Shown here in pieces: positions 1 through 59,244 of a stretch of DNA of 59,244 bases. A program made the translations under genes and the position numbers. The DNA is from Lentisphaeria bacterium (GTDB taxonomy: Bacteria > Verrucomicrobiota > Lentisphaeria > Oligosphaerales > Oligosphaeraceae). The notes beneath the pieces were generated by a model that saw only the letters and a list, made by a program, of their open reading frames with translations, was not told the origin of the DNA and did no database searches. Where the stretch lies: NCBI GenBank assembly GCA_024405215.1, contig JAKSPB010000019.1:1-59244 (forward strand). Direction: 5' to 3'. Position 1 is the stretch's first letter, and every line of letters starts with the position of its first letter.

Positions 1-678
1 GTCGTCCTGTCCTTCCTGCTCTATTCCAACGACTATGACGGCTTCGTCATGACCGGCGGCACCACCGGCAGGATGAACGGCAGCTACGTGGATTTCCTGG
101 GCGCCAAGGCAATCCTCGGCACCAATCCCTTCTATGCGACGCTGCCCATGAATGCCTCGAAGCCCAAGTTCTCCCTGGGATACGTCGAGGACAAGCTCTT
201 CAGCTGCCCGACCTCCATCTTCGTGCAAAATCAGCACAACTACGCCTACGCCACGCCGCAGGCCAACGTCTACAGCTGGAGAGATCCGACCAGGTACTGC
301 GCTCTGGCAGACGCCCTCTGCCTCGCCCCCAACAAGGACTTCACCTTCCGCTTCGACAACACCAAGGTCTCCCCCAGCCGATGCTTCATCACCACGGATT
401 CCGCCTTCGGAGCCAACGTCACCTTGAGCGCCTCCTCCGACAGCACGATGATCGACAGCTACCGCATCGAGGCAAACAACGCCAGCGCCTCCACCGGCGC
501 CTGCGCACGCCACGAACGCAAGGTCAACATGGGCTTCTGGGACGGCCACGTGGAGACGCTTGAGCCCGCCAAGGTCGCCGACATCCTCTCCAAGCCAGCC
601 AAGTCCGCCACCACATACGTCATGATTGACCGTGTCCTGGTCGGATTCAATACCCCCGACTACGCAGAGCTGAACTAA
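1..678 (+). CDS. Type II pseudopilin-like protein, C-terminal part (5' end outside window)
   Basis: The reading frame is open from base 1, so the N-terminal prepilin signal lies upstream of the window; 225 codons are visible. The first residues (VVLSFLLYSNDYDGF) match the region just after the N-terminal helix of the complete pseudopilin at 3995 ([13 protein letters not shown]), which identifies the family. The C-terminal H-X9-DG motif is present (H at RHERK, then FWDGHVE), the signature of the large PVC-type pseudopilin family with a prepilin-type cleavage domain. These proteins are expected to be processed by prepilin peptidase and to sit in the inner membrane or periplasm; the role of the many paralogues in Lentisphaerota is not established. 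A strong hairpin follows the stop. Confidence 0.8.
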   Translation, partial: VVLSFLLYSNDYDGFVMTGGTTGRMNGSYVDFLGAKAILGTNPFYATLPMNASKPKFSLGYVEDKLFSCPTSIFVQNQHNYAYATPQANVYSWRDPTRYCALADALCLAPNKDFTFRFDNTKVSPSRCFITTDSAFGANVTLSASSDSTMIDSYRIEANNASASTGACARHERKVNMGFWDGHVETLEPAKVADILSKPAKSATTYVMIDRVLVGFNTPDYAELN

Positions 679-704
679 TCCGATAAAGTTCTCCATTGTT
701 CTGC

Positions 705-755
705 ACAAAATGCGGGAGGCGATTTCCCCTCCGAGGCATTCCTCCCGCATTTTGT
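705..755 (+). terminator. Long inverted repeat, terminator-like
   Basis: A perfect 15-bp inverted repeat (705-719 with 741-755, ACAAAATGCGGGAGG and its complement) lies 26 bases after the pseudopilin stop. The A-rich and T-rich ends of the arms give a T-rich 3' side (ATTTTGTATTCT), as expected for an intrinsic terminator. Confidence 0.65.
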
Positions 756-802
756 ATTCTCTCCGCCCAAAAAGCTTTTGCAAAAACCAAGTCGCCGTCA
801 TC

Positions 803-852
803 CGGACTTGTCCTGCGCCCGAGGCGCAAGCCTCGGGAAAATGTCAAGTCTG
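803..852 (+). repeat. GNRA-capped palindromic repeat, copy 1
   Basis: The core is CCCGAGGC-GCAA-GCCTCGGG (818-837), an 8-bp stem closed by a GCAA (GNRA-type) tetraloop. An outer stem pairs CGGACTTG (803-810) with CAAGTCTG (845-852). The surrounding TTGTCCTG and GGGAAAA are shared with copies at 4853, 7074 and 33575 (minus). Confidence 0.75.
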
Positions 853-1036
853 AAACACAGGGAACCGAAGTACAAAGTTCCATTTGCCAAAACCTTGAAA
901 ACATTTGAGAGGTCCATATTTCATACAGAATTTGCACAATAATATTTGAAAAACACAACAGATCCATGATTTTCCGCGACGCCTTTCCAAAAGCGGCTAT
1001 ATTATCATAAAAACAATTAGCAATCAGACAGTTACA

Positions 1037-1070
1037 TTCATTCTTGTTGAATCTTCATTCCTGTTGAATC
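1037..1070 (+). repeat. Tandem 17-bp direct repeat in gene leader
   Basis: TTCATTCTTGTTGAATC (1037-1053) is followed without a gap by TTCATTCCTGTTGAATC (1054-1070), one mismatch, ending 20 bases before the start codon at 1091. It could be a paired operator or leader element, or simply a slippage duplication. Confidence 0.6.
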
Positions 1071-1090
1071 CCCACCATCCGTTGTCCAAC

Positions 1091-3640
1091 ATGAAACACA
1101 TCCTCTTTTCTCTGGTCATGTTTTTCGCCTGCGCTGCCTTTCAGGCGAAAGTCGCCCCCGGCGAGAACATCCTGAAAAACGGCGTCCTGGCGAGCACCCG
1201 CGCCGACGAGCCGCCCCGTTCCTGGGAGATGGTAGGACAGGACGCGAACACGTATTTCGTGTTCCACACCCAGGGCGGTCCGGACAACAAGAGCTATGTC
1301 CAGCTGAACAACGGCACGGACAATTCCGACGCGGCGGTCAGCCTGCGCCACTGGCACGTCACCCTGGTGGCCGGAGAAAAGTACAAGTTCTCCTGCTGGC
1401 TCCGGACCTCCAACCTGAAGGCCCGGAGCGCAGGCGTCATCGTCTGCAACAACAACTGGACAGCCAGCGCGGGCTTCGACCGCCTGCCCGCAAGCCAGGA
1501 CTGGACCTACAAGGAAATCGAGTTCACCGCGCCCTCCTCCCCCACCGGAGAATATTTCGTCACAGGCTACGGCTCCCATTTCACAGGCGAGCTGGACTTC
1601 GCGGACATCAAGCTGGAAGCCCTTACGGAGAACGCCCGGAAGAACTCCGGCGTCCTGACCGCCGCGGACCTGCTGGGAGACTTTCTTCTCATCCCCTGGG
1701 AGCCCGTCCTGCAGAAGATTCCCGCCGACAATCCGGTCGTCTCCTTCAAGCGCTTCGGAAACGCCGCCGACCTTGACGGACTTGATCTCCGCATCGCCTT
1801 CTCCGATACGGACGAAACCATCGTCCAGTCGCTCGCCAAGGAACTCAACGCCTTCCGTCTTCCCGAAAGCGCGAAGAAAGGCGAGCTGACGGCGTCCGTC
1901 CTGGACCGCGCCACCGGCGATGAGCTCTATTCCACAAAGTATCCCTACGCGGTGATTGACCTCCCGAAGGTGGACGCCGCCTCGCACCGCCGCCTCAACA
2001 ACCTCTGCACTGAACTGCTCAGCGCTCCCATCGCCGCCACGGCAGACGCGCAGCCCTTCTCCTTCACCATGCCCAGGGACGGTTGGCTCTTCATCGCCGC
2101 AGAAAACGCCGCCACGGACGAACTGGAAATCGTGCTGGACGGCAACCTGACCGTCATTGACAGCGAGAGCCTGAATGGCGAGACCTTCCGCGAAACCACC
2201 GTGGGCAGCCATACGCTGGAAGTCAAGGGCGCGGCAAATGGCGGACGGCTCGTCGTCCGCAACATCGCCGAAACCCTGAACTATCCGCCCTGCGCAAACA
2301 GCCTGGTCCCTGAAAATCCCCCCTCCGCCTGGAACCTCCTGGTCAAGTACAGCCTCCCCTGCACCACCACCCAGGACGGCGGCGACATCCCGAAGGAACA
2401 CCGCGACTGGTTCAAGAAGCAGGGATACCAATGGCTCGGCAACATGATCACCAGAGTCCCCAAGGACGACGACGAGATTCGCCGGCGCATGGAGAACTCC
2501 TCCGCCATGAACGGCGATGTGCTGGACGGCGTCACCTGCGACGAGCAGTTCTTCTCAGTGCCGAACATGCTCCTCCGCTTCACCCGCAGCCTGCACGACT
2601 ACGCCAATCCCAAGAACCACAAGATCTACTCCTGGAGCGTGGGCGCCCCGGAGAACCCCGGCATCGACGAGTTCTTCATCTCTGAAACCATGAACTCCTG
2701 CGGCGGACGCGGAAAGTTCCTGGCGGAGATCTACACGCCGTCGGAGGCGACCGAGGAAGCCGCAGCCGCCGTCATCCGGAAGAACCTGGTGGACACGGGG
2801 CTCCTCTACCGTGACGTCATGCCGAATGTCTACGGCGCCTTCGGCATCGTCCTTGGCAACTTCAACCAGGTGCCCCTCATCAGCCTGCACCACCATCCGG
2901 AAGTGGACATGAAGTACTTCCTGGACATGCAGTTCAACCTGCTGGCCAACGCCCCCGAGCTGGCCGGCCTGGGCCTCGTCGGATACTGGGGAAGCTACTA
3001 CGCCGACCATGAGTTCCACCGCTGGTCCTTCATGCTCATGCGCCACTACGTCGTCGAGGGGAACACCACCATGCTCTCCGACAAGTACGGCTTCAAGTAC
3101 ATCCCCGGACACGTGGTCAACGGAGACTTCCGCGATTCCTTCGACGGCTGGGATGTCCAGGGCGACATCGCCCTGGACAAGGCGGAGAAGCTGGGCACCG
3201 CCACCGAGAACCGCTGGAGCACCACCCGGGGCGAAGGCGACACCTTCGCCGTCTTCACCAAGACTGGCGACGAAGTCAGCACCCTGAAGCAGACCGCCAG
3301 GGGCCTCGTTCCCGGAAAGGCCTATCTGCTCCAGTTCTGCACCTTCGACGCGGACAGGGTCAAGGCGAAGGACAGCGCATGGGGCGACTTCGGCATCCGC
3401 GCCACCCTGGGCGAAGGCGCCGCCATCCGCGAAGACCTCTCCTGGCAGCACATCGACAAGCGCGACGCCAAGGGAAGCAACGCCCGGAACGCCGGCGCCG
3501 CACGCCCCAACCTGCACCACATCGTCTTCATCGCCAATGCGCCGGAAGTGGAGATCACTTTGGACAACCGCCTATCCGCCCCCGGTGAGCATCTGGGCGT
3601 GAACTTCTTCGGCGTCATCCCCTTCCTGCTGGAGGAATAG
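1091..3640 (+). CDS. Secreted multidomain protein with carbohydrate-binding-like modules and a hydrolase-like core
   Basis: 849 residues. The ATG at 1091 is preferred over one at 1064 because it opens directly onto a Sec signal peptide (MKHILFSLVMFFACAAFQA). Residues ~25-175 read like a CBM4/9-type jelly-roll module (ENILKNGVLASTR, then a GEKYKFSCWLR stretch). A similar module recurs near the C-terminus (VNGDFRDSFDGWDVQG). The middle part (~420-680) contains aromatic-rich, TIM-barrel-like segments (WLGNMITRVPKDDDE, VTCDEQFF, NPKNHKIYSWSVG) with an acidic DE pair that could be catalytic, but I cannot assign a GH family. Probably exported to the periplasm or surface to act on polysaccharide. 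It stands alone between two terminator-like hairpins. Confidence 0.7.
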   Translation: MKHILFSLVMFFACAAFQAKVAPGENILKNGVLASTRADEPPRSWEMVGQDANTYFVFHTQGGPDNKSYVQLNNGTDNSDAAVSLRHWHVTLVAGEKYKFSCWLRTSNLKARSAGVIVCNNNWTASAGFDRLPASQDWTYKEIEFTAPSSPTGEYFVTGYGSHFTGELDFADIKLEALTENARKNSGVLTAADLLGDFLLIPWEPVLQKIPADNPVVSFKRFGNAADLDGLDLRIAFSDTDETIVQSLAKELNAFRLPESAKKGELTASVLDRATGDELYSTKYPYAVIDLPKVDAASHRRLNNLCTELLSAPIAATADAQPFSFTMPRDGWLFIAAENAATDELEIVLDGNLTVIDSESLNGETFRETTVGSHTLEVKGAANGGRLVVRNIAETLNYPPCANSLVPENPPSAWNLLVKYSLPCTTTQDGGDIPKEHRDWFKKQGYQWLGNMITRVPKDDDEIRRRMENSSAMNGDVLDGVTCDEQFFSVPNMLLRFTRSLHDYANPKNHKIYSWSVGAPENPGIDEFFISETMNSCGGRGKFLAEIYTPSEATEEAAAAVIRKNLVDTGLLYRDVMPNVYGAFGIVLGNFNQVPLISLHHHPEVDMKYFLDMQFNLLANAPELAGLGLVGYWGSYYADHEFHRWSFMLMRHYVVEGNTTMLSDKYGFKYIPGHVVNGDFRDSFDGWDVQGDIALDKAEKLGTATENRWSTTRGEGDTFAVFTKTGDEVSTLKQTARGLVPGKAYLLQFCTFDADRVKAKDSAWGDFGIRATLGEGAAIREDLSWQHIDKRDAKGSNARNAGAARPNLHHIVFIANAPEVEITLDNRLSAPGEHLGVNFFGVIPFLLEE

Positions 3641-3660
3641 AACGAAATACGCACCCAATG

Positions 3661-3684
3661 CGGGGGGGACTATGAATCCCCCCG
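3661..3684 (+). terminator. G/C-only hairpin after stop
   Basis: CGGGGGG (3661-3667) pairs with CCCCCCG (3678-3684) 21 bases after the stop at 3640. There is no T-run, so this may be a weak terminator or an mRNA 3'-end stabiliser. Confidence 0.45.
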
Positions 3685-3909
3685 TCTCACAGACACGAAA
3701 TGGAGGGTGATCTTTTATCCTATAATCTGTCAACGAAGAGGCAGTTGCAAAAACTCACCCAGAGAGTACGGCACCCCCTTCGTCGAGCGTATCTGGATGG
3801 CCTCTTGTGCGCTGCACTCCATTGATGCTCCATGTTTTATCCTTTTTAAATCTATTTTATCTAAAAATACAAAGAAAAAAAACGAAAAACAGATTTTTCC
3901 CATCCGATC

Positions 3910-3938
3910 TTGAAAAACAACCGAAATTTTCATATACT
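3910..3938 (+). promoter_or_regulatory. Sigma70-like promoter of pseudopilin gene
   Basis: TTGAAA (3910-3915), a 17-base spacer, then TATACT (3933-3938). The start site would be about 3945, giving a ~50-nt 5' UTR. This is the best promoter match seen in the window. Confidence 0.6.
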
Positions 3939-3943
3939 TTGCG

Positions 3944-3968
3944 CAGACAAAACAATCCCGTTTGTCTG
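3944..3968 (+). promoter_or_regulatory. 5'-UTR hairpin or operator
   Basis: CAGACAAA (3944-3951) and TTTGTCTG (3961-3968) form a perfect 8-bp inverted repeat with a 9-base gap, exactly at the predicted start of the transcript. It could be an mRNA-stabilising 5' stem or a dimeric repressor operator. Confidence 0.4.
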
Positions 3969-3994
3969 TCACTTCCCCAAAAAGAAATCACCAA

Positions 3995-4768
3995 ATGAAA
4001 AAATCTTTTACCCTCATCGAGTTGCTGGTGGTCATCGCCATCATCGCCATCCTGGCCAGCATGTTGCTTCCCGCCCTCTCCAAGGCCCGCGCCAAGGCCC
4101 GCGCCATCAGCTGCGTCAACAACATCAAGCAGGTTGGTCTCATGACCCTGCTCTACTCCAACGACTTTGACGACTACTACCCCTCCTTCTACCTCGTCAA
4201 GAACACGAATTCGGCGAATCGCGGCGACTATATCCACTGGTTCCAGTACATGATCCAGGACATGGGCGTGAGCGCCAAGGTCTTCAAGTGCCCCGCCTCC
4301 AGCTCCGCCATCGACTACACCGGCAGCAACTGGTACGATTTCCGCTACAGGATGAGCTACTCCTTCAACTACAGCTGCTACGGCTACGCTTGGGGCGACC
4401 CCAATAACTCGGGCAGTTTCCACCTCAACCAGCCTGTGACCATCGGCGAAATCGCAAGCCACTGCCCCAACGGCGAGACGCCCATCATGATCGCCGACGG
4501 CCCCGAGACCCCCGCCACCGGCCGTTCCTACGACAACCTCATGATCTACTTCCAGGGCTGGAACGTCGCCGTCCGCGAATACGACGCCACCACCACCAAT
4601 GCCCTCTCCGTCCGTCATGACGGCGTCTGCAATGTGCTCTTCCCCGACTACTCCGTCAGCAACATCAACAGGGCGAAGTTCGACGAGAACTGGAACCAGG
4701 CCCGCAAGTCCATGGTCTTCCGCCCCTTCAAGCACGCGACTCTCGGCTGGCTGACCGTCCAGCAATAA
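3995..4768 (+). CDS. Type II pseudopilin-like protein
   Basis: 257 residues. ATG 3995 gives the expected short charged leader MKKS followed by the prepilin helix [16 protein letters not shown], with Glu at +5 after the predicted cleavage; the residue before the cleavage site is Ser rather than the usual Gly. After the helix comes the family pattern [20 protein letters not shown]. Near the C-terminus the H-X9-DG motif is altered: [16 protein letters not shown] has H-X9-D-Y. It is probably an inner-membrane-anchored, periplasm-facing protein processed by prepilin peptidase. It has its own promoter and a strong terminator, so it is monocistronic. No pseudopilin secretion machinery gene lies nearby. 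Confidence 0.88.
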
Positions 4769-4797
4769 GCGGCAAACCGCGCTAATGCCTCCTGCGA

Positions 4798-4832
4798 CGC
4801 ACGGCAGCATTCTGTTGCCGTGCGTTTTTTTT
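4798..4832 (+). terminator. Intrinsic terminator
   Basis: CGCACGGCA (4798-4806) pairs with TGCCGTGCG (4816-4824), directly followed by eight T residues. This is a textbook rho-independent terminator, 29 bases after the pseudopilin stop. Confidence 0.92.
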
Positions 4833-4852
4833 GCGGAACAAGCCAACGCCCC

Positions 4853-4900
4853 GTCCTTGTCCTATGCCCGAAGCGCAAACTTCGGGAAAAATCAAGTCCG
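4853..4900 (+). repeat. GNRA-capped palindromic repeat, copy 2
   Basis: The core CCCGAAG (4867-4873) pairs with CTTCGGG (4880-4886) around a GCAA loop with one extra mismatched pair. Compared with copy 1, one G-C pair has become A-T on both sides, a compensatory change. The outer pairing CTTG/CAAG is kept. Confidence 0.72.
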
Positions 4901-4972
4901 TGCACGCAGGCATTCCCTTTTTGATTCCATCCGAGACCGCCTATCGTTTCCTTCCCCATTGCCGCACCAATC

Positions 4973-7030
4973 ATGAAAAACATTTATCTTCTGACTTTCC
5001 TTAGTACAATGACATTTGCCCTATCCGCCGCCGTCCTGCCCACTCCGCAGGAAATCGACGCCTTTCCCAAGGGAACTACGGAAAAACTGGTCTACAGCAC
5101 CGGCTTCGAGAATCCCGATGCGCCGGAATTCCAGATCGTCCATCCCGAGATCTCCTTTGTCCGCGGCGCGGGCTGCAACGGCAACACGGCCCTGAAGCTC
5201 GAAGGCGACAACAACACGATGTTCTATGTCAACTTGAAGGACGTCTGCCAGGAGGGCATGAAATACCAGGCGAAGGTCTTCGTGCGCGGGCAGACCTCCT
5301 CGACAGACGGGCAACTGCACGGAAGCTACCGCTTCATCTCCGTCAATTTCAAGGACAACCAGACCGAAAAGGAACAGGACTGGCGGCAATACGGCGTATT
5401 CCCCTTCACCAGTTATCTCTCCGATCCTGACGACATCAACGCCTTCAAGGAATTCACCTTCACCTTCTACGGACACGCAAATCTCTTCCCCTTCTTCCGC
5501 TTCTCCGTCGGCGCAGGCGGCCCCTACCAGGGAACCATCTATTTCGACGATTTCCGCGTCTATCAATGCGGCGTGGATGCGCACATCAACCTCGTCGCCC
5601 CTGCCATGAGCGCGTTCAAGCAAGGCGACCGTTCCTTCCGCTTCTACGCGGCCGCCCCGGGAATCGACGCCCTTGCGCTCTCCGTCCGCCTGCTTCAGAA
5701 TGGCGAGGCCAAATGGGAGACGACGCTCGCCGCTGACGCCGAGGGCTTCTTCTGCGGCGAACTGGACGCCGCGCTGCCGGCCGGCGAATACGCATTCCAG
5801 ACCATCCTGGCGGACTTGCAGGAAAAGCGCCAGCTGAAGGAGGCCACCTTCCCCGTCTCCATCCGCCCCGCAGACGAAGTGCCGCCCGTCGGCGCGGTCT
5901 CCTTCGACAGCAGACGCCGCCTGCTGGTGGACGGCAAGCCCTTCTTCGCCGTCTCCCTGGGCTGCGGCGATGCCTTCTCTGCCGAGCATCTGAAGCGCCA
6001 CGCGGACGAAGGCTACAACGTGATCGACACCGGCCCCTTCAACCTGGTCGTCTACACGGAGCCGAACCATCTGGAGAAGCTCCTGGAGAAGCTGGACTAC
6101 CTCCAAAGCCTCGGCCTCAAGGTGCGCCTGAGCCTCATTGACTTCTACAACAGGCACTATCTTTGCCAATTCTACGGCACAGGCACGGAAGGCGCCACGA
6201 AGCTGGTGAACGGCATCAAGAACCACCCGGCCATCCTGGGTTACTACCTCCTGGACGAGCTGACGGAGAAGGACTGGCCCATGGTCACGGACTTCCGCAA
6301 CGCCGCCAACCTCGCCGACCCCTACCACCCATGCTACATCTGCACGAACCTTCTTTCAACCACGCCTAAGATCGCCGTCACCACGGACGTCATCGGCTAC
6401 GACTACTATCCGATCGGCCTCAAGGGCCAGCAGATCGAAACCATGAACAACGTGGAGACGATGGCCCGGCAGACGCGTGAGACGGGACTGCCCTTCTGGG
6501 CGGTTCCCCAGGCCTTCAATTGGGCGATGTACCAGCCCGACCTGACGCCAGAGGCATTCCAGCGCTACCGCCAGCCTACCGAGAACCAGGTCTTTGCGGA
6601 CGGTGCGCTCTTCGCCCTGAACGGCGCGGTGGACTTCTGGTTCTACAACTGCCAGATCGGCACATACTACAAGGAGCGCATCGACAAACTGGGCGCTCAG
6701 GAATACCCCGATGCGATGTTCAACACCGCAGGCGAAGCCATCCGCCATTTGCAGAAGCTGGGCCCCTACCTGACTTCGCAGTATCTGCCGGAAACGATCG
6801 CGCTTCAGGCAAAGAGCGCGGGAAAACTCCAGGCCATGCTCTTCCGAAAGGATGACGGCAAAGCCGCGGTCGTGGTTTTCGGCGGCGGCGCGGAAGACCT
6901 GGAAGCACAGCTGGAGCTGCCTGCCGACAAGGAATGGACTTCCGATTTCGGAATGCTCACGACCGACGGGACAGGCGCCTGGCGCTTCTCCGCCCATTTC
7001 CTCGGTGCGGATGTACTCTACGAGAAATAA
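4973..7030 (+). CDS. Secreted TIM-barrel glycoside-hydrolase-like protein
   Basis: 685 residues with a Sec signal peptide (MKNIYLLTFLSTMTFALSAA). Residues ~35-200 resemble a carbohydrate-binding jelly roll (YSTGFENPD, then ISVNFKDN and IYFDDFRVYQCG). Residues ~310 onward start with LLVDGKPFFAVSLGCGD, the usual entry strand of clan GH-A type barrels, followed by LGLKVRLSLIDFYNRHYL and NHPAILGYYLLDELTEKDW. In many GH-A enzymes the last strand carries the acid/base Glu after Asn (NE); here the pair is Asp-Glu. The family and substrate cannot be fixed by eye. It is likely exported. It stands alone, preceded and followed by copies of the palindromic repeat. Confidence 0.7.
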   Translation: MKNIYLLTFLSTMTFALSAAVLPTPQEIDAFPKGTTEKLVYSTGFENPDAPEFQIVHPEISFVRGAGCNGNTALKLEGDNNTMFYVNLKDVCQEGMKYQAKVFVRGQTSSTDGQLHGSYRFISVNFKDNQTEKEQDWRQYGVFPFTSYLSDPDDINAFKEFTFTFYGHANLFPFFRFSVGAGGPYQGTIYFDDFRVYQCGVDAHINLVAPAMSAFKQGDRSFRFYAAAPGIDALALSVRLLQNGEAKWETTLAADAEGFFCGELDAALPAGEYAFQTILADLQEKRQLKEATFPVSIRPADEVPPVGAVSFDSRRRLLVDGKPFFAVSLGCGDAFSAEHLKRHADEGYNVIDTGPFNLVVYTEPNHLEKLLEKLDYLQSLGLKVRLSLIDFYNRHYLCQFYGTGTEGATKLVNGIKNHPAILGYYLLDELTEKDWPMVTDFRNAANLADPYHPCYICTNLLSTTPKIAVTTDVIGYDYYPIGLKGQQIETMNNVETMARQTRETGLPFWAVPQAFNWAMYQPDLTPEAFQRYRQPTENQVFADGALFALNGAVDFWFYNCQIGTYYKERIDKLGAQEYPDAMFNTAGEAIRHLQKLGPYLTSQYLPETIALQAKSAGKLQAMLFRKDDGKAAVVVFGGGAEDLEAQLELPADKEWTSDFGMLTTDGTGAWRFSAHFLGADVLYEK

Positions 7031-7073
7031 GGGAACAATATACCTAAGTCGCCGTTATTGATTGACAATACGG

Positions 7074-7109
7074 CCTTGTCCTGTTCCCGAGGCGCAAGCC
7101 TCGGGAAAA
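7074..7109 (+). repeat. GNRA-capped palindromic repeat, copy 3
   Basis: The core CCCGAGGCGCAAGCCTCGGG (7086-7105) is identical to copy 1, preceded by CCTTGTCCTGTT and followed by AAAA. Upstream AAGTCGCCGT (7046-7055) is also shared with copy 1, so the repeat unit is longer than its stem. Confidence 0.75.
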
Positions 7110-7169
7110 CGCAGCCTCAGAATATAACAGGCAACTTAAGTATGCAATTCCCCAAAATAAAGCTATTCA

Positions 7170-7210
7170 TGTAATTGCAAAAGTGACCCTAGATCACCTT
7201 TGCAATTACA
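7170..7210. terminator. Bidirectional hairpin between convergent genes
   Basis: TGTAATTGCAAA (7170-7181) pairs with TTTGCAATTACA (7199-7210), with an inner GTGA/TCAC pairing. It lies between the plus-strand hydrolase and the minus-strand lipoprotein gene and overlaps the latter's stop codon (7206-7208). Confidence 0.6.
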
Positions 7211-9902
7211 TCTTCAGTCTCTGGATTTCCTGGATGAGTGCGCCCCGGAGCGCCCGGAGCTGGGCATTGGAGACCGCGTAGTTCATGCAGGTCCACGGAA
7301 GCTTGTCCAGCAATCCCTGGATGCTCTTCTCGCTCTGGCGCGCACGTTCCGCCTTCGCGGGATCGGCTGCCGCCTTGTCGCAGAGGCTCTTCCAGAGAGC
7401 CAGATATCGGCAGTCGTAGATTCCTTCGCGAATGGCCTCCCACTGGAGCGTATGGATCAATCCATGGTTGCCGTCAGGATAGCAGATGCAGGCCTCCTTG
7501 GCTTCGTACTGATCATTCCCGTCCAGGTCGTTTTCCCGAGTTCCCTTGATTCGCAGGAAAGTCCAGGTCCAGGCGCCGGTCGCCTGACTGCGCCAGTGGA
7601 ATGCCCCCAGCATGAAGCGATTGGAATAGATATTGCAATCCTGCATCAACCCGCCGTTGGTATAGCATCCGGAGCCATACCACCAGAACTGATCGCCATC
7701 GGCCAACGTCTCCGCTCGCAGTTCCTCCGTCGATTCCTTTGTCAGGTAGCTCTCAAAGGCCACATTGCTGTAGCAACGGCAGTCCAACCAGGGCGCCAGA
7801 TGCTTTCGGACGAACTCTCCATAGCAGGTATTGAAGGTCAGGAATCCCGCCTGCTTCACCAACCGAATGGTCTTGATCGCCTCGTCGGCACGGTTTCCGG
7901 CACTGGGCTCATCCACGGTATGGATGCAATACGCCGGCCAATGGTCCTCTTCGCCCATCTTTCGGACGGCATCCAAGATGGCGTGGAAGCCGGCGACGAA
8001 CTCCGGCGTATGCTCGGCGGTCTCCACCTTCAACGCCTTCTTCAGCACACGGTTGACATCCTGGAAGGAGATGACCGCCATTCCCTCGAAGCCCACCTGG
8101 CAGTAGAGCTCCATCTGGTGCCGGAAACTCCCCAGGTCCACCTGGAAATCCTTTCCGTCGTATGTCACCTTGGCATCGGGGAAGGGATAGAGCATCAGGG
8201 AGTTGATGCCGTGTGCCCGGAAATCCCGCATTTCCCGCAGAATCTCCTCGTCAGTGAAGTGCTCCCGCGTCCAGCGATCGCCATCGGCATAGAGTCCAAA
8301 GGTCATTCCGGAAATCTCGGGCAATTCAAAATCATCCACAATCAGTCGATAGGTAGCGCATGGAACGCCATTCAGGCAGATGGGCGCCCGATAGATGCCA
8401 GGAGCAGCGTCCTTCGGCACGGCGACGCGAATGGCATATAGCTGCGGGCGGGCCGTCATCAACTCCGTGCTCTCCTTTCGCTCCAGCAATTCCGGGGCAA
8501 GGATATACGTCTTGCTGTTCCAGTCCGTGCGCTGAATCCATGTGTTGGCCGTAAGCACTTCCAATGCCCCGGCGGGAATCTCCACGCCATCGGCATTCTT
8601 CAATGCGCCGACCGTGACCTGCGCAGCGTCAAAATCCCGCAGGGGATAGAACGCAAAGAACTCCGTGGAGAAGAGCCCGGCGCTGGTCTCCGCCGAAACA
8701 ACGTCCGTGATTTCCTCGGGATGAGGGTACGCAGCGGGACGGACGAAGCCCGGCTCGTTCCGCTGGAAGACCTGCACGCCAGCTGCATTCTCCCCCTCGG
8801 TGGGAACCGCCTTTTCCCCCTGCTCTTTCCAAGGGACCTCCCAAAAGGAAATGCCCTCGCAGGCCGTCACAGGCCAGGCCTCCTTCACCAGAAGCCTGCC
8901 ATGCTGCAGGAGCTCCACGGCAATCGTGCCCCAGAGAGTCTCCTTGTCACGATATTCCATCCCCAGCAGCGCAGGCTCGCGGCTTCCGGATTTCCAGACG
9001 AAGTTCTGCGTTGCCCCGCCGTCAGAAGGCAGGAAGGCCATCTTGAAGCAGATGCCATCCGTTTTCTGCACCAACGAAGAGAGATGCACGCCCATGAAGT
9101 AGCGTCCTTCCTCGCGAATGACAGAGGAGACATTGAAGAGCGGGAAAAGCAATTGATCAGGAGAGAGAGCCAGGACCGGCTCAGCGCCGCTGCAGAAGTA
9201 GAGCTCCATATCCTCAAACCCCTGTCCGGGCACCGGCCCCATCTGCAGACTCCAGATCTTGCCGCGCTGCTCCGGCGCAATGGGAACCGTGACCTGCCTG
9301 CGATAGCCGGTGCACCCCACGGTAGTTCCCTCGAAAACGCATTTTCCATCTGCATCGAAGACAGTCAGGTTGACATGTTCATTCGGAAAGTCTCCATGGA
9401 TTTGCAGCTGAACCTCCTCGGCATCGGCGCAAGTCAGGAAATAGAGCCTCGGGCATTGATTGGCCAGATGCAGCGGCGCCTCCGCCGTGGCCGCCAGGCA
9501 GAATCCACGCTGCTTCGCACTGACCCGCGCAGCATTGACACCGGTGTTCACCTCCAGGCGGTAGATGCCGTCCGGCAAAGCCACCGCCTTCAGCGTGGAC
9601 TCGCACCCCGGCGGAACCATGGTCTCGGAAACGGCCTCCCGGCCATCCGGTGCATAGAGCGCACAGGAAATCTTGTTGGTGTATTTGCCCAGCCGGACGC
9701 CAACCACCGTCGCCTCCAGGTTGCCGCCTTCGTCCGGGCGCACAAAAAGCGTATGACGTCCACGAAGAGAAAACGCGTCATCATCCTGCGTCACCGTCGG
9801 CAGAATTTCCTGATGCACCAGGAAATTTCCAGGAAGGACACTGACGACCGTGCGGCAGGAGCAAATCATCAAGACAAAGGCAAGGCAAAGCAATGTACGC
9901 AT
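7206..9902 (-). CDS. DUF4091/GH123-like lipoprotein glycoside hydrolase
   Basis: 898 residues. The N-terminus MRTLLCLAFVLMICSC looks like a lipoprotein signal (I-C-S before Cys16), so the protein is probably membrane-anchored outside the cytoplasm. The N-terminal ~450 residues are beta-rich. The C-terminal half has the pattern of DUF4091/GH123-type proteins: AYCIHTVDEPSAGNRADEA carries a VDEP pair (Asp664-Glu665) at the position used for substrate-assisted catalysis in GH123, and the tail has GAWTWTFLR and IREGIYDCRYLALW, typical of DUF4091. GH123 enzymes release N-acetylgalactosamine; the exact substrate here is inferred only. The start codon lies 2 bases after the uvrB stop, so it is probably co-transcribed with metK-uvrB despite the unrelated function. 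Confidence 0.8.
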   Translation of the reverse strand: MRTLLCLAFVLMICSCRTVVSVLPGNFLVHQEILPTVTQDDDAFSLRGRHTLFVRPDEGGNLEATVVGVRLGKYTNKISCALYAPDGREAVSETMVPPGCESTLKAVALPDGIYRLEVNTGVNAARVSAKQRGFCLAATAEAPLHLANQCPRLYFLTCADAEEVQLQIHGDFPNEHVNLTVFDADGKCVFEGTTVGCTGYRRQVTVPIAPEQRGKIWSLQMGPVPGQGFEDMELYFCSGAEPVLALSPDQLLFPLFNVSSVIREEGRYFMGVHLSSLVQKTDGICFKMAFLPSDGGATQNFVWKSGSREPALLGMEYRDKETLWGTIAVELLQHGRLLVKEAWPVTACEGISFWEVPWKEQGEKAVPTEGENAAGVQVFQRNEPGFVRPAAYPHPEEITDVVSAETSAGLFSTEFFAFYPLRDFDAAQVTVGALKNADGVEIPAGALEVLTANTWIQRTDWNSKTYILAPELLERKESTELMTARPQLYAIRVAVPKDAAPGIYRAPICLNGVPCATYRLIVDDFELPEISGMTFGLYADGDRWTREHFTDEEILREMRDFRAHGINSLMLYPFPDAKVTYDGKDFQVDLGSFRHQMELYCQVGFEGMAVISFQDVNRVLKKALKVETAEHTPEFVAGFHAILDAVRKMGEEDHWPAYCIHTVDEPSAGNRADEAIKTIRLVKQAGFLTFNTCYGEFVRKHLAPWLDCRCYSNVAFESYLTKESTEELRAETLADGDQFWWYGSGCYTNGGLMQDCNIYSNRFMLGAFHWRSQATGAWTWTFLRIKGTRENDLDGNDQYEAKEACICYPDGNHGLIHTLQWEAIREGIYDCRYLALWKSLCDKAAADPAKAERARQSEKSIQGLLDKLPWTCMNYAVSNAQLRALRGALIQEIQRLKM

Positions 9903-9904
9903 GG

Positions 9905-11956
<2,052 letters not shown>

Positions 11957-13165
11957 CTAGAGATTCAGGGCGGCCTTGAGTTCGTCAACCTTGTTCAGTT
12001 TCTCCCAGGGGAACTGGGGACGACCGAAATGACCGTAGGAGGCGGTCTCTTCGTAGCACCACCCCTGGGGCTGGAGAAGTCCCAAGTAATTGATGATCTG
12101 GGCGGGACGGCAATCAAAGACCTTCCGGGAATTCAAAAGCTCCTCCACCTTCTCCTCGGAGACCTTCCCCGTGCCGAAGAAGTGCACGGCGAAGGAAAGC
12201 GGCTCCGGAATGCCGATGGCGTAGGAGACCTGGATCTCGCAGCGCCCCGCCGCGCCGGCAGCCACCAGGTTCTTGGCGATGTGTCGCATCATGTAGCAGG
12301 CGGAACGGTCCACCTTGCTGGGGTCCTTGCCGCTGAAGGCGCCGCCGCCATGACGGCCCGCGCCGCCGTAGGTATCCACGATGATCTTGCGTCCGGTGAG
12401 GCCGCTGTCGCCGTCGGGACCGCCCGTCACGAAATTGCCGGTGGGATTGATGTAGAGATTTCCCTCGCGGCTGTTGACCTTGTCCCAGAGAATGCCCGTC
12501 AGGAACTCCGCAGGAAGGACCCGCTTCAAGGCCTCCTTGACCACCTGCTGGACCTTTTCGTTGCTCCCTTCGGTATGCTGATGGGAAACCACGATCTGCC
12601 GGATGGCCACGGGCTTGCCGTTTTCGTAGGCGAAGGTCAGCTGGCTCTTGGCGTCGGGACGCAGGAAAGCGAACTCCTCGCCCTGCCGACGGACCCTGGC
12701 CAACTCTTCCAGGATGCGCTGGGAGTAGTAGATTGGCGCAGGCATGAACTCAGGCGTCTCGCTGCAGGCATAGCCGAACATGATTCCCTGGTCGCCGGCG
12801 CCCTGCTCGCCCAGCAGGCTGGTGTCGCTGGAAACGCCGCGGGCGATGTCCGCGCTCTGGGCGTGCAGGCGGATGTCGGTCTTCAGCGTCTTCGCGCAGA
12901 AGCCCTCGCCCTCCCGGTTGTAGCCGATGCGGTCCACGACCCGGCGCACAATGCCGTCGTAGTCCAGTTTGGGGATGTTCGCCTGGATTTCTCCGGCAAG
13001 GATGACGAAATCAGTGGTGGCAAGCGTCTCGCAGGCCACGTGGCCTCGCGGATCATGGACCAGGACCGCATCCAGCACGGCATCGGAAACCTGGTCGCAG
13101 AGCTTGTCGGGATGTCCTTCGGAAACGGCTTCCGAAGTGAACAGATACGAATTGCGCAATGACAT
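11957..13165 (-). CDS. metK: S-adenosylmethionine synthetase
   Basis: 402 residues. It makes S-adenosylmethionine from methionine and ATP in the cytoplasm, as a tetramer in known relatives. Signatures: SEGHPDKLCDQVSDAVLDA (methionine/ATP site), GAGDQGIMFGYA, and GGAGRHGGGAFSGKDPSKVD (the Gly-rich P-loop-like signature). ATG 13165 (MSLRNSYLFTSE) matches the family N-terminus and has GGGAG about 7 bases upstream. An in-frame GTG at 13282 would add 39 residues of unrelated, structured leader sequence and is rejected. First gene of metK-uvrB-lipoprotein. The leader contains competing hairpins that suggest regulation. Confidence 0.97.
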   Translation of the reverse strand: MSLRNSYLFTSEAVSEGHPDKLCDQVSDAVLDAVLVHDPRGHVACETLATTDFVILAGEIQANIPKLDYDGIVRRVVDRIGYNREGEGFCAKTLKTDIRLHAQSADIARGVSSDTSLLGEQGAGDQGIMFGYACSETPEFMPAPIYYSQRILEELARVRRQGEEFAFLRPDAKSQLTFAYENGKPVAIRQIVVSHQHTEGSNEKVQQVVKEALKRVLPAEFLTGILWDKVNSREGNLYINPTGNFVTGGPDGDSGLTGRKIIVDTYGGAGRHGGGAFSGKDPSKVDRSACYMMRHIAKNLVAAGAAGRCEIQVSYAIGIPEPLSFAVHFFGTGKVSEEKVEELLNSRKVFDCRPAQIINYLGLLQPQGWCYEETASYGHFGRPQFPWEKLNKVDELKAALNL

Positions 13166-13282
13166 AGAGAACTCCCAGTGTGTTGTTAGGAGAAAAACAC
13201 GTTGCTTTTCTCCCCGGAGACCTTGGAACTCCGGATACCGACGCACACGCCGGAGCTTGCCTCGCTCACGCAGGTGCGTCAC
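13166..13282 (-). promoter_or_regulatory. Structured metK leader with alternative pairings (possible riboswitch or attenuator)
   Basis: Read on the minus strand, two copies of CTCCGG (complements of 13250-13255 and 13214-13219) can each pair with the single CCGGAG between them (13229-13234), so the two stems exclude each other. Upstream, GACGCAC/GTGCGTC (13274-13280 with 13240-13246) forms a 7-bp stem overlapping the first arrangement. Downstream, GGAGAAAA/TTTTCTCC (13206-13213 with 13189-13196) forms a hairpin ending about 23 bases before the start codon. No consensus of SAM-I, SAM-II, SAM-IV, SAM/SAH or SAH riboswitches was recognised. A TATATT box on the minus strand (13290-13295) could be the -10 element. 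Confidence 0.45.
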
Positions 13283-13643
13283 GGTTCATAATATATCCAT
13301 GGAAATGCCTTCTGGCCTTCAAAAACAGCAAATCTTTTTCAGTATTTTAGAAAGCATTTTGCAAAGGTCCATTTGAAGGCACTTTTCAGGGATTTCGGAG
13401 GCAGTTTACTTCAAGCGCGACAAGGCGTAGTCCACTCCGACGCGACATGTCCCGTCGAAGCTTCGCGAAGGCGGAAGCACTTGGAGAAAAAATGCTCTGA
13501 AAGAGCGAAAAGTGGCCAAAGCGACTTTTGCAAAAGACTCTAAGGACTGCCCAAAAACTTCAGACAACATTCTCATATAAACGGGATATATTATCCCTGA
13601 ACTGTTGGTTCCTTTCCACGTTTTTCCTTGCACTGGAGACATT
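13283..13643. other. Intergenic region, divergent promoters, 361 nt
   Basis: Separates metK (minus) from the macroglobulin gene (plus). It holds a 12-bp palindrome CTTTTGCAAAAG (13525-13536), the overlapping palindromes GAAGCTTC and CTTCGCGAAG (13457-13470), and a TATATT box at 13587-13592. The ribosome site GGAG is at 13635-13638. No gene is seen. Confidence 0.6.
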
Positions 13644-16600
13644 ATGAAACATTCCTTGACTCTGCGGAATCCTTTTGCGCCAAGCCTTTTTTTGGCAATG
13701 GTTCTCCTTGGCATCATGCCTTTCGCTGTGGAAGCCACATCCGAACAACAGGAAAAAAAACTGAAAATCAGCCAAGAACTGGATGCCCTGGCGGAAAACG
13801 GCAACTGGAAAGAGCTCAGGGAAGAGGCCCAGAAACAGCTGGACGCCATCTCCCCAGACGATGACTGGGCAGGCGTATTCTGGGACCACTTCTGCCATGG
13901 ACTGCGAGAAAGCGATGAAATCGAACAATATGATGCCATGTTTGAAAAATATGCCGCCGGAAAGTTCGCGGGCAACGTGGCCTTCTTTGCCCACACTCCC
14001 AGCTGGGCCAACATGATCCCCTATATTGGCAGCATCCTCGGCAATGCCTTCAAGCGCGGTGATCCGAATTGGGAAAACACGGGACGCGAAGTGGAGAGCA
14101 GATACCGGGACAGAGCGAGGTTGCTGTCCCTCATGGTTCCCCTGATTCCCAAGGCGCAGGAACAGCGAAACCGGACGCGCTGCCAGCATTTCTTCTGCGT
14201 CCTGGCGCAGGTGCTTCTGAAGTACCATGATCGTGGCCATTCCTATAAACTACAGGAACTGACCGACCTCGACAACCTCCCAGATTACAATGACGAAGAG
14301 GAGTTCTACGCATCCTCGAGCCGTCCTCCCGTGAATCCCGATGGCTCTCCCGTTTTCTACAGACTTCCCGAAAGCTGGGACAAGGCCGCCAATGACGGCG
14401 AGCGCCTCCGTTTCGCCATTGAACAGGCCAACTGCGATGACGCCAAACGGCTCTGGGCGGATTTCCTGTGCGAACAGTTTGATTTTCTTAAGATGGACCC
14501 TGACCATAGGCAGAAGTATTACATGACACCCGCCATGATACAGTCCCTTTACGACCTGAAGGACAACGAGAGCATGGCAGCCTTGGCTGACAACGTGCGG
14601 CGAATCACCCTGCCCGACGAGTTCAACTACATGGAAATGTATCGGAACTTGAATGATCATCTCAAACTGGGTGAACTCCCTCCCTCCCGCATGCAATTTG
14701 ACCAAGCGGCGTCTGAGTTCCAGACAGCTCCTGACAGCATCTCCAAACCACCTGCGGACCATATCCGCAGAAGCTGGGGGGAACCGGAGTCCTCCTATAT
14801 CACTTTGCCAGGAAAAGACTTCACCGTGCCCTATCACTTCCGCAATGCGAAGACGGTGACGGTGAAACTCTACCGGGTGGACATGGCAAAAACTGTTGAA
14901 CGATGGCTGGACAATCTAAAAAATGCGGAGTCAGAGCACTTTTCACCATGCGATTTCGCCTTGATCCGCAACAAAGAAAACGACGACGAAATCTGGAAGG
15001 ATCTGATTGCAAAAGAACCATTCATCATCAAAAGATTCGACCTGGAGCCACTGCCCCATCACTGGGAGAAGACGACACAGCTGCACTTCGGAAATCTGGA
15101 GCCTGGTGCCTTCGTGGCGGAGTTCGTCCCCGACGACAATCAAGAATCCCGTATGGATTCCATGATCTGGATCGCCGACCGGGCGCTCACGACGATGACC
15201 TGTTCCGGCAATGATAGAATCCGGCTCTTCGTCAACGATCCCGTCACCGGCGGCCCCTGTTCCGACGTAACAATCAAGATCCATTCCTTCTACCGCATGT
15301 ATGGCGCTGAAAGCGGACGCCCGCAGATTATCTCGGAAGTGCTGACGTATGAAACGGATGCGAATGGAATTGTGGAATTCCCCCCGACCGATTTCAAGAA
15401 GCCGAAGGATAGCCGCCTTACCGCCCGTGTGATCCTGGCGGAAACATCCCCTGAAAAATTGACCATGCTGAAATGCGATGATTTTCGCTACGGTAGGGCA
15501 AGCAATGCCGTCCCTGACGAAAATATGCGAAAGTTCATTATCACGGACAAAACCGTGTACAAGCCTGGCGACACCATTGCCTTTACCGGCTACCTGCGTC
15601 AGCCATTGGACAGCGAAAATTTCAAACCTTACCCCAAGGAAACCATCACGCTGTTTTTCATGGATCCGCAATACCACGAGGCATTCCAAAAGGAAGTTCC
15701 CTTTGATGAAAAGACCCAGAGTTTCACCTTTGAGATGAAACTTCCAGCAGATGTCATGCTGGGCTGGTGGCAAGTCTTTGCAGACAAAGACGTTTCTGCT
15801 GCAGCGGATTTCCTTTTCCTTGTGGCGGAATACAAAAAGCCTGAATATCTGCTGACCGTGACGCCGCCCGCCAAACCGGTGAAAGCAGGCGAAAAGATGC
15901 CTGTCACCATCGAAGCGAAATACTACTTCGGTGCACCAATGCCCGACGCGGAGGTCAGCTACAAGGTCTTCCGAGAAGAAGCACAGCCCGTCATGCCCTT
16001 TGCCTTCGAATGGAATTGGGCCTATTTTGACCCATACGCGCTCTGCACCACCTTCCTCAAGAAGGAATACGTACAGAATATCAATCACGACAAGGAGATG
16101 ATCCTGAACGCAAAAGGCAGGACCGACGCCCAGGGAGAACTCACCTTCGAAATCGATTCTGCATTGGCTGTGGAAAAATTCGGCGAGAAGGATTTCCGCT
16201 ACACCATCAAGGCGGAAATAATGGATGACACCAATCGCCTGGTCTCGGGATCAGGCAGTGTCATCGCCGCCGTCAAGCCGTTCCGCGTCTTCCTATATAC
16301 GCCGTGGGGGTTTGCGAAAACAGGCGAACGCCAGCAGATCCAGGTCGCCGCGCGCACGCCGAACGGCGAGAAAATCAATGGCATGGGAACGCTGCGCATC
16401 TTCCGCAAAGCCATCGGCAATGCTCCGAAGGACGGACGCACCACCTCCGGCCTCCCCGAACGTGTCGGCGCGGCGCTGAAGACCATCCATTTCACGCCCG
16501 ACGGTCCAGACAATCCCGAGTTCATTCTCAACGAGGAAGGCGTGTACGAAGTGGAAGCGGAAGTCATCTCGGAAGACGGCGTCTCCGCCTCCCAGTCCAT

Positions 16601-19600
16601 GACTTTCTTCGTGGTGGGGGAAAAACAGGGCGAATCCCTCTTCGGCGAATACCCAATCAGCATTTCCACGGACAAACCGACCTACCAGCCGGGTGAAACC
16701 GCGCAGATTCTTGTGGCCTGCGACAAGCCCGGCCGCACAATCTACTTCGTCACCCGGTCCGAACGCGATGCCCGAATCCAATGCGTCACGCTGAGCGGCC
16801 ATGCCAAATTGTTCCCGGTTCCCATTGAAAAGGACGACCAGCCCAGTTTCTTCGTGAACGTCATGAGCTATCAGGACGGACAACTGGCGACGCTGACGCA
16901 AGAGATTCGCGTGCCGCCGGAGAAGAAGATCCTGCAGGTGAACGCGGAACCGGCAGTGGAAAAAGTCGAACCAGGCTCCATGCTGCCGCTTACCATCACG
17001 GTTGCCGATCTTGAAGGCAAACCAGTTTCCGGCCATGCCACGGTCACCGTGTACGACAAGAGCCTGGAAGCCATCAACGACACCTGTACCCTTTCGCCCA
17101 TCCTTCCCTTCTTCTGGCCCTGGAAACGCTGGTTTTTTCATTCACTCGACGGTTTCTTCAAGCGGATGCCCAGAATGTGGAAGCCTTTGTCGCAACTGAG
17201 GCGCAGCTTTTACCATCAATTCCTGTTCGGCTTCCATAACCAAGGCATGTCCAGGGATGCTTCCGAGGACAGCGATGAAGTTGAAGCGCCAATGCCCATG
17301 CCCACCATGGTACCCATGGATGCTTCCTATGCCATGTCTTCCGACGATTCTTATGGAATCGCATCTGAGGAAGCAGAAGAAGAGTTTGTTCTTGGCGCAT
17401 ACGCAGGCGAGGAAGCAGGCGCCGCAAACACGGTCCGCAAAAACTTCCTCGACCGGGCGTTCTGGGCCGGTCGGCTAGACCTGCCAGAATCCGGCGAAAT
17501 CACCGTCAACATTCCCGTACCCGACAATCTGACCACCTGGGTCGTCCGTGTTTGGAGTCTCACGCCCGACAACCGCGTGGGCGAGGCGCGCACGGAAATC
17601 GTGGTCAGCAAAGACCTGGTCGCCCGTCTGGAACTCCCCCGGTTCATGTTCCAGGGCGATACCGTCAACACAGTCGTCTCCCTCAACAACTCCACATCTG
17701 ACGAACTAGGCGAGGTTTCAACCTCCCTTGCTGCACCAGGGTTGCTTGAAACAGCGCACACGCAGACCGTCACGCTGCAAGCCAATGGCGCGGCATCGTA
17801 CGAGGTGCCGCTCCAGGCGAAAGAAGCGGGAGAGTACATCCTCACGCTTTCCACGAAGGCGGCTGACAAATCCGACGCCTTGGAACTGGCCCTGCCCGTC
17901 CTGTCCAAAGGACTGGACAAACAGGTCAACACCTGCGGACGACTTGACGCAACCCGGACGACTGCCTCGATCACGCTTGACATTCCGGAAGAACGCCGTC
18001 CGGAGACCACGGCGTTCGCGCTCTATCTTTCCCCAGGAGCGGCGAAGAACATGATCGATGTTCTTCCCTATTTGGCGGCGGATGATTCCGGCGACGTGTT
18101 CGGCATTGTCAATCACTTCCTGCCCGCCCTCTCGGCAAAAACTGCCTTGAACAAGCTTGGCGTCAAGTGGGAGGACGCCGTTCCCGAAAAGAGTTCGCGC
18201 GATTCCCTTTACGCAGAATACAGCCAACGCACCTCAGGAGTTCCAAGCTTCAGCGCCGAGGACTTCGACAGAATCGTGGCGAAAAATCTCCGCCAGATCG
18301 CCAGGATGGTGAATCCCGACAGTGGCTGGGGGTGGTTCGGTGCATATCATGAATCCAGCTGGCCGGACACCACGGCGTACGTCGTGGATGCCCTGCTGGA
18401 CGTGCGGGACCAGTTTGACGCGCGGCTCATTGACGACGGCGTTTTCTGGCTGGAGGACTATGCGAAAAAGCGTATCGCCAAGTTCAAAGAAGTCCAGGCG
18501 GTTTCCAATACGGACGCATTCGTCGCGCGCGTTCTGTCCAAGGCTGGCAGGCCGAACACCGAGCTGATGAAACTTTGCTACGACAATCGGGTGAAATGCC
18601 TTGCCCCTTACGGCTACGCCATGCTTGCGCTCGCCTACGCAAAGGACACGGACGAAGCGAAGATGCTGACACGGAATCTCGAACAGTTCCTGAAAATCGA
18701 TGATGAAAACGGCACGGCATATCTGAGCATCCCCCGGCAGTGCAGTTTCTTCTGGTACGGCGACGAGAACGAAACGCTCGCCGCATACCTGGAGCTTCTT
18801 CTGCGCGATGATCCGCAGAACGACACGGCGCAGAAGGTCGCGAACTACCTCGCCGCCAATGTCCGGAACTCTCCATGGCGCAACTCCACGCGCTCTCTCG
18901 GAGCAGCGGTAAAGGCGCTGGCGAAATACATCGTCGCAAGCGGCGAAGACAAGCCTGACTTTACCCTCACGGTTCGCGATGGCGGCATGGAACAAAAATA
19001 CGTATTCAACGTCCAGAACCTCTGGAAGAACGACGGCCCCGCGTTCTTCCTTCCCAGTGACAAGCTCGCTTCCGGGAAACGCACCATCGAGCTGGAATTT
19101 TCCGGCACAGGCGCGTTGTATTGGAACGGGATGCTGAGTTATTTCACCCTGGAGGATGAAATCAAGCCGGCTGGCCTTGAGATGAAGATTCAGCGCAACT
19201 ACTACCGCCTTGTCGAAGATCCGAACGCATCCGCTCTTCTCGCGGGAAAGAACGGCGCCGCGGTAAAGGCGGATACGCTGAAATACAAGCGCATTCCGCT
19301 GGCGGACGGCGACAGCGTCAAACCAGGCGATCTCGTGGAAGTGGAGCTCATCTCCACCTCGAAGAACGACTACGATTATGTGGTGCTGCAGGACGCCATG
19401 CCCGCCGGCTTCGAATACGAAAATCCGATCAGCGGCTGGAAGTGGGACTGGGCAGCGCCGATGTTCGTGGAATACAAGGAACGTGGCGCAAAGTTCTATC
19501 TGCGGAACATGGCGAGAGGCCAGTCAAACGCCTTCTACCGCATCCGCGCCCAGCTGTGCGGCACGGTGACCGCACTTCCCGCAAAAGGATACGGCATCTA

Positions 19601-19655
19601 CGCTCCGGAACTCAAATGCAACGGCGAACAGCAGACCTTGAATACGAAAAAGTGA
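13644..19655 (+). CDS. Bacterial alpha-2-macroglobulin family protein lacking the thioester motif
   Basis: 2003 residues. ATG 13644 has GGAG five bases upstream and opens onto a Sec signal (PSLFLAMVLLGIMPFAVEA); no lipobox Cys, so probably soluble periplasmic. MG2-type domain near residue 630 (FIITDKTVYKPGDTIAFTGY), further MG domains (FLVAEYKKPEYLLTV; ISTDKPTYQPGETAQILV), an acidic/Met-rich linker around 1206-1268, then the A2M domain start RKNFLDRAFWAGRL. The alpha/alpha toroid is recognisable by NPDSGWGWF (~1557). Where thioester members have YPYGC-x-EQ before the FLPAL segment, this protein reads LPYLAADDSGDV (~1473), so the reactive Cys and Gln are missing. Bacterial relatives trap proteases in the periplasm; those without thioester rely on bait cleavage and conformational trapping. 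No penicillin-binding protein gene is adjacent, unlike the classical pbpC arrangement. Confidence 0.93.
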   Translation: MKHSLTLRNPFAPSLFLAMVLLGIMPFAVEATSEQQEKKLKISQELDALAENGNWKELREEAQKQLDAISPDDDWAGVFWDHFCHGLRESDEIEQYDAMFEKYAAGKFAGNVAFFAHTPSWANMIPYIGSILGNAFKRGDPNWENTGREVESRYRDRARLLSLMVPLIPKAQEQRNRTRCQHFFCVLAQVLLKYHDRGHSYKLQELTDLDNLPDYNDEEEFYASSSRPPVNPDGSPVFYRLPESWDKAANDGERLRFAIEQANCDDAKRLWADFLCEQFDFLKMDPDHRQKYYMTPAMIQSLYDLKDNESMAALADNVRRITLPDEFNYMEMYRNLNDHLKLGELPPSRMQFDQAASEFQTAPDSISKPPADHIRRSWGEPESSYITLPGKDFTVPYHFRNAKTVTVKLYRVDMAKTVERWLDNLKNAESEHFSPCDFALIRNKENDDEIWKDLIAKEPFIIKRFDLEPLPHHWEKTTQLHFGNLEPGAFVAEFVPDDNQESRMDSMIWIADRALTTMTCSGNDRIRLFVNDPVTGGPCSDVTIKIHSFYRMYGAESGRPQIISEVLTYETDANGIVEFPPTDFKKPKDSRLTARVILAETSPEKLTMLKCDDFRYGRASNAVPDENMRKFIITDKTVYKPGDTIAFTGYLRQPLDSENFKPYPKETITLFFMDPQYHEAFQKEVPFDEKTQSFTFEMKLPADVMLGWWQVFADKDVSAAADFLFLVAEYKKPEYLLTVTPPAKPVKAGEKMPVTIEAKYYFGAPMPDAEVSYKVFREEAQPVMPFAFEWNWAYFDPYALCTTFLKKEYVQNINHDKEMILNAKGRTDAQGELTFEIDSALAVEKFGEKDFRYTIKAEIMDDTNRLVSGSGSVIAAVKPFRVFLYTPWGFAKTGERQQIQVAARTPNGEKINGMGTLRIFRKAIGNAPKDGRTTSGLPERVGAALKTIHFTPDGPDNPEFILNEEGVYEVEAEVISEDGVSASQSMTFFVVGEKQGESLFGEYPISISTDKPTYQPGETAQILVACDKPGRTIYFVTRSERDARIQCVTLSGHAKLFPVPIEKDDQPSFFVNVMSYQDGQLATLTQEIRVPPEKKILQVNAEPAVEKVEPGSMLPLTITVADLEGKPVSGHATVTVYDKSLEAINDTCTLSPILPFFWPWKRWFFHSLDGFFKRMPRMWKPLSQLRRSFYHQFLFGFHNQGMSRDASEDSDEVEAPMPMPTMVPMDASYAMSSDDSYGIASEEAEEEFVLGAYAGEEAGAANTVRKNFLDRAFWAGRLDLPESGEITVNIPVPDNLTTWVVRVWSLTPDNRVGEARTEIVVSKDLVARLELPRFMFQGDTVNTVVSLNNSTSDELGEVSTSLAAPGLLETAHTQTVTLQANGAASYEVPLQAKEAGEYILTLSTKAADKSDALELALPVLSKGLDKQVNTCGRLDATRTTASITLDIPEERRPETTAFALYLSPGAAKNMIDVLPYLAADDSGDVFGIVNHFLPALSAKTALNKLGVKWEDAVPEKSSRDSLYAEYSQRTSGVPSFSAEDFDRIVAKNLRQIARMVNPDSGWGWFGAYHESSWPDTTAYVVDALLDVRDQFDARLIDDGVFWLEDYAKKRIAKFKEVQAVSNTDAFVARVLSKAGRPNTELMKLCYDNRVKCLAPYGYAMLALAYAKDTDEAKMLTRNLEQFLKIDDENGTAYLSIPRQCSFFWYGDENETLAAYLELLLRDDPQNDTAQKVANYLAANVRNSPWRNSTRSLGAAVKALAKYIVASGEDKPDFTLTVRDGGMEQKYVFNVQNLWKNDGPAFFLPSDKLASGKRTIELEFSGTGALYWNGMLSYFTLEDEIKPAGLEMKIQRNYYRLVEDPNASALLAGKNGAAVKADTLKYKRIPLADGDSVKPGDLVEVELISTSKNDYDYVVLQDAMPAGFEYENPISGWKWDWAAPMFVEYKERGAKFYLRNMARGQSNAFYRIRAQLCGTVTALPAKGYGIYAPELKCNGEQQTLNTKK

Positions 19656-19683
19656 TAATCCTTATATCGGTTCAAAAAAGACA

Positions 19684-19743
19684 GAACCACGAATGGACAT
19701 CAATCGTCACTTGTTCCTGCCATTCGTGGTTCATTCGTGGTTC
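19684..19743. repeat. ATTCGTGG-type inverted/direct repeat (copy A), terminator-like
   Basis: GAACCACGAATGG (19684-19696) pairs perfectly with CCATTCGTGGTTC (19720-19732), and ATTCGTGGTTC is repeated directly at 19733-19743. It lies between the convergent macroglobulin and murB genes. The same words form a longer inverted repeat at 38402-38521. Confidence 0.7.
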
Positions 19744-19769
19744 AAAACATCCGAACGAAATTTCCTCTA

Positions 19770-20663
19770 TCATTTCCGATCACAAGCCACGAGGTCGTCG
19801 AAGAAGCGCCACTCCGGCCGAAGGTCGACGCCGAATTTCCGTGCCACCTTCTCCTGCATCCACTGAACCAACTGACGGCAATCGACCGCGCATCCTGGCG
19901 CTCCGGAGAGATTCACGATCCAGTTCGCGTGCTGCTGGCTGACCGAAAAAGGTCCCATGCACTTTCCCTTGCATCCCGCCTCCTCCAGAAGCTTCCCGGC
20001 CACCTGCCCCGGCGGATTCCGGAAGACAGAACCGCAGGAACACCCTTTGGGCGTCACCTGCGCACGGCGCAGACGCTCCTCCTGCAATCTCCCCTGCTCC
20101 ACTGATGACAAGGAAGGCTCCAGACGCAGTTCCGCCTCGACCACAAACTGGCGATTCGTGACAGGAGACTGACGATAGCCCCACCCCTGCAAGGAATCGC
20201 CGGAAAGAACGATTCGTTCCCCCGTATCCAGATCCACAACGGTCAGGCGCTCCACAAATTCCGAAAGGGAATGCCCCAAAGCACCCGCATTCATGGCGAC
20301 GGCCCCGCCCAATGTTCCCGGAATCCCCGAGAGTTCGCACAGTCCCTTCAGTCCAGCAGCTGCGGCTCGTGCAGCCAAGAAAGACAATGGCACGCCGGCG
20401 CCAACACTGAACCGCCCATGGGAACAGCGTATCTGTGTCAGTCCCTTCCGTCCATCAATCATCGCCACGTGTTCATTCGTCCCATCCGAGCCAATCAGGT
20501 TGCTTCCCGCACCTAGGGGAAATAGTTTCCTCCCTGCCTGAAGAGCCCTGCGGATCACATCCTGCAACTCCTGTTCATCGGCAATGCGAAACACCTCGAC
20601 TTGCCCGGCACCGGCGCGGATGCCGCTCAGAGAAGACCAATTTTCCCTAGTGGAGCTAGCCAC
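19770..20663 (-). CDS. murB: UDP-N-acetylenolpyruvoylglucosamine reductase
   Basis: 297 residues, type II (short) MurB. It reduces UDP-GlcNAc-enolpyruvate to UDP-MurNAc with NADPH and FAD in the cytoplasm. FAD-binding motifs GAGSNLIGSDG and SGIPGTLGGAVAMNAGALG are clear. The catalytic Ser is in CSCGSVFRNPPG, and the late Glu in RPEWRF. The start is GTG, with a strong AAAGGAGG six bases upstream that overlaps the murA stop codon. Last gene of a minus-strand run GH20-MetVF-murA-murB. An unusual number of Cys residues (GCSCGS, GCKGKC, GCAVDC) is seen. Confidence 0.96.
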   Translation of the reverse strand: MASSTRENWSSLSGIRAGAGQVEVFRIADEQELQDVIRRALQAGRKLFPLGAGSNLIGSDGTNEHVAMIDGRKGLTQIRCSHGRFSVGAGVPLSFLAARAAAAGLKGLCELSGIPGTLGGAVAMNAGALGHSLSEFVERLTVVDLDTGERIVLSGDSLQGWGYRQSPVTNRQFVVEAELRLEPSLSSVEQGRLQEERLRRAQVTPKGCSCGSVFRNPPGQVAGKLLEEAGCKGKCMGPFSVSQQHANWIVNLSGAPGCAVDCRQLVQWMQEKVARKFGVDLRPEWRFFDDLVACDRK

Positions 20664-20669
20664 GGCACG

Positions 20670-20677
20670 CCTCCTTT
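20670..20677 (-). promoter_or_regulatory. Shine-Dalgarno site for murB
   Basis: AAAGGAGG on the minus strand, six bases before the GTG start of murB and overlapping the murA TAA codon. It supports the GTG start and suggests translational coupling. Confidence 0.75.
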
Positions 20678-21956
20678 ATTCTTCCTGCCGGACATTCACG
20701 CCAAGAGCGCGAAGCTTCTCGGGCAAATCCTGATAGCCGCGATAGACCATTTCAATATTGTGAATGACCGACTCGACCTGCGCACAGCAGGCGGCAATGA
20801 CAATGGCCATGCCCGCCCGGATATCCGGACTGGTCAATTCCGCGCCGTGAAGCCGCGCCGGTCCGGAAATGACCACGCGATGGGGATCGCACACAATGGC
20901 GCTCGCCCCCATGCCGATCAGTTTATCCACGAAGTAGAGTCTGCTCTCGAACATCTTCTCAAAGAAAAGCACCGTCCCTTTGGCCTGGGTGGCCATGGCG
21001 ATCATGCAGCTCATCATGTCGCTGGGGAACTGTGGCCACGGCCCGTCGGAAACTATGGGAATCGCGTTGTTCAGATCCGGCAGGATCCGTAGTTCCTCCG
21101 GCGATTCCAGATCAATCCGCCCAGGCTGCAAAGTGAAGGGACAATTGAACCGCTCAAAGACACGCCGCGTCATCCAATATTGATGAGGCGCGATGTTCCC
21201 CGTGACCGTCAGATCGCCGCCCGCCGCTGCACAAAGCGCCATGTAGCTGGCTACTTCAACATAGTCGCTCTCAATCTCGCAGACACAGCCGTGTAGCGTT
21301 TCGCAGCCTTCGATCACCAGGGTATTCGTCCCCGCGCCCTCGACATGCGCCCCCATGGCATTCAACATCTCCGCAAGTTGCTGGACATGCGGTTCGCACG
21401 CGGCATTTCGCAGGATGGTCCGGCCGGGAATGGCGGACGCGGTCACGAGGATGTGCTCGGTGGCAGTCACGCTGGCTTCGTCCAGAAAGAGTTCCGCGGG
21501 CGTCAGCTTTCCTGCCGTGAAACGATAGCCACCGCGTTCCTCCTCAATGGAAATGCCCAGTTTCCGCAGCCCATAGAAATGCGTATCAAAACGCCGACGG
21601 CCAATCATGTCGCCTCCTGGAAGCCCCATCCAGACGCTTCCTAGGCGCACAGCCAGAGGGCCAGCAAAAAGCAGCGACGTACGAATCCGTCTGCTCAACT
21701 CCTCCGGGACCGCGTTTCCGCACAAGGCTCCGGCGGTGATTTCCGCGACACCCTCCGCGAAACTCGTCTTCCCTCCCAAGGCCTGCACCACGCAAAGCAT
21801 ATTGCGCACATCCACGATATCCGGCATATTCCGCAAAAACACCGTCTCGTCCGTCAGAACAGACGCAGCGATGGCCGGCAATGCGGCATTCTTGTTGCCG
21901 CTCGGCGTCAGCGTGCCATGAATACGACAAGGCCCCTGGATGATCAGTTTAGACAT
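20676..21956 (-). CDS. murA: UDP-N-acetylglucosamine 1-carboxyvinyltransferase with Asp at the fosfomycin-target position
   Basis: 426 residues, EPSP-synthase fold. It transfers enolpyruvate from PEP to UDP-GlcNAc, the first committed step of peptidoglycan synthesis. The N-terminus has PSGNKNAALP with the catalytic Lys22 and Asn23. The mobile loop reads LPGGDMIGRRRFDTH: the usual Cys (Cys115 in E. coli, PGGC) is Asp116 here. Asp at this position is known from Mycobacterium and Chlamydia MurA and gives intrinsic fosfomycin resistance. The C-terminal pattern SDGPWPQFPSDM is typical of the family. It lies 12 bases upstream of murB, which supports a true cell-wall role rather than a paralogue. 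Confidence 0.96.
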   Translation of the reverse strand: MSKLIIQGPCRIHGTLTPSGNKNAALPAIAASVLTDETVFLRNMPDIVDVRNMLCVVQALGGKTSFAEGVAEITAGALCGNAVPEELSRRIRTSLLFAGPLAVRLGSVWMGLPGGDMIGRRRFDTHFYGLRKLGISIEEERGGYRFTAGKLTPAELFLDEASVTATEHILVTASAIPGRTILRNAACEPHVQQLAEMLNAMGAHVEGAGTNTLVIEGCETLHGCVCEIESDYVEVASYMALCAAAGGDLTVTGNIAPHQYWMTRRVFERFNCPFTLQPGRIDLESPEELRILPDLNNAIPIVSDGPWPQFPSDMMSCMIAMATQAKGTVLFFEKMFESRLYFVDKLIGMGASAIVCDPHRVVISGPARLHGAELTSPDIRAGMAIVIAACCAQVESVIHNIEMVYRGYQDLPEKLRALGVNVRQEE

Positions 21957-21990
21957 GGGAAAAGGGAATTGCAGTAAAAAAACGGACGGG

Positions 21991-23328
21991 TCAGCCCCGT
22001 TGTTTCAGTGTCAGCACCCGATGGAAGAAGCAAGGCTTTGCCCCGCACTCGCAGAGACCATCAGGAGCGACATTTCCGCAGGGCCCCTCGGTCAAACGTT
22101 TAGGGCATCCGCCATTAGGAAGATATTCCAACGTCTCCAGCGACACCAGTTCCGAAGGCCTCGTACCGCAGAGAGCACATAGCGTGTTCCGCAGAAACTC
22201 CGGCGTTCCCGGACGTGCAGCATAGCGCACAAGCCGTGCCCGCAGGAAATCCATCCCTGAAGGCTTTTCCATCTCCAAGACACTGGTTGGATCGTAATCC
22301 AGGCGTTCGGGATCCCTACGTCCCTCTTGCAAAAGTCCGGCAAAAAGATAGCGCGGCGCCCGGACAGGCGGGCACATGTCCAGCGCATAGTCGCGCTTCC
22401 ACTCCGTCAACCAGGCATCGAAATCCGGAAGCCGTTCCTGCGTCTCCCGGAAAGCCCCGCGCAACGCAGCCCTGTCCGCCGAAGCATGTCCTCCGGCAAG
22501 CAGCACGCCGCTGAATCCCAAACGCCGGAAGCCCGTCATCAGCATGGCCACCGCCTGTGCCTGGAAGGCACGTCCAGCTGACTCATCCTGCTGATAGGCC
22601 GCCTTGAGTTTCCGCAGATAGAGTTCGGGAATGTGAATTCCCGCCATGGTCTTCGGAGTTCTCTGAGAGAGTTCCTCTGCCGAGAACCACAATACCCGTG
22701 CCACCACCGGCATCATGCTGTCGCGCAGCTGCATGACCCATTGGAATTCCTGGGCCTTCTTCATGTCCCAGGATGCCTGGGACAGAAGGAACTTCGCGCC
22801 AAGCTGGAGCTTCCGCGCGATTTTCCCGTAAGCCAGCGCCATGTCCTGCGCGGTGTATTTATCAAAATTGATCACCGCACCCGTGACAAGCTCCGGCACA
22901 CGACTGGAAGCCAGCTTCAACGCCACGGCGGAATCCGTGTAGATTCCCGTCGTGATGTCCAGATCGCCCGTAGCCATGCAGAAGAGACGCTGCTGATTGG
23001 CTGCGCCGGCCAGAAGCGCATCCTGCACATCCGGCAGACTCCGCCCTTTGCCCGACAGCATCCGCACAACAGGACCGCCAAAGTTCTCGGCAAAGCCCCC
23101 GCAAAGGGCCGCCGGATCATGCCGCAGCGCTCCGTCAAAGCGATCCAGCATCACAGCCGCGCAGATTCCGCCCTCCAGGGCATATTCCGCGCCCAGCATG
23201 GACATCTGGCGTTGCGCCTCCTCCGAAGGCACTTCCTGCAGCAATGGCGGCTGAATCTCCACCATCGTCTGGAAAACACCGCCCAGAATATCCGAAAGAA
23301 AATGACTCTCCTCTTGCGACATTGTCAT
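21991..23328 (-). CDS. Methylenetetrahydrofolate reductase-like protein with C-terminal MTHFR_C (MetV-type) Cys domain
   Basis: About 445 residues. The C-terminal ~50 residues carry CPKRLTEGPCGNVAPDGLCECGAKP, the Cys pattern of the MTHFR C-terminal/MetV domain that accompanies MetF in acetogen-type reductases. The preceding ~300 residues have a weak TIM-barrel MetF flavour (GATGDLDITTG-like stretch, ISQ-like LGAKFLLSQASWDMKKA, a LR-x-MMPVVARVLW segment). A canonical MetF is encoded at 39195, so this is a second, divergent enzyme. ATG 23328 or 23322 is more likely than the TTG at 23340. The gene sits 12 bases after GH20 and 34 bases before murA. Its role next to murA is unknown. Confidence 0.72.
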   Translation of the reverse strand: MTMSQEESHFLSDILGGVFQTMVEIQPPLLQEVPSEEAQRQMSMLGAEYALEGGICAAVMLDRFDGALRHDPAALCGGFAENFGGPVVRMLSGKGRSLPDVQDALLAGAANQQRLFCMATGDLDITTGIYTDSAVALKLASSRVPELVTGAVINFDKYTAQDMALAYGKIARKLQLGAKFLLSQASWDMKKAQEFQWVMQLRDSMMPVVARVLWFSAEELSQRTPKTMAGIHIPELYLRKLKAAYQQDESAGRAFQAQAVAMLMTGFRRLGFSGVLLAGGHASADRAALRGAFRETQERLPDFDAWLTEWKRDYALDMCPPVRAPRYLFAGLLQEGRRDPERLDYDPTSVLEMEKPSGMDFLRARLVRYAARPGTPEFLRNTLCALCGTRPSELVSLETLEYLPNGGCPKRLTEGPCGNVAPDGLCECGAKPCFFHRVLTLKQRG

Positions 23329-23352
23329 TCCATGAAGCAAAAACGCCAGATT

Positions 23353-24780
23353 TTACCACCAGAGATAGCCGGCCAGATCCAGAGACTGGCGACGATTCAG
23401 GTAGTCGTTGTAGTTTTTGGGCTGGCAAGTCCAGGCGGAATCCGCTGCGGCGACCAGCCTGGGGAAGAACTTGACCCCCACGCGCCAATCGGGAACCACC
23501 TCGGTCCAAAGCGGGCACTCCAGGCCAATCAGACGGTCGCCAAGCACAGCGCCCATGTGATAGGCGGGATTGGACCCATAGACGCTTTCCTCGTTCAGGT
23601 AAGTCATCCAGTGCATCCGGGGTTCGCTGGTGGACTGCGGATAGTCCATATAGTAGGAACAATCATTGGAAGCGATAACCAGATTCTTGCCCTGGTCATG
23701 ATAGGCGCAGCCGTACATGTCGCCGGGGTTTCCCCAGCACTGCAGGATATTCTGCGGCGTCAGGATGGCGTTGGTCCGCCAGGAGATGGGCGTGCGTCCG
23801 TTGTCCAGGACGAACTGGGAGACCTGACGCATGAACCACTCCTCCAGCTTGCGAGGAGATTCCAGCCCCAGTTCCTTCATCTTGGCCTGGCAGACAGGGC
23901 ACTGCCGCCACCATCCATCCCATGCCTCGTCGCCGCCGATATGGAAATAGCGGCTCTCAGGAAAGAGCGCGAAGACTTCAGAATAGCGCGCCTTGACAAA
24001 ATCCATGGCGGCCTGGGACCCAAGGCAGATCTCGTTGCCCTTCTCGCTGTCCTTCACCTGGCAGCGAAGCTCGGGATAGAGGCTCACTGCGCCATGGTTA
24101 TGGCCAGGATAGTCGATTTCCGGAATGATCTCAATGCCGTTCTCCGCAGCTGTCTTCCGGATCTGCGCGATCTCCTCGCGCGTGTAGCAGCCCGGCTCAT
24201 ACTCCTGGAGGCCCGTCAGTTTCGGAGCACCATCAGAGGGGCACCGCCAGCCCTGGTTGTCCACGAGATGCCAGTGGAAACGGTTAAGACGAATGCGTCC
24301 CATGGCCTTCAGCAGGCGCACGATAGTGGAAACCCGCTGGAAATGGCGGGCGGAATCCAGCATGACGGCACGCCAGGGAAAACGGGGCTTGTCTTCCACA
24401 ATGCCGCACTCCAGGAAAGCTTGGTCCGCGCCATAGCGGAAGCCCAGATAGAGCAACTGCTCCATAGCGGAAAGCGCGTAGATCTTGCCCGATTGGTCGC
24501 CGTAAGTCATCAGAATCTTCTCCGGCGTGATCTCCAGACGGAAGGCCTCCGTGCCTAATGACGCATCCTTCTTCACTGACACCTGGGGATCCACCTCGTC
24601 GGAAATCGCCGTCACCCGGAAGAGCTCCAGCGTGGGCGCCAGGCGCTCCAGCGCCTCGGAGGACAAGCGGAGTTCCTTGCCGAACTTGAATTCCCCGGAA
24701 CGGACCTCCGCCTTGGCTGCCTTGGGAATCAGACTTAAGATCGCGGGATCAAACTGCACGTAGTCAGCACAAAATGCCAT
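23353..24780 (-). CDS. GH20 beta-N-acetylhexosaminidase, cytoplasmic type
   Basis: 475 residues. The catalytic pair is in YFHIGGDEAWDGWW (Asp284-Glu285), the diagnostic GH20 motif; the acetamido group of the substrate acts as nucleophile. Other family marks: ARHFQRVSTIVRLLKAMGRIRLNRFHWHL, EIIPEIDYPGHNHG, and WTEVV near the C-terminus. No signal peptide is visible, so it probably acts on imported N-acetylated disaccharides. The ATG has AGGAG nine bases upstream. It heads the run leading into murA-murB. NagA, encoded at 54962, could process the GlcNAc released after phosphorylation. Confidence 0.93.
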   Translation of the reverse strand: MAFCADYVQFDPAILSLIPKAAKAEVRSGEFKFGKELRLSSEALERLAPTLELFRVTAISDEVDPQVSVKKDASLGTEAFRLEITPEKILMTYGDQSGKIYALSAMEQLLYLGFRYGADQAFLECGIVEDKPRFPWRAVMLDSARHFQRVSTIVRLLKAMGRIRLNRFHWHLVDNQGWRCPSDGAPKLTGLQEYEPGCYTREEIAQIRKTAAENGIEIIPEIDYPGHNHGAVSLYPELRCQVKDSEKGNEICLGSQAAMDFVKARYSEVFALFPESRYFHIGGDEAWDGWWRQCPVCQAKMKELGLESPRKLEEWFMRQVSQFVLDNGRTPISWRTNAILTPQNILQCWGNPGDMYGCAYHDQGKNLVIASNDCSYYMDYPQSTSEPRMHWMTYLNEESVYGSNPAYHMGAVLGDRLIGLECPLWTEVVPDWRVGVKFFPRLVAAADSAWTCQPKNYNDYLNRRQSLDLAGYLWW

Positions 24781-24871
24781 AAGGATACTCCTGAAAAAGA
24801 TAGCTAACAGAACAGAAAAGGAAAACGCCTTAAGATAGCATTTCCGCCTGCGTCAGGAGCGCAGGACAAAC

Positions 24872-24918
24872 AAAAAAAGGTGATTGCAAAAGTTGCTTGG
24901 AACACTTTTGCAATCACC
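24872..24918 (-). terminator. Intrinsic terminator of the flotillin operon
   Basis: On the minus strand GGTGATTGCAAAAGT (24918-24904) pairs with ACTTTTGCAATCACC (24893-24879), 15 bp, followed by seven T residues (complement of 24872-24878). Confidence 0.9.
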
Positions 24919-24967
24919 ACCCTTGGCCGGTGTATTTCCGCCGGAACTAGACGTTTCTTCGAAGTAG

Positions 24968-26494
24968 CTACGCCTTGTTCTGCGCATCGTCCTTCCGGGC
25001 GTTGCCGGACAAGCGGTTGCCGATGCCGTTCAGGAGTCCGCCGATGTCCATTCCCAGAGTCTCCTTTGCCATTTCGGTGATCCGGGTGATGTTGTTGGTC
25101 ATACCCTCGGCCATCTTGCCGCCGTTGTCGCCCCACATCACGATCTTGTCCACCTTGGCGTAGCCTTCGGAGACGGCGCGGGCCACTTCGGGGAGCTTCT
25201 CGAAGTAGAGTTTGACGGCCGCCAGCTGAAGGTCCATCTTCGCCGCGTCCTGGTATTCCTTCATGGCCTCGGCCTTCTTCAGGATACCTTCGGCCTCCGC
25301 CAACGCCTTCGCCTTGATGGCGGCGGCCTCGGCATCGCCCTTCGCGGAAATCACACGCGCCTCGTTCTCACCCTTGACGCGTTCGGCTTCCGCCAGCGCC
25401 TTCTTGGCCTCGGCTTCCGCCAGCGCCATGGCCTTCTTGGCATCCGCCTGGCGTTCGGCCTCGAACTTCTCGGCCTCGGCGTTCTTCTGACGGCGCGTCA
25501 AATCGGCCTCCGCCTCCTGCTGGATGGAGTAGAGCTTCGCATCGGCTTCCTGCTGGACGGCGAATTTCTTCGCCTCGGCTGTCTTGCGGATTTCCGCATC
25601 CAGCTTCTTCTCCGCGATTTCGACCTCGCGCTCCTTGATCTCGATCTCCTTCATCTGGCGCGCCACATTGGCATCACCCGTCTTCACCTCGATGAGCTTG
25701 CGCTGCTCCTCCGCCTGGATGGACTTGGCGGACTCGGCGATGGCGAGCTGCGTATCGGCTTCGCGCTTCAGCTCGGCCTTCTTGATCTCCAGGGCGTTCT
25801 GGCGCTTGGCAATCTCGGTCTGCGCCTCGACCTGCGCATCGTTGGATTCCTTCGCAGCCTCGGCCTGGGCGATGGCCACATCGCGTTCCGCCTGGGCACG
25901 CGCGATGGCGGCGTCCTTGGAAATCTGGGCGATGTTGTCGATACCCAGATTCTCAATGGCCTTGTCGTTGTCGCTGAAGTTCTGGACGTTGAAAGAGACG
26001 ATCTCCAACCCCATGCGGGCCAGGTCGGGATCCGCGTTGGACTTCACCATGTCGGCGAACTTCTGGCGGTCCAGGACCATCTCCTTCGTATGCATCTGGC
26101 CCACGATTTCACGCATATTGCCTTCCAAGACCTCCTTCGCCACCTCCGCGATGTACTTCGGATTGGCGTTCAGGAAATTCATGGCGGCCTTCTCCAGCAT
26201 TTCCGGCGTCTTCCCGACCTTGATGTTCACCACCGCATCCACGTTCACGTTGATGAAATCCGCGTTGGGAACGGGATCGGAAGTCTTCACATCCACCTGG
26301 ATAAGTTCCAGCGTCACCTTGTCCAGACGCTCAAAGAACGGCACCCGGAAGCCTGCGCCGCCGATGATAGTCCGCCGGCGCAGACCGGAGATGATATACG
26401 CCTTGTCTGGTGGAGCCTTCACATAGCTGATCACGCCAATCAGCACAAGAACAAGCGCGGCGACACCGCAAATGATCCAAGTTGTCAATGTCAT
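24968..26494 (-). CDS. Flotillin family protein
   Basis: 508 residues from ATG 26494. One N-terminal membrane segment (WIICGVAALVLVLIGVISYV), an SPFH/PHB domain (~30-190; YIISGLRRRTIIGGAGFRVPF, IEN-LGIDNIAQISKDAAIARA), then a long Ala/Glu-rich coiled coil (~190-420; AEAEAKKALAEAERVKGENE) and a conserved C-terminal end (KLPEVARAVSEGYAKVDKIVMW). Flotillins organise membrane microdomains and scaffold other membrane proteins. The ribosome site decides the start: AGGAGGT ends 2 bases before the ATG at 26500 but 8 bases before the ATG at 26494. It is the second gene after a membrane PH-like protein, probably co-transcribed, and ends at a strong terminator. Confidence 0.95.
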   Translation of the reverse strand: MTLTTWIICGVAALVLVLIGVISYVKAPPDKAYIISGLRRRTIIGGAGFRVPFFERLDKVTLELIQVDVKTSDPVPNADFINVNVDAVVNIKVGKTPEMLEKAAMNFLNANPKYIAEVAKEVLEGNMREIVGQMHTKEMVLDRQKFADMVKSNADPDLARMGLEIVSFNVQNFSDNDKAIENLGIDNIAQISKDAAIARAQAERDVAIAQAEAAKESNDAQVEAQTEIAKRQNALEIKKAELKREADTQLAIAESAKSIQAEEQRKLIEVKTGDANVARQMKEIEIKEREVEIAEKKLDAEIRKTAEAKKFAVQQEADAKLYSIQQEAEADLTRRQKNAEAEKFEAERQADAKKAMALAEAEAKKALAEAERVKGENEARVISAKGDAEAAAIKAKALAEAEGILKKAEAMKEYQDAAKMDLQLAAVKLYFEKLPEVARAVSEGYAKVDKIVMWGDNGGKMAEGMTNNITRITEMAKETLGMDIGGLLNGIGNRLSGNARKDDAQNKA

Positions 26495-26501
26495 TGTCAT
26501 T

Positions 26502-26508
26502 ACCTCCT
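26502..26508 (-). promoter_or_regulatory. Shine-Dalgarno site deciding the flotillin start
   Basis: AGGAGGT on the minus strand is eight bases from the ATG at 26494 and only two from the in-frame ATG at 26500, which favours the second ATG. Confidence 0.75.
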
Positions 26509-26537
26509 ATGTTTTAAGGGAAGAAAAAAAAACAAAG

Positions 26538-27281
26538 CTACGCCTGAATCAGCTGATGCAGAAGCTCCAGCACCTCCCGGGGCGCATCAATGTCCGCGAT
26601 GGAAATTTCCGCGCCGGCGGTAGCGGAAGTGCCGATGAGCACGTCCCCGTAGCCCAGGAGCTGCTCCCAGAGATTTTGCTTCAGCCAGACGGCGCGGATA
26701 TCGCCGATGCGAACTTCGACCTCCTGTCGGGTCAAAAGACCGTCCGACACCAGAAGACGTTGGTCGGAAAGCACGTAATGCGTCGTGAAAATTGCGAAGA
26801 AGAGTTTCACGAACCAAAGCAGGAAGACGAAGAGAATCCCCAGCACCACATACAGGCTCCACTCCATGCGAGGCAGAAAGGGAATGCTGCCGCACGACAC
26901 CACCAGACAAAGAGCCAGCGGCGCCACCAGGCATTTCCAGGAGGGATGAAGCCGCAGGAGCTCCTCCTCCGCGGCATTCGCCTTGGCCGCTGGAACACTC
27001 TTCTTCAACGGCAACGACGGCGCCTCCGCCTCCTTGCCTGCCGTCACCTCCTCGTCCGGTGACGCCTTCTCTTCCAGGAACTCATGGCACCAGCGGCACT
27101 TCTTCGCGCCGGCGCGGATCTTCTCATGGCAGAAGGGACAGGAGCGGAAGCCCTCCGTCTCGTCCTCCGGATTCGGCTCGGCAAAGTAGGTGCGATGGCA
27201 CTGCGGGCAGAGCACCTCCGTGCCAGAGGTCTCCGGCGGGAAGGGATTGATAGCCTGGCAATGAGGGCAAGTCGTGTGCAT
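26538..27281 (-). CDS. Zinc-ribbon membrane protein with bacterial PH-like domain
   Basis: 247 residues from ATG 27281 (a TTG or other start at 27305 would only add basic residues). Two Cys-rich ribbons: CPHC...CPQC (~residues 5-35) and CPFC...CRWC (~50-70). A charged linker follows, then two membrane segments (LVAPLALCLVVSCGSIPFL and LYVVLGILFVFLLWFV), and a C-terminal bPH2-like domain (HYVLSDQRLLVSDGLLTRQEVEVRIGDI), as in YdbS/YdbT-type membrane proteins. It lies 43 bases upstream of flotillin on the same strand, so it may be a microdomain partner; that is inference. No catalytic residues are seen. Confidence 0.8.
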   Translation of the reverse strand: MHTTCPHCQAINPFPPETSGTEVLCPQCHRTYFAEPNPEDETEGFRSCPFCHEKIRAGAKKCRWCHEFLEEKASPDEEVTAGKEAEAPSLPLKKSVPAAKANAAEEELLRLHPSWKCLVAPLALCLVVSCGSIPFLPRMEWSLYVVLGILFVFLLWFVKLFFAIFTTHYVLSDQRLLVSDGLLTRQEVEVRIGDIRAVWLKQNLWEQLLGYGDVLIGTSATAGAEISIADIDAPREVLELLHQLIQA

Positions 27282-27365
27282 CTTACAAGATTTTTGTTTT
27301 CCCAAACGGATTTTTCCCTAATATATCCTCCATATTCTCAAGGGGAATTACATTAAGAGAAATTC

Positions 27366-28400
27366 ATGAAATTTCAGCACGTACAACTGCATACCATCGC
27401 GGGAGTCCTTCCGCCAAACATCGTCTCCAGCGCCCAGCTGGAAGAACGCCTGTCGCCCTTGTACCAGCGCCTGCATCTTCCCGAAGGGCGGCTGGAGCTG
27501 ATGACCGGCATTGTCCAGCGGCGTTTCTGGCAACCGGGGACGATGCCAAGCGACGCAGCGGTCCTGGCCGCACGCTCCGCCATCGCCAAGAGCGGTCTTT
27601 CCGCCACACGGATCCAGGCGGTGCTCTATTGCGGCGTCTCCCGCGACTGCGTGGAACCCGCCACCTCTACGGCGGTGGTCCGAAAACTGGGGCTGGGCAC
27701 CGACACGCTGAATTTTGACGTCTCAAACGCCTGTCTCGGCATAGCCAGCGGAATGATGATCCTGGCCGGCATGCTGGAAAGCGGGCTCATTGACTGCGGC
27801 ATGGCGGTCACCGGCGAAAATGGCGGTCCCCTGGTGGACAACACGGTCCTGCGCCTGAATGCCGACCAGTCCATGACCCGGCAGTCCCTGAAACACGAGT
27901 TCGCCAGCCTGACCATCGGCAGCGCGGCAGCCGCGGTGATTCTGACCCGCGAAGGCGGGCATCCCGTCCACGCCATCGCCAGCGCCTCGGAATGCGCCAA
28001 TGACGCGCTCTGCCGAGGCGATGCGGCAGGCGGCATGACGGACGGCAGCGCTCCTGTCATGAAGACCGACTCCCACGAACTGATGGTCCAGGGCATTGAA
28101 GTCGCTGCGAGAATGTGGCGGAACCTACAGGCGGAAGCGCCCTGGAACGGTGCCCTGCCGGAAATTGTCTGCGGACACCAGGTGGGCAAAATCCACCGCG
28201 ACCTCCTTTTCCAGCACCTGGGTCTCTCCCCGGAACTGGACTTCCCCATCTTTCCTGAAACCGGCAACTGCGGTTCCGCCTCCCTGCCTCTGGCAGTCTC
28301 GCTGGCGGAAGAACGCGGCGCACTGCGTCCGGGAATGAAACTCGCCATGCTCGGCATTGGAAGCGGAATCAACTCCCTCGGGCTGGCAATCACTTGGTAA
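27366..28400 (+). CDS. 3-oxoacyl-ACP synthase III-like (OleA-like) condensing enzyme
   Basis: 344 residues, thiolase fold. The Cys-His-Asn triad is recognisable: Cys in FDVSNACLGIASGM, His in VCGHQVGKIHRD, Asn in FPETGNCGSASLP. The VLYCGVSRDCVEPATST and SNACLG patterns are closer to OleA-type Claisen condensing enzymes than to housekeeping FabH, which usually has a shorter N-terminal part. FabH would start fatty acid synthesis from acetyl-CoA and malonyl-ACP; OleA condenses two acyl-CoAs. No oleBCD genes lie nearby, so the substrate stays open. First gene of a plus-strand run; 26 bases before the aconitase gene. Confidence 0.85.
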   Translation: MKFQHVQLHTIAGVLPPNIVSSAQLEERLSPLYQRLHLPEGRLELMTGIVQRRFWQPGTMPSDAAVLAARSAIAKSGLSATRIQAVLYCGVSRDCVEPATSTAVVRKLGLGTDTLNFDVSNACLGIASGMMILAGMLESGLIDCGMAVTGENGGPLVDNTVLRLNADQSMTRQSLKHEFASLTIGSAAAAVILTREGGHPVHAIASASECANDALCRGDAAGGMTDGSAPVMKTDSHELMVQGIEVAARMWRNLQAEAPWNGALPEIVCGHQVGKIHRDLLFQHLGLSPELDFPIFPETGNCGSASLPLAVSLAEERGALRPGMKLAMLGIGSGINSLGLAITW

Positions 28401-28426
28401 CTTCCTTAAAATAAAAGCAATACATT

Positions 28427-30370
28427 ATGTCAAAGACCATCATTCAGCAAATTCTGGCCGCCCATCTGGTGGAGGGCGAACTGACCAGCGGCTCCCCCAT
28501 CAGCATCAAGATTGACCAGACCCTGTGCCAGGACGCCACCGGCACCATGGCCTTCCTGGAACTGGAGGCCATGAAGGTCCCTCGCGTCAAGACCGAAGTC
28601 TCCGTCCAGTACATTGACCACAACACCAACCAGATGGGGCCGGAGAACGCCAACGACCACCTCTACCTGCAGAGCGTCTGCGCAGCCAAAGGCGTCCGCT
28701 ACTCCCGCCCCGGCAACGGCATTTGCCATCAGGTCCACCTGGAGCGCTTCGGCATTCCCGGCAAGACGCTGCTGGGTTCCGACTCCCATACGCCCACGGG
28801 CGGCGGCATCGGCATGGTCGCCATCGGCGCCGGCGGTCTGGATGTGGCCCGCGCCATGGCCGGCATCCCCTTCAACCTGGTCTGCCCCAAGATCATCGGC
28901 ATCAAGCTGACCGGCAAGCTTCGCCCCTGGGTCTCCGCAAAAGACGTGATTCTCAAGGTCCTTTCCATTCTTTCCAGCAAAGGCAACGTAGGCACAGCGG
29001 TGGAGTATTTCGGTGACGGCGTGGCCACCCTGAGCGTCCCCGAACGGGCCACCATCACCAACATGGGCGCCGAACTTGGCGTGACCACCTCCGTCTTCCC
29101 CTCCGACGAAGAGACCCGCCGTTTCCTGGCTGCAGAAGGCCGCGAGGCGGACTGGAAGCCCCTGGCAGCAGAAGAAGGCGCACAGTATGACCGAATCATC
29201 GAAATCGCCCTGGACGAGCTGGTCCCGCTGGCCGCCTGCCCCTCCAACCCCGCCAACGTGAAGACCGTGGCCGAAGTGGCCGGCCTTCCCTGCAGCCAGG
29301 TGCTGGTGGGTTCCTGCACCAACAGCAGCCTGAAGGATATGCAACTGGTGGCCGCCATGCTGAAGGGCCGCACCGTCAGCCCTGCGGTCTCCCTGGCCAT
29401 CGCCCCCGGCTCCAAGCAGGTCCTGCGGATGCTGGCGGAGGACGGCAGCCTGGCCATCATGCTGGCCGCCGGATGCCGCATTTTGGAAAGCGCCTGCGGC
29501 CCCTGCATCGGCCAGGGCTTCAGCCCCGCCTCCGGAACCATCTCCGTGCGCACCAACAACCGCAACTTCCTGAACCGCACGGGTACGAAGGACGACCAGT
29601 GCTATCTGGTCAGCCCCGCCACCGCCGTGGCCACCGCCCTGACCGGCGTTCTGACGGACCCCGCCGCCTTGGCCAAGGATCTCGGCATGGAAGAACCCGC
29701 CTGGGAAATGCCCGCGCATTTCGCCATTGACGACCGGATGATCCTTCTGCCTCCCGAAGACGGCAGCAAGGTGGAAATCATCCGCAAGGAAACCATCGGC
29801 GAACCGCCGCACTGCACCGCCCTGCCCGACACCCTTTCCGGCGAGGCCGTCATCACCGTCGGCGACCGCATCACCACCGACCACATCATGCCCGCCGGCG
29901 CCAACCTGAAGCTCCGCAGCAACATTCCGCGTTATGCGAAAGTCGTCTTCGACTGCTTCAGCGAAGCCGGAAAGCCCACCTTCGCCGACCGTGCCAGCGC
30001 CCTGCGCGACGCAGGCAAGGCCGCCTTCATCGTGGCCGGCGAATCCTACGGCCAGGGTTCCAGCCGCGAGCACGCCGCCATTTGCCCCATGTACTTGGGA
30101 GTCAAGGCGGTGCTGGCCATCTCCATTGAGCGCATCCACGCAGCCAACCTGGTCAACTTCGGCATTCTTCCGCTCTACTTCCAGAACCGGGAGGACTACG
30201 AAGGCATCCGCCAGGGCGATGCCATCACCATCGCGAACCTGCGCCAGCAACTTGCCGACGGCGACCTGGTCAAGGCCACTGTGGGCGAAAAAGAAATTGT
30301 CCTGAAGTGCACACTAACCTCGGCAGACCGTGCCACCGTCCTCAAGGGCGGTCTGCTAGCAACGGAGTAA
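28427..30370 (+). CDS. Aconitate hydratase
   Basis: 647 residues, the short Aquifex-type aconitase length rather than the ~900-residue AcnA. Interconverts citrate and isocitrate in the TCA cycle with a [4Fe-4S] cluster. Cluster ligands are visible as GSCTNSS (first Cys) and ESACGPCIGQG (two Cys). Substrate-site motifs: LLGSDSHTPTGGGIGMVAIGAGG and the swivelling C-terminal domain with GESYGQGSSREHAA. A homoaconitase or isopropylmalate isomerase function is less likely because both halves are fused and no leu or lys genes are adjacent. Six bases separate its stop from the kinase start. Confidence 0.93.
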   Translation: MSKTIIQQILAAHLVEGELTSGSPISIKIDQTLCQDATGTMAFLELEAMKVPRVKTEVSVQYIDHNTNQMGPENANDHLYLQSVCAAKGVRYSRPGNGICHQVHLERFGIPGKTLLGSDSHTPTGGGIGMVAIGAGGLDVARAMAGIPFNLVCPKIIGIKLTGKLRPWVSAKDVILKVLSILSSKGNVGTAVEYFGDGVATLSVPERATITNMGAELGVTTSVFPSDEETRRFLAAEGREADWKPLAAEEGAQYDRIIEIALDELVPLAACPSNPANVKTVAEVAGLPCSQVLVGSCTNSSLKDMQLVAAMLKGRTVSPAVSLAIAPGSKQVLRMLAEDGSLAIMLAAGCRILESACGPCIGQGFSPASGTISVRTNNRNFLNRTGTKDDQCYLVSPATAVATALTGVLTDPAALAKDLGMEEPAWEMPAHFAIDDRMILLPPEDGSKVEIIRKETIGEPPHCTALPDTLSGEAVITVGDRITTDHIMPAGANLKLRSNIPRYAKVVFDCFSEAGKPTFADRASALRDAGKAAFIVAGESYGQGSSREHAAICPMYLGVKAVLAISIERIHAANLVNFGILPLYFQNREDYEGIRQGDAITIANLRQQLADGDLVKATVGEKEIVLKCTLTSADRATVLKGGLLATE

Positions 30371-30376
30371 CACCCT

Positions 30377-31180
30377 ATGCCAAATGAGAAGTTGACCTAT
30401 CGGACCCAAGGGCCGCTGGCTACAGGCGGCATGGCGAAGCTGGACCGGATCGTCCTGTCGGATGGAAAGCCGGCAGTCCTTCGCCAGATGAAGAGCCTAA
30501 GCCTCCTGAATTTCCGCCAACGGAAATTCTTCAAGAGGGGGGCGCAGATTCGCGCCGCCCTCACCCCGCATCCGAATATCGTCAGCTCTCTGGAAATCGG
30601 GAGCCACTTTCTCGCGCCCTATGAAATCATCGAATACGTCTCCGGACAGCCATTGCGCAATTTGATGACGCTGAACGACCCCACCCTGAAACTCAACACC
30701 GAGCATGTCCTCCTGGAAATGGCCGAGGCCCTGGCATGGGTCCACGACAATGGCTTCATGCATCTGGATGTAAAGCCCGAGAACTTCCTGCTCAAGCGCG
30801 TAAAAGACACCTACACCGTAAAACTGACGGACTTCGACCTGGCCCGCGTTCGCGCGGATCATGGCCCGCACCGACAGCTGGGGACTCCCGGCTACATGGC
30901 GCCCGAGCAGTTCAAACGGCACAAATGCCACCAGGCCTCCGATGTCTTCGCCTTTGGAATCATCGCCTACGAACTGCTCACGGGCAGACGGCCCTTCAGC
31001 GGGAAGACCCCAAAGGACATGTGGCGCCATCAGGCAAGCAAGCGATACCTTCCCCGCCCCTTGCATGACTTTGTCCCCCAAATCCCCCCGAAACTGGAAT
31101 ACGTCATTCTGGCCTGCCTGAACAAAGAACGTGAGAAACGATACCACGACATGCGACAGGTGCTCAATGCCCTGAAGTGA
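30377..31180 (+). CDS. Ser/Thr protein kinase-like protein, atypical active site
   Basis: 267 residues, kinase domain only, no membrane segment or sensor. Gly-rich loop GPLATGGMAKL (12-22). The catalytic loop HLDVKPENFLL is intact (Asp131, Lys133, Asn136), as is GTPGYMAPEQ of the activation segment. Two departures: the position of the ATP-binding Lys reads AVLRQMK (Arg36), with no clear alphaC Glu, and the metal-binding DFG is DFD (152-154). It may be a weakly active or a pseudokinase. It is six bases downstream of aconitase and nine bases upstream of tsaE, so probably in one transcript. Its target cannot be told from the sequence. Confidence 0.85.
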   Translation: MPNEKLTYRTQGPLATGGMAKLDRIVLSDGKPAVLRQMKSLSLLNFRQRKFFKRGAQIRAALTPHPNIVSSLEIGSHFLAPYEIIEYVSGQPLRNLMTLNDPTLKLNTEHVLLEMAEALAWVHDNGFMHLDVKPENFLLKRVKDTYTVKLTDFDLARVRADHGPHRQLGTPGYMAPEQFKRHKCHQASDVFAFGIIAYELLTGRRPFSGKTPKDMWRHQASKRYLPRPLHDFVPQIPPKLEYVILACLNKEREKRYHDMRQVLNALK

Positions 31181-31189
31181 TTTTCCAAT

Positions 31190-31669
31190 ATGTCCAAGTT
31201 CTTTAGCGATAGCGATGAAAAGACCCTCCTTCTCGGAATGGCGCTGGCCAAATCCCTGCAGGAAGGGTCTGTTCTGGCCCTGGTCGGCGACCTGGGCTGC
31301 GGCAAGACCGTCATTTCCCGGGGCATTGCCCGGGGACTGGGCATCACCGAACCCGTCACCAGCCCCACCTTCACCGTGGCCCAGGAATACAAGCGCCCCA
31401 ACGGACATTTCCTCTACCACCTGGATATGTACCGTATCAGCGACGAGAACGCCGCATTGGCTTTCGGCATTGACGAGTTCCTCTTCCAGCCCAACGCCAT
31501 CACCCTGGTGGAATGGCCCGAACAGATCGCAGGCCTGCTGGATTCCCCAAAGGTCCTGACCATCCGCTTTGAGCACCTGGCCGAAGGACAGCGCGCCATC
31601 GAGTTCCTGAACTTCCCGCCGGGAATCGTCCAGTGCGCGGCCCAGACCGCCGGCCTAGAGGAACTATAG
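31190..31669 (+). CDS. tsaE: tRNA threonylcarbamoyladenosine biosynthesis ATPase TsaE
   Basis: 159 residues, the normal length. TsaE is the ATPase that works with TsaB and TsaD to make the universal t6A modification at A37 of ANN-decoding tRNAs. The Walker A motif is VGDLGCGKTV (~33-42), followed by the family patterns TSPTFTVAQEY and YHLDMYRI, and LVEWPEQI. Last gene of the KAS III-aconitase-kinase run, after which the long repeat-bearing region starts. The last ~15 residues (VQCAAQTAGLEEL) are not part of the conserved domain. Confidence 0.95.
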   Translation: MSKFFSDSDEKTLLLGMALAKSLQEGSVLALVGDLGCGKTVISRGIARGLGITEPVTSPTFTVAQEYKRPNGHFLYHLDMYRISDENAALAFGIDEFLFQPNAITLVEWPEQIAGLLDSPKVLTIRFEHLAEGQRAIEFLNFPPGIVQCAAQTAGLEEL

Positions 31670-31854
31670 AAGGGAATCGCAGCCGTCCCCATAATTTCGT
31701 GAATGCCTGATTTCGGAGTGTAATTGGGCACGTTGTTCGCAGATTTTCCAGTATCCTTTTTTGTGTGTGGGAATCCGCAGGGAAGAGGGCTGCAAATTTC
31801 CAGAATGCCTATGGGGAATTTTCTGTCTGGAGGGATATGGTGACGGTGCGCACA

Positions 31855-31937
31855 ACAGGACCTGGCACGCCCCTACAGCCGCCATTCGGCGGCGAAGGAT
31901 AGAATGCTTTCGTTTCATGGGAAGTTTTTCGTTCGTC
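31855..31937 (-). repeat. REP-like palindromic unit C1
   Basis: Core GCCGCCATTCGGCGGC at 31878-31893 (6-bp stem, 4-base loop). Flanked on one side by CCTGGCACGCCCCTACA and on the other by GAATGCTTTCGTTTCATGGG. The same unit recurs at 33205-33287 in the same orientation and, inverted, near 32165, 32271 and 33413. Confidence 0.8.
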
Positions 31938-32048
31938 GGAATTTGTGATTAGGTTATATGCCCTTAATACTACATATAGTGGTTACGGGCATAGGGACTG
32001 ATACTAAATAAGGGCATTTGCAATGTTGAAGACAGGGCAAATGCCCTT

Positions 32049-32230
32049 ATTTTTAATCTTTTTTTCTGGTTTGTAGTTCGCGTCAAAATCTTTGCAAAGT
32101 GCGCCGTCCTGCAATTTCCCCCAAAACCGCCTCCCAGCCTTTCTGCAATGCAGCCTGCGACCTCGCCGCCGAATGGCGGCTGTAGGGGCGTGACAGGCCC
32201 TGGCAAATTCGCCGTTCCAGAATCCTCCCG
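32049..32230 (+). repeat. 183-bp direct repeat R1 with REP-like unit C2
   Basis: About 95% identical by eye to 33295-33478. Both start at ATTTTTAATC and end at AATCCTCCCG. The palindromic core is at 32165-32180, followed by TGTAGGGGCGTGACAGG. Together with R2 it brackets the RAYT-like gene. Confidence 0.85.
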
Positions 32231-32300
32231 ACAGAAAACTTCCCAAAACCACGAAAGCATTCGATTCCTCGCCGCCGAATAGGCGTGACAGGTCCTGTCA
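32231..32300 (+). repeat. Degenerate REP-like unit C2b
   Basis: Contains AAAACTTCCC, GAAAGCATTCGATTCCTC and GCCGCCGAAT directly joined to AGGCGTGACAGG (32271-32292). Compared with C2, about a dozen bases of the second stem arm are missing, so the palindrome is broken. Confidence 0.65.
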
Positions 32301-32381
32301 CAGCGCGTGACGGCGCACTTTGACACGCATTGATTCACACTGAATATTTCGCAGGTGCCAACCCAAAGCATCTAGAAACAA

Positions 32382-33041
32382 TCAGGAATGTTTCGCGGAA
32401 GATGTAAACAGCCTGTTATCTTCTCGCAAGTATACTGGAATAGATTGATCTCCTCGCGGATTCGCTAATATATACTTGACTGTTTTCCGCAACTCGAACG
32501 GCGATCTGACAATTCTGGTAAAAGAGCCTTTCATCCATATCTTTTTTCTGCATCCGAGAATATCAACGATTTTTTGAGCTGTAACGCTTTTGATATTTCG
32601 CAGAAGAGTGTCAACTTGATAATCATCAAACATTTTCAGAAGAAGATGAATATGATTCCGCATAATGACAAAAGCACCTATCTGGCATTCTATTTCATCA
32701 TGAGAAAGAATTTCTTCGGAGACGCAGTTCCGTATGTCATTTCTACCCAAGAGGCATTCCCCTATCCCTTGCGCAAGCCAATATTCTAGTTTATGAAAGA
32801 TGCTCCGTTCTGCAAAAATCCCTCTTGTTCTTTCTGCTGGATGGACATTCCGGAATTCATGATATTCCAACAGAAGTTCCTGAAGAACCTGTTGGGGAAT
32901 GGAATCGGCGAGACGAAAGCAAATATTATAAAATCGACCTGGCTGCCGAAACAACGGCATGGCGTGTCCTGTGCTTGTGATGGTAGTAATGTCGCGATTC
33001 GAGGAATAGTAGAATCCACTTGAATAAGGAGGTATCAGCAT
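32382..33041 (-). CDS. REP-associated tyrosine transposase (RAYT)-like protein
   Basis: 219 residues from ATG 33041; the frame stays open upstream but there it runs through repeat DNA. The N-terminal FYNICFRLADSIPQQVL resembles the FVTFRLADSLP opening of RAYTs. The metal-binding HUH motif is present in MRNHIHLLLKM (about residues 129-131). The C-terminal end RSPFELRKTVKYILANP matches the RD-E-EL-x3-x-YI-x-NP region of IS200/IS605-related RAYTs. The segment that normally carries the catalytic Tyr (WQ-x2-Y-x2-x-I-R) reads WMKGSFTRIVR, with no Tyr, so strand-transfer activity is doubtful. Codon usage is more A+T-rich than the neighbours. It is surrounded by REP-like units, its likely cognate sequences. 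Confidence 0.82.
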   Translation of the reverse strand: MLIPPYSSGFYYSSNRDITTITSTGHAMPLFRQPGRFYNICFRLADSIPQQVLQELLLEYHEFRNVHPAERTRGIFAERSIFHKLEYWLAQGIGECLLGRNDIRNCVSEEILSHDEIECQIGAFVIMRNHIHLLLKMFDDYQVDTLLRNIKSVTAQKIVDILGCRKKIWMKGSFTRIVRSPFELRKTVKYILANPRGDQSIPVYLREDNRLFTSSAKHS

Positions 33042-33204
33042 TTTTTCACAATCCAAAAATTGAGATTCATGAGATAAAATAGCACAGGCACTGATGTCTG
33101 AAGACGAAAAAACTTTCAGAGCCCCTTTTTCCATGCAGTTGTCATTGTCGTGGTGCTTAGCGTCAATACGAGTCAGAGGAAGTTCCTGACCGGGACGATG
33201 CGCT

Positions 33205-33287
33205 TTGCCAGGGCCTGTCACGCCCATACAGCCGCCATTCGGCGGCGAGGAATAGAATGCTATTGTTTCATGGGAAGTTTTCCGTCC
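33205..33287 (-). repeat. REP-like palindromic unit C3
   Basis: Core GCCGCCATTCGGCGGC at 33231-33246, preceded by GGGCCTGTCACGCCCATACA and followed by GAGGAATAGAATGCT and TTTCATGGGAAGTTTT, closely matching C1. Confidence 0.8.
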
Positions 33288-33294
33288 GGCGGGG

Positions 33295-33478
33295 ATTTTT
33301 AATCTTTTTTTCTGGTTTGTAGTTCGCGTCAAAATCTTTGCAAAGCGCGCCGTCCCGCAATTCCCCCCCAAAAACCGCCCCCCAGCCTTTCCGCAATGCA
33401 GCCTGCGACCTCGCCGCCGAATGGCGGCTGTAAGGGCGTGACAGGTCCTGGCAAATTCGCCGTTCCAGAATCCTCCCG
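33295..33478 (+). repeat. 183-bp direct repeat R2 with REP-like unit C4
   Basis: Second copy of R1. The palindromic core is at 33413-33428, followed by TGTAAGGGCGTGACAGG. Differences from R1 are scattered substitutions and a few single-base indels. Confidence 0.85.
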
Positions 33479-33574
33479 CCGGAACAACCCCTCAAATCGT
33501 ATGTTTCATGAAAATATGGGATGGCTATGGAAGGGAATGATGAAATACCTGAATTGCCTACGTGTTCAAATCGG

Positions 33575-33612
33575 CATTTTCCCGAGGCTTGCGCCTTGGG
33601 CACAGGACAAGC
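33575..33612 (-). repeat. GNRA-capped palindromic repeat, copy 4
   Basis: On the minus strand: CTTGTCCTGTG, then CCCAAGGC-GCAA-GCCTCGGG (33600-33581) and AAAATG. One stem pair is mismatched (A with C). It lies downstream of the minus-strand FGE-like gene, in the same orientation as that gene. Confidence 0.72.
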
Positions 33613-33653
33613 TCGTGTCATCTATCCATAACGTATTTTCCCCCAAAAACATC

Positions 33654-33764
33654 GGCAGAAAGCGCGGCAATTCGTCGTGCCGCATCGCTGGCGGCTGACG
33701 CCGCTGCCGCATCGCTCCGCTCGCGGCTCGCTTGCGGCACTCCTTCATTGCCGCGCTTTCTGCC
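33654..33764. repeat. 111-nt nested palindrome downstream of FGE-like gene
   Basis: Outer arms 33654-33671 and 33747-33764 are a perfect 18-bp inverted repeat. Inside, GTGCCGCA (33677-33684) pairs with TGCGGCAC (33733-33740), and GCGGC-TGAC-GCCGC (33691-33704) forms a small hairpin. It starts 31 bases after the stop of the FGE-like gene. It could be a terminator (TTTTT follows on the minus strand) or a cruciform target. Confidence 0.8.
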
Positions 33765-33795
33765 TCTTCAGGCTCCGCCTGCTGCACTCATGGAA

Positions 33796-35841
33796 TTACG
33801 GAGCAGGACAGACAACGCGGAAGCCGCCGTAGCCGTAGTTGTCGTCGGACGGGTAGATGTTGAAGCGGATGGCGGAACGGCAGTGCCGCGCGCCGCCGCC
33901 CCAGCTGCCGCCACGAAACACGCGGCTGGAGCCCGATTGAGCGCCCACGGGATCCGTGACTACACCGGAGGGATAGGAACCATACCAGTCCAGGCACCAC
34001 TCGTACACGTTTCCGTGCATGTCGTAGAGCCCCCATGCGTTGGGAAGGTACGAGCCGACCTTCGTGTGCTCGCCATAGCCGCCCTTTCCATCGGAACGAT
34101 TGTCATCGTATCTTCCCGCCTCGTCCATGGCGGGATCTTCATAGTTGTCGGTTAGATTCCTCCCCGTGTTGAGCGCAGTAGTGGTTCCAGCACGGCAGGC
34201 GTACTCCCACTGGGCCTCCGTGGGGAGGTCGAAGACAAGTCCCGTCATAGCGCGGAGCTTCCCAAGGAAGGAGCCCTCGTCCACCGCATGGCCGGACATC
34301 GGCCAGCCTGCACCCGCCGTGCCTCCCGTGCCGCGGATGGAATTGTAGGAGACATGTTCCACGGGACGGCAGTCGCCCTTCCGATAGGACGGATTGCTTC
34401 CGTAGATGAGTTCGTACTGCTTCTGCGTCATCTCAAAGACGCCGATGTAGTAGTCCTGCGTCAGCGTCACCTGGTGCTGCGTCTCGTCGTCGCTTCTTCT
34501 CAATTCGCCTGTAGGACTGCCCATCATGAAGGTACCTGCTAGAATCCTGCGCAGCCACAGTTCCGTGGTGCGGCAGGTGTCGTCGTTGAGATCCGGCGCA
34601 GTGTCCGTGTAGCGCATCGCGCCAGTGGGGAGCGTCACAACCATGTAGGCACCAATCGCTGTGCTTCCCTTCGCCTCAACAATTCTTTTTTCCTCGGCAA
34701 GGTGCTTCTCCTCGGCAAGGCGCTTCTCCTCGGCAAGGCGCTTCTCTTCGGCAATACGCTTCTCTTCGGCAATTTTCTCTGAAATAACGGACAGCAACAC
34801 ATCTGCCTCGCCTATGCATTTCTGGACATCGCCAAGCTCTCCATCGGTCATCAATTCGTTACACTGCATCAGTTTATCGTCCAGTGCCTTCCATTCTTCC
34901 GTTGTCACAAGAACATTCAATGGATTTTTTCTAGAATTTTCATAAAGCACCATGCGTTCTTTTATTCCTTGAATTATCGTCGTCCTCAAGGTGGCATTCA
35001 CATATATCCAGTTTATCTCCTTGACTGCAAGATAGTATTTTTTTACGGCATGTTTGTACAACTTGTTTGACATAGCGAGTTTTGCACTGGCAAATGCCTT
35101 CTTGAAACCATCAATATGCTCTCCGAAACCGTTAGCCGGGTCAATTGCCTGAGAATCCAGCCACTGTTGCGTCAATTCGAGATGCCCTGCGATTTCCAGG
35201 CAGATGTCAATGCATCCGTCTTCATCATCTGGCACAGGAGCATTAACGATCTTCATCATTTCCTGCTGATTTGTTTTTTCGGCCTCAGTGCTTCGCATAG
35301 AACTTGTCGCAATTTGACTTTGTTGATTGGAATTTGATTGCTGGACAAATGTTATTCCATTTGGACTGACACCATACTTTGCCGCGCAATCTATCAGTTG
35401 CTGTTTTTTCTGACTGAGAACCAGATCATCTGTTTTAGCTGTTTCTAACACCTGTAGCAGTTTAAGGATGACATCGGCTTTGACATTCGGATCAGAAATA
35501 TTCTGTGTTTCGCCAACCATCTTTATTGCATCCAAAACTTTTTTTATAGCTGATGCAAACAAGTCCGAATAGTCGTTGGCTAACATCTGAAAATCATTCG
35601 GACACTTGTCTAAAATCTTTCGAGATGTAATATCATCTATTTCCTCTATCAAGGCAGGAATAACCACAGGACTCTGTTTTTGAGCAAGGACATCTCCAAT
35701 ATCCTTGATCACTTTTTCCATACGTCTGGTATGTTGGAGAAATTCCAGCATTGCCTTCTGTTGTTCCAATGATTGAGCTCCCAAAGATAGCGCCAGCAGG
35801 AACACAAAAAAACAAATGAAGACTTTACAAGATGATTTCAT
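33796..35841 (-). CDS. Secreted coiled-coil protein with C-terminal FGE-sulfatase/CLec-fold domain
   Basis: 681 residues from ATG 35841 (an in-frame ATG at 35847 is only 2 bases from the AGAGA ribosome site). Sec signal (CKVFICFFVFLLALSLGAQS). Residues ~20-350 are mostly helical and unknown. A coiled coil of repeated EEKR(I/L)A units occupies ~350-385. The C-terminal ~260 residues are an FGE-sulfatase domain: AGTFMMGSPTGE, GVFEMTQKQYELI, LPTEAQWEYACRAGT, NAWGLYDMHGNVYEWCLDWYG and RVFRGGSW. This fold serves both formylglycine generation and ligand display; the latter seems likelier given the signal, the coiled coil and the variable-looking C-terminus. The first half is clearly A+T-richer than the second, suggesting a fusion of different origins. 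Confidence 0.85.
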   Translation of the reverse strand: MKSSCKVFICFFVFLLALSLGAQSLEQQKAMLEFLQHTRRMEKVIKDIGDVLAQKQSPVVIPALIEEIDDITSRKILDKCPNDFQMLANDYSDLFASAIKKVLDAIKMVGETQNISDPNVKADVILKLLQVLETAKTDDLVLSQKKQQLIDCAAKYGVSPNGITFVQQSNSNQQSQIATSSMRSTEAEKTNQQEMMKIVNAPVPDDEDGCIDICLEIAGHLELTQQWLDSQAIDPANGFGEHIDGFKKAFASAKLAMSNKLYKHAVKKYYLAVKEINWIYVNATLRTTIIQGIKERMVLYENSRKNPLNVLVTTEEWKALDDKLMQCNELMTDGELGDVQKCIGEADVLLSVISEKIAEEKRIAEEKRLAEEKRLAEEKHLAEEKRIVEAKGSTAIGAYMVVTLPTGAMRYTDTAPDLNDDTCRTTELWLRRILAGTFMMGSPTGELRRSDDETQHQVTLTQDYYIGVFEMTQKQYELIYGSNPSYRKGDCRPVEHVSYNSIRGTGGTAGAGWPMSGHAVDEGSFLGKLRAMTGLVFDLPTEAQWEYACRAGTTTALNTGRNLTDNYEDPAMDEAGRYDDNRSDGKGGYGEHTKVGSYLPNAWGLYDMHGNVYEWCLDWYGSYPSGVVTDPVGAQSGSSRVFRGGSWGGGARHCRSAIRFNIYPSDDNYGYGGFRVVCPAP
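33829..33900 (-). other. Candidate DGR variable region in the FGE-like gene
   Basis: After RVFRGGSW the protein reads GGGARHCRSAIRFN, then IYPSDDNYGYGGFRVV. This matches the DGR-target layout in which N-rich template positions alternate with fixed R, C, RSA, R, PS and GFRVV. The candidate variable codons are GGC x3, CAC, ATC, TTC, AAC, ATC, TAC, GAC x2, AAC, TAC, GGC, TAC. Every one ends in C and could come from AAC by changing adenines only. The genome's C-ending codon bias weakens this argument. Confidence 0.45.
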
Positions 35842-35904
35842 AGTCATTTCTCTATTGTTTAACGTTTTACCTTAATCCGTGAAGTTAATCCGTTATTTTT
35901 AGTC

Positions 35905-38361
35905 TTAAGGGATTGTGTCTACATTTCCTTTAAGGAAATTCCCATTTCCTTCCCCTGCCTGAATTGCGTATCGGACCGTTTCCATGGCGTCCTTGGCGTA
36001 GTGGTCGGCGCCGATGCGGTCTGCGTAATCCTGCGTGAGCACTGCGCCGCCCACCACGACTTTCGCCCAGGGGGCGGAAACGCGCAGCTGCCGGATGGTC
36101 TCCTCCATGGCGGGAACCGTGGTGGTCATCAGGGCGGAAAGCCCCACCAGCGGCGCGTGGTGCTCCACTGTGGCCGCCACAATCGTCTCCGCCGGGACAT
36201 CCTTCCCCAGATCCCAGACGCGGAAGCCGTAGTTCTCCAAAAGCAGCCGGACGATGTTCTTTCCGATGTCATGGATGTCTCCATGGACGGTCGCCAGCAC
36301 GAAATCGCCCTTGCTGTTTCCCTCAGCCTGCTCAGGATGCTGAACCATATAGGCCTTGAGCTTCTCAAAAGCCGCTTTGGCGGCCTCCGCGCTCATGAGG
36401 AGCTGCGGCAGGAAGACTTTCTTGGCCTCGAAATTCCGTCCCACGATATCCAAAGCAGGGATCAGTTCCTTCTGAACGACATCCAATGGCGCAACAGAGG
36501 CATCCAGCTGCGCCTGCGCCAACGTGGCGGCCTCCTCCCGAAGCCCCTTCACCACCGCATTCTGCAAACCGCTGGCGCCGGCTTCAGCAGCGGAGACAGG
36601 CGCGGCGGGAGCACTCGCCGCCGGCGCGGCCGCAGCTAGCTGCGGCGCAAAAGCCAGGTATTTCAGGCAATTTTCGTCCAGCCCACGCAATGCGCAATAA
36701 GCATGGTATGTCTTCATCATCTCCAGGGAATTGGGATTCATGATAGCTGCGGAGAGGCCGTTGGTCAGCGCCATGGCGAAGAAAACGCCATTCACCGCAT
36801 CGCGGCTTGGCAGGCCGAAGGAGATATTGGAGACGCCCAGGGAGGTATGGCAGCCCAGTTCCGTACGGATGCGATGCAAAGCCTCCAGGGTAGCCTGGCC
36901 GGCCTGCTGATCGGCGGAAATGGTCATGGCCAGGGTGTCGAAGACCAGGTCCTTTTTGTCAATGCCGTATTTTGCCGCCGTCTCCAAGATTCTCCGGGCA
37001 ATGGCGACGCGTTTTTCCGCCGTAGCGGGAATGCCCTCCTCGTCCAACGTCAAGGCCACCACCACGCCGCCGTATTTTTTGACCAGCGGGAAGATCTGCT
37101 CCATGACGGCCTGCTTGCCGTTGACGGAGTTGATCATGGCCTTGCCGTTGTAGCGACGCAGGGCGCGTTCCATGGCCGCCGTGTCCGCCGTGTCGATCTG
37201 AAGCGGCAGGCTGATGACAGCCTGAAGTTCCTTCACGGCCGTCTCCAGCAGCGCAGCCTCGTCGATTTCCGGAAGGCCTACATTCACATCCAGGATGTGG
37301 ACGCCCTTCTCCTGCTGCTTCAGGCCCTCGTTCAGGATGTAGCCGATGTCATTTTCCACCAGCGCCTGCTTGAAGCGTTTCTTGCCGGTGGGATTGATGC
37401 GCTCGCCGATCAGGACCGGCGCCTGGCCAAAGATGACGGCATCTGCATAGCTGGACACCACGGTCTCGTTCTTGGGAAGCACAGGCACGGGCGCCATCGC
37501 CGTCGTCTTCTCCACCACCTGCCGGATGTATTCCGGCGTGGTGCCGCAGCAGCCGCCCGCCAGGCGGACGCCCTTCTCCACCAATGAAGCGACCTCATCG
37601 GAGAACTCCTCCGGCGCCACGTCAAAGACCGTGCGGCCGTCCGTCACGTGAGGCAGACCCGCATTGGGCTTGAAGAGCACGGGAATCGACGCGTGCTCAA
37701 GATATTGCTCCACAATGGGGCGCAATGCCTTGGGGCCAAGGGAGCAGTTCACGCCGATGGCGTCCGCGCCCATGCCTTCCAGCATGGCGACCATGGCGGC
37801 GGGGCTGGCGCCGGTCATCAGCTTGCCATCCTCGCTGTAGGCATTGGAGACCATCACGGGAAGATCGCAGTTCTCCTTGGCGGCAAGAAGCATCGCCTTG
37901 GTCTCGTAGCAGTCGTTGACGGTCTCCAGGAAGACCAGATCCACGCCGTAGGCGACGCCGATGCGGATGCTTTCCGCAAAACACTGTACCGCCTCCTCGA
38001 AATCGTAGTCGCCGAAGGGTTCCAGAAGCCGTCCGGAGGGCCCCAGATCCAGCGCGATGAACTTCTGCTGTGCGCCGCTGGAGGAATCCCGCGCAGCGCG
38101 GGCGCAGTCAATGGCAGCCGGGATGATCTTTTGAAGCTCCTCTTTGGAGAAATGAAGCAGATTTGCACCGAAAGTGTTGGTGGACACCACATTGGAGCCT
38201 GCGTCAAAATACTGGCGCTGCAGCTCGGTGATGACCTCGGGATGGGTCAGGTTCCAGAGCATCGGGGATTCGCCCGCAGGCAATCCCGCCGCCTGAAGCA
38301 GCGTCCCCATTCCGCCATCCAGATAGACGATGTGAGACTGAAGATAAGAACGAAAATCCAT
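35905..38361 (-). CDS. metH: Cobalamin-dependent methionine synthase without activation domain
   Basis: 818 residues, against ~1200 for full MetH. Domain order: homocysteine-binding (~1-290; zinc Cys in GVNCSLG and AGGCCGTTP), pterin/methyl-folate-binding (~310-565; VLIGERINPTGKKRFK), an Ala-rich linker, then the cobalamin cap and binding domains (~585-800; VHGDIHDIGKNIV, with the DxHxxG that ligates cobalt). The SAM-binding reactivation domain is absent and is encoded separately at 38568. The enzyme transfers the methyl group of 5-methyl-THF to homocysteine. Part of the run moxR-metF-activation protein-metH, though an inverted repeat of ~120 nt lies just upstream of metH. Confidence 0.96.
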   Translation of the reverse strand: MDFRSYLQSHIVYLDGGMGTLLQAAGLPAGESPMLWNLTHPEVITELQRQYFDAGSNVVSTNTFGANLLHFSKEELQKIIPAAIDCARAARDSSSGAQQKFIALDLGPSGRLLEPFGDYDFEEAVQCFAESIRIGVAYGVDLVFLETVNDCYETKAMLLAAKENCDLPVMVSNAYSEDGKLMTGASPAAMVAMLEGMGADAIGVNCSLGPKALRPIVEQYLEHASIPVLFKPNAGLPHVTDGRTVFDVAPEEFSDEVASLVEKGVRLAGGCCGTTPEYIRQVVEKTTAMAPVPVLPKNETVVSSYADAVIFGQAPVLIGERINPTGKKRFKQALVENDIGYILNEGLKQQEKGVHILDVNVGLPEIDEAALLETAVKELQAVISLPLQIDTADTAAMERALRRYNGKAMINSVNGKQAVMEQIFPLVKKYGGVVVALTLDEEGIPATAEKRVAIARRILETAAKYGIDKKDLVFDTLAMTISADQQAGQATLEALHRIRTELGCHTSLGVSNISFGLPSRDAVNGVFFAMALTNGLSAAIMNPNSLEMMKTYHAYCALRGLDENCLKYLAFAPQLAAAAPAASAPAAPVSAAEAGASGLQNAVVKGLREEAATLAQAQLDASVAPLDVVQKELIPALDIVGRNFEAKKVFLPQLLMSAEAAKAAFEKLKAYMVQHPEQAEGNSKGDFVLATVHGDIHDIGKNIVRLLLENYGFRVWDLGKDVPAETIVAATVEHHAPLVGLSALMTTTVPAMEETIRQLRVSAPWAKVVVGGAVLTQDYADRIGADHYAKDAMETVRYAIQAGEGNGNFLKGNVDTIP

Positions 38362-38401
38362 AGGTCAGAAACGAAAATGTTATTTCGGGAGAGGAAAGAC
38401 G

Positions 38402-38521
38402 GAACCACGAATGAACACGAATAAACACAAATGACAGAAACAAGCAGGTGACGCTTCAAAACGTCACCTGCCTGCAAGAACAATGTCTCTACTCGGGTCC
38501 ATTCGTGTTCATTCGTGGTTC
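38402..38521. repeat. 120-nt inverted repeat of the ATTCGTGG type (copy B)
   Basis: Perfect 21-bp arms at 38402-38422 and 38501-38521, each made of GAACCACGAATG- and ACACGAAT-type words as at 19684. Inside is a second perfect hairpin, CAGGTGACG (38445-38453) with CGTCACCTG (38462-38470). It lies between the MetH activation protein gene and metH, both on the minus strand, and could act as an internal terminator. Confidence 0.8.
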
Positions 38522-38567
38522 TTCAACCCTTTTGAACACAAAAAGAAGAACAAGGCGGTGAAGCCGC

Positions 38568-39188
38568 TTACCACGAGGTTTCCAGTTTTTCCAATCCGAC
38601 GATGGCGGTAACCGATTTGGTGGGACTCATCAGCAGACTGCCATTCAGGGAAAGCCCGATCTGATGCGGAGCATCCAGAATCAGGAAGAGGCTCTTCTGA
38701 AAATCCAGCGGACAATCCCCGTAGCCTGGACTGAAGCGTGGCCTGGCGCGCAATCCCTGCGGCAGTTTTTCCCGTGCAAGCTGTGCGCAGAAGCCATCGC
38801 AGAGCGCCTCGATGCGTTCTGCGCCAAGAGCCTGGCAGAAGAGCGCCTTCAAGGGAGAAATCCGGCCGTATTTGGCGATAAGCCGATCCAGGCCCAGCCC
38901 GATAGTAGCGCCGAAAAGCACAGCCGAACTACATCCGCCCAGTGCCTTGCCCAAATTGGCGGAGCGTACGGAAAGTCCCTCGAAGGAGACCTCGTCGCCA
39001 TTCAGGCGCAAAGGGGACTCCACAAGGCAGACGCGCCCAACGATGAGCGGCGCCGCCTCCTGGCAGACCTCCTCCAGTCGTTCCAGCAATGCCAGTTCGT
39101 CCAATCCCGAAGCCTGGGCATAACGGAGGACCTCGCGCTGATCCACCGGCGGAAGCTCAAGAATGCGACGCTGGACTACAAGACTCAT
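38568..39188 (-). CDS. Methionine synthase activation-domain protein
   Basis: 206 residues. The C-terminal half matches the MetH reactivation domain: RARPRFSPGYGDCPLDFQ (the RPGYPA-like SAM-binding segment) and SLLMSPTKSVTAIVGL. It would bind SAM and reductively remethylate inactive cob(II)alamin on MetH. As a free protein it complements the truncated MetH at 35905, so the two form a split enzyme. It starts 6 bases after the metF stop. The N-terminal ~50 residues (VVQRRILELPPVDQREVLRY) are typical of stand-alone versions. Confidence 0.9.
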   Translation of the reverse strand: MSLVVQRRILELPPVDQREVLRYAQASGLDELALLERLEEVCQEAAPLIVGRVCLVESPLRLNGDEVSFEGLSVRSANLGKALGGCSSAVLFGATIGLGLDRLIAKYGRISPLKALFCQALGAERIEALCDGFCAQLAREKLPQGLRARPRFSPGYGDCPLDFQKSLFLILDAPHQIGLSLNGSLLMSPTKSVTAIVGLEKLETSW

Positions 39189-39194
39189 GGACGG

Positions 39195-40073
39195 CTACTT
39201 CAGGATTTCCGAGAGGTTCTCCAAAATCTTTGCGGCAACCTCTGGCTTGTTCATGGAATAGACGTGCACATGGTGGATGCCATTGGCGAAGAGATCGATG
39301 ATCTGGTCTGTGGCATAGGCGATTCCAGCCTGCTGCATGGCGGCGGAATTCTCCCCGAAGCGATCCACCAGGCTCTTGAAGCGCTGCGGCATGAAGGAAC
39401 CGGAGAGCTTGATGGCGCGGGCCACCTGGTTGGCCTTCGTGATGGGCATGATTCCCGGCAACACGGGCACGAAGATCCCCGCCTCGCGGATCTTGTAGAG
39501 GAAATTGAAGAAGAGGTTGTTGTCGAAGAACATCTGCGTGGTCAGGAAATCGCATCCGGCCTCCACCTTCTCCTTCAGATGGAGGATGTCCTCCTTCTGG
39601 GTCGCGGATTCGGGATGGACTTCGGGATAGCAGGCGCCGCCAATGCAGATTTCCGGCGCGGAGGCTTTGATCTCACGCACCAGCTCCACGGCATGACGAT
39701 AGTTCCACTGGGAACGGTCCGTGGCCTCCAGCTCCGGCGTCAGATCGCCGCGCAAGGCCATGATGTTCCCGATGCCGGCATTCCGGATGTCCCGGATCCG
39801 CTGCGCAACGGTCTCGCGACTGGAGGAAACACAGGTCAAATGCGCCAGCGTAGGCACCTGGAACTTCTCCTGGATGTTCTTCGCCATGTCCAGCGTATAG
39901 GCGCTAGTTCCGCCGCCGGCGCCGTAGGTCACGCTGACAAAGGAGGGCCCCAATGCGGCGATGGCCTCCGTGGCCGCCTGGATACTGGCAAACGCGGTGC
40001 TTGTCTTCGGGGGAAAGACCTCGAAGGAAAGGGAGAACTTCTCCTCCTTCAGTAAATCGGAAATCTTCATCAT
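39195..40073 (-). CDS. metF: 5,10-methylenetetrahydrofolate reductase
   Basis: 292 residues, standard MetF length. FAD-dependent TIM barrel that makes 5-methyl-THF for MetH. Family motifs: LSFEVFPPKT at the N-terminus (Glu near the flavin), FVSVTYGAGGG, HLTCVS, NIMALRGDLTP, FLTTQMFFDNN, VLPGIMPITKANQ and HVHVYSMNKPEV. ATG 40073 or the next codon can serve as start. It lies immediately upstream of the activation protein and metH, so the folate-to-methionine branch is encoded together. Confidence 0.97.
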   Translation of the reverse strand: MMKISDLLKEEKFSLSFEVFPPKTSTAFASIQAATEAIAALGPSFVSVTYGAGGGTSAYTLDMAKNIQEKFQVPTLAHLTCVSSSRETVAQRIRDIRNAGIGNIMALRGDLTPELEATDRSQWNYRHAVELVREIKASAPEICIGGACYPEVHPESATQKEDILHLKEKVEAGCDFLTTQMFFDNNLFFNFLYKIREAGIFVPVLPGIMPITKANQVARAIKLSGSFMPQRFKSLVDRFGENSAAMQQAGIAYATDQIIDLFANGIHHVHVYSMNKPEVAAKILENLSEILK

Positions 40074-40093
40074 TGTCCTCTTTCAACGAAAAC

Positions 40094-41062
40094 TTATTTT
40101 TCAAAAGGCAGTTCCTGCAACAGCTGCGTAACGGTGATTCCCTCCGCAGCTGCCCGGAAATTCAAAATGACACGATGCCGAAGCACCGGCAAAAGCAACT
40201 CGCGCAGATCCTCGTGGGAAACATTGCCCCGGCCCTGCAACAGCGCCCGGCCCTTCCCCGCCAGAATCAACGACTGCGCGGCACGGCTTCCCGCACCCCA
40301 CTTGACGAACTCCTGGAAACGCGGCAGGCAGGTCGCTGTGCCAGGACGGGTCGCCGCACAAAGACGCACCGCCTCCTCCACCACGCTCTCCGGCGCGACA
40401 ATCTCACGGCAGAGCCGTTGCGCGTCCAGAAGCTCCGCCTCATTCAACAGAGCAGCCAAGGCAGGTTCTGCCTGCGCCGTTGTAGCGGCGACCATCCGCG
40501 CCTCCTCTTCAGGAGAGAGATAGTCCATCACCACGTTCAGCAGGAAACGGTCCAGCTGCGCCTCGGGAAGCGGATAGGTGCCCTCCAGCTCCAGCTGGTT
40601 CTGCGTGGCCAGCACGAAGAACGGCCTGGGAAGCGGCCTTGTGACACCACCGGAAGTCACCTGCAATTCCCCCATGGCCTCCAGCAGAGCGGCCTGGGTC
40701 TTCGGCGGAGTGCGGTTGATTTCATCGGCCAGGAGCATCTGCGTGAAAAGCGGCCCCTCCTGGAAGCGGAAGGAACGCCGTCCCGTCTCAGGATCCTGTT
40801 CCAGGACATCGCCGCCGATGATGTCCGCCGGCATCAGATCCGGCGTAAACTGGATGCGCCGGAAGGAAAGCCCCAGCAGCGAAGCCAGGCTCTTGACCAA
40901 TTTGGTCTTTCCCAGCCCCGGAACGCCCGTCAGAAGTCCGTGTCCCCCAGAGAGCAACGCAATAAGAAGCTGCTCTACGGCGACATCCTGGCCGACAAAG
41001 ACCTTGCGCAATTCGTCACGGAGGGTCTTCATAATCCGGGCAATCTTCTCAATTCTATCCAT
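40094..41062 (-). CDS. MoxR-type AAA+ ATPase
   Basis: 322 residues. Walker A GVPGLGKTKLV (~45-55), Walker B LLADEINRTPPKTQAALLEAM, sensor ATQNQLELEGTYPLPEAQLDRF: all typical of MoxR/RavA-family chaperone ATPases, which assemble or activate metal enzymes and surface complexes, usually with a VWA-domain partner. No DUF58 or VWA gene is adjacent. Here it is 20 bases upstream of metF, so it could be co-transcribed with the methionine synthase module; a role in MetH maturation is speculative. It is divergent from ettA. Confidence 0.93.
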   Translation of the reverse strand: MDRIEKIARIMKTLRDELRKVFVGQDVAVEQLLIALLSGGHGLLTGVPGLGKTKLVKSLASLLGLSFRRIQFTPDLMPADIIGGDVLEQDPETGRRSFRFQEGPLFTQMLLADEINRTPPKTQAALLEAMGELQVTSGGVTRPLPRPFFVLATQNQLELEGTYPLPEAQLDRFLLNVVMDYLSPEEEARMVAATTAQAEPALAALLNEAELLDAQRLCREIVAPESVVEEAVRLCAATRPGTATCLPRFQEFVKWGAGSRAAQSLILAGKGRALLQGRGNVSHEDLRELLLPVLRHRVILNFRAAAEGITVTQLLQELPFEK

Positions 41063-41177
41063 TGTGGGACACGATTTGCGGGTTACAGTAACAAAAGTAC
41101 GTTTTTTTCTTAAAAATAATGCTCAAGCCACGGATTTCCTTGCGAAGCGGGGATTTCCACCAATCTTTTTCTGCATA

Positions 41178-42845
41178 ATGCCTCCGCAATTCGTCTTTCA
41201 GATGCTCGGCATGTCCAAATTCTACGGGGACAAGCCAATTCTTCAGAACTTCAACCTCTCCTTCTACCTGGGCGCCAAGATCGGCATCGTCGGTGACAAC
41301 GGCGCAGGAAAGTCCACCCTCCTCCGCATCATGGCGGGAGAGGACAAGGAAATCATGGGCACCGCCACCATCACCAAGGGAATGCGCGTACTGTTGGTGC
41401 CCCAGGAGCCCCGGCTGAATCCCGAAAAGACCGTTCGCGGAAACCTGGAAGAGGCCATGGCCCCCATCCAGGCGCTCATCGACCGCTATGACGAAGTCAT
41501 GGGCAAGATGGGCGATCCCGGCCTCTCCCAGAAAGAGACCGACAAGCTGAACGACGAGTTCGACTATCTCCAGAACGAAATCGACCGGCTGGACGGATGG
41601 AATTTAGACCACCTGCTGGACGTGGCCAGCGACGCGCTGGTCCTGCCGCCCGACGACGCGGATGTCTCCAAGCTCTCCGGCGGCGAAAAGCGTCGCGTGG
41701 CCCTTTGCAAGGCCCTGCTGGCCAAACCCGACCTGCTGCTGCTTGACGAGCCAACGAACCACTTGGACGCCGAAACCATCGCCTGGCTGGAACAGGCCCT
41801 CCGCGAATATCCCGGCACCGTCATCATCGTCACCCACGACCGCTACTTCCTGGACCACATCACCAAGTGGATCCTGGAAATCGAGAACACCCGCGGCATC
41901 CCCTTCGAAGGAAACTACTCCTCCTGGCTTCAGCAGAAGCAGGAGCTCCTCCGCCAAATCGAGAAGAAGGAGACCGCACGCCAGAAGCTTCTGGCTCGCG
42001 AGCTGGAGTGGATCTCCGCCACGCCTTCCGCACGCCAGAAGCAGAACCAGGCCCGTATCACCCGCTATCAGGAACTGGCAGCCCAGAATTTCGAGCTGGA
42101 ACGCGACGAGCTGACCATCCAGATTCCCCCCGGCGCACGCCTGGGCGACAAGGTCATCAACGTGGAACATCTGACCAAGCACTTCGGCGACCACGCAAAA
42201 CTCATCGACGACGCGTCCTTCACCATCCCCGCCGGCGCCGTGGTGGGCATCATCGGCCCCAACGGCGCAGGAAAGACCACCCTCTTCCGCATGATCATGG
42301 GACTGGAAAAACCCGACAGCGGAACCATTGACATTGGTTCCACCGTGGAGCTCTCCTACATCGACCAGAACCGCGACGAGCTGGTGGACGACCGGACCGT
42401 CTATGAGGAAATCACCGACGGCCAGGAGAACCTCATCGTGGGCGGAAAGAGCATCAACGGCCGCGCATACGTCTCCAAGTTCAACTTCCGCGGCCCGGCC
42501 CAGCAGAAGCTGGTGGGGCAGCTCTCCGGCGGCGAACGCAACCGTGTCCATCTGGCGAAGCTCCTTCGCCGCGGCGGCAACATGATCCTGCTGGACGAAC
42601 CGACCAACGACTTGGATGTCAACACCATGCGTGTTCTGGAAAACGCCATCCGGGACTTCTCCGGATGCGCCATGGTCATCAGCCACGACCGGTACTTCCT
42701 AGATCGCATCTGCACCCATCTGCTCCTCTTCCAGGGCGATGGGAAGCTGGTCTGGTTCAACGGAAACTTCGCCGACTATGAGGCCAAGTATCTTACCGAT
42801 GAAAATGGCTTCGCCAACCGACGCGAAAAGTACAAGACCTTCTAA
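41178..42845 (+). CDS. ettA: Energy-dependent translational throttle protein EttA (ABC-F)
   Basis: 555 residues from ATG 41178, the usual EttA length; the open frame upstream is antisense to moxR and rejected. Two soluble ABC domains with Walker A GDNGAGKSTLL and GPNGAGKTTLF, signatures LSGGEKRRVAL and LSGGERNRVHL, and Walker B LLLLDEPTNHLD and MILLDEPTNDLD. The EttA arm insertion in domain 1 and the inter-domain linker with LEWISATPSARQKQNQARI are present. EttA binds the ribosomal E site and gates the first elongation cycles according to the ATP/ADP ratio. Four bases separate its stop from the nth start. Confidence 0.96.
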   Translation: MPPQFVFQMLGMSKFYGDKPILQNFNLSFYLGAKIGIVGDNGAGKSTLLRIMAGEDKEIMGTATITKGMRVLLVPQEPRLNPEKTVRGNLEEAMAPIQALIDRYDEVMGKMGDPGLSQKETDKLNDEFDYLQNEIDRLDGWNLDHLLDVASDALVLPPDDADVSKLSGGEKRRVALCKALLAKPDLLLLDEPTNHLDAETIAWLEQALREYPGTVIIVTHDRYFLDHITKWILEIENTRGIPFEGNYSSWLQQKQELLRQIEKKETARQKLLARELEWISATPSARQKQNQARITRYQELAAQNFELERDELTIQIPPGARLGDKVINVEHLTKHFGDHAKLIDDASFTIPAGAVVGIIGPNGAGKTTLFRMIMGLEKPDSGTIDIGSTVELSYIDQNRDELVDDRTVYEEITDGQENLIVGGKSINGRAYVSKFNFRGPAQQKLVGQLSGGERNRVHLAKLLRRGGNMILLDEPTNDLDVNTMRVLENAIRDFSGCAMVISHDRYFLDRICTHLLLFQGDGKLVWFNGNFADYEAKYLTDENGFANRREKYKTF

Positions 42846-42849
42846 GCCC

Positions 42850-43479
42850 ATGCTGAACAAGGCGAAGACACGCGAGCTCTACCGCCGTCTTTCCCAGGTC
42901 ATCGATCCCAAGCCCGAGCTGGAATACGGGAACGTCTTCCAGCTTCTGGTGGCGGTCGTCCTTTCCGCCCAGGCCACGGACAAGTCGGTCAACCTGGCCA
43001 CCCGGCGCTTCTTTCCGGAGCGAAAGACCCCCCGGGACTTTCTGGACTGGGGCCTGGAATCCCTGGAGGAAGCCACGAAATCCATCGGCTTGTATCGCAA
43101 CAAGTCCCGTTCCATCATTGGATTGTGCCAGAAGCTCATTGACGACTTCCAAGGACGGGTCCCCCAGACAAGAGAAGAACTCATGTCCCTCCCCGGCGTA
43201 GGGCTCAAGACCGCCAACGTGGTGCTGAACGCAGGCTTCGGACAACCCGTCGTAGCCGTGGACACCCATATCTTCCGGGTGGCAAACCGCACGGATCTTG
43301 CCCCCGCCAAGACGCCGGAGGAAGTCAGCGCGCTCCTGGAGGCACGCACTCCGAAAGAGTATCTCCTCAACGCACACCACTACTTGCTTCTCCACGGACG
43401 CTATGTCTGCACCGCCCGCAATCCCCATTGCGACAACTGCGTGCTGGCCGACGGCATCTGCAAGCATCACCCGAATTGA
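42850..43479 (+). CDS. nth: Endonuclease III
   Basis: 209 residues from ATG 42850, matching the ~211-residue family. DNA glycosylase/AP lyase for oxidised pyrimidines. The helix-hairpin-helix with catalytic Lys is LPGVGLKTANVVL, the catalytic Asp is in VAVDTHIFRVANR. Four Cys near the C-terminus (CTARNPHCDNCVLADGIC) form the [4Fe-4S] site; the spacing is C-X6-C-X2-C-X6-C, one longer at the end than the usual X5. Starts 4 bases after ettA and ends 9 bases before the sirtuin gene, so a three-gene operon is likely. Confidence 0.95.
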   Translation: MLNKAKTRELYRRLSQVIDPKPELEYGNVFQLLVAVVLSAQATDKSVNLATRRFFPERKTPRDFLDWGLESLEEATKSIGLYRNKSRSIIGLCQKLIDDFQGRVPQTREELMSLPGVGLKTANVVLNAGFGQPVVAVDTHIFRVANRTDLAPAKTPEEVSALLEARTPKEYLLNAHHYLLLHGRYVCTARNPHCDNCVLADGICKHHPN

Positions 43480-43488
43480 TTACCGAGC

Positions 43489-44247
43489 ATGAAGCCCACC
43501 GACACCTTGATCCAGCTCATCGCCGATGCCAAGAACATCGCCGTCCTCACCGGCGCCGGAGTCTCCACCCTCTCCGGAATCCCGGATTTCCGCAGCGCGA
43601 ACGGCCTCTATTCCCAAAGCTATCACGGAATGCCCATCGAGGACATTCTCTCCATTGACGTCTTCGACCGGCATCCCGAATACTTCTACGCACTGAAATA
43701 TTTCATCCAGCCAGATGACGCCTACGCGCCGAACATCGTCCATACGGTCCTGGCCCAAATGGAGCAACGCGGCATCGTCAACGCGGTCTATACCCAGAAC
43801 ATCGACCGCCTCCACACCATCGCCGGCTCAAAGGACGTGGTGGAGCTTCATGGCAGCGCCACGCACAACCACTGCCGGAAATGCCACGCGCATTACGATG
43901 TCCACGAAATCCTGGAGATCGCCATGCGGGGCGAAGTCCCCCGCTGCGCCAAATGCGGCGGCGTCATCAAGCCCGACATCGTCTTCTACGGCGAAAATCT
44001 GGTAGAGGAAGACCTGGACCGCGCCATCCGGGACTTCTCCCGTGCAGACCTCACTCTGGTCCTAGGAACCAGCCTGGTGGTCTATCCCGTTGCCTCCCTA
44101 CCCGAGCTCACCCTGGAACATGGCGGAAAAGTGGTCATCATCAACGCCCAGCCAACCCATCTGGACCGCATGGCCGCGCTATGCCTTCCCGACCTGAAAA
44201 CCGCCTTCCAGGCCATCCGGGACTGGCTGGACAGGCAACACCAATAA
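43489..44247 (+). CDS. NAD-dependent protein deacylase, Sir2 family
   Basis: 252 residues. Rossmann motif TGAGVSTLSGIPDFRS, the substrate/NAD motif YTQNIDRLHTIAG, catalytic His in ELHGSATHNHC, zinc ligands C-X2-C (CRKC) and C-X2-C (CAKC), and LGTSLVVYPVASLP. It removes acyl groups from lysines using NAD+ in the cytoplasm; deacetylase versus desuccinylase specificity cannot be decided, though the Tyr/Arg pair of CobB/SIRT5-type desuccinylases is not obvious. Third gene of ettA-nth-sir2. Confidence 0.93.
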   Translation: MKPTDTLIQLIADAKNIAVLTGAGVSTLSGIPDFRSANGLYSQSYHGMPIEDILSIDVFDRHPEYFYALKYFIQPDDAYAPNIVHTVLAQMEQRGIVNAVYTQNIDRLHTIAGSKDVVELHGSATHNHCRKCHAHYDVHEILEIAMRGEVPRCAKCGGVIKPDIVFYGENLVEEDLDRAIRDFSRADLTLVLGTSLVVYPVASLPELTLEHGGKVVIINAQPTHLDRMAALCLPDLKTAFQAIRDWLDRQHQ

Positions 44248-44299
44248 ACGGCAGCCGACTGCAACCTTATCATGCAGCAGCTGGAGCAGCCTGCAATGG

Positions 44300-44599
44300 A
44301 TGGACCTGCTTGCAAGGCAAGGAGACAGACACTGCCAGAACTGCAAGATCGAAATAGACGCCAACGACAACGTGACGCTCAAAGGAACAGGCAATGCCCA
44401 GGTCTTTCATGCCTCATGCCTGGGGCATCGGCCTGGGCAAGGCAGAATACTCCGGCAAAATCTGCCTACATTCGGAGATCGATCATGCGGAGCAGGTCGT
44501 CCACCTTGGCAGTGGCCAGGCACTCCACCGTATCGGCGGCGCCATAGTAGATCTTCACCTCGCCATTGTCCTCCAGGAGCATCCCTCCCGGGAAGATGA
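44300..44599 (+). pseudogene. Possible small Cys-motif ORF or gene remnant
   Basis: In one frame between the convergent sir2 and GH130 genes, DRHCQNCKIEIDANDN and AQVFHASCLG read like a C-X2-C...H-X2-C metal site, quite unlike random sequence. The frame then runs antisense into GH130, where it loses protein character. It may be a broken fragment of a small zinc-binding protein; no ribosome site is visible. Confidence 0.2.
44395..44439. terminator. Hairpin between convergent genes
   Basis: TGCCCAGG (44395-44402) pairs with CCTGGGCA (44432-44439), with a small inner hairpin ATGCC-TGG-GGCAT. It sits between sir2 (plus) and GH130 (minus). No T-run. Confidence 0.4.
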
Positions 44600-45467
44600 C
44601 AGATCCGCGGAAGCCATCCAGCTCGTAGGATTCCGTAGCCTTCAGCAACGGCTGCGAGGCTATGCCGATGACCTTCGACGGATCCTTCAGATCCAGAAGC
44701 ATCAGCCCTCCCATATACTCCTTGTGCCATACGCTGGCAGGCCAGACCGAGGTCTCCCATCCCTTGAGATTCCGTTCCATGTCCTTGTAGGTGGCATGGA
44801 AGGTGGTCAACCATCCTTCGGAAGTCTTGACGGGCGGCGCGGCGGGACCGATCTTCGAATTGGCGTAGGGCACCTGCTCCGCCCCCAGGACCAGCTTGCT
44901 CTCGCCCCAGTAGCGGCAGTCGGGAGACTTGGACAGCCAGATGTCAAAGGCTTCTGCCGTGGAACGGGAATAGACCGGCATGGGACGCTCTAGACGCACG
45001 AACTTTCCGTCGATGCGTTCCGGGAAGAGGACCATGTTCCGGTCATCAGGCACGGACATGGAAAGAATCTCAAAATTCACAAAATCATCCGTCACCGCAA
45101 TTCCGCCACGCAGGCCGTGCCTGGTATCAATGGCGAAACAGAGATAGCAGCGATCCTCGATGACCGTCAGACGCGGGTCGTAGAAGCGGATGAACTCAGG
45201 ATCGGAAGAGACAATCCGGTCAGGAAGCTCCCAAGGCGTCTGCCGGGGAACCCAGTGGATGCCGTCATCGGAATCGGCGACGCCAAGGACCGTACGGACA
45301 TTGTTTTCCCCATGGCTCCACCCGGTAGGCGTAATGCCCACCTCATTGCGGAAAACCATGATGTACTTCCCCTTGAACTTGCAGACGCCAGCATTGAAGA
45401 CCTGTCGGGACTCGTAGGAAATCTTCGTCGCGTCCAAAACGGGATTCTGGACAAACCTAGCAACCAT
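44466..45467 (-). CDS. GH130-family glycoside phosphorylase or hydrolase
   Basis: 333 residues, five-bladed propeller typical of GH130. Motifs: ARFVQNPVLDATKI at the start, FNAGVCKFKGKYIMVFRNE, FYDPRLTVIEDRCYLCFAID (with the conserved D-P-R), and GWLTTFHATYKDM. GH130 enzymes phosphorolyse or hydrolyse beta-mannosides such as Man-GlcNAc. There is no signal peptide, so it is cytoplasmic. It lies 79 bases downstream of a GH78 enzyme on the same strand, suggesting joint breakdown of an imported oligosaccharide. The conserved Asp that acts as acid in phosphorylases is probably the one in the first blade, but was not verified. Confidence 0.88.
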   Translation of the reverse strand: MVARFVQNPVLDATKISYESRQVFNAGVCKFKGKYIMVFRNEVGITPTGWSHGENNVRTVLGVADSDDGIHWVPRQTPWELPDRIVSSDPEFIRFYDPRLTVIEDRCYLCFAIDTRHGLRGGIAVTDDFVNFEILSMSVPDDRNMVLFPERIDGKFVRLERPMPVYSRSTAEAFDIWLSKSPDCRYWGESKLVLGAEQVPYANSKIGPAAPPVKTSEGWLTTFHATYKDMERNLKGWETSVWPASVWHKEYMGGLMLLDLKDPSKVIGIASQPLLKATESYELDGFRGSVIFPGGMLLEDNGEVKIYYGAADTVECLATAKVDDLLRMIDLRM

Positions 45468-45546
45468 AAATCAACGCATCCTTCTTTGAAGACAAAAAAG
45501 TCCAAGGTGAGCCCCATAGGCGCCTGGAACAAAACACGACAATTCG

Positions 45547-47082
45547 TTACGCCAGAGCGTAAAGTCCCTTGCCAAGTTTCTTGAGTTTTCGGTCCGTGCC
45601 GACCAGGGTGACATCCAGCTTCGCCCCGTCCTTCCGCACCTCGACGGCTCCGAAAGGCGTAGGCTGGCGCAGAAAGAACTTCTCCGGCGCGGCGCAGGAA
45701 GGCTTGACTTCGAACTTGGAGAAGCCGGCGGCAACCGGACGGACGCCCGCCACGTAGCGGGGAATGATGTTCGCGGGAGCAGCACCCCATGGATGGGACC
45801 AGTCCTGGTTGGGCTTCAAGGAGTCGTCCCAGGCCTCCATGGTAACTGTGGCGCCCTTGCGGAGCATGTTCATCCAAGACCACTCGCCGTCGCTGGTCAT
45901 CAGCTGGATTCCCAAATCATCCATGCCGCCGACAAAGCAGCTTTCCAGCAGGAACTGCGCCGCATAGACACTGCATTTCATGCCGCTCTTGCGGACAATG
46001 GCCTGATGAGCGGCGACCTCCTGCCCCTCCGCCAGGCCAAAGCGCAGGGCGAACATGGCGGTATGGAGGCCGGTGTGGCTTGACTCGGGATTGTCCACGA
46101 ACAGTCCCTTCTTCAGCATCTTCTTCCGCAGCATAGCCTTGAGGCTTTCGGCCTTTTTGACGTAGGAGCTGTCGCCCGTCATCTCCGCCAGCATCAGAAG
46201 CGTGCCGTAGCGGAATGCATTGGGAACAAAGTTCGGCGTCTTGAACTCATAGCCGTCCAGGCAGGTCTCGGGCCAGTCCACGATGTCGCGGACATTCCCC
46301 TGGGGAACCAGCAGGCCGTCCTCCTTGCGGCAGAAGTGTTCCAGCGCCTTGGCGGGCAACTCAGGCAGCCAGCGTTCCAGGCTGGCGGTATCGCCGGAAT
46401 AGAGATTGTAGTAATGCGCCAGATAGGGCGTGAGCAGGAGCCATTCGGTGGGCCAGGTCTTGTCGCCGTTCTCCATGAAGTAGTCGATGGTGTTCCGGGC
46501 GATGGAGTAGTCCGCGCCGCTGCAGAAATGTCCCATCTGCGCAATATAAGCATCGGCTTCATAGGGAAGGCGTTCGCGTTCGCCGTCAATGTAGCAGGGG
46601 AAGATGGAGGTGGCCAACATGGAATACTTGCAGAACTCCCAGATTTCATCCAGCTTTTCATTGGATGACTCAAAGTGGGCGGCATCCTCCGGGGCGTCAT
46701 TGAAGAACTCGATGCGGCGCACCTTGACGGGACCATAGTAGTGATTGACATACACGTAACGGAAGATGGCGACTTCGCCGCCGAAATCCGCCGGAGTATC
46801 CAGGTGATTCGCAACGCCATAGCATCCCTGGTGGGTTGGGATCTGGAAGCGATAGACTTTCTGCCCCCTGGTAACCCGGAAATCATTCATCTTGAAAGTC
46901 CGCCAGCCGCCGCCATAGGCAATACGGCCATTTTCCGCACATTCGCTGATGACCACCTGCGCCAAGTCCTCCGCCGGACTGTCAAGCTCGATTTCCAACT
47001 GCGCGTAAGCCGCCTTCTTGAAATCAAACAGAATCTCGCCTGCGCCACAGTAGCCTGACAACTCAGAAATGTGCTTTCTCAT
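45547..47082 (-). CDS. GH78-family alpha-L-rhamnosidase-like enzyme
   Basis: 511 residues; shorter than full multidomain rhamnosidases (~900), as the N-terminal modules are mostly missing. An N-terminal beta domain (~1-150) precedes the (alpha/alpha)6 barrel. The active-site segment PCYIDGERERLPYEADAYI corresponds to the GH78 CPQRDERLGWTGDA region; GATVTMEAWDDSLKPNQDWSH corresponds to the late TTMWERWD-type motif. The C-terminal beta domain has AGFSKFEVKPS. No signal peptide, so it is probably cytoplasmic. First gene before GH130 on the minus strand. Confidence 0.87.
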   Translation of the reverse strand: MRKHISELSGYCGAGEILFDFKKAAYAQLEIELDSPAEDLAQVVISECAENGRIAYGGGWRTFKMNDFRVTRGQKVYRFQIPTHQGCYGVANHLDTPADFGGEVAIFRYVYVNHYYGPVKVRRIEFFNDAPEDAAHFESSNEKLDEIWEFCKYSMLATSIFPCYIDGERERLPYEADAYIAQMGHFCSGADYSIARNTIDYFMENGDKTWPTEWLLLTPYLAHYYNLYSGDTASLERWLPELPAKALEHFCRKEDGLLVPQGNVRDIVDWPETCLDGYEFKTPNFVPNAFRYGTLLMLAEMTGDSSYVKKAESLKAMLRKKMLKKGLFVDNPESSHTGLHTAMFALRFGLAEGQEVAAHQAIVRKSGMKCSVYAAQFLLESCFVGGMDDLGIQLMTSDGEWSWMNMLRKGATVTMEAWDDSLKPNQDWSHPWGAAPANIIPRYVAGVRPVAAGFSKFEVKPSCAAPEKFFLRQPTPFGAVEVRKDGAKLDVTLVGTDRKLKKLGKGLYALA

Positions 47083-47386
47083 ACTTCTCGAACTTCACTT
47101 TCAGGAAAACAAGATACCCAGGAGAAAGCCTGATTGCCCGCCCTGGTCAAATATCTTTACTATAACGGCTATTTCCAAACATACCACGTCTTTGGAGAAC
47201 ACTTTTGGACCAAAAGGGTGCAAAACCTGCTCTTTCCCACTTTCTCGCCCATCTCTGCCGGAAACTTCTCGTCTTCTGTCGTACGGTTTTCCTTTCAGGG
47301 AATAAGTTAGTGCGTTTTCCCATTACGGATACTTTTTCTTCCTGCCAATGTTCGAATTTCTGCAACAATTCAAGAAGGACCGCCCC
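47083..47386. other. Divergent promoter region, 304 nt
   Basis: Between GH78 (minus) and def (plus). A possible plus promoter is TTGCCC (47134-47139), 18 bases, TACTAT (47158-47163). A+T content is higher than in the genes. An ATG at 47348 in the def frame is considered less likely than 47387. No RNA gene is seen. Confidence 0.4.
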
Positions 47387-47968
47387 ATGCGAATCGTCGT
47401 CAACGGTCATCCCGCCTTGCGCAAGGTCTCCTCGCCCGTCGGCGAAGTCACTGACGAAGTAAAAGCACTGGCCGCCAACCTCGTTCGCTCCCTTCTGGAA
47501 AGCGAGGTCCAGGGCGTCGGGCTGGCCGCCCCACAGATTGGCGTGAATCTCCGCATGATCGCCCTCAAGACCACTGGCGACGACGGCAAGAGCCGTCCTG
47601 GCGCCATGCCCGGCGAACTGCTGCTGGATCCCCTGATGCCCGTGGTGCTCCTGAATCCCGAAATCGTCGACCACAGCGCAGAAACCGACTGCGTCGAGGA
47701 AGGCTGCCTCAGCCTCCCCGGAGTCAACGGAAAAGTGACGCGTCCCGTAACCGTGGTCCTCCACGCCAGGCTCCTGGACGGCCAGGAACTCACGGCGGAA
47801 TGCGGCGGCCTGCTGGCCCGGTGCCTGCAGCATGAGATCGACCACCTCGACGGCAAGCTATTCTACGACCGCATCTCCCCTGCGGAACAGAAGGCTGCGG
47901 ACGCGCAGATGAAGCGCCTGGCCAAGCGCGAAGCGGGTCTCCGCCGCATCCAGCCCAAGAACTCATGA
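47387..47968 (+). CDS. def: Peptide deformylase
   Basis: 193 residues from ATG 47387, which has AAGGA seven bases upstream and begins MRIVVNGHPALRKV like other deformylases; ATG 47348 would add 13 residues without a ribosome site. Removes the formyl group from the N-terminal Met of new proteins. The three metal-site motifs are intact: GVGLAAPQIG, EEGCLSLPG (metal Cys) and QHEIDHLDG (two metal His and catalytic Glu). There is an insertion (TTGDDGKSRPGAMPGELLLDP) between motifs 1 and 2. The stop overlaps the next start (ATGA). Confidence 0.96.
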   Translation: MRIVVNGHPALRKVSSPVGEVTDEVKALAANLVRSLLESEVQGVGLAAPQIGVNLRMIALKTTGDDGKSRPGAMPGELLLDPLMPVVLLNPEIVDHSAETDCVEEGCLSLPGVNGKVTRPVTVVLHARLLDGQELTAECGGLLARCLQHEIDHLDGKLFYDRISPAEQKAADAQMKRLAKREAGLRRIQPKNS

Positions 47969-48843
47969 AGCGCCGACGCCCGCCCATCCAGAAGGAAGGA
48001 CGCTGGGTCTTCGCCCTCAAGGACCTTCGTTATTCCAGCGTCTTCCCCCTGCTTTTCAGCCACCCGAAACTGGCGTATGGACTTCTGACCATGCGTCCCT
48101 TCTGGGCAGCGCCGATCTGCCTGACGCTGCTGGTTGCCTTCCTGGGCGGAATCCTCCTTACGATGAACACCCTCCCGGAATATGGACGCGACATCCGCCA
48201 GGGAACCCAATTCGTGCTGGACACCGTGGGCAGCGCCGCGCTTCGGAACGGCCAGGTCAGCTGGGAGGCCGACAAGAACGCCGCCCTCCCCGCCTCGACC
48301 TCCCTTCCACACCTGCACCTGGATCTCACGGAACACTGGACTGATTTCGCGCCCTCCCGGCAACACCCACAGAACCAAGGCATCGTGCTTTGCAAAGACG
48401 GTGTCGGCTACTGGGAACGCGACGCAGACGGACAGCTCACCCTGTTGAACCTGGTCCTGCCCGCGCAGAAATTCGCGCAGATTCAAGACGACTCCATGCA
48501 GCTGACCCGTGCGAGACAAGGCCGCGCCTGCCGCGGAATCTTCCTGCTGCTCTTCGGAAGCCTCTCCGCCATGAACTTCTTCCTGCTCCTGAAAATGATG
48601 GTCTCCACCACCATCGTCATGACCATCGTCTGGCTCTTCCTGGGACACGTCCGAAGCATCCGCGCCTACGGACGCTTCCTGCTCCTGAGCCTCAACATGG
48701 CGCTGCCACCGTTCCTCGTCTCCCTCTTTTGGAATCTCTGCGGCATCCCCGGCGGCATGGAGACGCTGTTCACATTCGCCTTCTTTCTCTACATCATCTA
48801 CGCATTCGTAGAGGCCCGCAACGGTCAGTTCATTTCCGCATAG
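47965..48843 (+). CDS. DUF1189-like membrane protein
   Basis: 292 residues. One membrane segment near the N-terminus (PICLTLLVAFLGGILLTM), a ~100-residue extracytoplasmic part, then about four membrane segments (FLLLFGSLSAMNFFLLL; VSTTIVMTIVWLFLG; GRFLLLSLNMALPPFLVSLFW; LFTFAFFLYIIYAF). This layout is typical of DUF1189, whose function is unknown. It overlaps def by four bases (ATGA), so translation is coupled, but no functional link to deformylation is known. Confidence 0.75.
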   Translation: MKRRRPPIQKEGRWVFALKDLRYSSVFPLLFSHPKLAYGLLTMRPFWAAPICLTLLVAFLGGILLTMNTLPEYGRDIRQGTQFVLDTVGSAALRNGQVSWEADKNAALPASTSLPHLHLDLTEHWTDFAPSRQHPQNQGIVLCKDGVGYWERDADGQLTLLNLVLPAQKFAQIQDDSMQLTRARQGRACRGIFLLLFGSLSAMNFFLLLKMMVSTTIVMTIVWLFLGHVRSIRAYGRFLLLSLNMALPPFLVSLFWNLCGIPGGMETLFTFAFFLYIIYAFVEARNGQFISA

Positions 48844-48862
48844 CCAATTTCCCCGCCTAACC

Positions 48863-49624
48863 ATGAAATCATTCCCGCGCAGTCTTTTCGCCCCCCTGTT
48901 CCTGCTCCTCTGCACTCCCGGCCTCCTCATGGCGGGCGCCGCAGAGGAATCCCAGTTCGTAAACACCCATGGCGACGCCTGGATCGAAGCCGCCTGGGCA
49001 AAAATCTGCGAACTGGCCAGGTCCTTCTGGGAGTGGTTCTCCAATTGGATCCACGAGATGCTCTTCACGGACCTGGGCCTCTCCGAAGCGTCTCCCCGTT
49101 CGCTCATCATCCTTCTGATCGTCCTCGCCGTCATGCTTGCCTCCGGCGCATGGGCAGCCTCCATCGCGCAGATGCGCCGCCATCCGGCGCTTCCCTTCTT
49201 CGCCCTGGGCTTCTTCTCCTTCTTCATCGGTCCTGCCTGCCTCCTCTACAACCTGAACATCAAAGGGGAAGACGAACGGAAGGCGCAATTCGCCGAAGCT
49301 GCCGCCAAGAAGCGTGAAGAAGAAAAGGCGCGAGCCGAACGGGAGCTGGCCCAGGCCAAGGAGCGCGGCAAGATCGAAGCGCCGGCCGTCTCCGCAGAAG
49401 GCATCGTATGGGACCAGAACTACTTCGCCTCCATCCAGCGCAAGGAAGACGGCACGCCGAACGGCCCCTGGGCCGTCGCCTACAATGGCATTGAAGTTAC
49501 CGTGACGGAAATCGTCGAGGTCCTTCCCGAGTTCCTTCAGGTACGTCTGATCAACCTGGAAGGCATGACCATGGTCAGCCGAATTCCCTACTCGAAGATC
49601 GAGAAATGGGATGCCCGGGCATAG
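48863..49624 (+). CDS. Membrane protein of unknown function with charged coiled coil
   Basis: 253 residues; I do not recognise the family. Signal-like N-terminus (SLFAPLFLLLCTPGLLMAGA), an aromatic amphipathic segment (ELARSFWEWFSNWIHEMLF), two membrane segments (SLIILLIVLAVMLASGAWAA and ALPFFALGFFSFFIGPACLL), a charged coiled coil (~125-175; AAKKREEEKARAERELAQAKE), and a soluble C-terminal domain of ~75 residues with VTVTEIVEVLPEFLQVRLINLE. It is 19 bases after the DUF1189-like gene and probably in the same operon. Confidence 0.7.
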   Translation: MKSFPRSLFAPLFLLLCTPGLLMAGAAEESQFVNTHGDAWIEAAWAKICELARSFWEWFSNWIHEMLFTDLGLSEASPRSLIILLIVLAVMLASGAWAASIAQMRRHPALPFFALGFFSFFIGPACLLYNLNIKGEDERKAQFAEAAAKKREEEKARAERELAQAKERGKIEAPAVSAEGIVWDQNYFASIQRKEDGTPNGPWAVAYNGIEVTVTEIVEVLPEFLQVRLINLEGMTMVSRIPYSKIEKWDARA

Positions 49625-49686
49625 TCCTCCTCTTCGCAGCAAATTCTCCTTCTCCTCATCACCCCCCAACCAATCCCCATAAAACC

Positions 49687-52600
49687 ATGTTTGACAGCAC
49701 GGAAACCGGTGCAACTCTTGCCGATCAGGAGTTGTCGGTCTTGAAATTCTGGGAAGAGAACCAGGTCTTCGAGAAATCCCTTGAAAACCGCAAGGACGCC
49801 CAGCCATACGTATTCTTCGACGGCCCTCCCTTCGCCACGGGCCTTCCCCACTACGGGCACTTGCTGGCAGGAACCATCAAGGACGTCATCCCACGCTACC
49901 AGACCATGCGCGGACGATACGTCCCCCGCACCTTCGGCTGGGACTGCCATGGCCTCCCCATCGAGTCCCTGGCGCAGAAGGCCCTCAACCTGGCCGGCGC
50001 CCCCGCCATCCAGCAAGCAGGCATCGACGTCTTCAACGAACAGTGCCGTTCCATGGTCCAGACCTACGTCAGCGAGTGGAAGACCACCGTCAAGCGCATG
50101 GGACGCTGGGTGGACTTCGACCATGGCTACAAGACCATGGACCCCACCTTCATGGAGACCGTCTGGTGGGTCTTCTCCCAGCTCTGGAAGCAGGGCCGCG
50201 TCTATAAGGCAAAGCGCATCGTCCCCTACAGCTGGGCCCTGACCACCCCCCTCTCCAACTCCGAGGCCAGTGCAAACTACAAGATGGTGCAGGACCCCAC
50301 CGTGATGGTCCGCATGAAGATCACCTCATGGGGAACCCCCATCCCCGCCACCGAAGGCTATAACACCTACGTGGTCATCTGGACGACCACCCCCTGGACC
50401 CTGCCCGCCAACCTGGCGGCCTGCGTGGGACCTGACATGGACTACTGCGTTGTACGGGACAGCGACAGCAAGGATGCGTATATCCTGGGCAAGAGCCGCA
50501 TCGGCGAGGTCTTCAAGAAAGCCGAGGACTACACCGTCCTGGCGGAAGTCAAAGGCCGTGACCTGGTGGGCAGCCACTACGAACCCATCTTCGCCAATTT
50601 CGCCGGAAAACATCCCGAATCCTACCGCATCGTCATGGACGACTATGTGACGGACGGAGACGGCACCGGCGTCGTCCACATCGCCCCCGCATACGGTGAA
50701 GACGACTATCGCATCGGCATGCGGGAAGGCATCGGCCTGGAGGATCCGCTGGACGCACAGGCGAAATTCACCTCCGCCGTGCCCGAGTTCGAAGGCATGA
50801 TGTGCAAGGACGCGGACAAGACGGTCATCAAGTGGCTCAAGGAGCACGGCAAGCTGGTCCGCCAGAGTACCATCGTCCATAGCTATCCCTTCTGCGAGCG
50901 CTCCGACACCCCGCTCATCTACAAGGCCATTGACGCCTGGTATGTCCGCGTGGAGGACCTCCACGAACGGATGCTGAAGAACAACGCCCGGACAAGCTGG
51001 ACGCCGGCCGCCATCGGCACGCACCGCTTCGCCAACTGGCTTTCCGAAGCCCGTGACTGGAACATCTCCCGCAATCGTTTCTGGGGATCCTGCATCCCGT
51101 TGTGGATCAACGTGGACGATGCCGACGACATCATCTGCATCGGCTCCGTCAAGGAACTGGAGGAGCTCTCCGGCCAGAAGGTCACCGACCTCCACAAGCA
51201 CTTCATCGACAAGATCGAGATCCACAAGGACGGCAAGACCTACCGCCGCACCCCCGAAGTGCTGGACTGCTGGTTCGAGTCCGGGTCCATGCCCTACGCG
51301 CAGAGCCACTACCCCTTCGACAACAAGGAGTTCGTGGAGAAGAACCTCCCCGCCGACTTCATCGCCGAAGGCCTGGACCAGACCCGTGGTTGGTTCTATG
51401 CCCTGATGGTGCTCTCCACCGCGCTCTTCGACAAGCCGCCGTTCCAGCACGTGGTGGTCAACGGACTGGTGCTGGCCGAAGACGGACACAAGATGTCCAA
51501 GCACCTGCACAACTACCCGGATCCCATGCTTGTGGTCAACCAGTACGGCGCCGACGCCCTGCGCCTGTGCATGCTCTCCAGCCCCGTCGTCCGCGCCGAG
51601 GACCTGCGCTTCTCCGAAAGCGCCGTCCGCGAAATGATGCGCATGGTCCTGTTGCCGCTGTGGAACTCCTACAGTTTCCTGGCCACCTACGCCCGCATCG
51701 ACAAGTGGCAGCCTGCCAACGGCAAGGCCGAGCCGCCCGCCAATCCTTCCAATGTCCTGGACCGCTGGATCCTCTCCAGACTCTCCACCACCGTCGCCGA
51801 TGTTCGCGACGCGCTGGACAACTACGACCTCCAGCGCGGCGCCACACGTTTCACGGGCTTCCTGGACGAACTAACCAACTGGTACATCCGCCGCAGCCGC
51901 CGCCGCTTCTGGCGCAGCACCAACGACGGAGACAAGAACGAGGCCTACCAGACCCTGCACTACGTCCTGCTTACCTTCTGCCAGGTCGCGGCGCCCTTCA
52001 TCCCGTTCATCACGGAGAACATCTACCGTAACCTGCGCACGGATTCCATGCCCATCTCCGTGCACCTGTGCGACTATCCGGAGGCCGACCTGGCCATCCG
52101 CGACGACCGCCTGAACGCCCGCATGGCGAACACCATGAGCGCGGTCTCCCTGGGCCGTCTGCTCCGCAGCCAGGTCAAGCAGAAGGTGCGCCAGCCGCTG
52201 GCCAGCGCCATCCTGGTCTCCCTGAACGAGGAGGTCCGCAACGACCTCAACGCCATGGCCGACGTGATCGCAGAAGAGCTGAACGTGAAGCAGGTCGTGG
52301 TGGAAAGCGAAGAAGAAAAGCTGGTGAAGCTCTCCGCCAAGCCCAACATGAAACGCCTGGGCCCCAAGTACGGCAAGCTTCTTGGCGCACTCTCCAAGGC
52401 CATCGCCGCCCTGGGCGGAGCGGAGCTGCGTTCCCTGCGCCAGAATGGCGCCCTGGCCGTCGACGCCAACGGCCAGGTCATTGAGCTGACCGTGGATGAC
52501 GTGATGCTGGTCCGCGAGGAGCTCCCCGGCATGACCGTCGCCAACGAAGGCGAGGTCACCGTGGCGCTGGACACCCGCCTGACTCCCGAACTGGAACTGG

Positions 52601-52851
52601 AAGGCTGGGCCCGCGAAATCGTCTCCAAGCTCCAGAATCTCCGCAAGGAACAAAATCTGGACGTGGTTGACCGCATCCATGTGAAATACGCCACCGACGA
52701 CAAGACCATCGCCGCTGCCGTCGCCGCACAGAAGGAATACATCTGCGGCGAGACTCTGGCGCTCTCCCTGGAAAACGCCGACAAGACCGATGCCTTCGCC
52801 AGCGTAGACCTGGGCGGCAAGGAAGCCGCCTTCCTCATCGAGAAGGCATAG
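49687..52851 (+). CDS. ileS: Isoleucyl-tRNA synthetase, eukaryote-like type
   Basis: 1054 residues from ATG 49687. Class I synthetase: the HIGH motif is HYGH (residues 55-58, in ATGLPHYGHLLAGTIKD), the KMSKS motif is KMSKH (602-606, followed by LHNYPDP). Editing-domain motifs (TTTPWTLPANLA; GTGVVHIAPAYGEDDY) are present. The length, KMSKHLHNYPDP and the C-terminal region lacking the bacterial zinc finger mark it as the eukaryote-like IleRS (IleRS2) rather than the ~940-residue bacterial type. In other bacteria this type is insensitive to mupirocin. The upstream 27 codons in frame lack a ribosome site. Confidence 0.96.
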   Translation: MFDSTETGATLADQELSVLKFWEENQVFEKSLENRKDAQPYVFFDGPPFATGLPHYGHLLAGTIKDVIPRYQTMRGRYVPRTFGWDCHGLPIESLAQKALNLAGAPAIQQAGIDVFNEQCRSMVQTYVSEWKTTVKRMGRWVDFDHGYKTMDPTFMETVWWVFSQLWKQGRVYKAKRIVPYSWALTTPLSNSEASANYKMVQDPTVMVRMKITSWGTPIPATEGYNTYVVIWTTTPWTLPANLAACVGPDMDYCVVRDSDSKDAYILGKSRIGEVFKKAEDYTVLAEVKGRDLVGSHYEPIFANFAGKHPESYRIVMDDYVTDGDGTGVVHIAPAYGEDDYRIGMREGIGLEDPLDAQAKFTSAVPEFEGMMCKDADKTVIKWLKEHGKLVRQSTIVHSYPFCERSDTPLIYKAIDAWYVRVEDLHERMLKNNARTSWTPAAIGTHRFANWLSEARDWNISRNRFWGSCIPLWINVDDADDIICIGSVKELEELSGQKVTDLHKHFIDKIEIHKDGKTYRRTPEVLDCWFESGSMPYAQSHYPFDNKEFVEKNLPADFIAEGLDQTRGWFYALMVLSTALFDKPPFQHVVVNGLVLAEDGHKMSKHLHNYPDPMLVVNQYGADALRLCMLSSPVVRAEDLRFSESAVREMMRMVLLPLWNSYSFLATYARIDKWQPANGKAEPPANPSNVLDRWILSRLSTTVADVRDALDNYDLQRGATRFTGFLDELTNWYIRRSRRRFWRSTNDGDKNEAYQTLHYVLLTFCQVAAPFIPFITENIYRNLRTDSMPISVHLCDYPEADLAIRDDRLNARMANTMSAVSLGRLLRSQVKQKVRQPLASAILVSLNEEVRNDLNAMADVIAEELNVKQVVVESEEEKLVKLSAKPNMKRLGPKYGKLLGALSKAIAALGGAELRSLRQNGALAVDANGQVIELTVDDVMLVREELPGMTVANEGEVTVALDTRLTPELELEGWAREIVSKLQNLRKEQNLDVVDRIHVKYATDDKTIAAAVAAQKEYICGETLALSLENADKTDAFASVDLGGKEAAFLIEKA

Positions 52852-52862
52852 CCTAGACAACG

Positions 52863-52890
52863 CCCGGACGGGAACCCAATCCCGTCCGGG
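52863..52890 (+). terminator. Hairpin after ileS
   Basis: CCCGGACGGGA (52863-52873) pairs with TCCCGTCCGGG (52880-52890) 11 bases after the ileS stop; followed by TTCCCTTTCC rather than a clean T-run. Confidence 0.7.
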
Positions 52891-52910
52891 TTCCCTTTCC
52901 GCACGACGCC

Positions 52911-54905
52911 ATGGTAGCATCCATTCTTAACAGCCAGGCAGTTCTCCTCGTGCTGGCGGTCCTGCTGCTTCTGCTGTACGGCTACCGCTATCTCCTCGGG
53001 ACCTCGCCCATCTATATCGCCTCGGGGCTCTATTTCATCTTCGTGCTTCTGGTGGGCTCAAACCGTCTTGTCCCCGACGCGAACGCCACCCATGCGCTGA
53101 CCCTATACAACGGCATCCTATGGCTGCCCTTCGTCCTGCTATTGTTGACTGTCTATGAACTGGAGGGCACCCGCGCCGCCCAGCGCTTCTATCTGGGACT
53201 CGTCGTCGCCACGCTGCTCTTTCTCTTCCTCAGCCTGATCATCTTCCTTCAGCCGGTTCAGTCCTCCGAGGGAATCCTGGCGGAATTCCTTCTGGAAGCC
53301 AACAGCCTGCTCACGGATCACACGGCGCGCAGCGAACTGTTGCATGGCATCTTCACCCACCTCTTCCTTTTCCTGCTGGTCCCCATCCTCTACCAAGGCC
53401 TGCTCAACAAAGGCACGAAATTCGGCCTGGCGCTCTTTGCCTCCATGGTAGTCTACATGGTCATGGTCGAAGCCTTCAGCGCCATCTTCATTGGCGTCAC
53501 GGCGGGTTCCAAGGCCTTCTTCCCCGCCCTGCCCTCCAGCTGGATCCTGCATCTGGGCTCCGCCGTCTGGCTGGCGCTGGTCGGGCACGTCTTCCTGGTC
53601 CTTAACGCCCCCTATGGACAGAAGCCCCGGAAGGCCATGAAATTCCTGACTGGCTTCGTGGACTTCTTCTTCTCCCCGGAGCACATGGCCCGTTCCCTCT
53701 CCGAATGGAGCGAAAGATACCAGCTGGTGGTGGAAAACTCCAGCGAGTTGATCCTCCTGCTTACCCAGGAAGGAAAAATCCTGAACATGAACCGAGTGGC
53801 CGCACGCTACCTGGGGAAGATCGTCGAGGATCCGGGCTTCCGCCTGGAGCAGGTCGTCTACGACAACACCAACCGCCCTTGGAAATGGCAGGAGGCGCTT
53901 CCCCCTCCCCCGACAGACCAGGACGTTTCCCCAAAACGCCAATCCTTCCATTTCAACGGGCTCTTCCTGCGGGTGCCGGAACGAAGGCCGGTGGACCTGG
54001 ACCTGAGCGTCTCGCGCGCACAGCTGGAGGGCCAGCCCATTGCCGTCCTCATTGGACGCGACGTCACGGAACAACGGGAAGAGGAGAGACGGCGCAAGAC
54101 CCGCCGGGAGCAAATGCTCCACTCCCAGCGTCTGGAAAGTCTGGGAGAATTGGCGGGCGGCATCGCCCACGATTTCAACAACCTGTTGCAATCCATCCAG
54201 ATGAGCGCCGATGCCCTAAAAGTGAAATGCTCCCCGGAAAGCCATGCGGCGCCGCTGGTGGACAACATCGAGGAAGGCTGCCGCCGCGCCACCGCCCTCA
54301 CCAGCCAGCTCCTTGGTTTTGCGCGAAAGGGGAAGTTCCATGCGGAGGAACTAGAGGTCAGGACTCTCCTGGACCATGCGCTGCAGCTCTTCAAACCAGT
54401 CGCCAAGGGCCTGGAGTGCAAGATCCTCTGCGAGCCCGTGCCGCTCTTTGTCTTCGTGGATGAAATCCAATTGGCACAGGTGCTGCTGAATATGCTCATC
54501 AATGCCCGCGACGCCCTCAAGGACGCGCCGGAGCCACGCCGGATCACCCTGCGCGGAGAATCCGTCCGCCCCCAGATGCCCGAATGGGAGTTCCGCCCCA
54601 ACCGGGAAGCCCGGGCAGAAGACTACATCTGCCTGCACGTCCGCGACAACGGCTGCGGCATGACGGAAGCCGTCCGCCAAAAGGTCTTCGAGCCCTTCTT
54701 CACGACCAAGCCCGCCGGACACGGCACCGGCATGGGCCTCCCCATGGCCTTCGGGTGCATCGCCAACCACCACGGATGGATCCACGTCTCTTCCGCTCCC
54801 GGCGAGGGCTGCGACATCACCATCTTCCTCCCCAAGGCGGGAACTCCCGCAGCGCAAGGCGGTCTTGAAAATGCCGCCGAGACCACGGAACCGCAGCCGG
54901 CCTGA
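52911..54905 (+). CDS. Membrane sensor histidine kinase with PAS domain
   Basis: 664 residues. About seven N-terminal membrane segments (1-235), a PAS-like domain (~270-385; YQLVVENSSELILLLTQEGKIL), then HisKA and HATPase. The phosphorylated His420 is in LAGGIAHDFNNLLQS, the NtrB-like H-box. The ATP-binding boxes are LLNMLINARDAL (N), VRDNGCGM (G1), FEPFFTTK (F) and GTGMGLPMAFG (G2). No receiver domain and no response-regulator gene is adjacent, so the partner is encoded elsewhere. The signal it senses is unknown. It follows a hairpin after ileS and is 56 bases upstream of nagA. Confidence 0.94.
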   Translation: MVASILNSQAVLLVLAVLLLLLYGYRYLLGTSPIYIASGLYFIFVLLVGSNRLVPDANATHALTLYNGILWLPFVLLLLTVYELEGTRAAQRFYLGLVVATLLFLFLSLIIFLQPVQSSEGILAEFLLEANSLLTDHTARSELLHGIFTHLFLFLLVPILYQGLLNKGTKFGLALFASMVVYMVMVEAFSAIFIGVTAGSKAFFPALPSSWILHLGSAVWLALVGHVFLVLNAPYGQKPRKAMKFLTGFVDFFFSPEHMARSLSEWSERYQLVVENSSELILLLTQEGKILNMNRVAARYLGKIVEDPGFRLEQVVYDNTNRPWKWQEALPPPPTDQDVSPKRQSFHFNGLFLRVPERRPVDLDLSVSRAQLEGQPIAVLIGRDVTEQREEERRRKTRREQMLHSQRLESLGELAGGIAHDFNNLLQSIQMSADALKVKCSPESHAAPLVDNIEEGCRRATALTSQLLGFARKGKFHAEELEVRTLLDHALQLFKPVAKGLECKILCEPVPLFVFVDEIQLAQVLLNMLINARDALKDAPEPRRITLRGESVRPQMPEWEFRPNREARAEDYICLHVRDNGCGMTEAVRQKVFEPFFTTKPAGHGTGMGLPMAFGCIANHHGWIHVSSAPGEGCDITIFLPKAGTPAAQGGLENAAETTEPQPA

Positions 54906-54961
54906 CCATTTTCCGTTCTTTCTTCCCCCAAAAAATCCATAAACCATAGGAGTAAAAATCC

Positions 54962-56104
54962 ATGTCCCTGCTGATCCAGAACGCAACCGTCATCACCCCC
55001 GGAATCAAGCTGAACGGCGCCGCCATCCTCGTGGACAACGGCAAAATCCGCCGCGTCTTTGCCGCAGGCGAAGCCCTCCCAAAGACCGATGAAACATTTG
55101 ACGCCGCGGGCCAGATGGTGGTCCCCGGCTTCATCGACATGCACTTCCACGGCGCCATGGGCTATGAGACCACCACGGATGATCCCAAGGCCATGGCCGC
55201 CATCGGCAAGGCGAAGATCCTGGAAGGCGTGACCGACTGCTGCCCCACCACCCTGACCCTCTCCGAGGACCGCCTGGCCAAATCCCTGGGCTACATCGAG
55301 GCATACCGCCAGAATCCCACCGGCGCCGATGTCATCGGCACGCACTTGGAAGGCCCATACGTGAACCCCGAATGCCTGGGCGCACAGAATCCCGCCTACC
55401 AGCGCAATCCCGACATTGACGAAATCCGCCGTCTCCATGCCGTCAGCCCCGTCAGCCTCATCACCTACGCCATCGAACTTCCCGGGGCACTGGAGTTCAC
55501 CGAGGACCTGCTGGACATGGGAATCCTGCCCTCCTGCGGACACACCAACGCCACTGCGGCACAATTCAACGCGGGATGCCTCCGCGGACTGCGCCGCCTC
55601 ACCCACTTCTGCAACCAGATGACCAAGCTCCACCACCGCGAAATCGGCATGGTGGGAACCGGCCTGCGCAACTCCGAGGTCTATCTCGAGATGATCTGCG
55701 ACAAGATCCACCTCTGCCCCGACATGATCGACCTCATCTTCCACCGCAAGAACCTGGACCATATCATTCTCATCACCGACGCCATGGAGGCCTCCCACCT
55801 CCAGGCCGGAAAGTACCAGCTCGGCGGACTGGATGTCATCGTCAAGGACGGCGCAGCACGCCTGGCCTCCAATGGCGCACTGGCCGGAAGCATCCTGGAA
55901 ATGAACAACGCCCTCAAGAACGTCTATGAAGTCACCGGAATGCCCCTGGAGGAGCTCATCCGCACCACATCCCTGAACCAGGCTCAGGAGCTCGGCATCC
56001 GCGACCTGGGACGCATCGAGGCCGGTTTCCGCGCCAACCTGACCGTCCTGGACGACAGCTTCAAGGTCACCCAGGTCTTCCTGCGCGGCAAGAAGCAGCT
56101 CTAG
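54962..56104 (+). CDS. nagA: N-acetylglucosamine-6-phosphate deacetylase
   Basis: 380 residues. Amidohydrolase-fold enzyme converting GlcNAc-6-P to GlcN-6-P. Metal/substrate motifs: PGFIDMHFHG, GTHLEGPYVNPE (metal Glu), SCGHTNA (His), LTHFCNQM (His), and ITDAMEAS (catalytic Asp). AGGAG lies nine bases before ATG. Followed at 56164 by a permease. It fits with the GH20 hexosaminidase at 23353 in a pathway for N-acetylated amino sugars; nagB is not in the window. Confidence 0.94.
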   Translation: MSLLIQNATVITPGIKLNGAAILVDNGKIRRVFAAGEALPKTDETFDAAGQMVVPGFIDMHFHGAMGYETTTDDPKAMAAIGKAKILEGVTDCCPTTLTLSEDRLAKSLGYIEAYRQNPTGADVIGTHLEGPYVNPECLGAQNPAYQRNPDIDEIRRLHAVSPVSLITYAIELPGALEFTEDLLDMGILPSCGHTNATAAQFNAGCLRGLRRLTHFCNQMTKLHHREIGMVGTGLRNSEVYLEMICDKIHLCPDMIDLIFHRKNLDHIILITDAMEASHLQAGKYQLGGLDVIVKDGAARLASNGALAGSILEMNNALKNVYEVTGMPLEELIRTTSLNQAQELGIRDLGRIEAGFRANLTVLDDSFKVTQVFLRGKKQL

Positions 56105-56163
56105 CCTGAATTGATTCCCGGGAGCCCTTCCGCCCTTGAAGGGAACCGCATCTGACCGTTTCC

Positions 56164-57528
56164 ATGAACATGGGAATCCCCGCTGAAAGCAAAAACGGCA
56201 AGCTTGGCCTTGCCTCCTGCGTGATGCTCCTGGTAGGCGCCATGATCGGCAGCGCCATCTTCTCCCTTTCGGGTCTGACGATGTACGCCGCCGGTCCCGC
56301 CGCCGCGATCTCCTGGTTCCTGGCGGGCGTCGTCATGCTCATGCAGGGCCTGAGCATGGCGGAGCTCTCCAGCCGTTTTCCACGTTCCGGAGGCGTCTAC
56401 GTCTTTCCGCGCGTGGCCTTCGGCGGGCAGACGGGACGGCTTCTGGGATGGATGTCCTGCTGGGGAAGCATCGTAACCAACGTCATCGCGGTGGCTTTTT
56501 CCGCCATCTACGTGGGACAGTATCTAGGCGTCTCCTTCCCCTGGGCCAATGGCCTGCAGATTCCCTTGGCGCTGCTGTCCATCCTGCTCTGCCTAGGTCT
56601 GAACGCCATGAGCATCAACCTGGCGGGAAAAATCAATTCTATCCTCGTGCTGGCGCTTCTGGGAACGATGCTGGCGTATGTCTGCACCGCCTTCTTCGGC
56701 GGATCATACGACGCAACGCAACTCCTGCCCGTCTTCCTCCAGGGAAATGGCGGCCCATTAGGCTTCCTGAGCGCGATTCCCGTCGCCATCATCGGATACA
56801 GCGGCATCGTGGCGCTGGCCTTCATCGTCTCCGAAGTCCGCGACGCCAACCGGACTGTCCCCCGGGCCATGGGGACCGCCATCGGCATCGTGACCGTGAT
56901 CTACCTTCTCGTCATTCTCGCCACCATGGGGCTGGTCACGACCGGATATCTGAACGACAATCCAGGAATGCGGTTCATCCCCATCTTCAGCGCATGCGCC
57001 ACAAAACTGCCGGAATGCCACTGGCTGCAGCCACTGGTCAGCATCTCCGCCGTTCTGGCGCTTCTCACCACCATGATGGTCTGCATTACGGTCAACGCCC
57101 ATGCCCTCCAGGCTGCCGGCGACGACGGAATCATCCCCGCATTCCTGGCGCGGAAAAGCCGATACGGCACCCCCGCCCTGGCCAGTCTTCTCTTCTGCCT
57201 GGTAACCATGCTCTGTGCCTGTTTTCCCCAGTTCACCATGCAGATGGTGAACTTCGGCGCACTTCTCAATACCATCACCATCACCATCACCACGGTCGCC
57301 TTCCTCAAGGGCCGCAAAACGGAGACATCCTCCTACAAAGGCTTCCACGCGCCGGGAAAGACGGTGTTATACTATCTCGTTCTCCTAGTGCTGGTTGTCT
57401 GCAATATCAGTGGAATCCTGACAGGGGGGGCCAAGCTCTGCCTCTTCACCTTCATCGTCATGGGCGCAGGAATGCTCCTGCTCCTGAAAAAGAAAAAAAA
57501 ATCCATTTCCGATACGATGGATTCCTAG
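56164..57528 (+). CDS. APC-superfamily amino acid permease
   Basis: 454 residues, about 12 membrane segments. The first helix carries the APC hallmark MLLVGAMIGSAIFSL (G-x-x-I-G-x-x-I/A-F) in which the unwound TM1 contacts the substrate; helix 6 GYSGIVALAFIVSEVRDANRTVPRA has the conserved E. The next residues PRSGGVYVFPRVAFG also match the family. Substrate unknown; the gene is 59 bases after nagA. The C-terminus is a Lys run (LLKKKKKSISDT). ATG 56164 or 56170. Confidence 0.92.
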   Translation: MNMGIPAESKNGKLGLASCVMLLVGAMIGSAIFSLSGLTMYAAGPAAAISWFLAGVVMLMQGLSMAELSSRFPRSGGVYVFPRVAFGGQTGRLLGWMSCWGSIVTNVIAVAFSAIYVGQYLGVSFPWANGLQIPLALLSILLCLGLNAMSINLAGKINSILVLALLGTMLAYVCTAFFGGSYDATQLLPVFLQGNGGPLGFLSAIPVAIIGYSGIVALAFIVSEVRDANRTVPRAMGTAIGIVTVIYLLVILATMGLVTTGYLNDNPGMRFIPIFSACATKLPECHWLQPLVSISAVLALLTTMMVCITVNAHALQAAGDDGIIPAFLARKSRYGTPALASLLFCLVTMLCACFPQFTMQMVNFGALLNTITITITTVAFLKGRKTETSSYKGFHAPGKTVLYYLVLLVLVVCNISGILTGGAKLCLFTFIVMGAGMLLLLKKKKKSISDTMDS

Positions 57529-57558
57529 AACCTTTAGGGCTTCGACGGGAAGCCGGTT
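57529..57558 (+). terminator. Hairpin after permease gene
   Basis: AACC (57529-57532)/GGTT (57555-57558) enclose GGCTT/AAGCC around a loop CGACGGG; a short T-run (ACTTTTCT) follows. Imperfect, so low confidence. Confidence 0.35.
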
Positions 57559-57731
57559 GCGGACTTTTCTCGGAGGGGGGCATCGCCACCGCCTAGCCAG
57601 AACGGAGCCACTCCCATCCCAGTTCTGCCTGTTGCTCGTCCGCATATTCCAGCGCAGGATTTCCATTTGGCATTATATTACCGAAATTACTTGTTTTTAT
57701 CACAGAAATACACTTTTGACAGGACATGACC

Positions 57732-59244
57732 ATGTCAGACGAATTGGATACCGAAAAAGTCTCCCAGGAAGCCGCTGGCTTCCAGGAAAACGAGCCCATT
57801 GCAGACCAGCCCGTTGAAGAAACGCCCGTCATTCTGGACGACGAGCCGGAAGAAGACATCGTGGAAGAAGGCGCGGCTGTCGGCAAGGAGGAGCGCCTGG
57901 CGAAATTCCTGGCAGCTGCGGGAATCGCCTCCCGTCGCAGTTGCGAGGAGCTCATCGAGGAAGGCCGTGTCACCGTGAATGGAGTGGCGGTGACCACTCC
58001 CGCCTACAACGTGGATCCCGACAAGGACGAAGTGCGCTTCGAGGGCCATGTGGTGGAGACTCACCCGCAGGGCAAAGTCTATATCATTCTGAACAAGCCC
58101 GTCGGTTATACCTGCAGCGCCAAGGACGACCACGCCGAGCATCTGGTCTACGAGCTGATCCCCGAGCGTTTTGGGCGCCTCTTCACCGTGGGACGCCTGG
58201 ACCGGGACTCAGAGGGAATGCTGATTCTGACCAATGACGGCGATTTCGCCCAGCGTCTCATGCATCCTTCCCGCCAGATCATCAAGCGCTACTACGTGGA
58301 ATGCGAAGGCCAGTTCTCCACCAGCATGCGCCGCCGCATGATCGAGGGCTTCTACGACAACGAGGAATTCATCCGTGCCTTGAACGTGGAAGAGAAGAGT
58401 GTCCAGAAAGGCCACTGCTCCCTGATCGTCACCCTCGGAGAAGGCCGCAAGCGCGAAGTGCGCCGTCTGTGCAAGGACGTAGGCCTGGAAGTGCGTGTTC
58501 TGCGACGCGTCAGCATCGGAGGACTGGACATGGAAAGCAAGCTTACCGCCGGCTCCTGGCGCCTGCTTACCGCTGAGGAACAGGAAAAACTCTTCGACCG
58601 CGTCGAGTTGCCTGCCCAGGCCGCTTCCGCCGATCCCCGCCCCTACTGGCAGAAATCCGGGCGCGAAGAGCGCAAGCCCTTCGACCGCGAACATCGTCCC
58701 TTCACCGCCAGCCCCTATCCGGAATACAAGGAAAGCCGGAACAATCGTGCCAACGACCGTTTTGGCGACCGCAAACCCTTCGACCGCGACCGCAAACCCT
58801 TCGGAGACCGCGACAGATTTGACCGCGGAGACAGAAAGCCCTTCGACCGCGACAGATTTGACCGCGGAGACAGAAAGCCTTTCGACCGCGACAGATTTGA
58901 CCGCGGAGACCGCAAACCCTTCGGAGACCGCGACAGATTTGACCGCGGAGACAGAAAGCCCTTCGACCGCGACCGCAAACCCTTCGGTGGTCGTTTTGAA
59001 CGCGACAGAAAGCCCTTTGAAAATCACGAGGAGCGTCGTCCCTGGTATCAGGAAGACAACAATGGCGCCGAAGAAACTCCCCGCACCTTTGACCACGAGG
59101 AATCTTTCGAGCGTCCGCAGCGCCGTTCCTTCGGCGATCGCAAGCCTTTCGACCGCGACAGAAAGCCCTTCGGTGACCGCAAGCCTTTCGACCGCGACAG
59201 AAAGCCCTTCGGAGACAGAAAGCCTTTTGACCGCGACAGAAAGC
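57732..59244 (+). CDS. RluB/RsuA-family rRNA pseudouridine synthase with repeat tail (3' end outside window)
   Basis: ATG 57732 has AGGA seven bases upstream; the ATG at 57726 is only one base from it. An acidic N-terminal segment (~1-45; VILDDEPEEDIVEE) precedes the S4 RNA-binding domain (ERLAKFLAAAGIASRRSCEE), then the catalytic domain with GRLDRDSEGMLILTNDGDF, where Asp157 is the catalytic Asp. Specificity (23S U2605-type RluB versus 16S U516-type) cannot be settled; the pattern is closest to RluB. From about residue 330 onward the tail is a low-complexity repeat of RDRKPFGDR and DRFDRGDRKPF units, positively charged and probably unfolded RNA-binding. The frame is still open at the window end. 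Confidence 0.92.
   Translation, partial: MSDELDTEKVSQEAAGFQENEPIADQPVEETPVILDDEPEEDIVEEGAAVGKEERLAKFLAAAGIASRRSCEELIEEGRVTVNGVAVTTPAYNVDPDKDEVRFEGHVVETHPQGKVYIILNKPVGYTCSAKDDHAEHLVYELIPERFGRLFTVGRLDRDSEGMLILTNDGDFAQRLMHPSRQIIKRYYVECEGQFSTSMRRRMIEGFYDNEEFIRALNVEEKSVQKGHCSLIVTLGEGRKREVRRLCKDVGLEVRVLRRVSIGGLDMESKLTAGSWRLLTAEEQEKLFDRVELPAQAASADPRPYWQKSGREERKPFDREHRPFTASPYPEYKESRNNRANDRFGDRKPFDRDRKPFGDRDRFDRGDRKPFDRDRFDRGDRKPFDRDRFDRGDRKPFGDRDRFDRGDRKPFDRDRKPFGGRFERDRKPFENHEERRPWYQEDNNGAEETPRTFDHEESFERPQRRSFGDRKPFDRDRKPFGDRKPFDRDRKPFGDRKPFDRDRK
58735..59244 (+). repeat. Tandem low-complexity coding repeat (RDRKPF tail)
   Basis: DNA units based on CGCGACAGAAAGCCC and TTTGACCGCGGAGACAG alternate many times; some 42-bp blocks are almost identical (for example around 58838 and 58880). 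It encodes the Arg/Asp/Lys-Pro-Phe tail. Such DNA is prone to copy-number change. Confidence 0.8.

Follow-up and report, generated by a model that had tools for sequence, protein, structure and literature searches.

In class-2 Y1 transposases, which include the RAYTs, the catalytic tyrosine has been placed in a Y---NP motif (PMC6006769), and in the Escherichia coli enzyme, TnpA_REP, the Y115F substitution serves as the catalytic mutant (PMC8266576). Known RAYT guide tags, i.e. GTAG or GTGG, sit 5' of the hairpin (PMC8266576), and several residues of the E. coli segment W94-R104 touch the GTAG guide (PMC6006769, PMC8266576). The REPs of TnpA_Y1 subclass 2.7 are long and carry a 5' GT[AG]G (PMC6006769). 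Double-palindromic TIRs around RAYT-like genes have furthermore been described as TIRtrons (PMC3733652), and the locus presented here is therefore regarded as a system of a known kind. To judge from its sequence, it is very probably a REPtron or TIRtron, consisting of an intact class-2 Y1 (RAYT) HUH nuclease/transposase and cognate repeats dispersed between genes.

Organization of the locus

The window, i.e. the whole analyzed stretch of 59,244 nucleotides, contains a RAYT-type gene (P0001) between two modules of repeat units, with the following features:

31856-32236, no strand: left module, made up of units 1 and 2, a common spacer and an insertion of about 110 nt, with direct repeats D1-D3
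31856-31895, minus strand: repeat unit 1 (hairpin 1 at 31878-31893, tag TGTAG)
32163-32202, plus strand: repeat unit 2 (hairpin 1 at 32165-32180, TGTAG, hairpin 2 at 32186-32200)
32271-32300, plus strand: repeat unit 3 (hairpin 1 broken, no GTA tag)
32382-33041, minus strand: RAYT-type Y1 transposase gene P0001, 219 aa (Pfam Y1_Tnp, 1.5e-7; 4er8 profile match, 9e-9)
32472-32474, minus strand: codon for Y190, predicted to be the catalytic tyrosine (E. coli Y115 in the alignment)
32505-32537, minus strand: segment W169-R179, WMKGSFTRIVR (aligned with E. coli W94-R104, where the guide tag is contacted, rather than with the nucleophile)
32646-32654, minus strand: HUH motif H130-I131-H132 (His invariant in 139 relatives)
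33209-33484, no strand: right module, made up of units 4 and 5 and a spacer as in the left module, with direct repeats D1-D3
33209-33250, minus strand: repeat unit 4 (hairpin 1 at 33231-33246, TGTAT, hairpin 2 at 33211-33225)
33411-33450, plus strand: repeat unit 5 (hairpin 1 at 33413-33428, TGTAA, hairpin 2 at 33434-33448)

The palindrome GCCGCCATTCGGCGGC is exact in hairpin 1 of units 1, 2, 4 and 5, and a broken copy lies at 32271, which bears out an earlier sequence-only reading in which at least five units surrounded the gene in both orientations. When each of the four intact units is read from hairpin 1 towards its tag, the orientations are minus and plus to the left of the gene, itself on the minus strand, and again minus and plus to its right. 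Each module thus consists of two inverted units with a common spacer, and the aligned parts of the two modules are 88-95% identical. The inner units 2 and 4 form a 47-nt inverted repeat around the gene, with 98% complementarity.

Read 5' to 3', a unit consists of hairpin 1, one base, GTAN and hairpin 2, i.e. a double hairpin. Hairpin 1 takes the form GCCGCC-GAAT-GGCGGC and variants thereof, while hairpin 2 occurs as GGGC-GTGACAG-GCCC, GGGCG-TGTC-CGCCC and others, so that both loop and stem differ between units. What follows hairpin 1 is TGTAG, TGTAA or TGTAT; the fourth base of the tag can be any base, and is G only in a minority of tags. According to the sequence-only reading, a GTAG-like tetranucleotide borders the stem in the manner of REP/RAYT systems. 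GTAN does adjoin the stem, but it lies 3' of the palindrome that had been seen; it is also directly 5' of a second hairpin that had been overlooked, and it mostly ends in a base other than G.

The insertion of about 110 nt (window 31945-32060, plus strand) is found in the left module only and contains two stem-loops. Related copies occur at position 51600 of contig C15 in the same genome (G000) and in two other genera (G020 and G021), and a consensus fold of five sequences has 44 pairs, eight of them with both sides changed in at least one sequence. A small RNA, a terminator and a small mobile element are the candidates for this element. Searches against Rfam returned no family for the region, this element included, and the single sub-threshold match was taken as chance.

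The transposase gene and its active site

The start of P0001 at 33041 was placed by the ortholog in G028, a genome of the same genus, with which the protein shares 59% identity. A longer open frame of 329-369 aa was rejected as the real gene, as its additional N-terminus crosses repeat unit 4 and as the start of the ortholog corresponds to position 33041. Besides the Pfam match, a profile built from seven relatives found E. coli TnpA_REP (4er8), which was also the first match for structure models predicted from 7 and 34 sequences (E 1.4e-6 and 1.2e-5; mean pLDDT 69 and 79, respectively), with modest TM-scores of 0.41-0.54. The NCBIfam model REP_Tyr_transpos gave 46.4 bits, below its cut-off of 80, which is an equivalog cut-off for naming and not a functional criterion. 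By sequence and predicted fold, P0001 is thus assigned to the RAYTs (class-2 Y1 transposases), with E. coli TnpA_REP as its nearest solved relative.

The sequence-only reading had correctly reported the HUH motif, NHIHLLL, and a segment reading GSFTRIVR, which it took for the site of a missing tyrosine nucleophile. This last claim is wrong, since Y190 corresponds to E. coli Y115 and GSFTRIVR to the guide-contact segment. In the 4er8 alignment, Y190 is matched by E. coli Y115 and N194 by N119, while S173 and F174 of GSFTRIVR pair with F98 and W99. Y190 lies within KYILANP, as part of the motif Y190-I-L-A-N194-P195, and 138 of 139 relatives likewise have Tyr at this position. In the predicted fold, Y190 is situated in a helix following the strand that bears GSFTRIVR; its putative placement near the HUH site is based on the 4er8 alignment and on this predicted helix. 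The tyrosine is therefore indeed elsewhere than had been expected, but at a position that is normal for RAYTs, and Ser or Thr as the nucleophile is ruled out by the presence of Y190. A relative that truly lacks the tyrosine was found at another locus (L269, G218:C55:27140-27685), with QHIEDNP where others have Y-I-x-x-NP, and has GTAG-tagged hairpins nearby.

The repeat family in the genome and the genus

In the 2.98-Mb genome there are 11 exact copies of the palindrome GCCGCCATTCGGCGGC, compared to none of a reversed control, so the palindrome is not confined to the locus. The longer unit has matches at about ten loci, with near-identical units at separate loci, and hairpin-bearing units were found outside predicted genes wherever genes were callable by a simple coding-score gene call. 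Together with the Y1_Tnp and 4er8 matches, these counts uphold the earlier proposal of a REPtron-like system, in which a RAYT is accompanied by repeats of its own, spread between genes across the genome. The host had been proposed to be a PVC bacterium, in agreement with which a Pontiellaceae strain is among the phylum-level relatives by shared DNA, Pontiellaceae being a PVC group (NCBI).

REPs usually exceed 100 copies per genome. The present family has fewer, and its unit count is a lower bound because several units sit at contig ends. Repeat units lie about 600 bp or less from the ends of contigs C42, C50, C58, C67 and C78; the assembly probably breaks at repeat units, with the copy number underestimated as a result.

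A loose core, GGCNGTANGGGCG, was matched 16, 39 and 24 times in three genomes of the genus, with 11, 6 and 0 matches of the reversed controls, while the control equaled or exceeded the matches in each of 26 other genomes of the family. With 16 matches against 11 for the control, the loose core is weak evidence by itself in G000, where the double-hairpin structure is the stronger evidence. Among the sites read, both hairpins were present at 8 of 14 in G000, 9 of 23 in G027 and 10 of 20 in G028, compared to 0 of 28 in other genomes of the family. The core is kept within the genus, while the sequence of the palindrome differs from genome to genome.

Certain arrangements of the repeats were seen in single genomes. 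Tandem arrays with a 68-69 bp period are present on four contigs of G027, namely C44, C57, C111 and C133 (loci L103, L104, L111 and L112); the arrays include the GGCGGTACGGGCG core as well as hairpin 2, and several are located at contig ends. In G028, the unit GCCGC-GCA-GCGGC-AGTAA lies in a block, about 150-160 bp in length, that is present in two direct copies (L035 2281-2600; G028:C239:7536-7854), and this duplicated block is located upstream of the ortholog only.

Alternative explanations

The proposal that P0001 is a RAYT without a catalytic tyrosine, either domesticated or using another residue, is almost certainly wrong. GSFTRIVR does occur both in P0001 and in the G028 ortholog, but this segment lacks the nucleophile in RAYTs generally, the active E. 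coli TnpA_REP having F98 and W99 there and using Y115; with Y190 present, the proposal is already refuted on sequence. Domestication is further contradicted by the intact HUH motif, Y190/N194 motif and predicted fold, and by apparent selection on the gene. Between P0001 and the G028 gene the differences per codon position are 75:52:140 (dN 0.37, dS saturated), a pattern suggestive of purifying selection. This codon-position bias, a frame that is open without stops, invariant active-site residues and near-identical units at separate loci also speak against a decaying relic surrounded by leftover repeats, with no present movement. Such a relic, which we hold to be unlikely, would agree with the single copy of the gene in the genome, with the varying loops and stems of the units and with P128R beside the HUH motif, a change absent from the G028 ortholog. 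It would also agree with G027, where the repeats are present and no P0001-like gene was detected in an assembly that is 88% complete.

Very improbable, too, is a role of the palindromes as common transcription terminators or as RNA hairpins with no tie to the gene, as might be suggested by GC-rich hairpins between genes. No T-run follows the hairpin, the tag is conserved and accompanied by a second hairpin, both orientations occur within pairs, the gene is flanked in inverted fashion, and no Rfam family was found; a plain terminator reading was consequently rejected. The REPtron/TIRtron reading has points counting against it as well, namely the REP_Tyr_transpos score below cut-off, the failure to detect a P0001-like gene in G027, a GTAN instead of a GTAG tag, an R176 that in most relatives accompanies a GG-type tag, P128R, and the loose-core count in G000 relative to its control.

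Comparison with known systems and proposed mechanism

P0001 and its repeats are similar to E. coli TnpA_REP and its REPs in the HUH, W and Y---NP motifs and in the predicted fold, as well as in the gene lying between inverted repeats with dispersed intergenic copies. They differ in that M170, T175 and R176 take the places of E. coli Q95, E100 and H101, and in that GTAN lies between two hairpins, whereas the E. coli GTAG is 5' of one bulged hairpin; nor was an E. coli-like C-terminal tail recognized. With subclass 2.7 of TnpA_Y1 (PMC6006769) P0001 shares NH[IV]H, W, a YI[LR]xNP-like motif, a length of about 213-219 aa and an HUH-to-Tyr distance of 60, and no C-terminal extension domain was recognized; judged by motifs and length alone, it resembles this subclass. 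The TIRtrons with their TIRYT genes (PMC3733652) are alike in having a RAYT-like gene between long inverted repeats with two palindromes each, corresponding to the two self-complementary tracts found here, and in copies that are moderately abundant and arranged as dimers and clusters. Compared by repeat layout, they are unlike the P0001 system, which has kept a GTA-type tag between the palindromes. With its predicted catalytic tyrosine in place, the system is largely a conventional one, if with a slightly uncommon arrangement of repeats.

With the HUH, W and Y190-x-x-x-N194-P motifs and a predicted RAYT fold in place, a mechanism may be inferred from studied RAYTs in which hairpin binding is followed by cleavage by Y190 at a site set by the guide, and then by strand transfer. 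The protein would bind the hairpin of a repeat in single-stranded form, e.g. on the lagging-strand template, and the adjacent GTAN would act as a guide that helps to select the cleavage dinucleotide. For the Marinomonas enzyme, this dinucleotide is reported to follow the fourth tag base by complementarity. A metal would be held by the two His and N194, and attack by Y190 would yield a 5'-phosphotyrosine and a free 3'-OH, after which strand transfer would copy or move units and so give rise to pairs and clusters. As the substrate we weakly prefer GTAN directly 5' of hairpin 2, on account of the known guide polarity, and give this about an even chance; the alternative substrate is on the opposite strand, where NTAC and one further base precede hairpin 1 on its 5' side.

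Guide contacts and a possible guide-tag code

The guide-contact residues, together with a GTAN tag between two hairpins, are mildly unusual. The Met at position 170 (E. coli Q95) also occurs in 26 of 139 relatives, while T175 (E. coli E100) is found only in the genus, all of these relatives except the G028 ortholog having Asp or Asn. Possibly, though the chances are against it, the genus has seen a joint change in the guide-reading site (E. coli Q95, E100 and H101 to M, T and R) and in the repeat, in which case the protein would read GTAN between two hairpins rather than a GTAG at the base of one hairpin, and the guide specificity within a repeat family found throughout the genus would be altered.

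Guide-contact position 176 (R in P0001, H101 in E. coli) was the best single protein column for tag type in a first set of loci, in which one rule was applied to call tags at hairpins recurring near the genes of the relatives. Tags of GT- and GG-type (e.g. GGAG) were distributed 23:0 with His176 and 3:31, thus mostly GG-type, with Arg or Thr (Fisher 5e-13). Since the pattern was first spotted by eye in this set, only a second set is independent, consisting of 51 further loci under the same calling rule: here the ratios were 19:0 for His and 2:16 for Arg/Thr, or 17:0 and 2:15 (p 1.5e-7) after removal of loci overlapping the first. Pooled, they are 40:0 and 5:46, so that residue 176 predicts the second tag base (loci L119-L199 and L225-L275), with exceptions at L134, L150, L164, L235 and L257. 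On a weakly supported tree there are only about four tag changes and five residue changes, and the counts may therefore reflect descent. Some of the GG-tagged repeats may be the TIRs of PMC3733652; the string 'GGAG' had no occurrence in the RAYT literature searched.

These results remove the false lead of a catalytically odd RAYT and add a genus-level REPtron in a PVC phylum. The segment once mistaken for the active site aligns with the guide-tag reader, and across relatives the identity of one of its residues goes along with that of the second tag base; should bench work confirm this, it would provide a testable specificity code for the choice of repeats by RAYTs.
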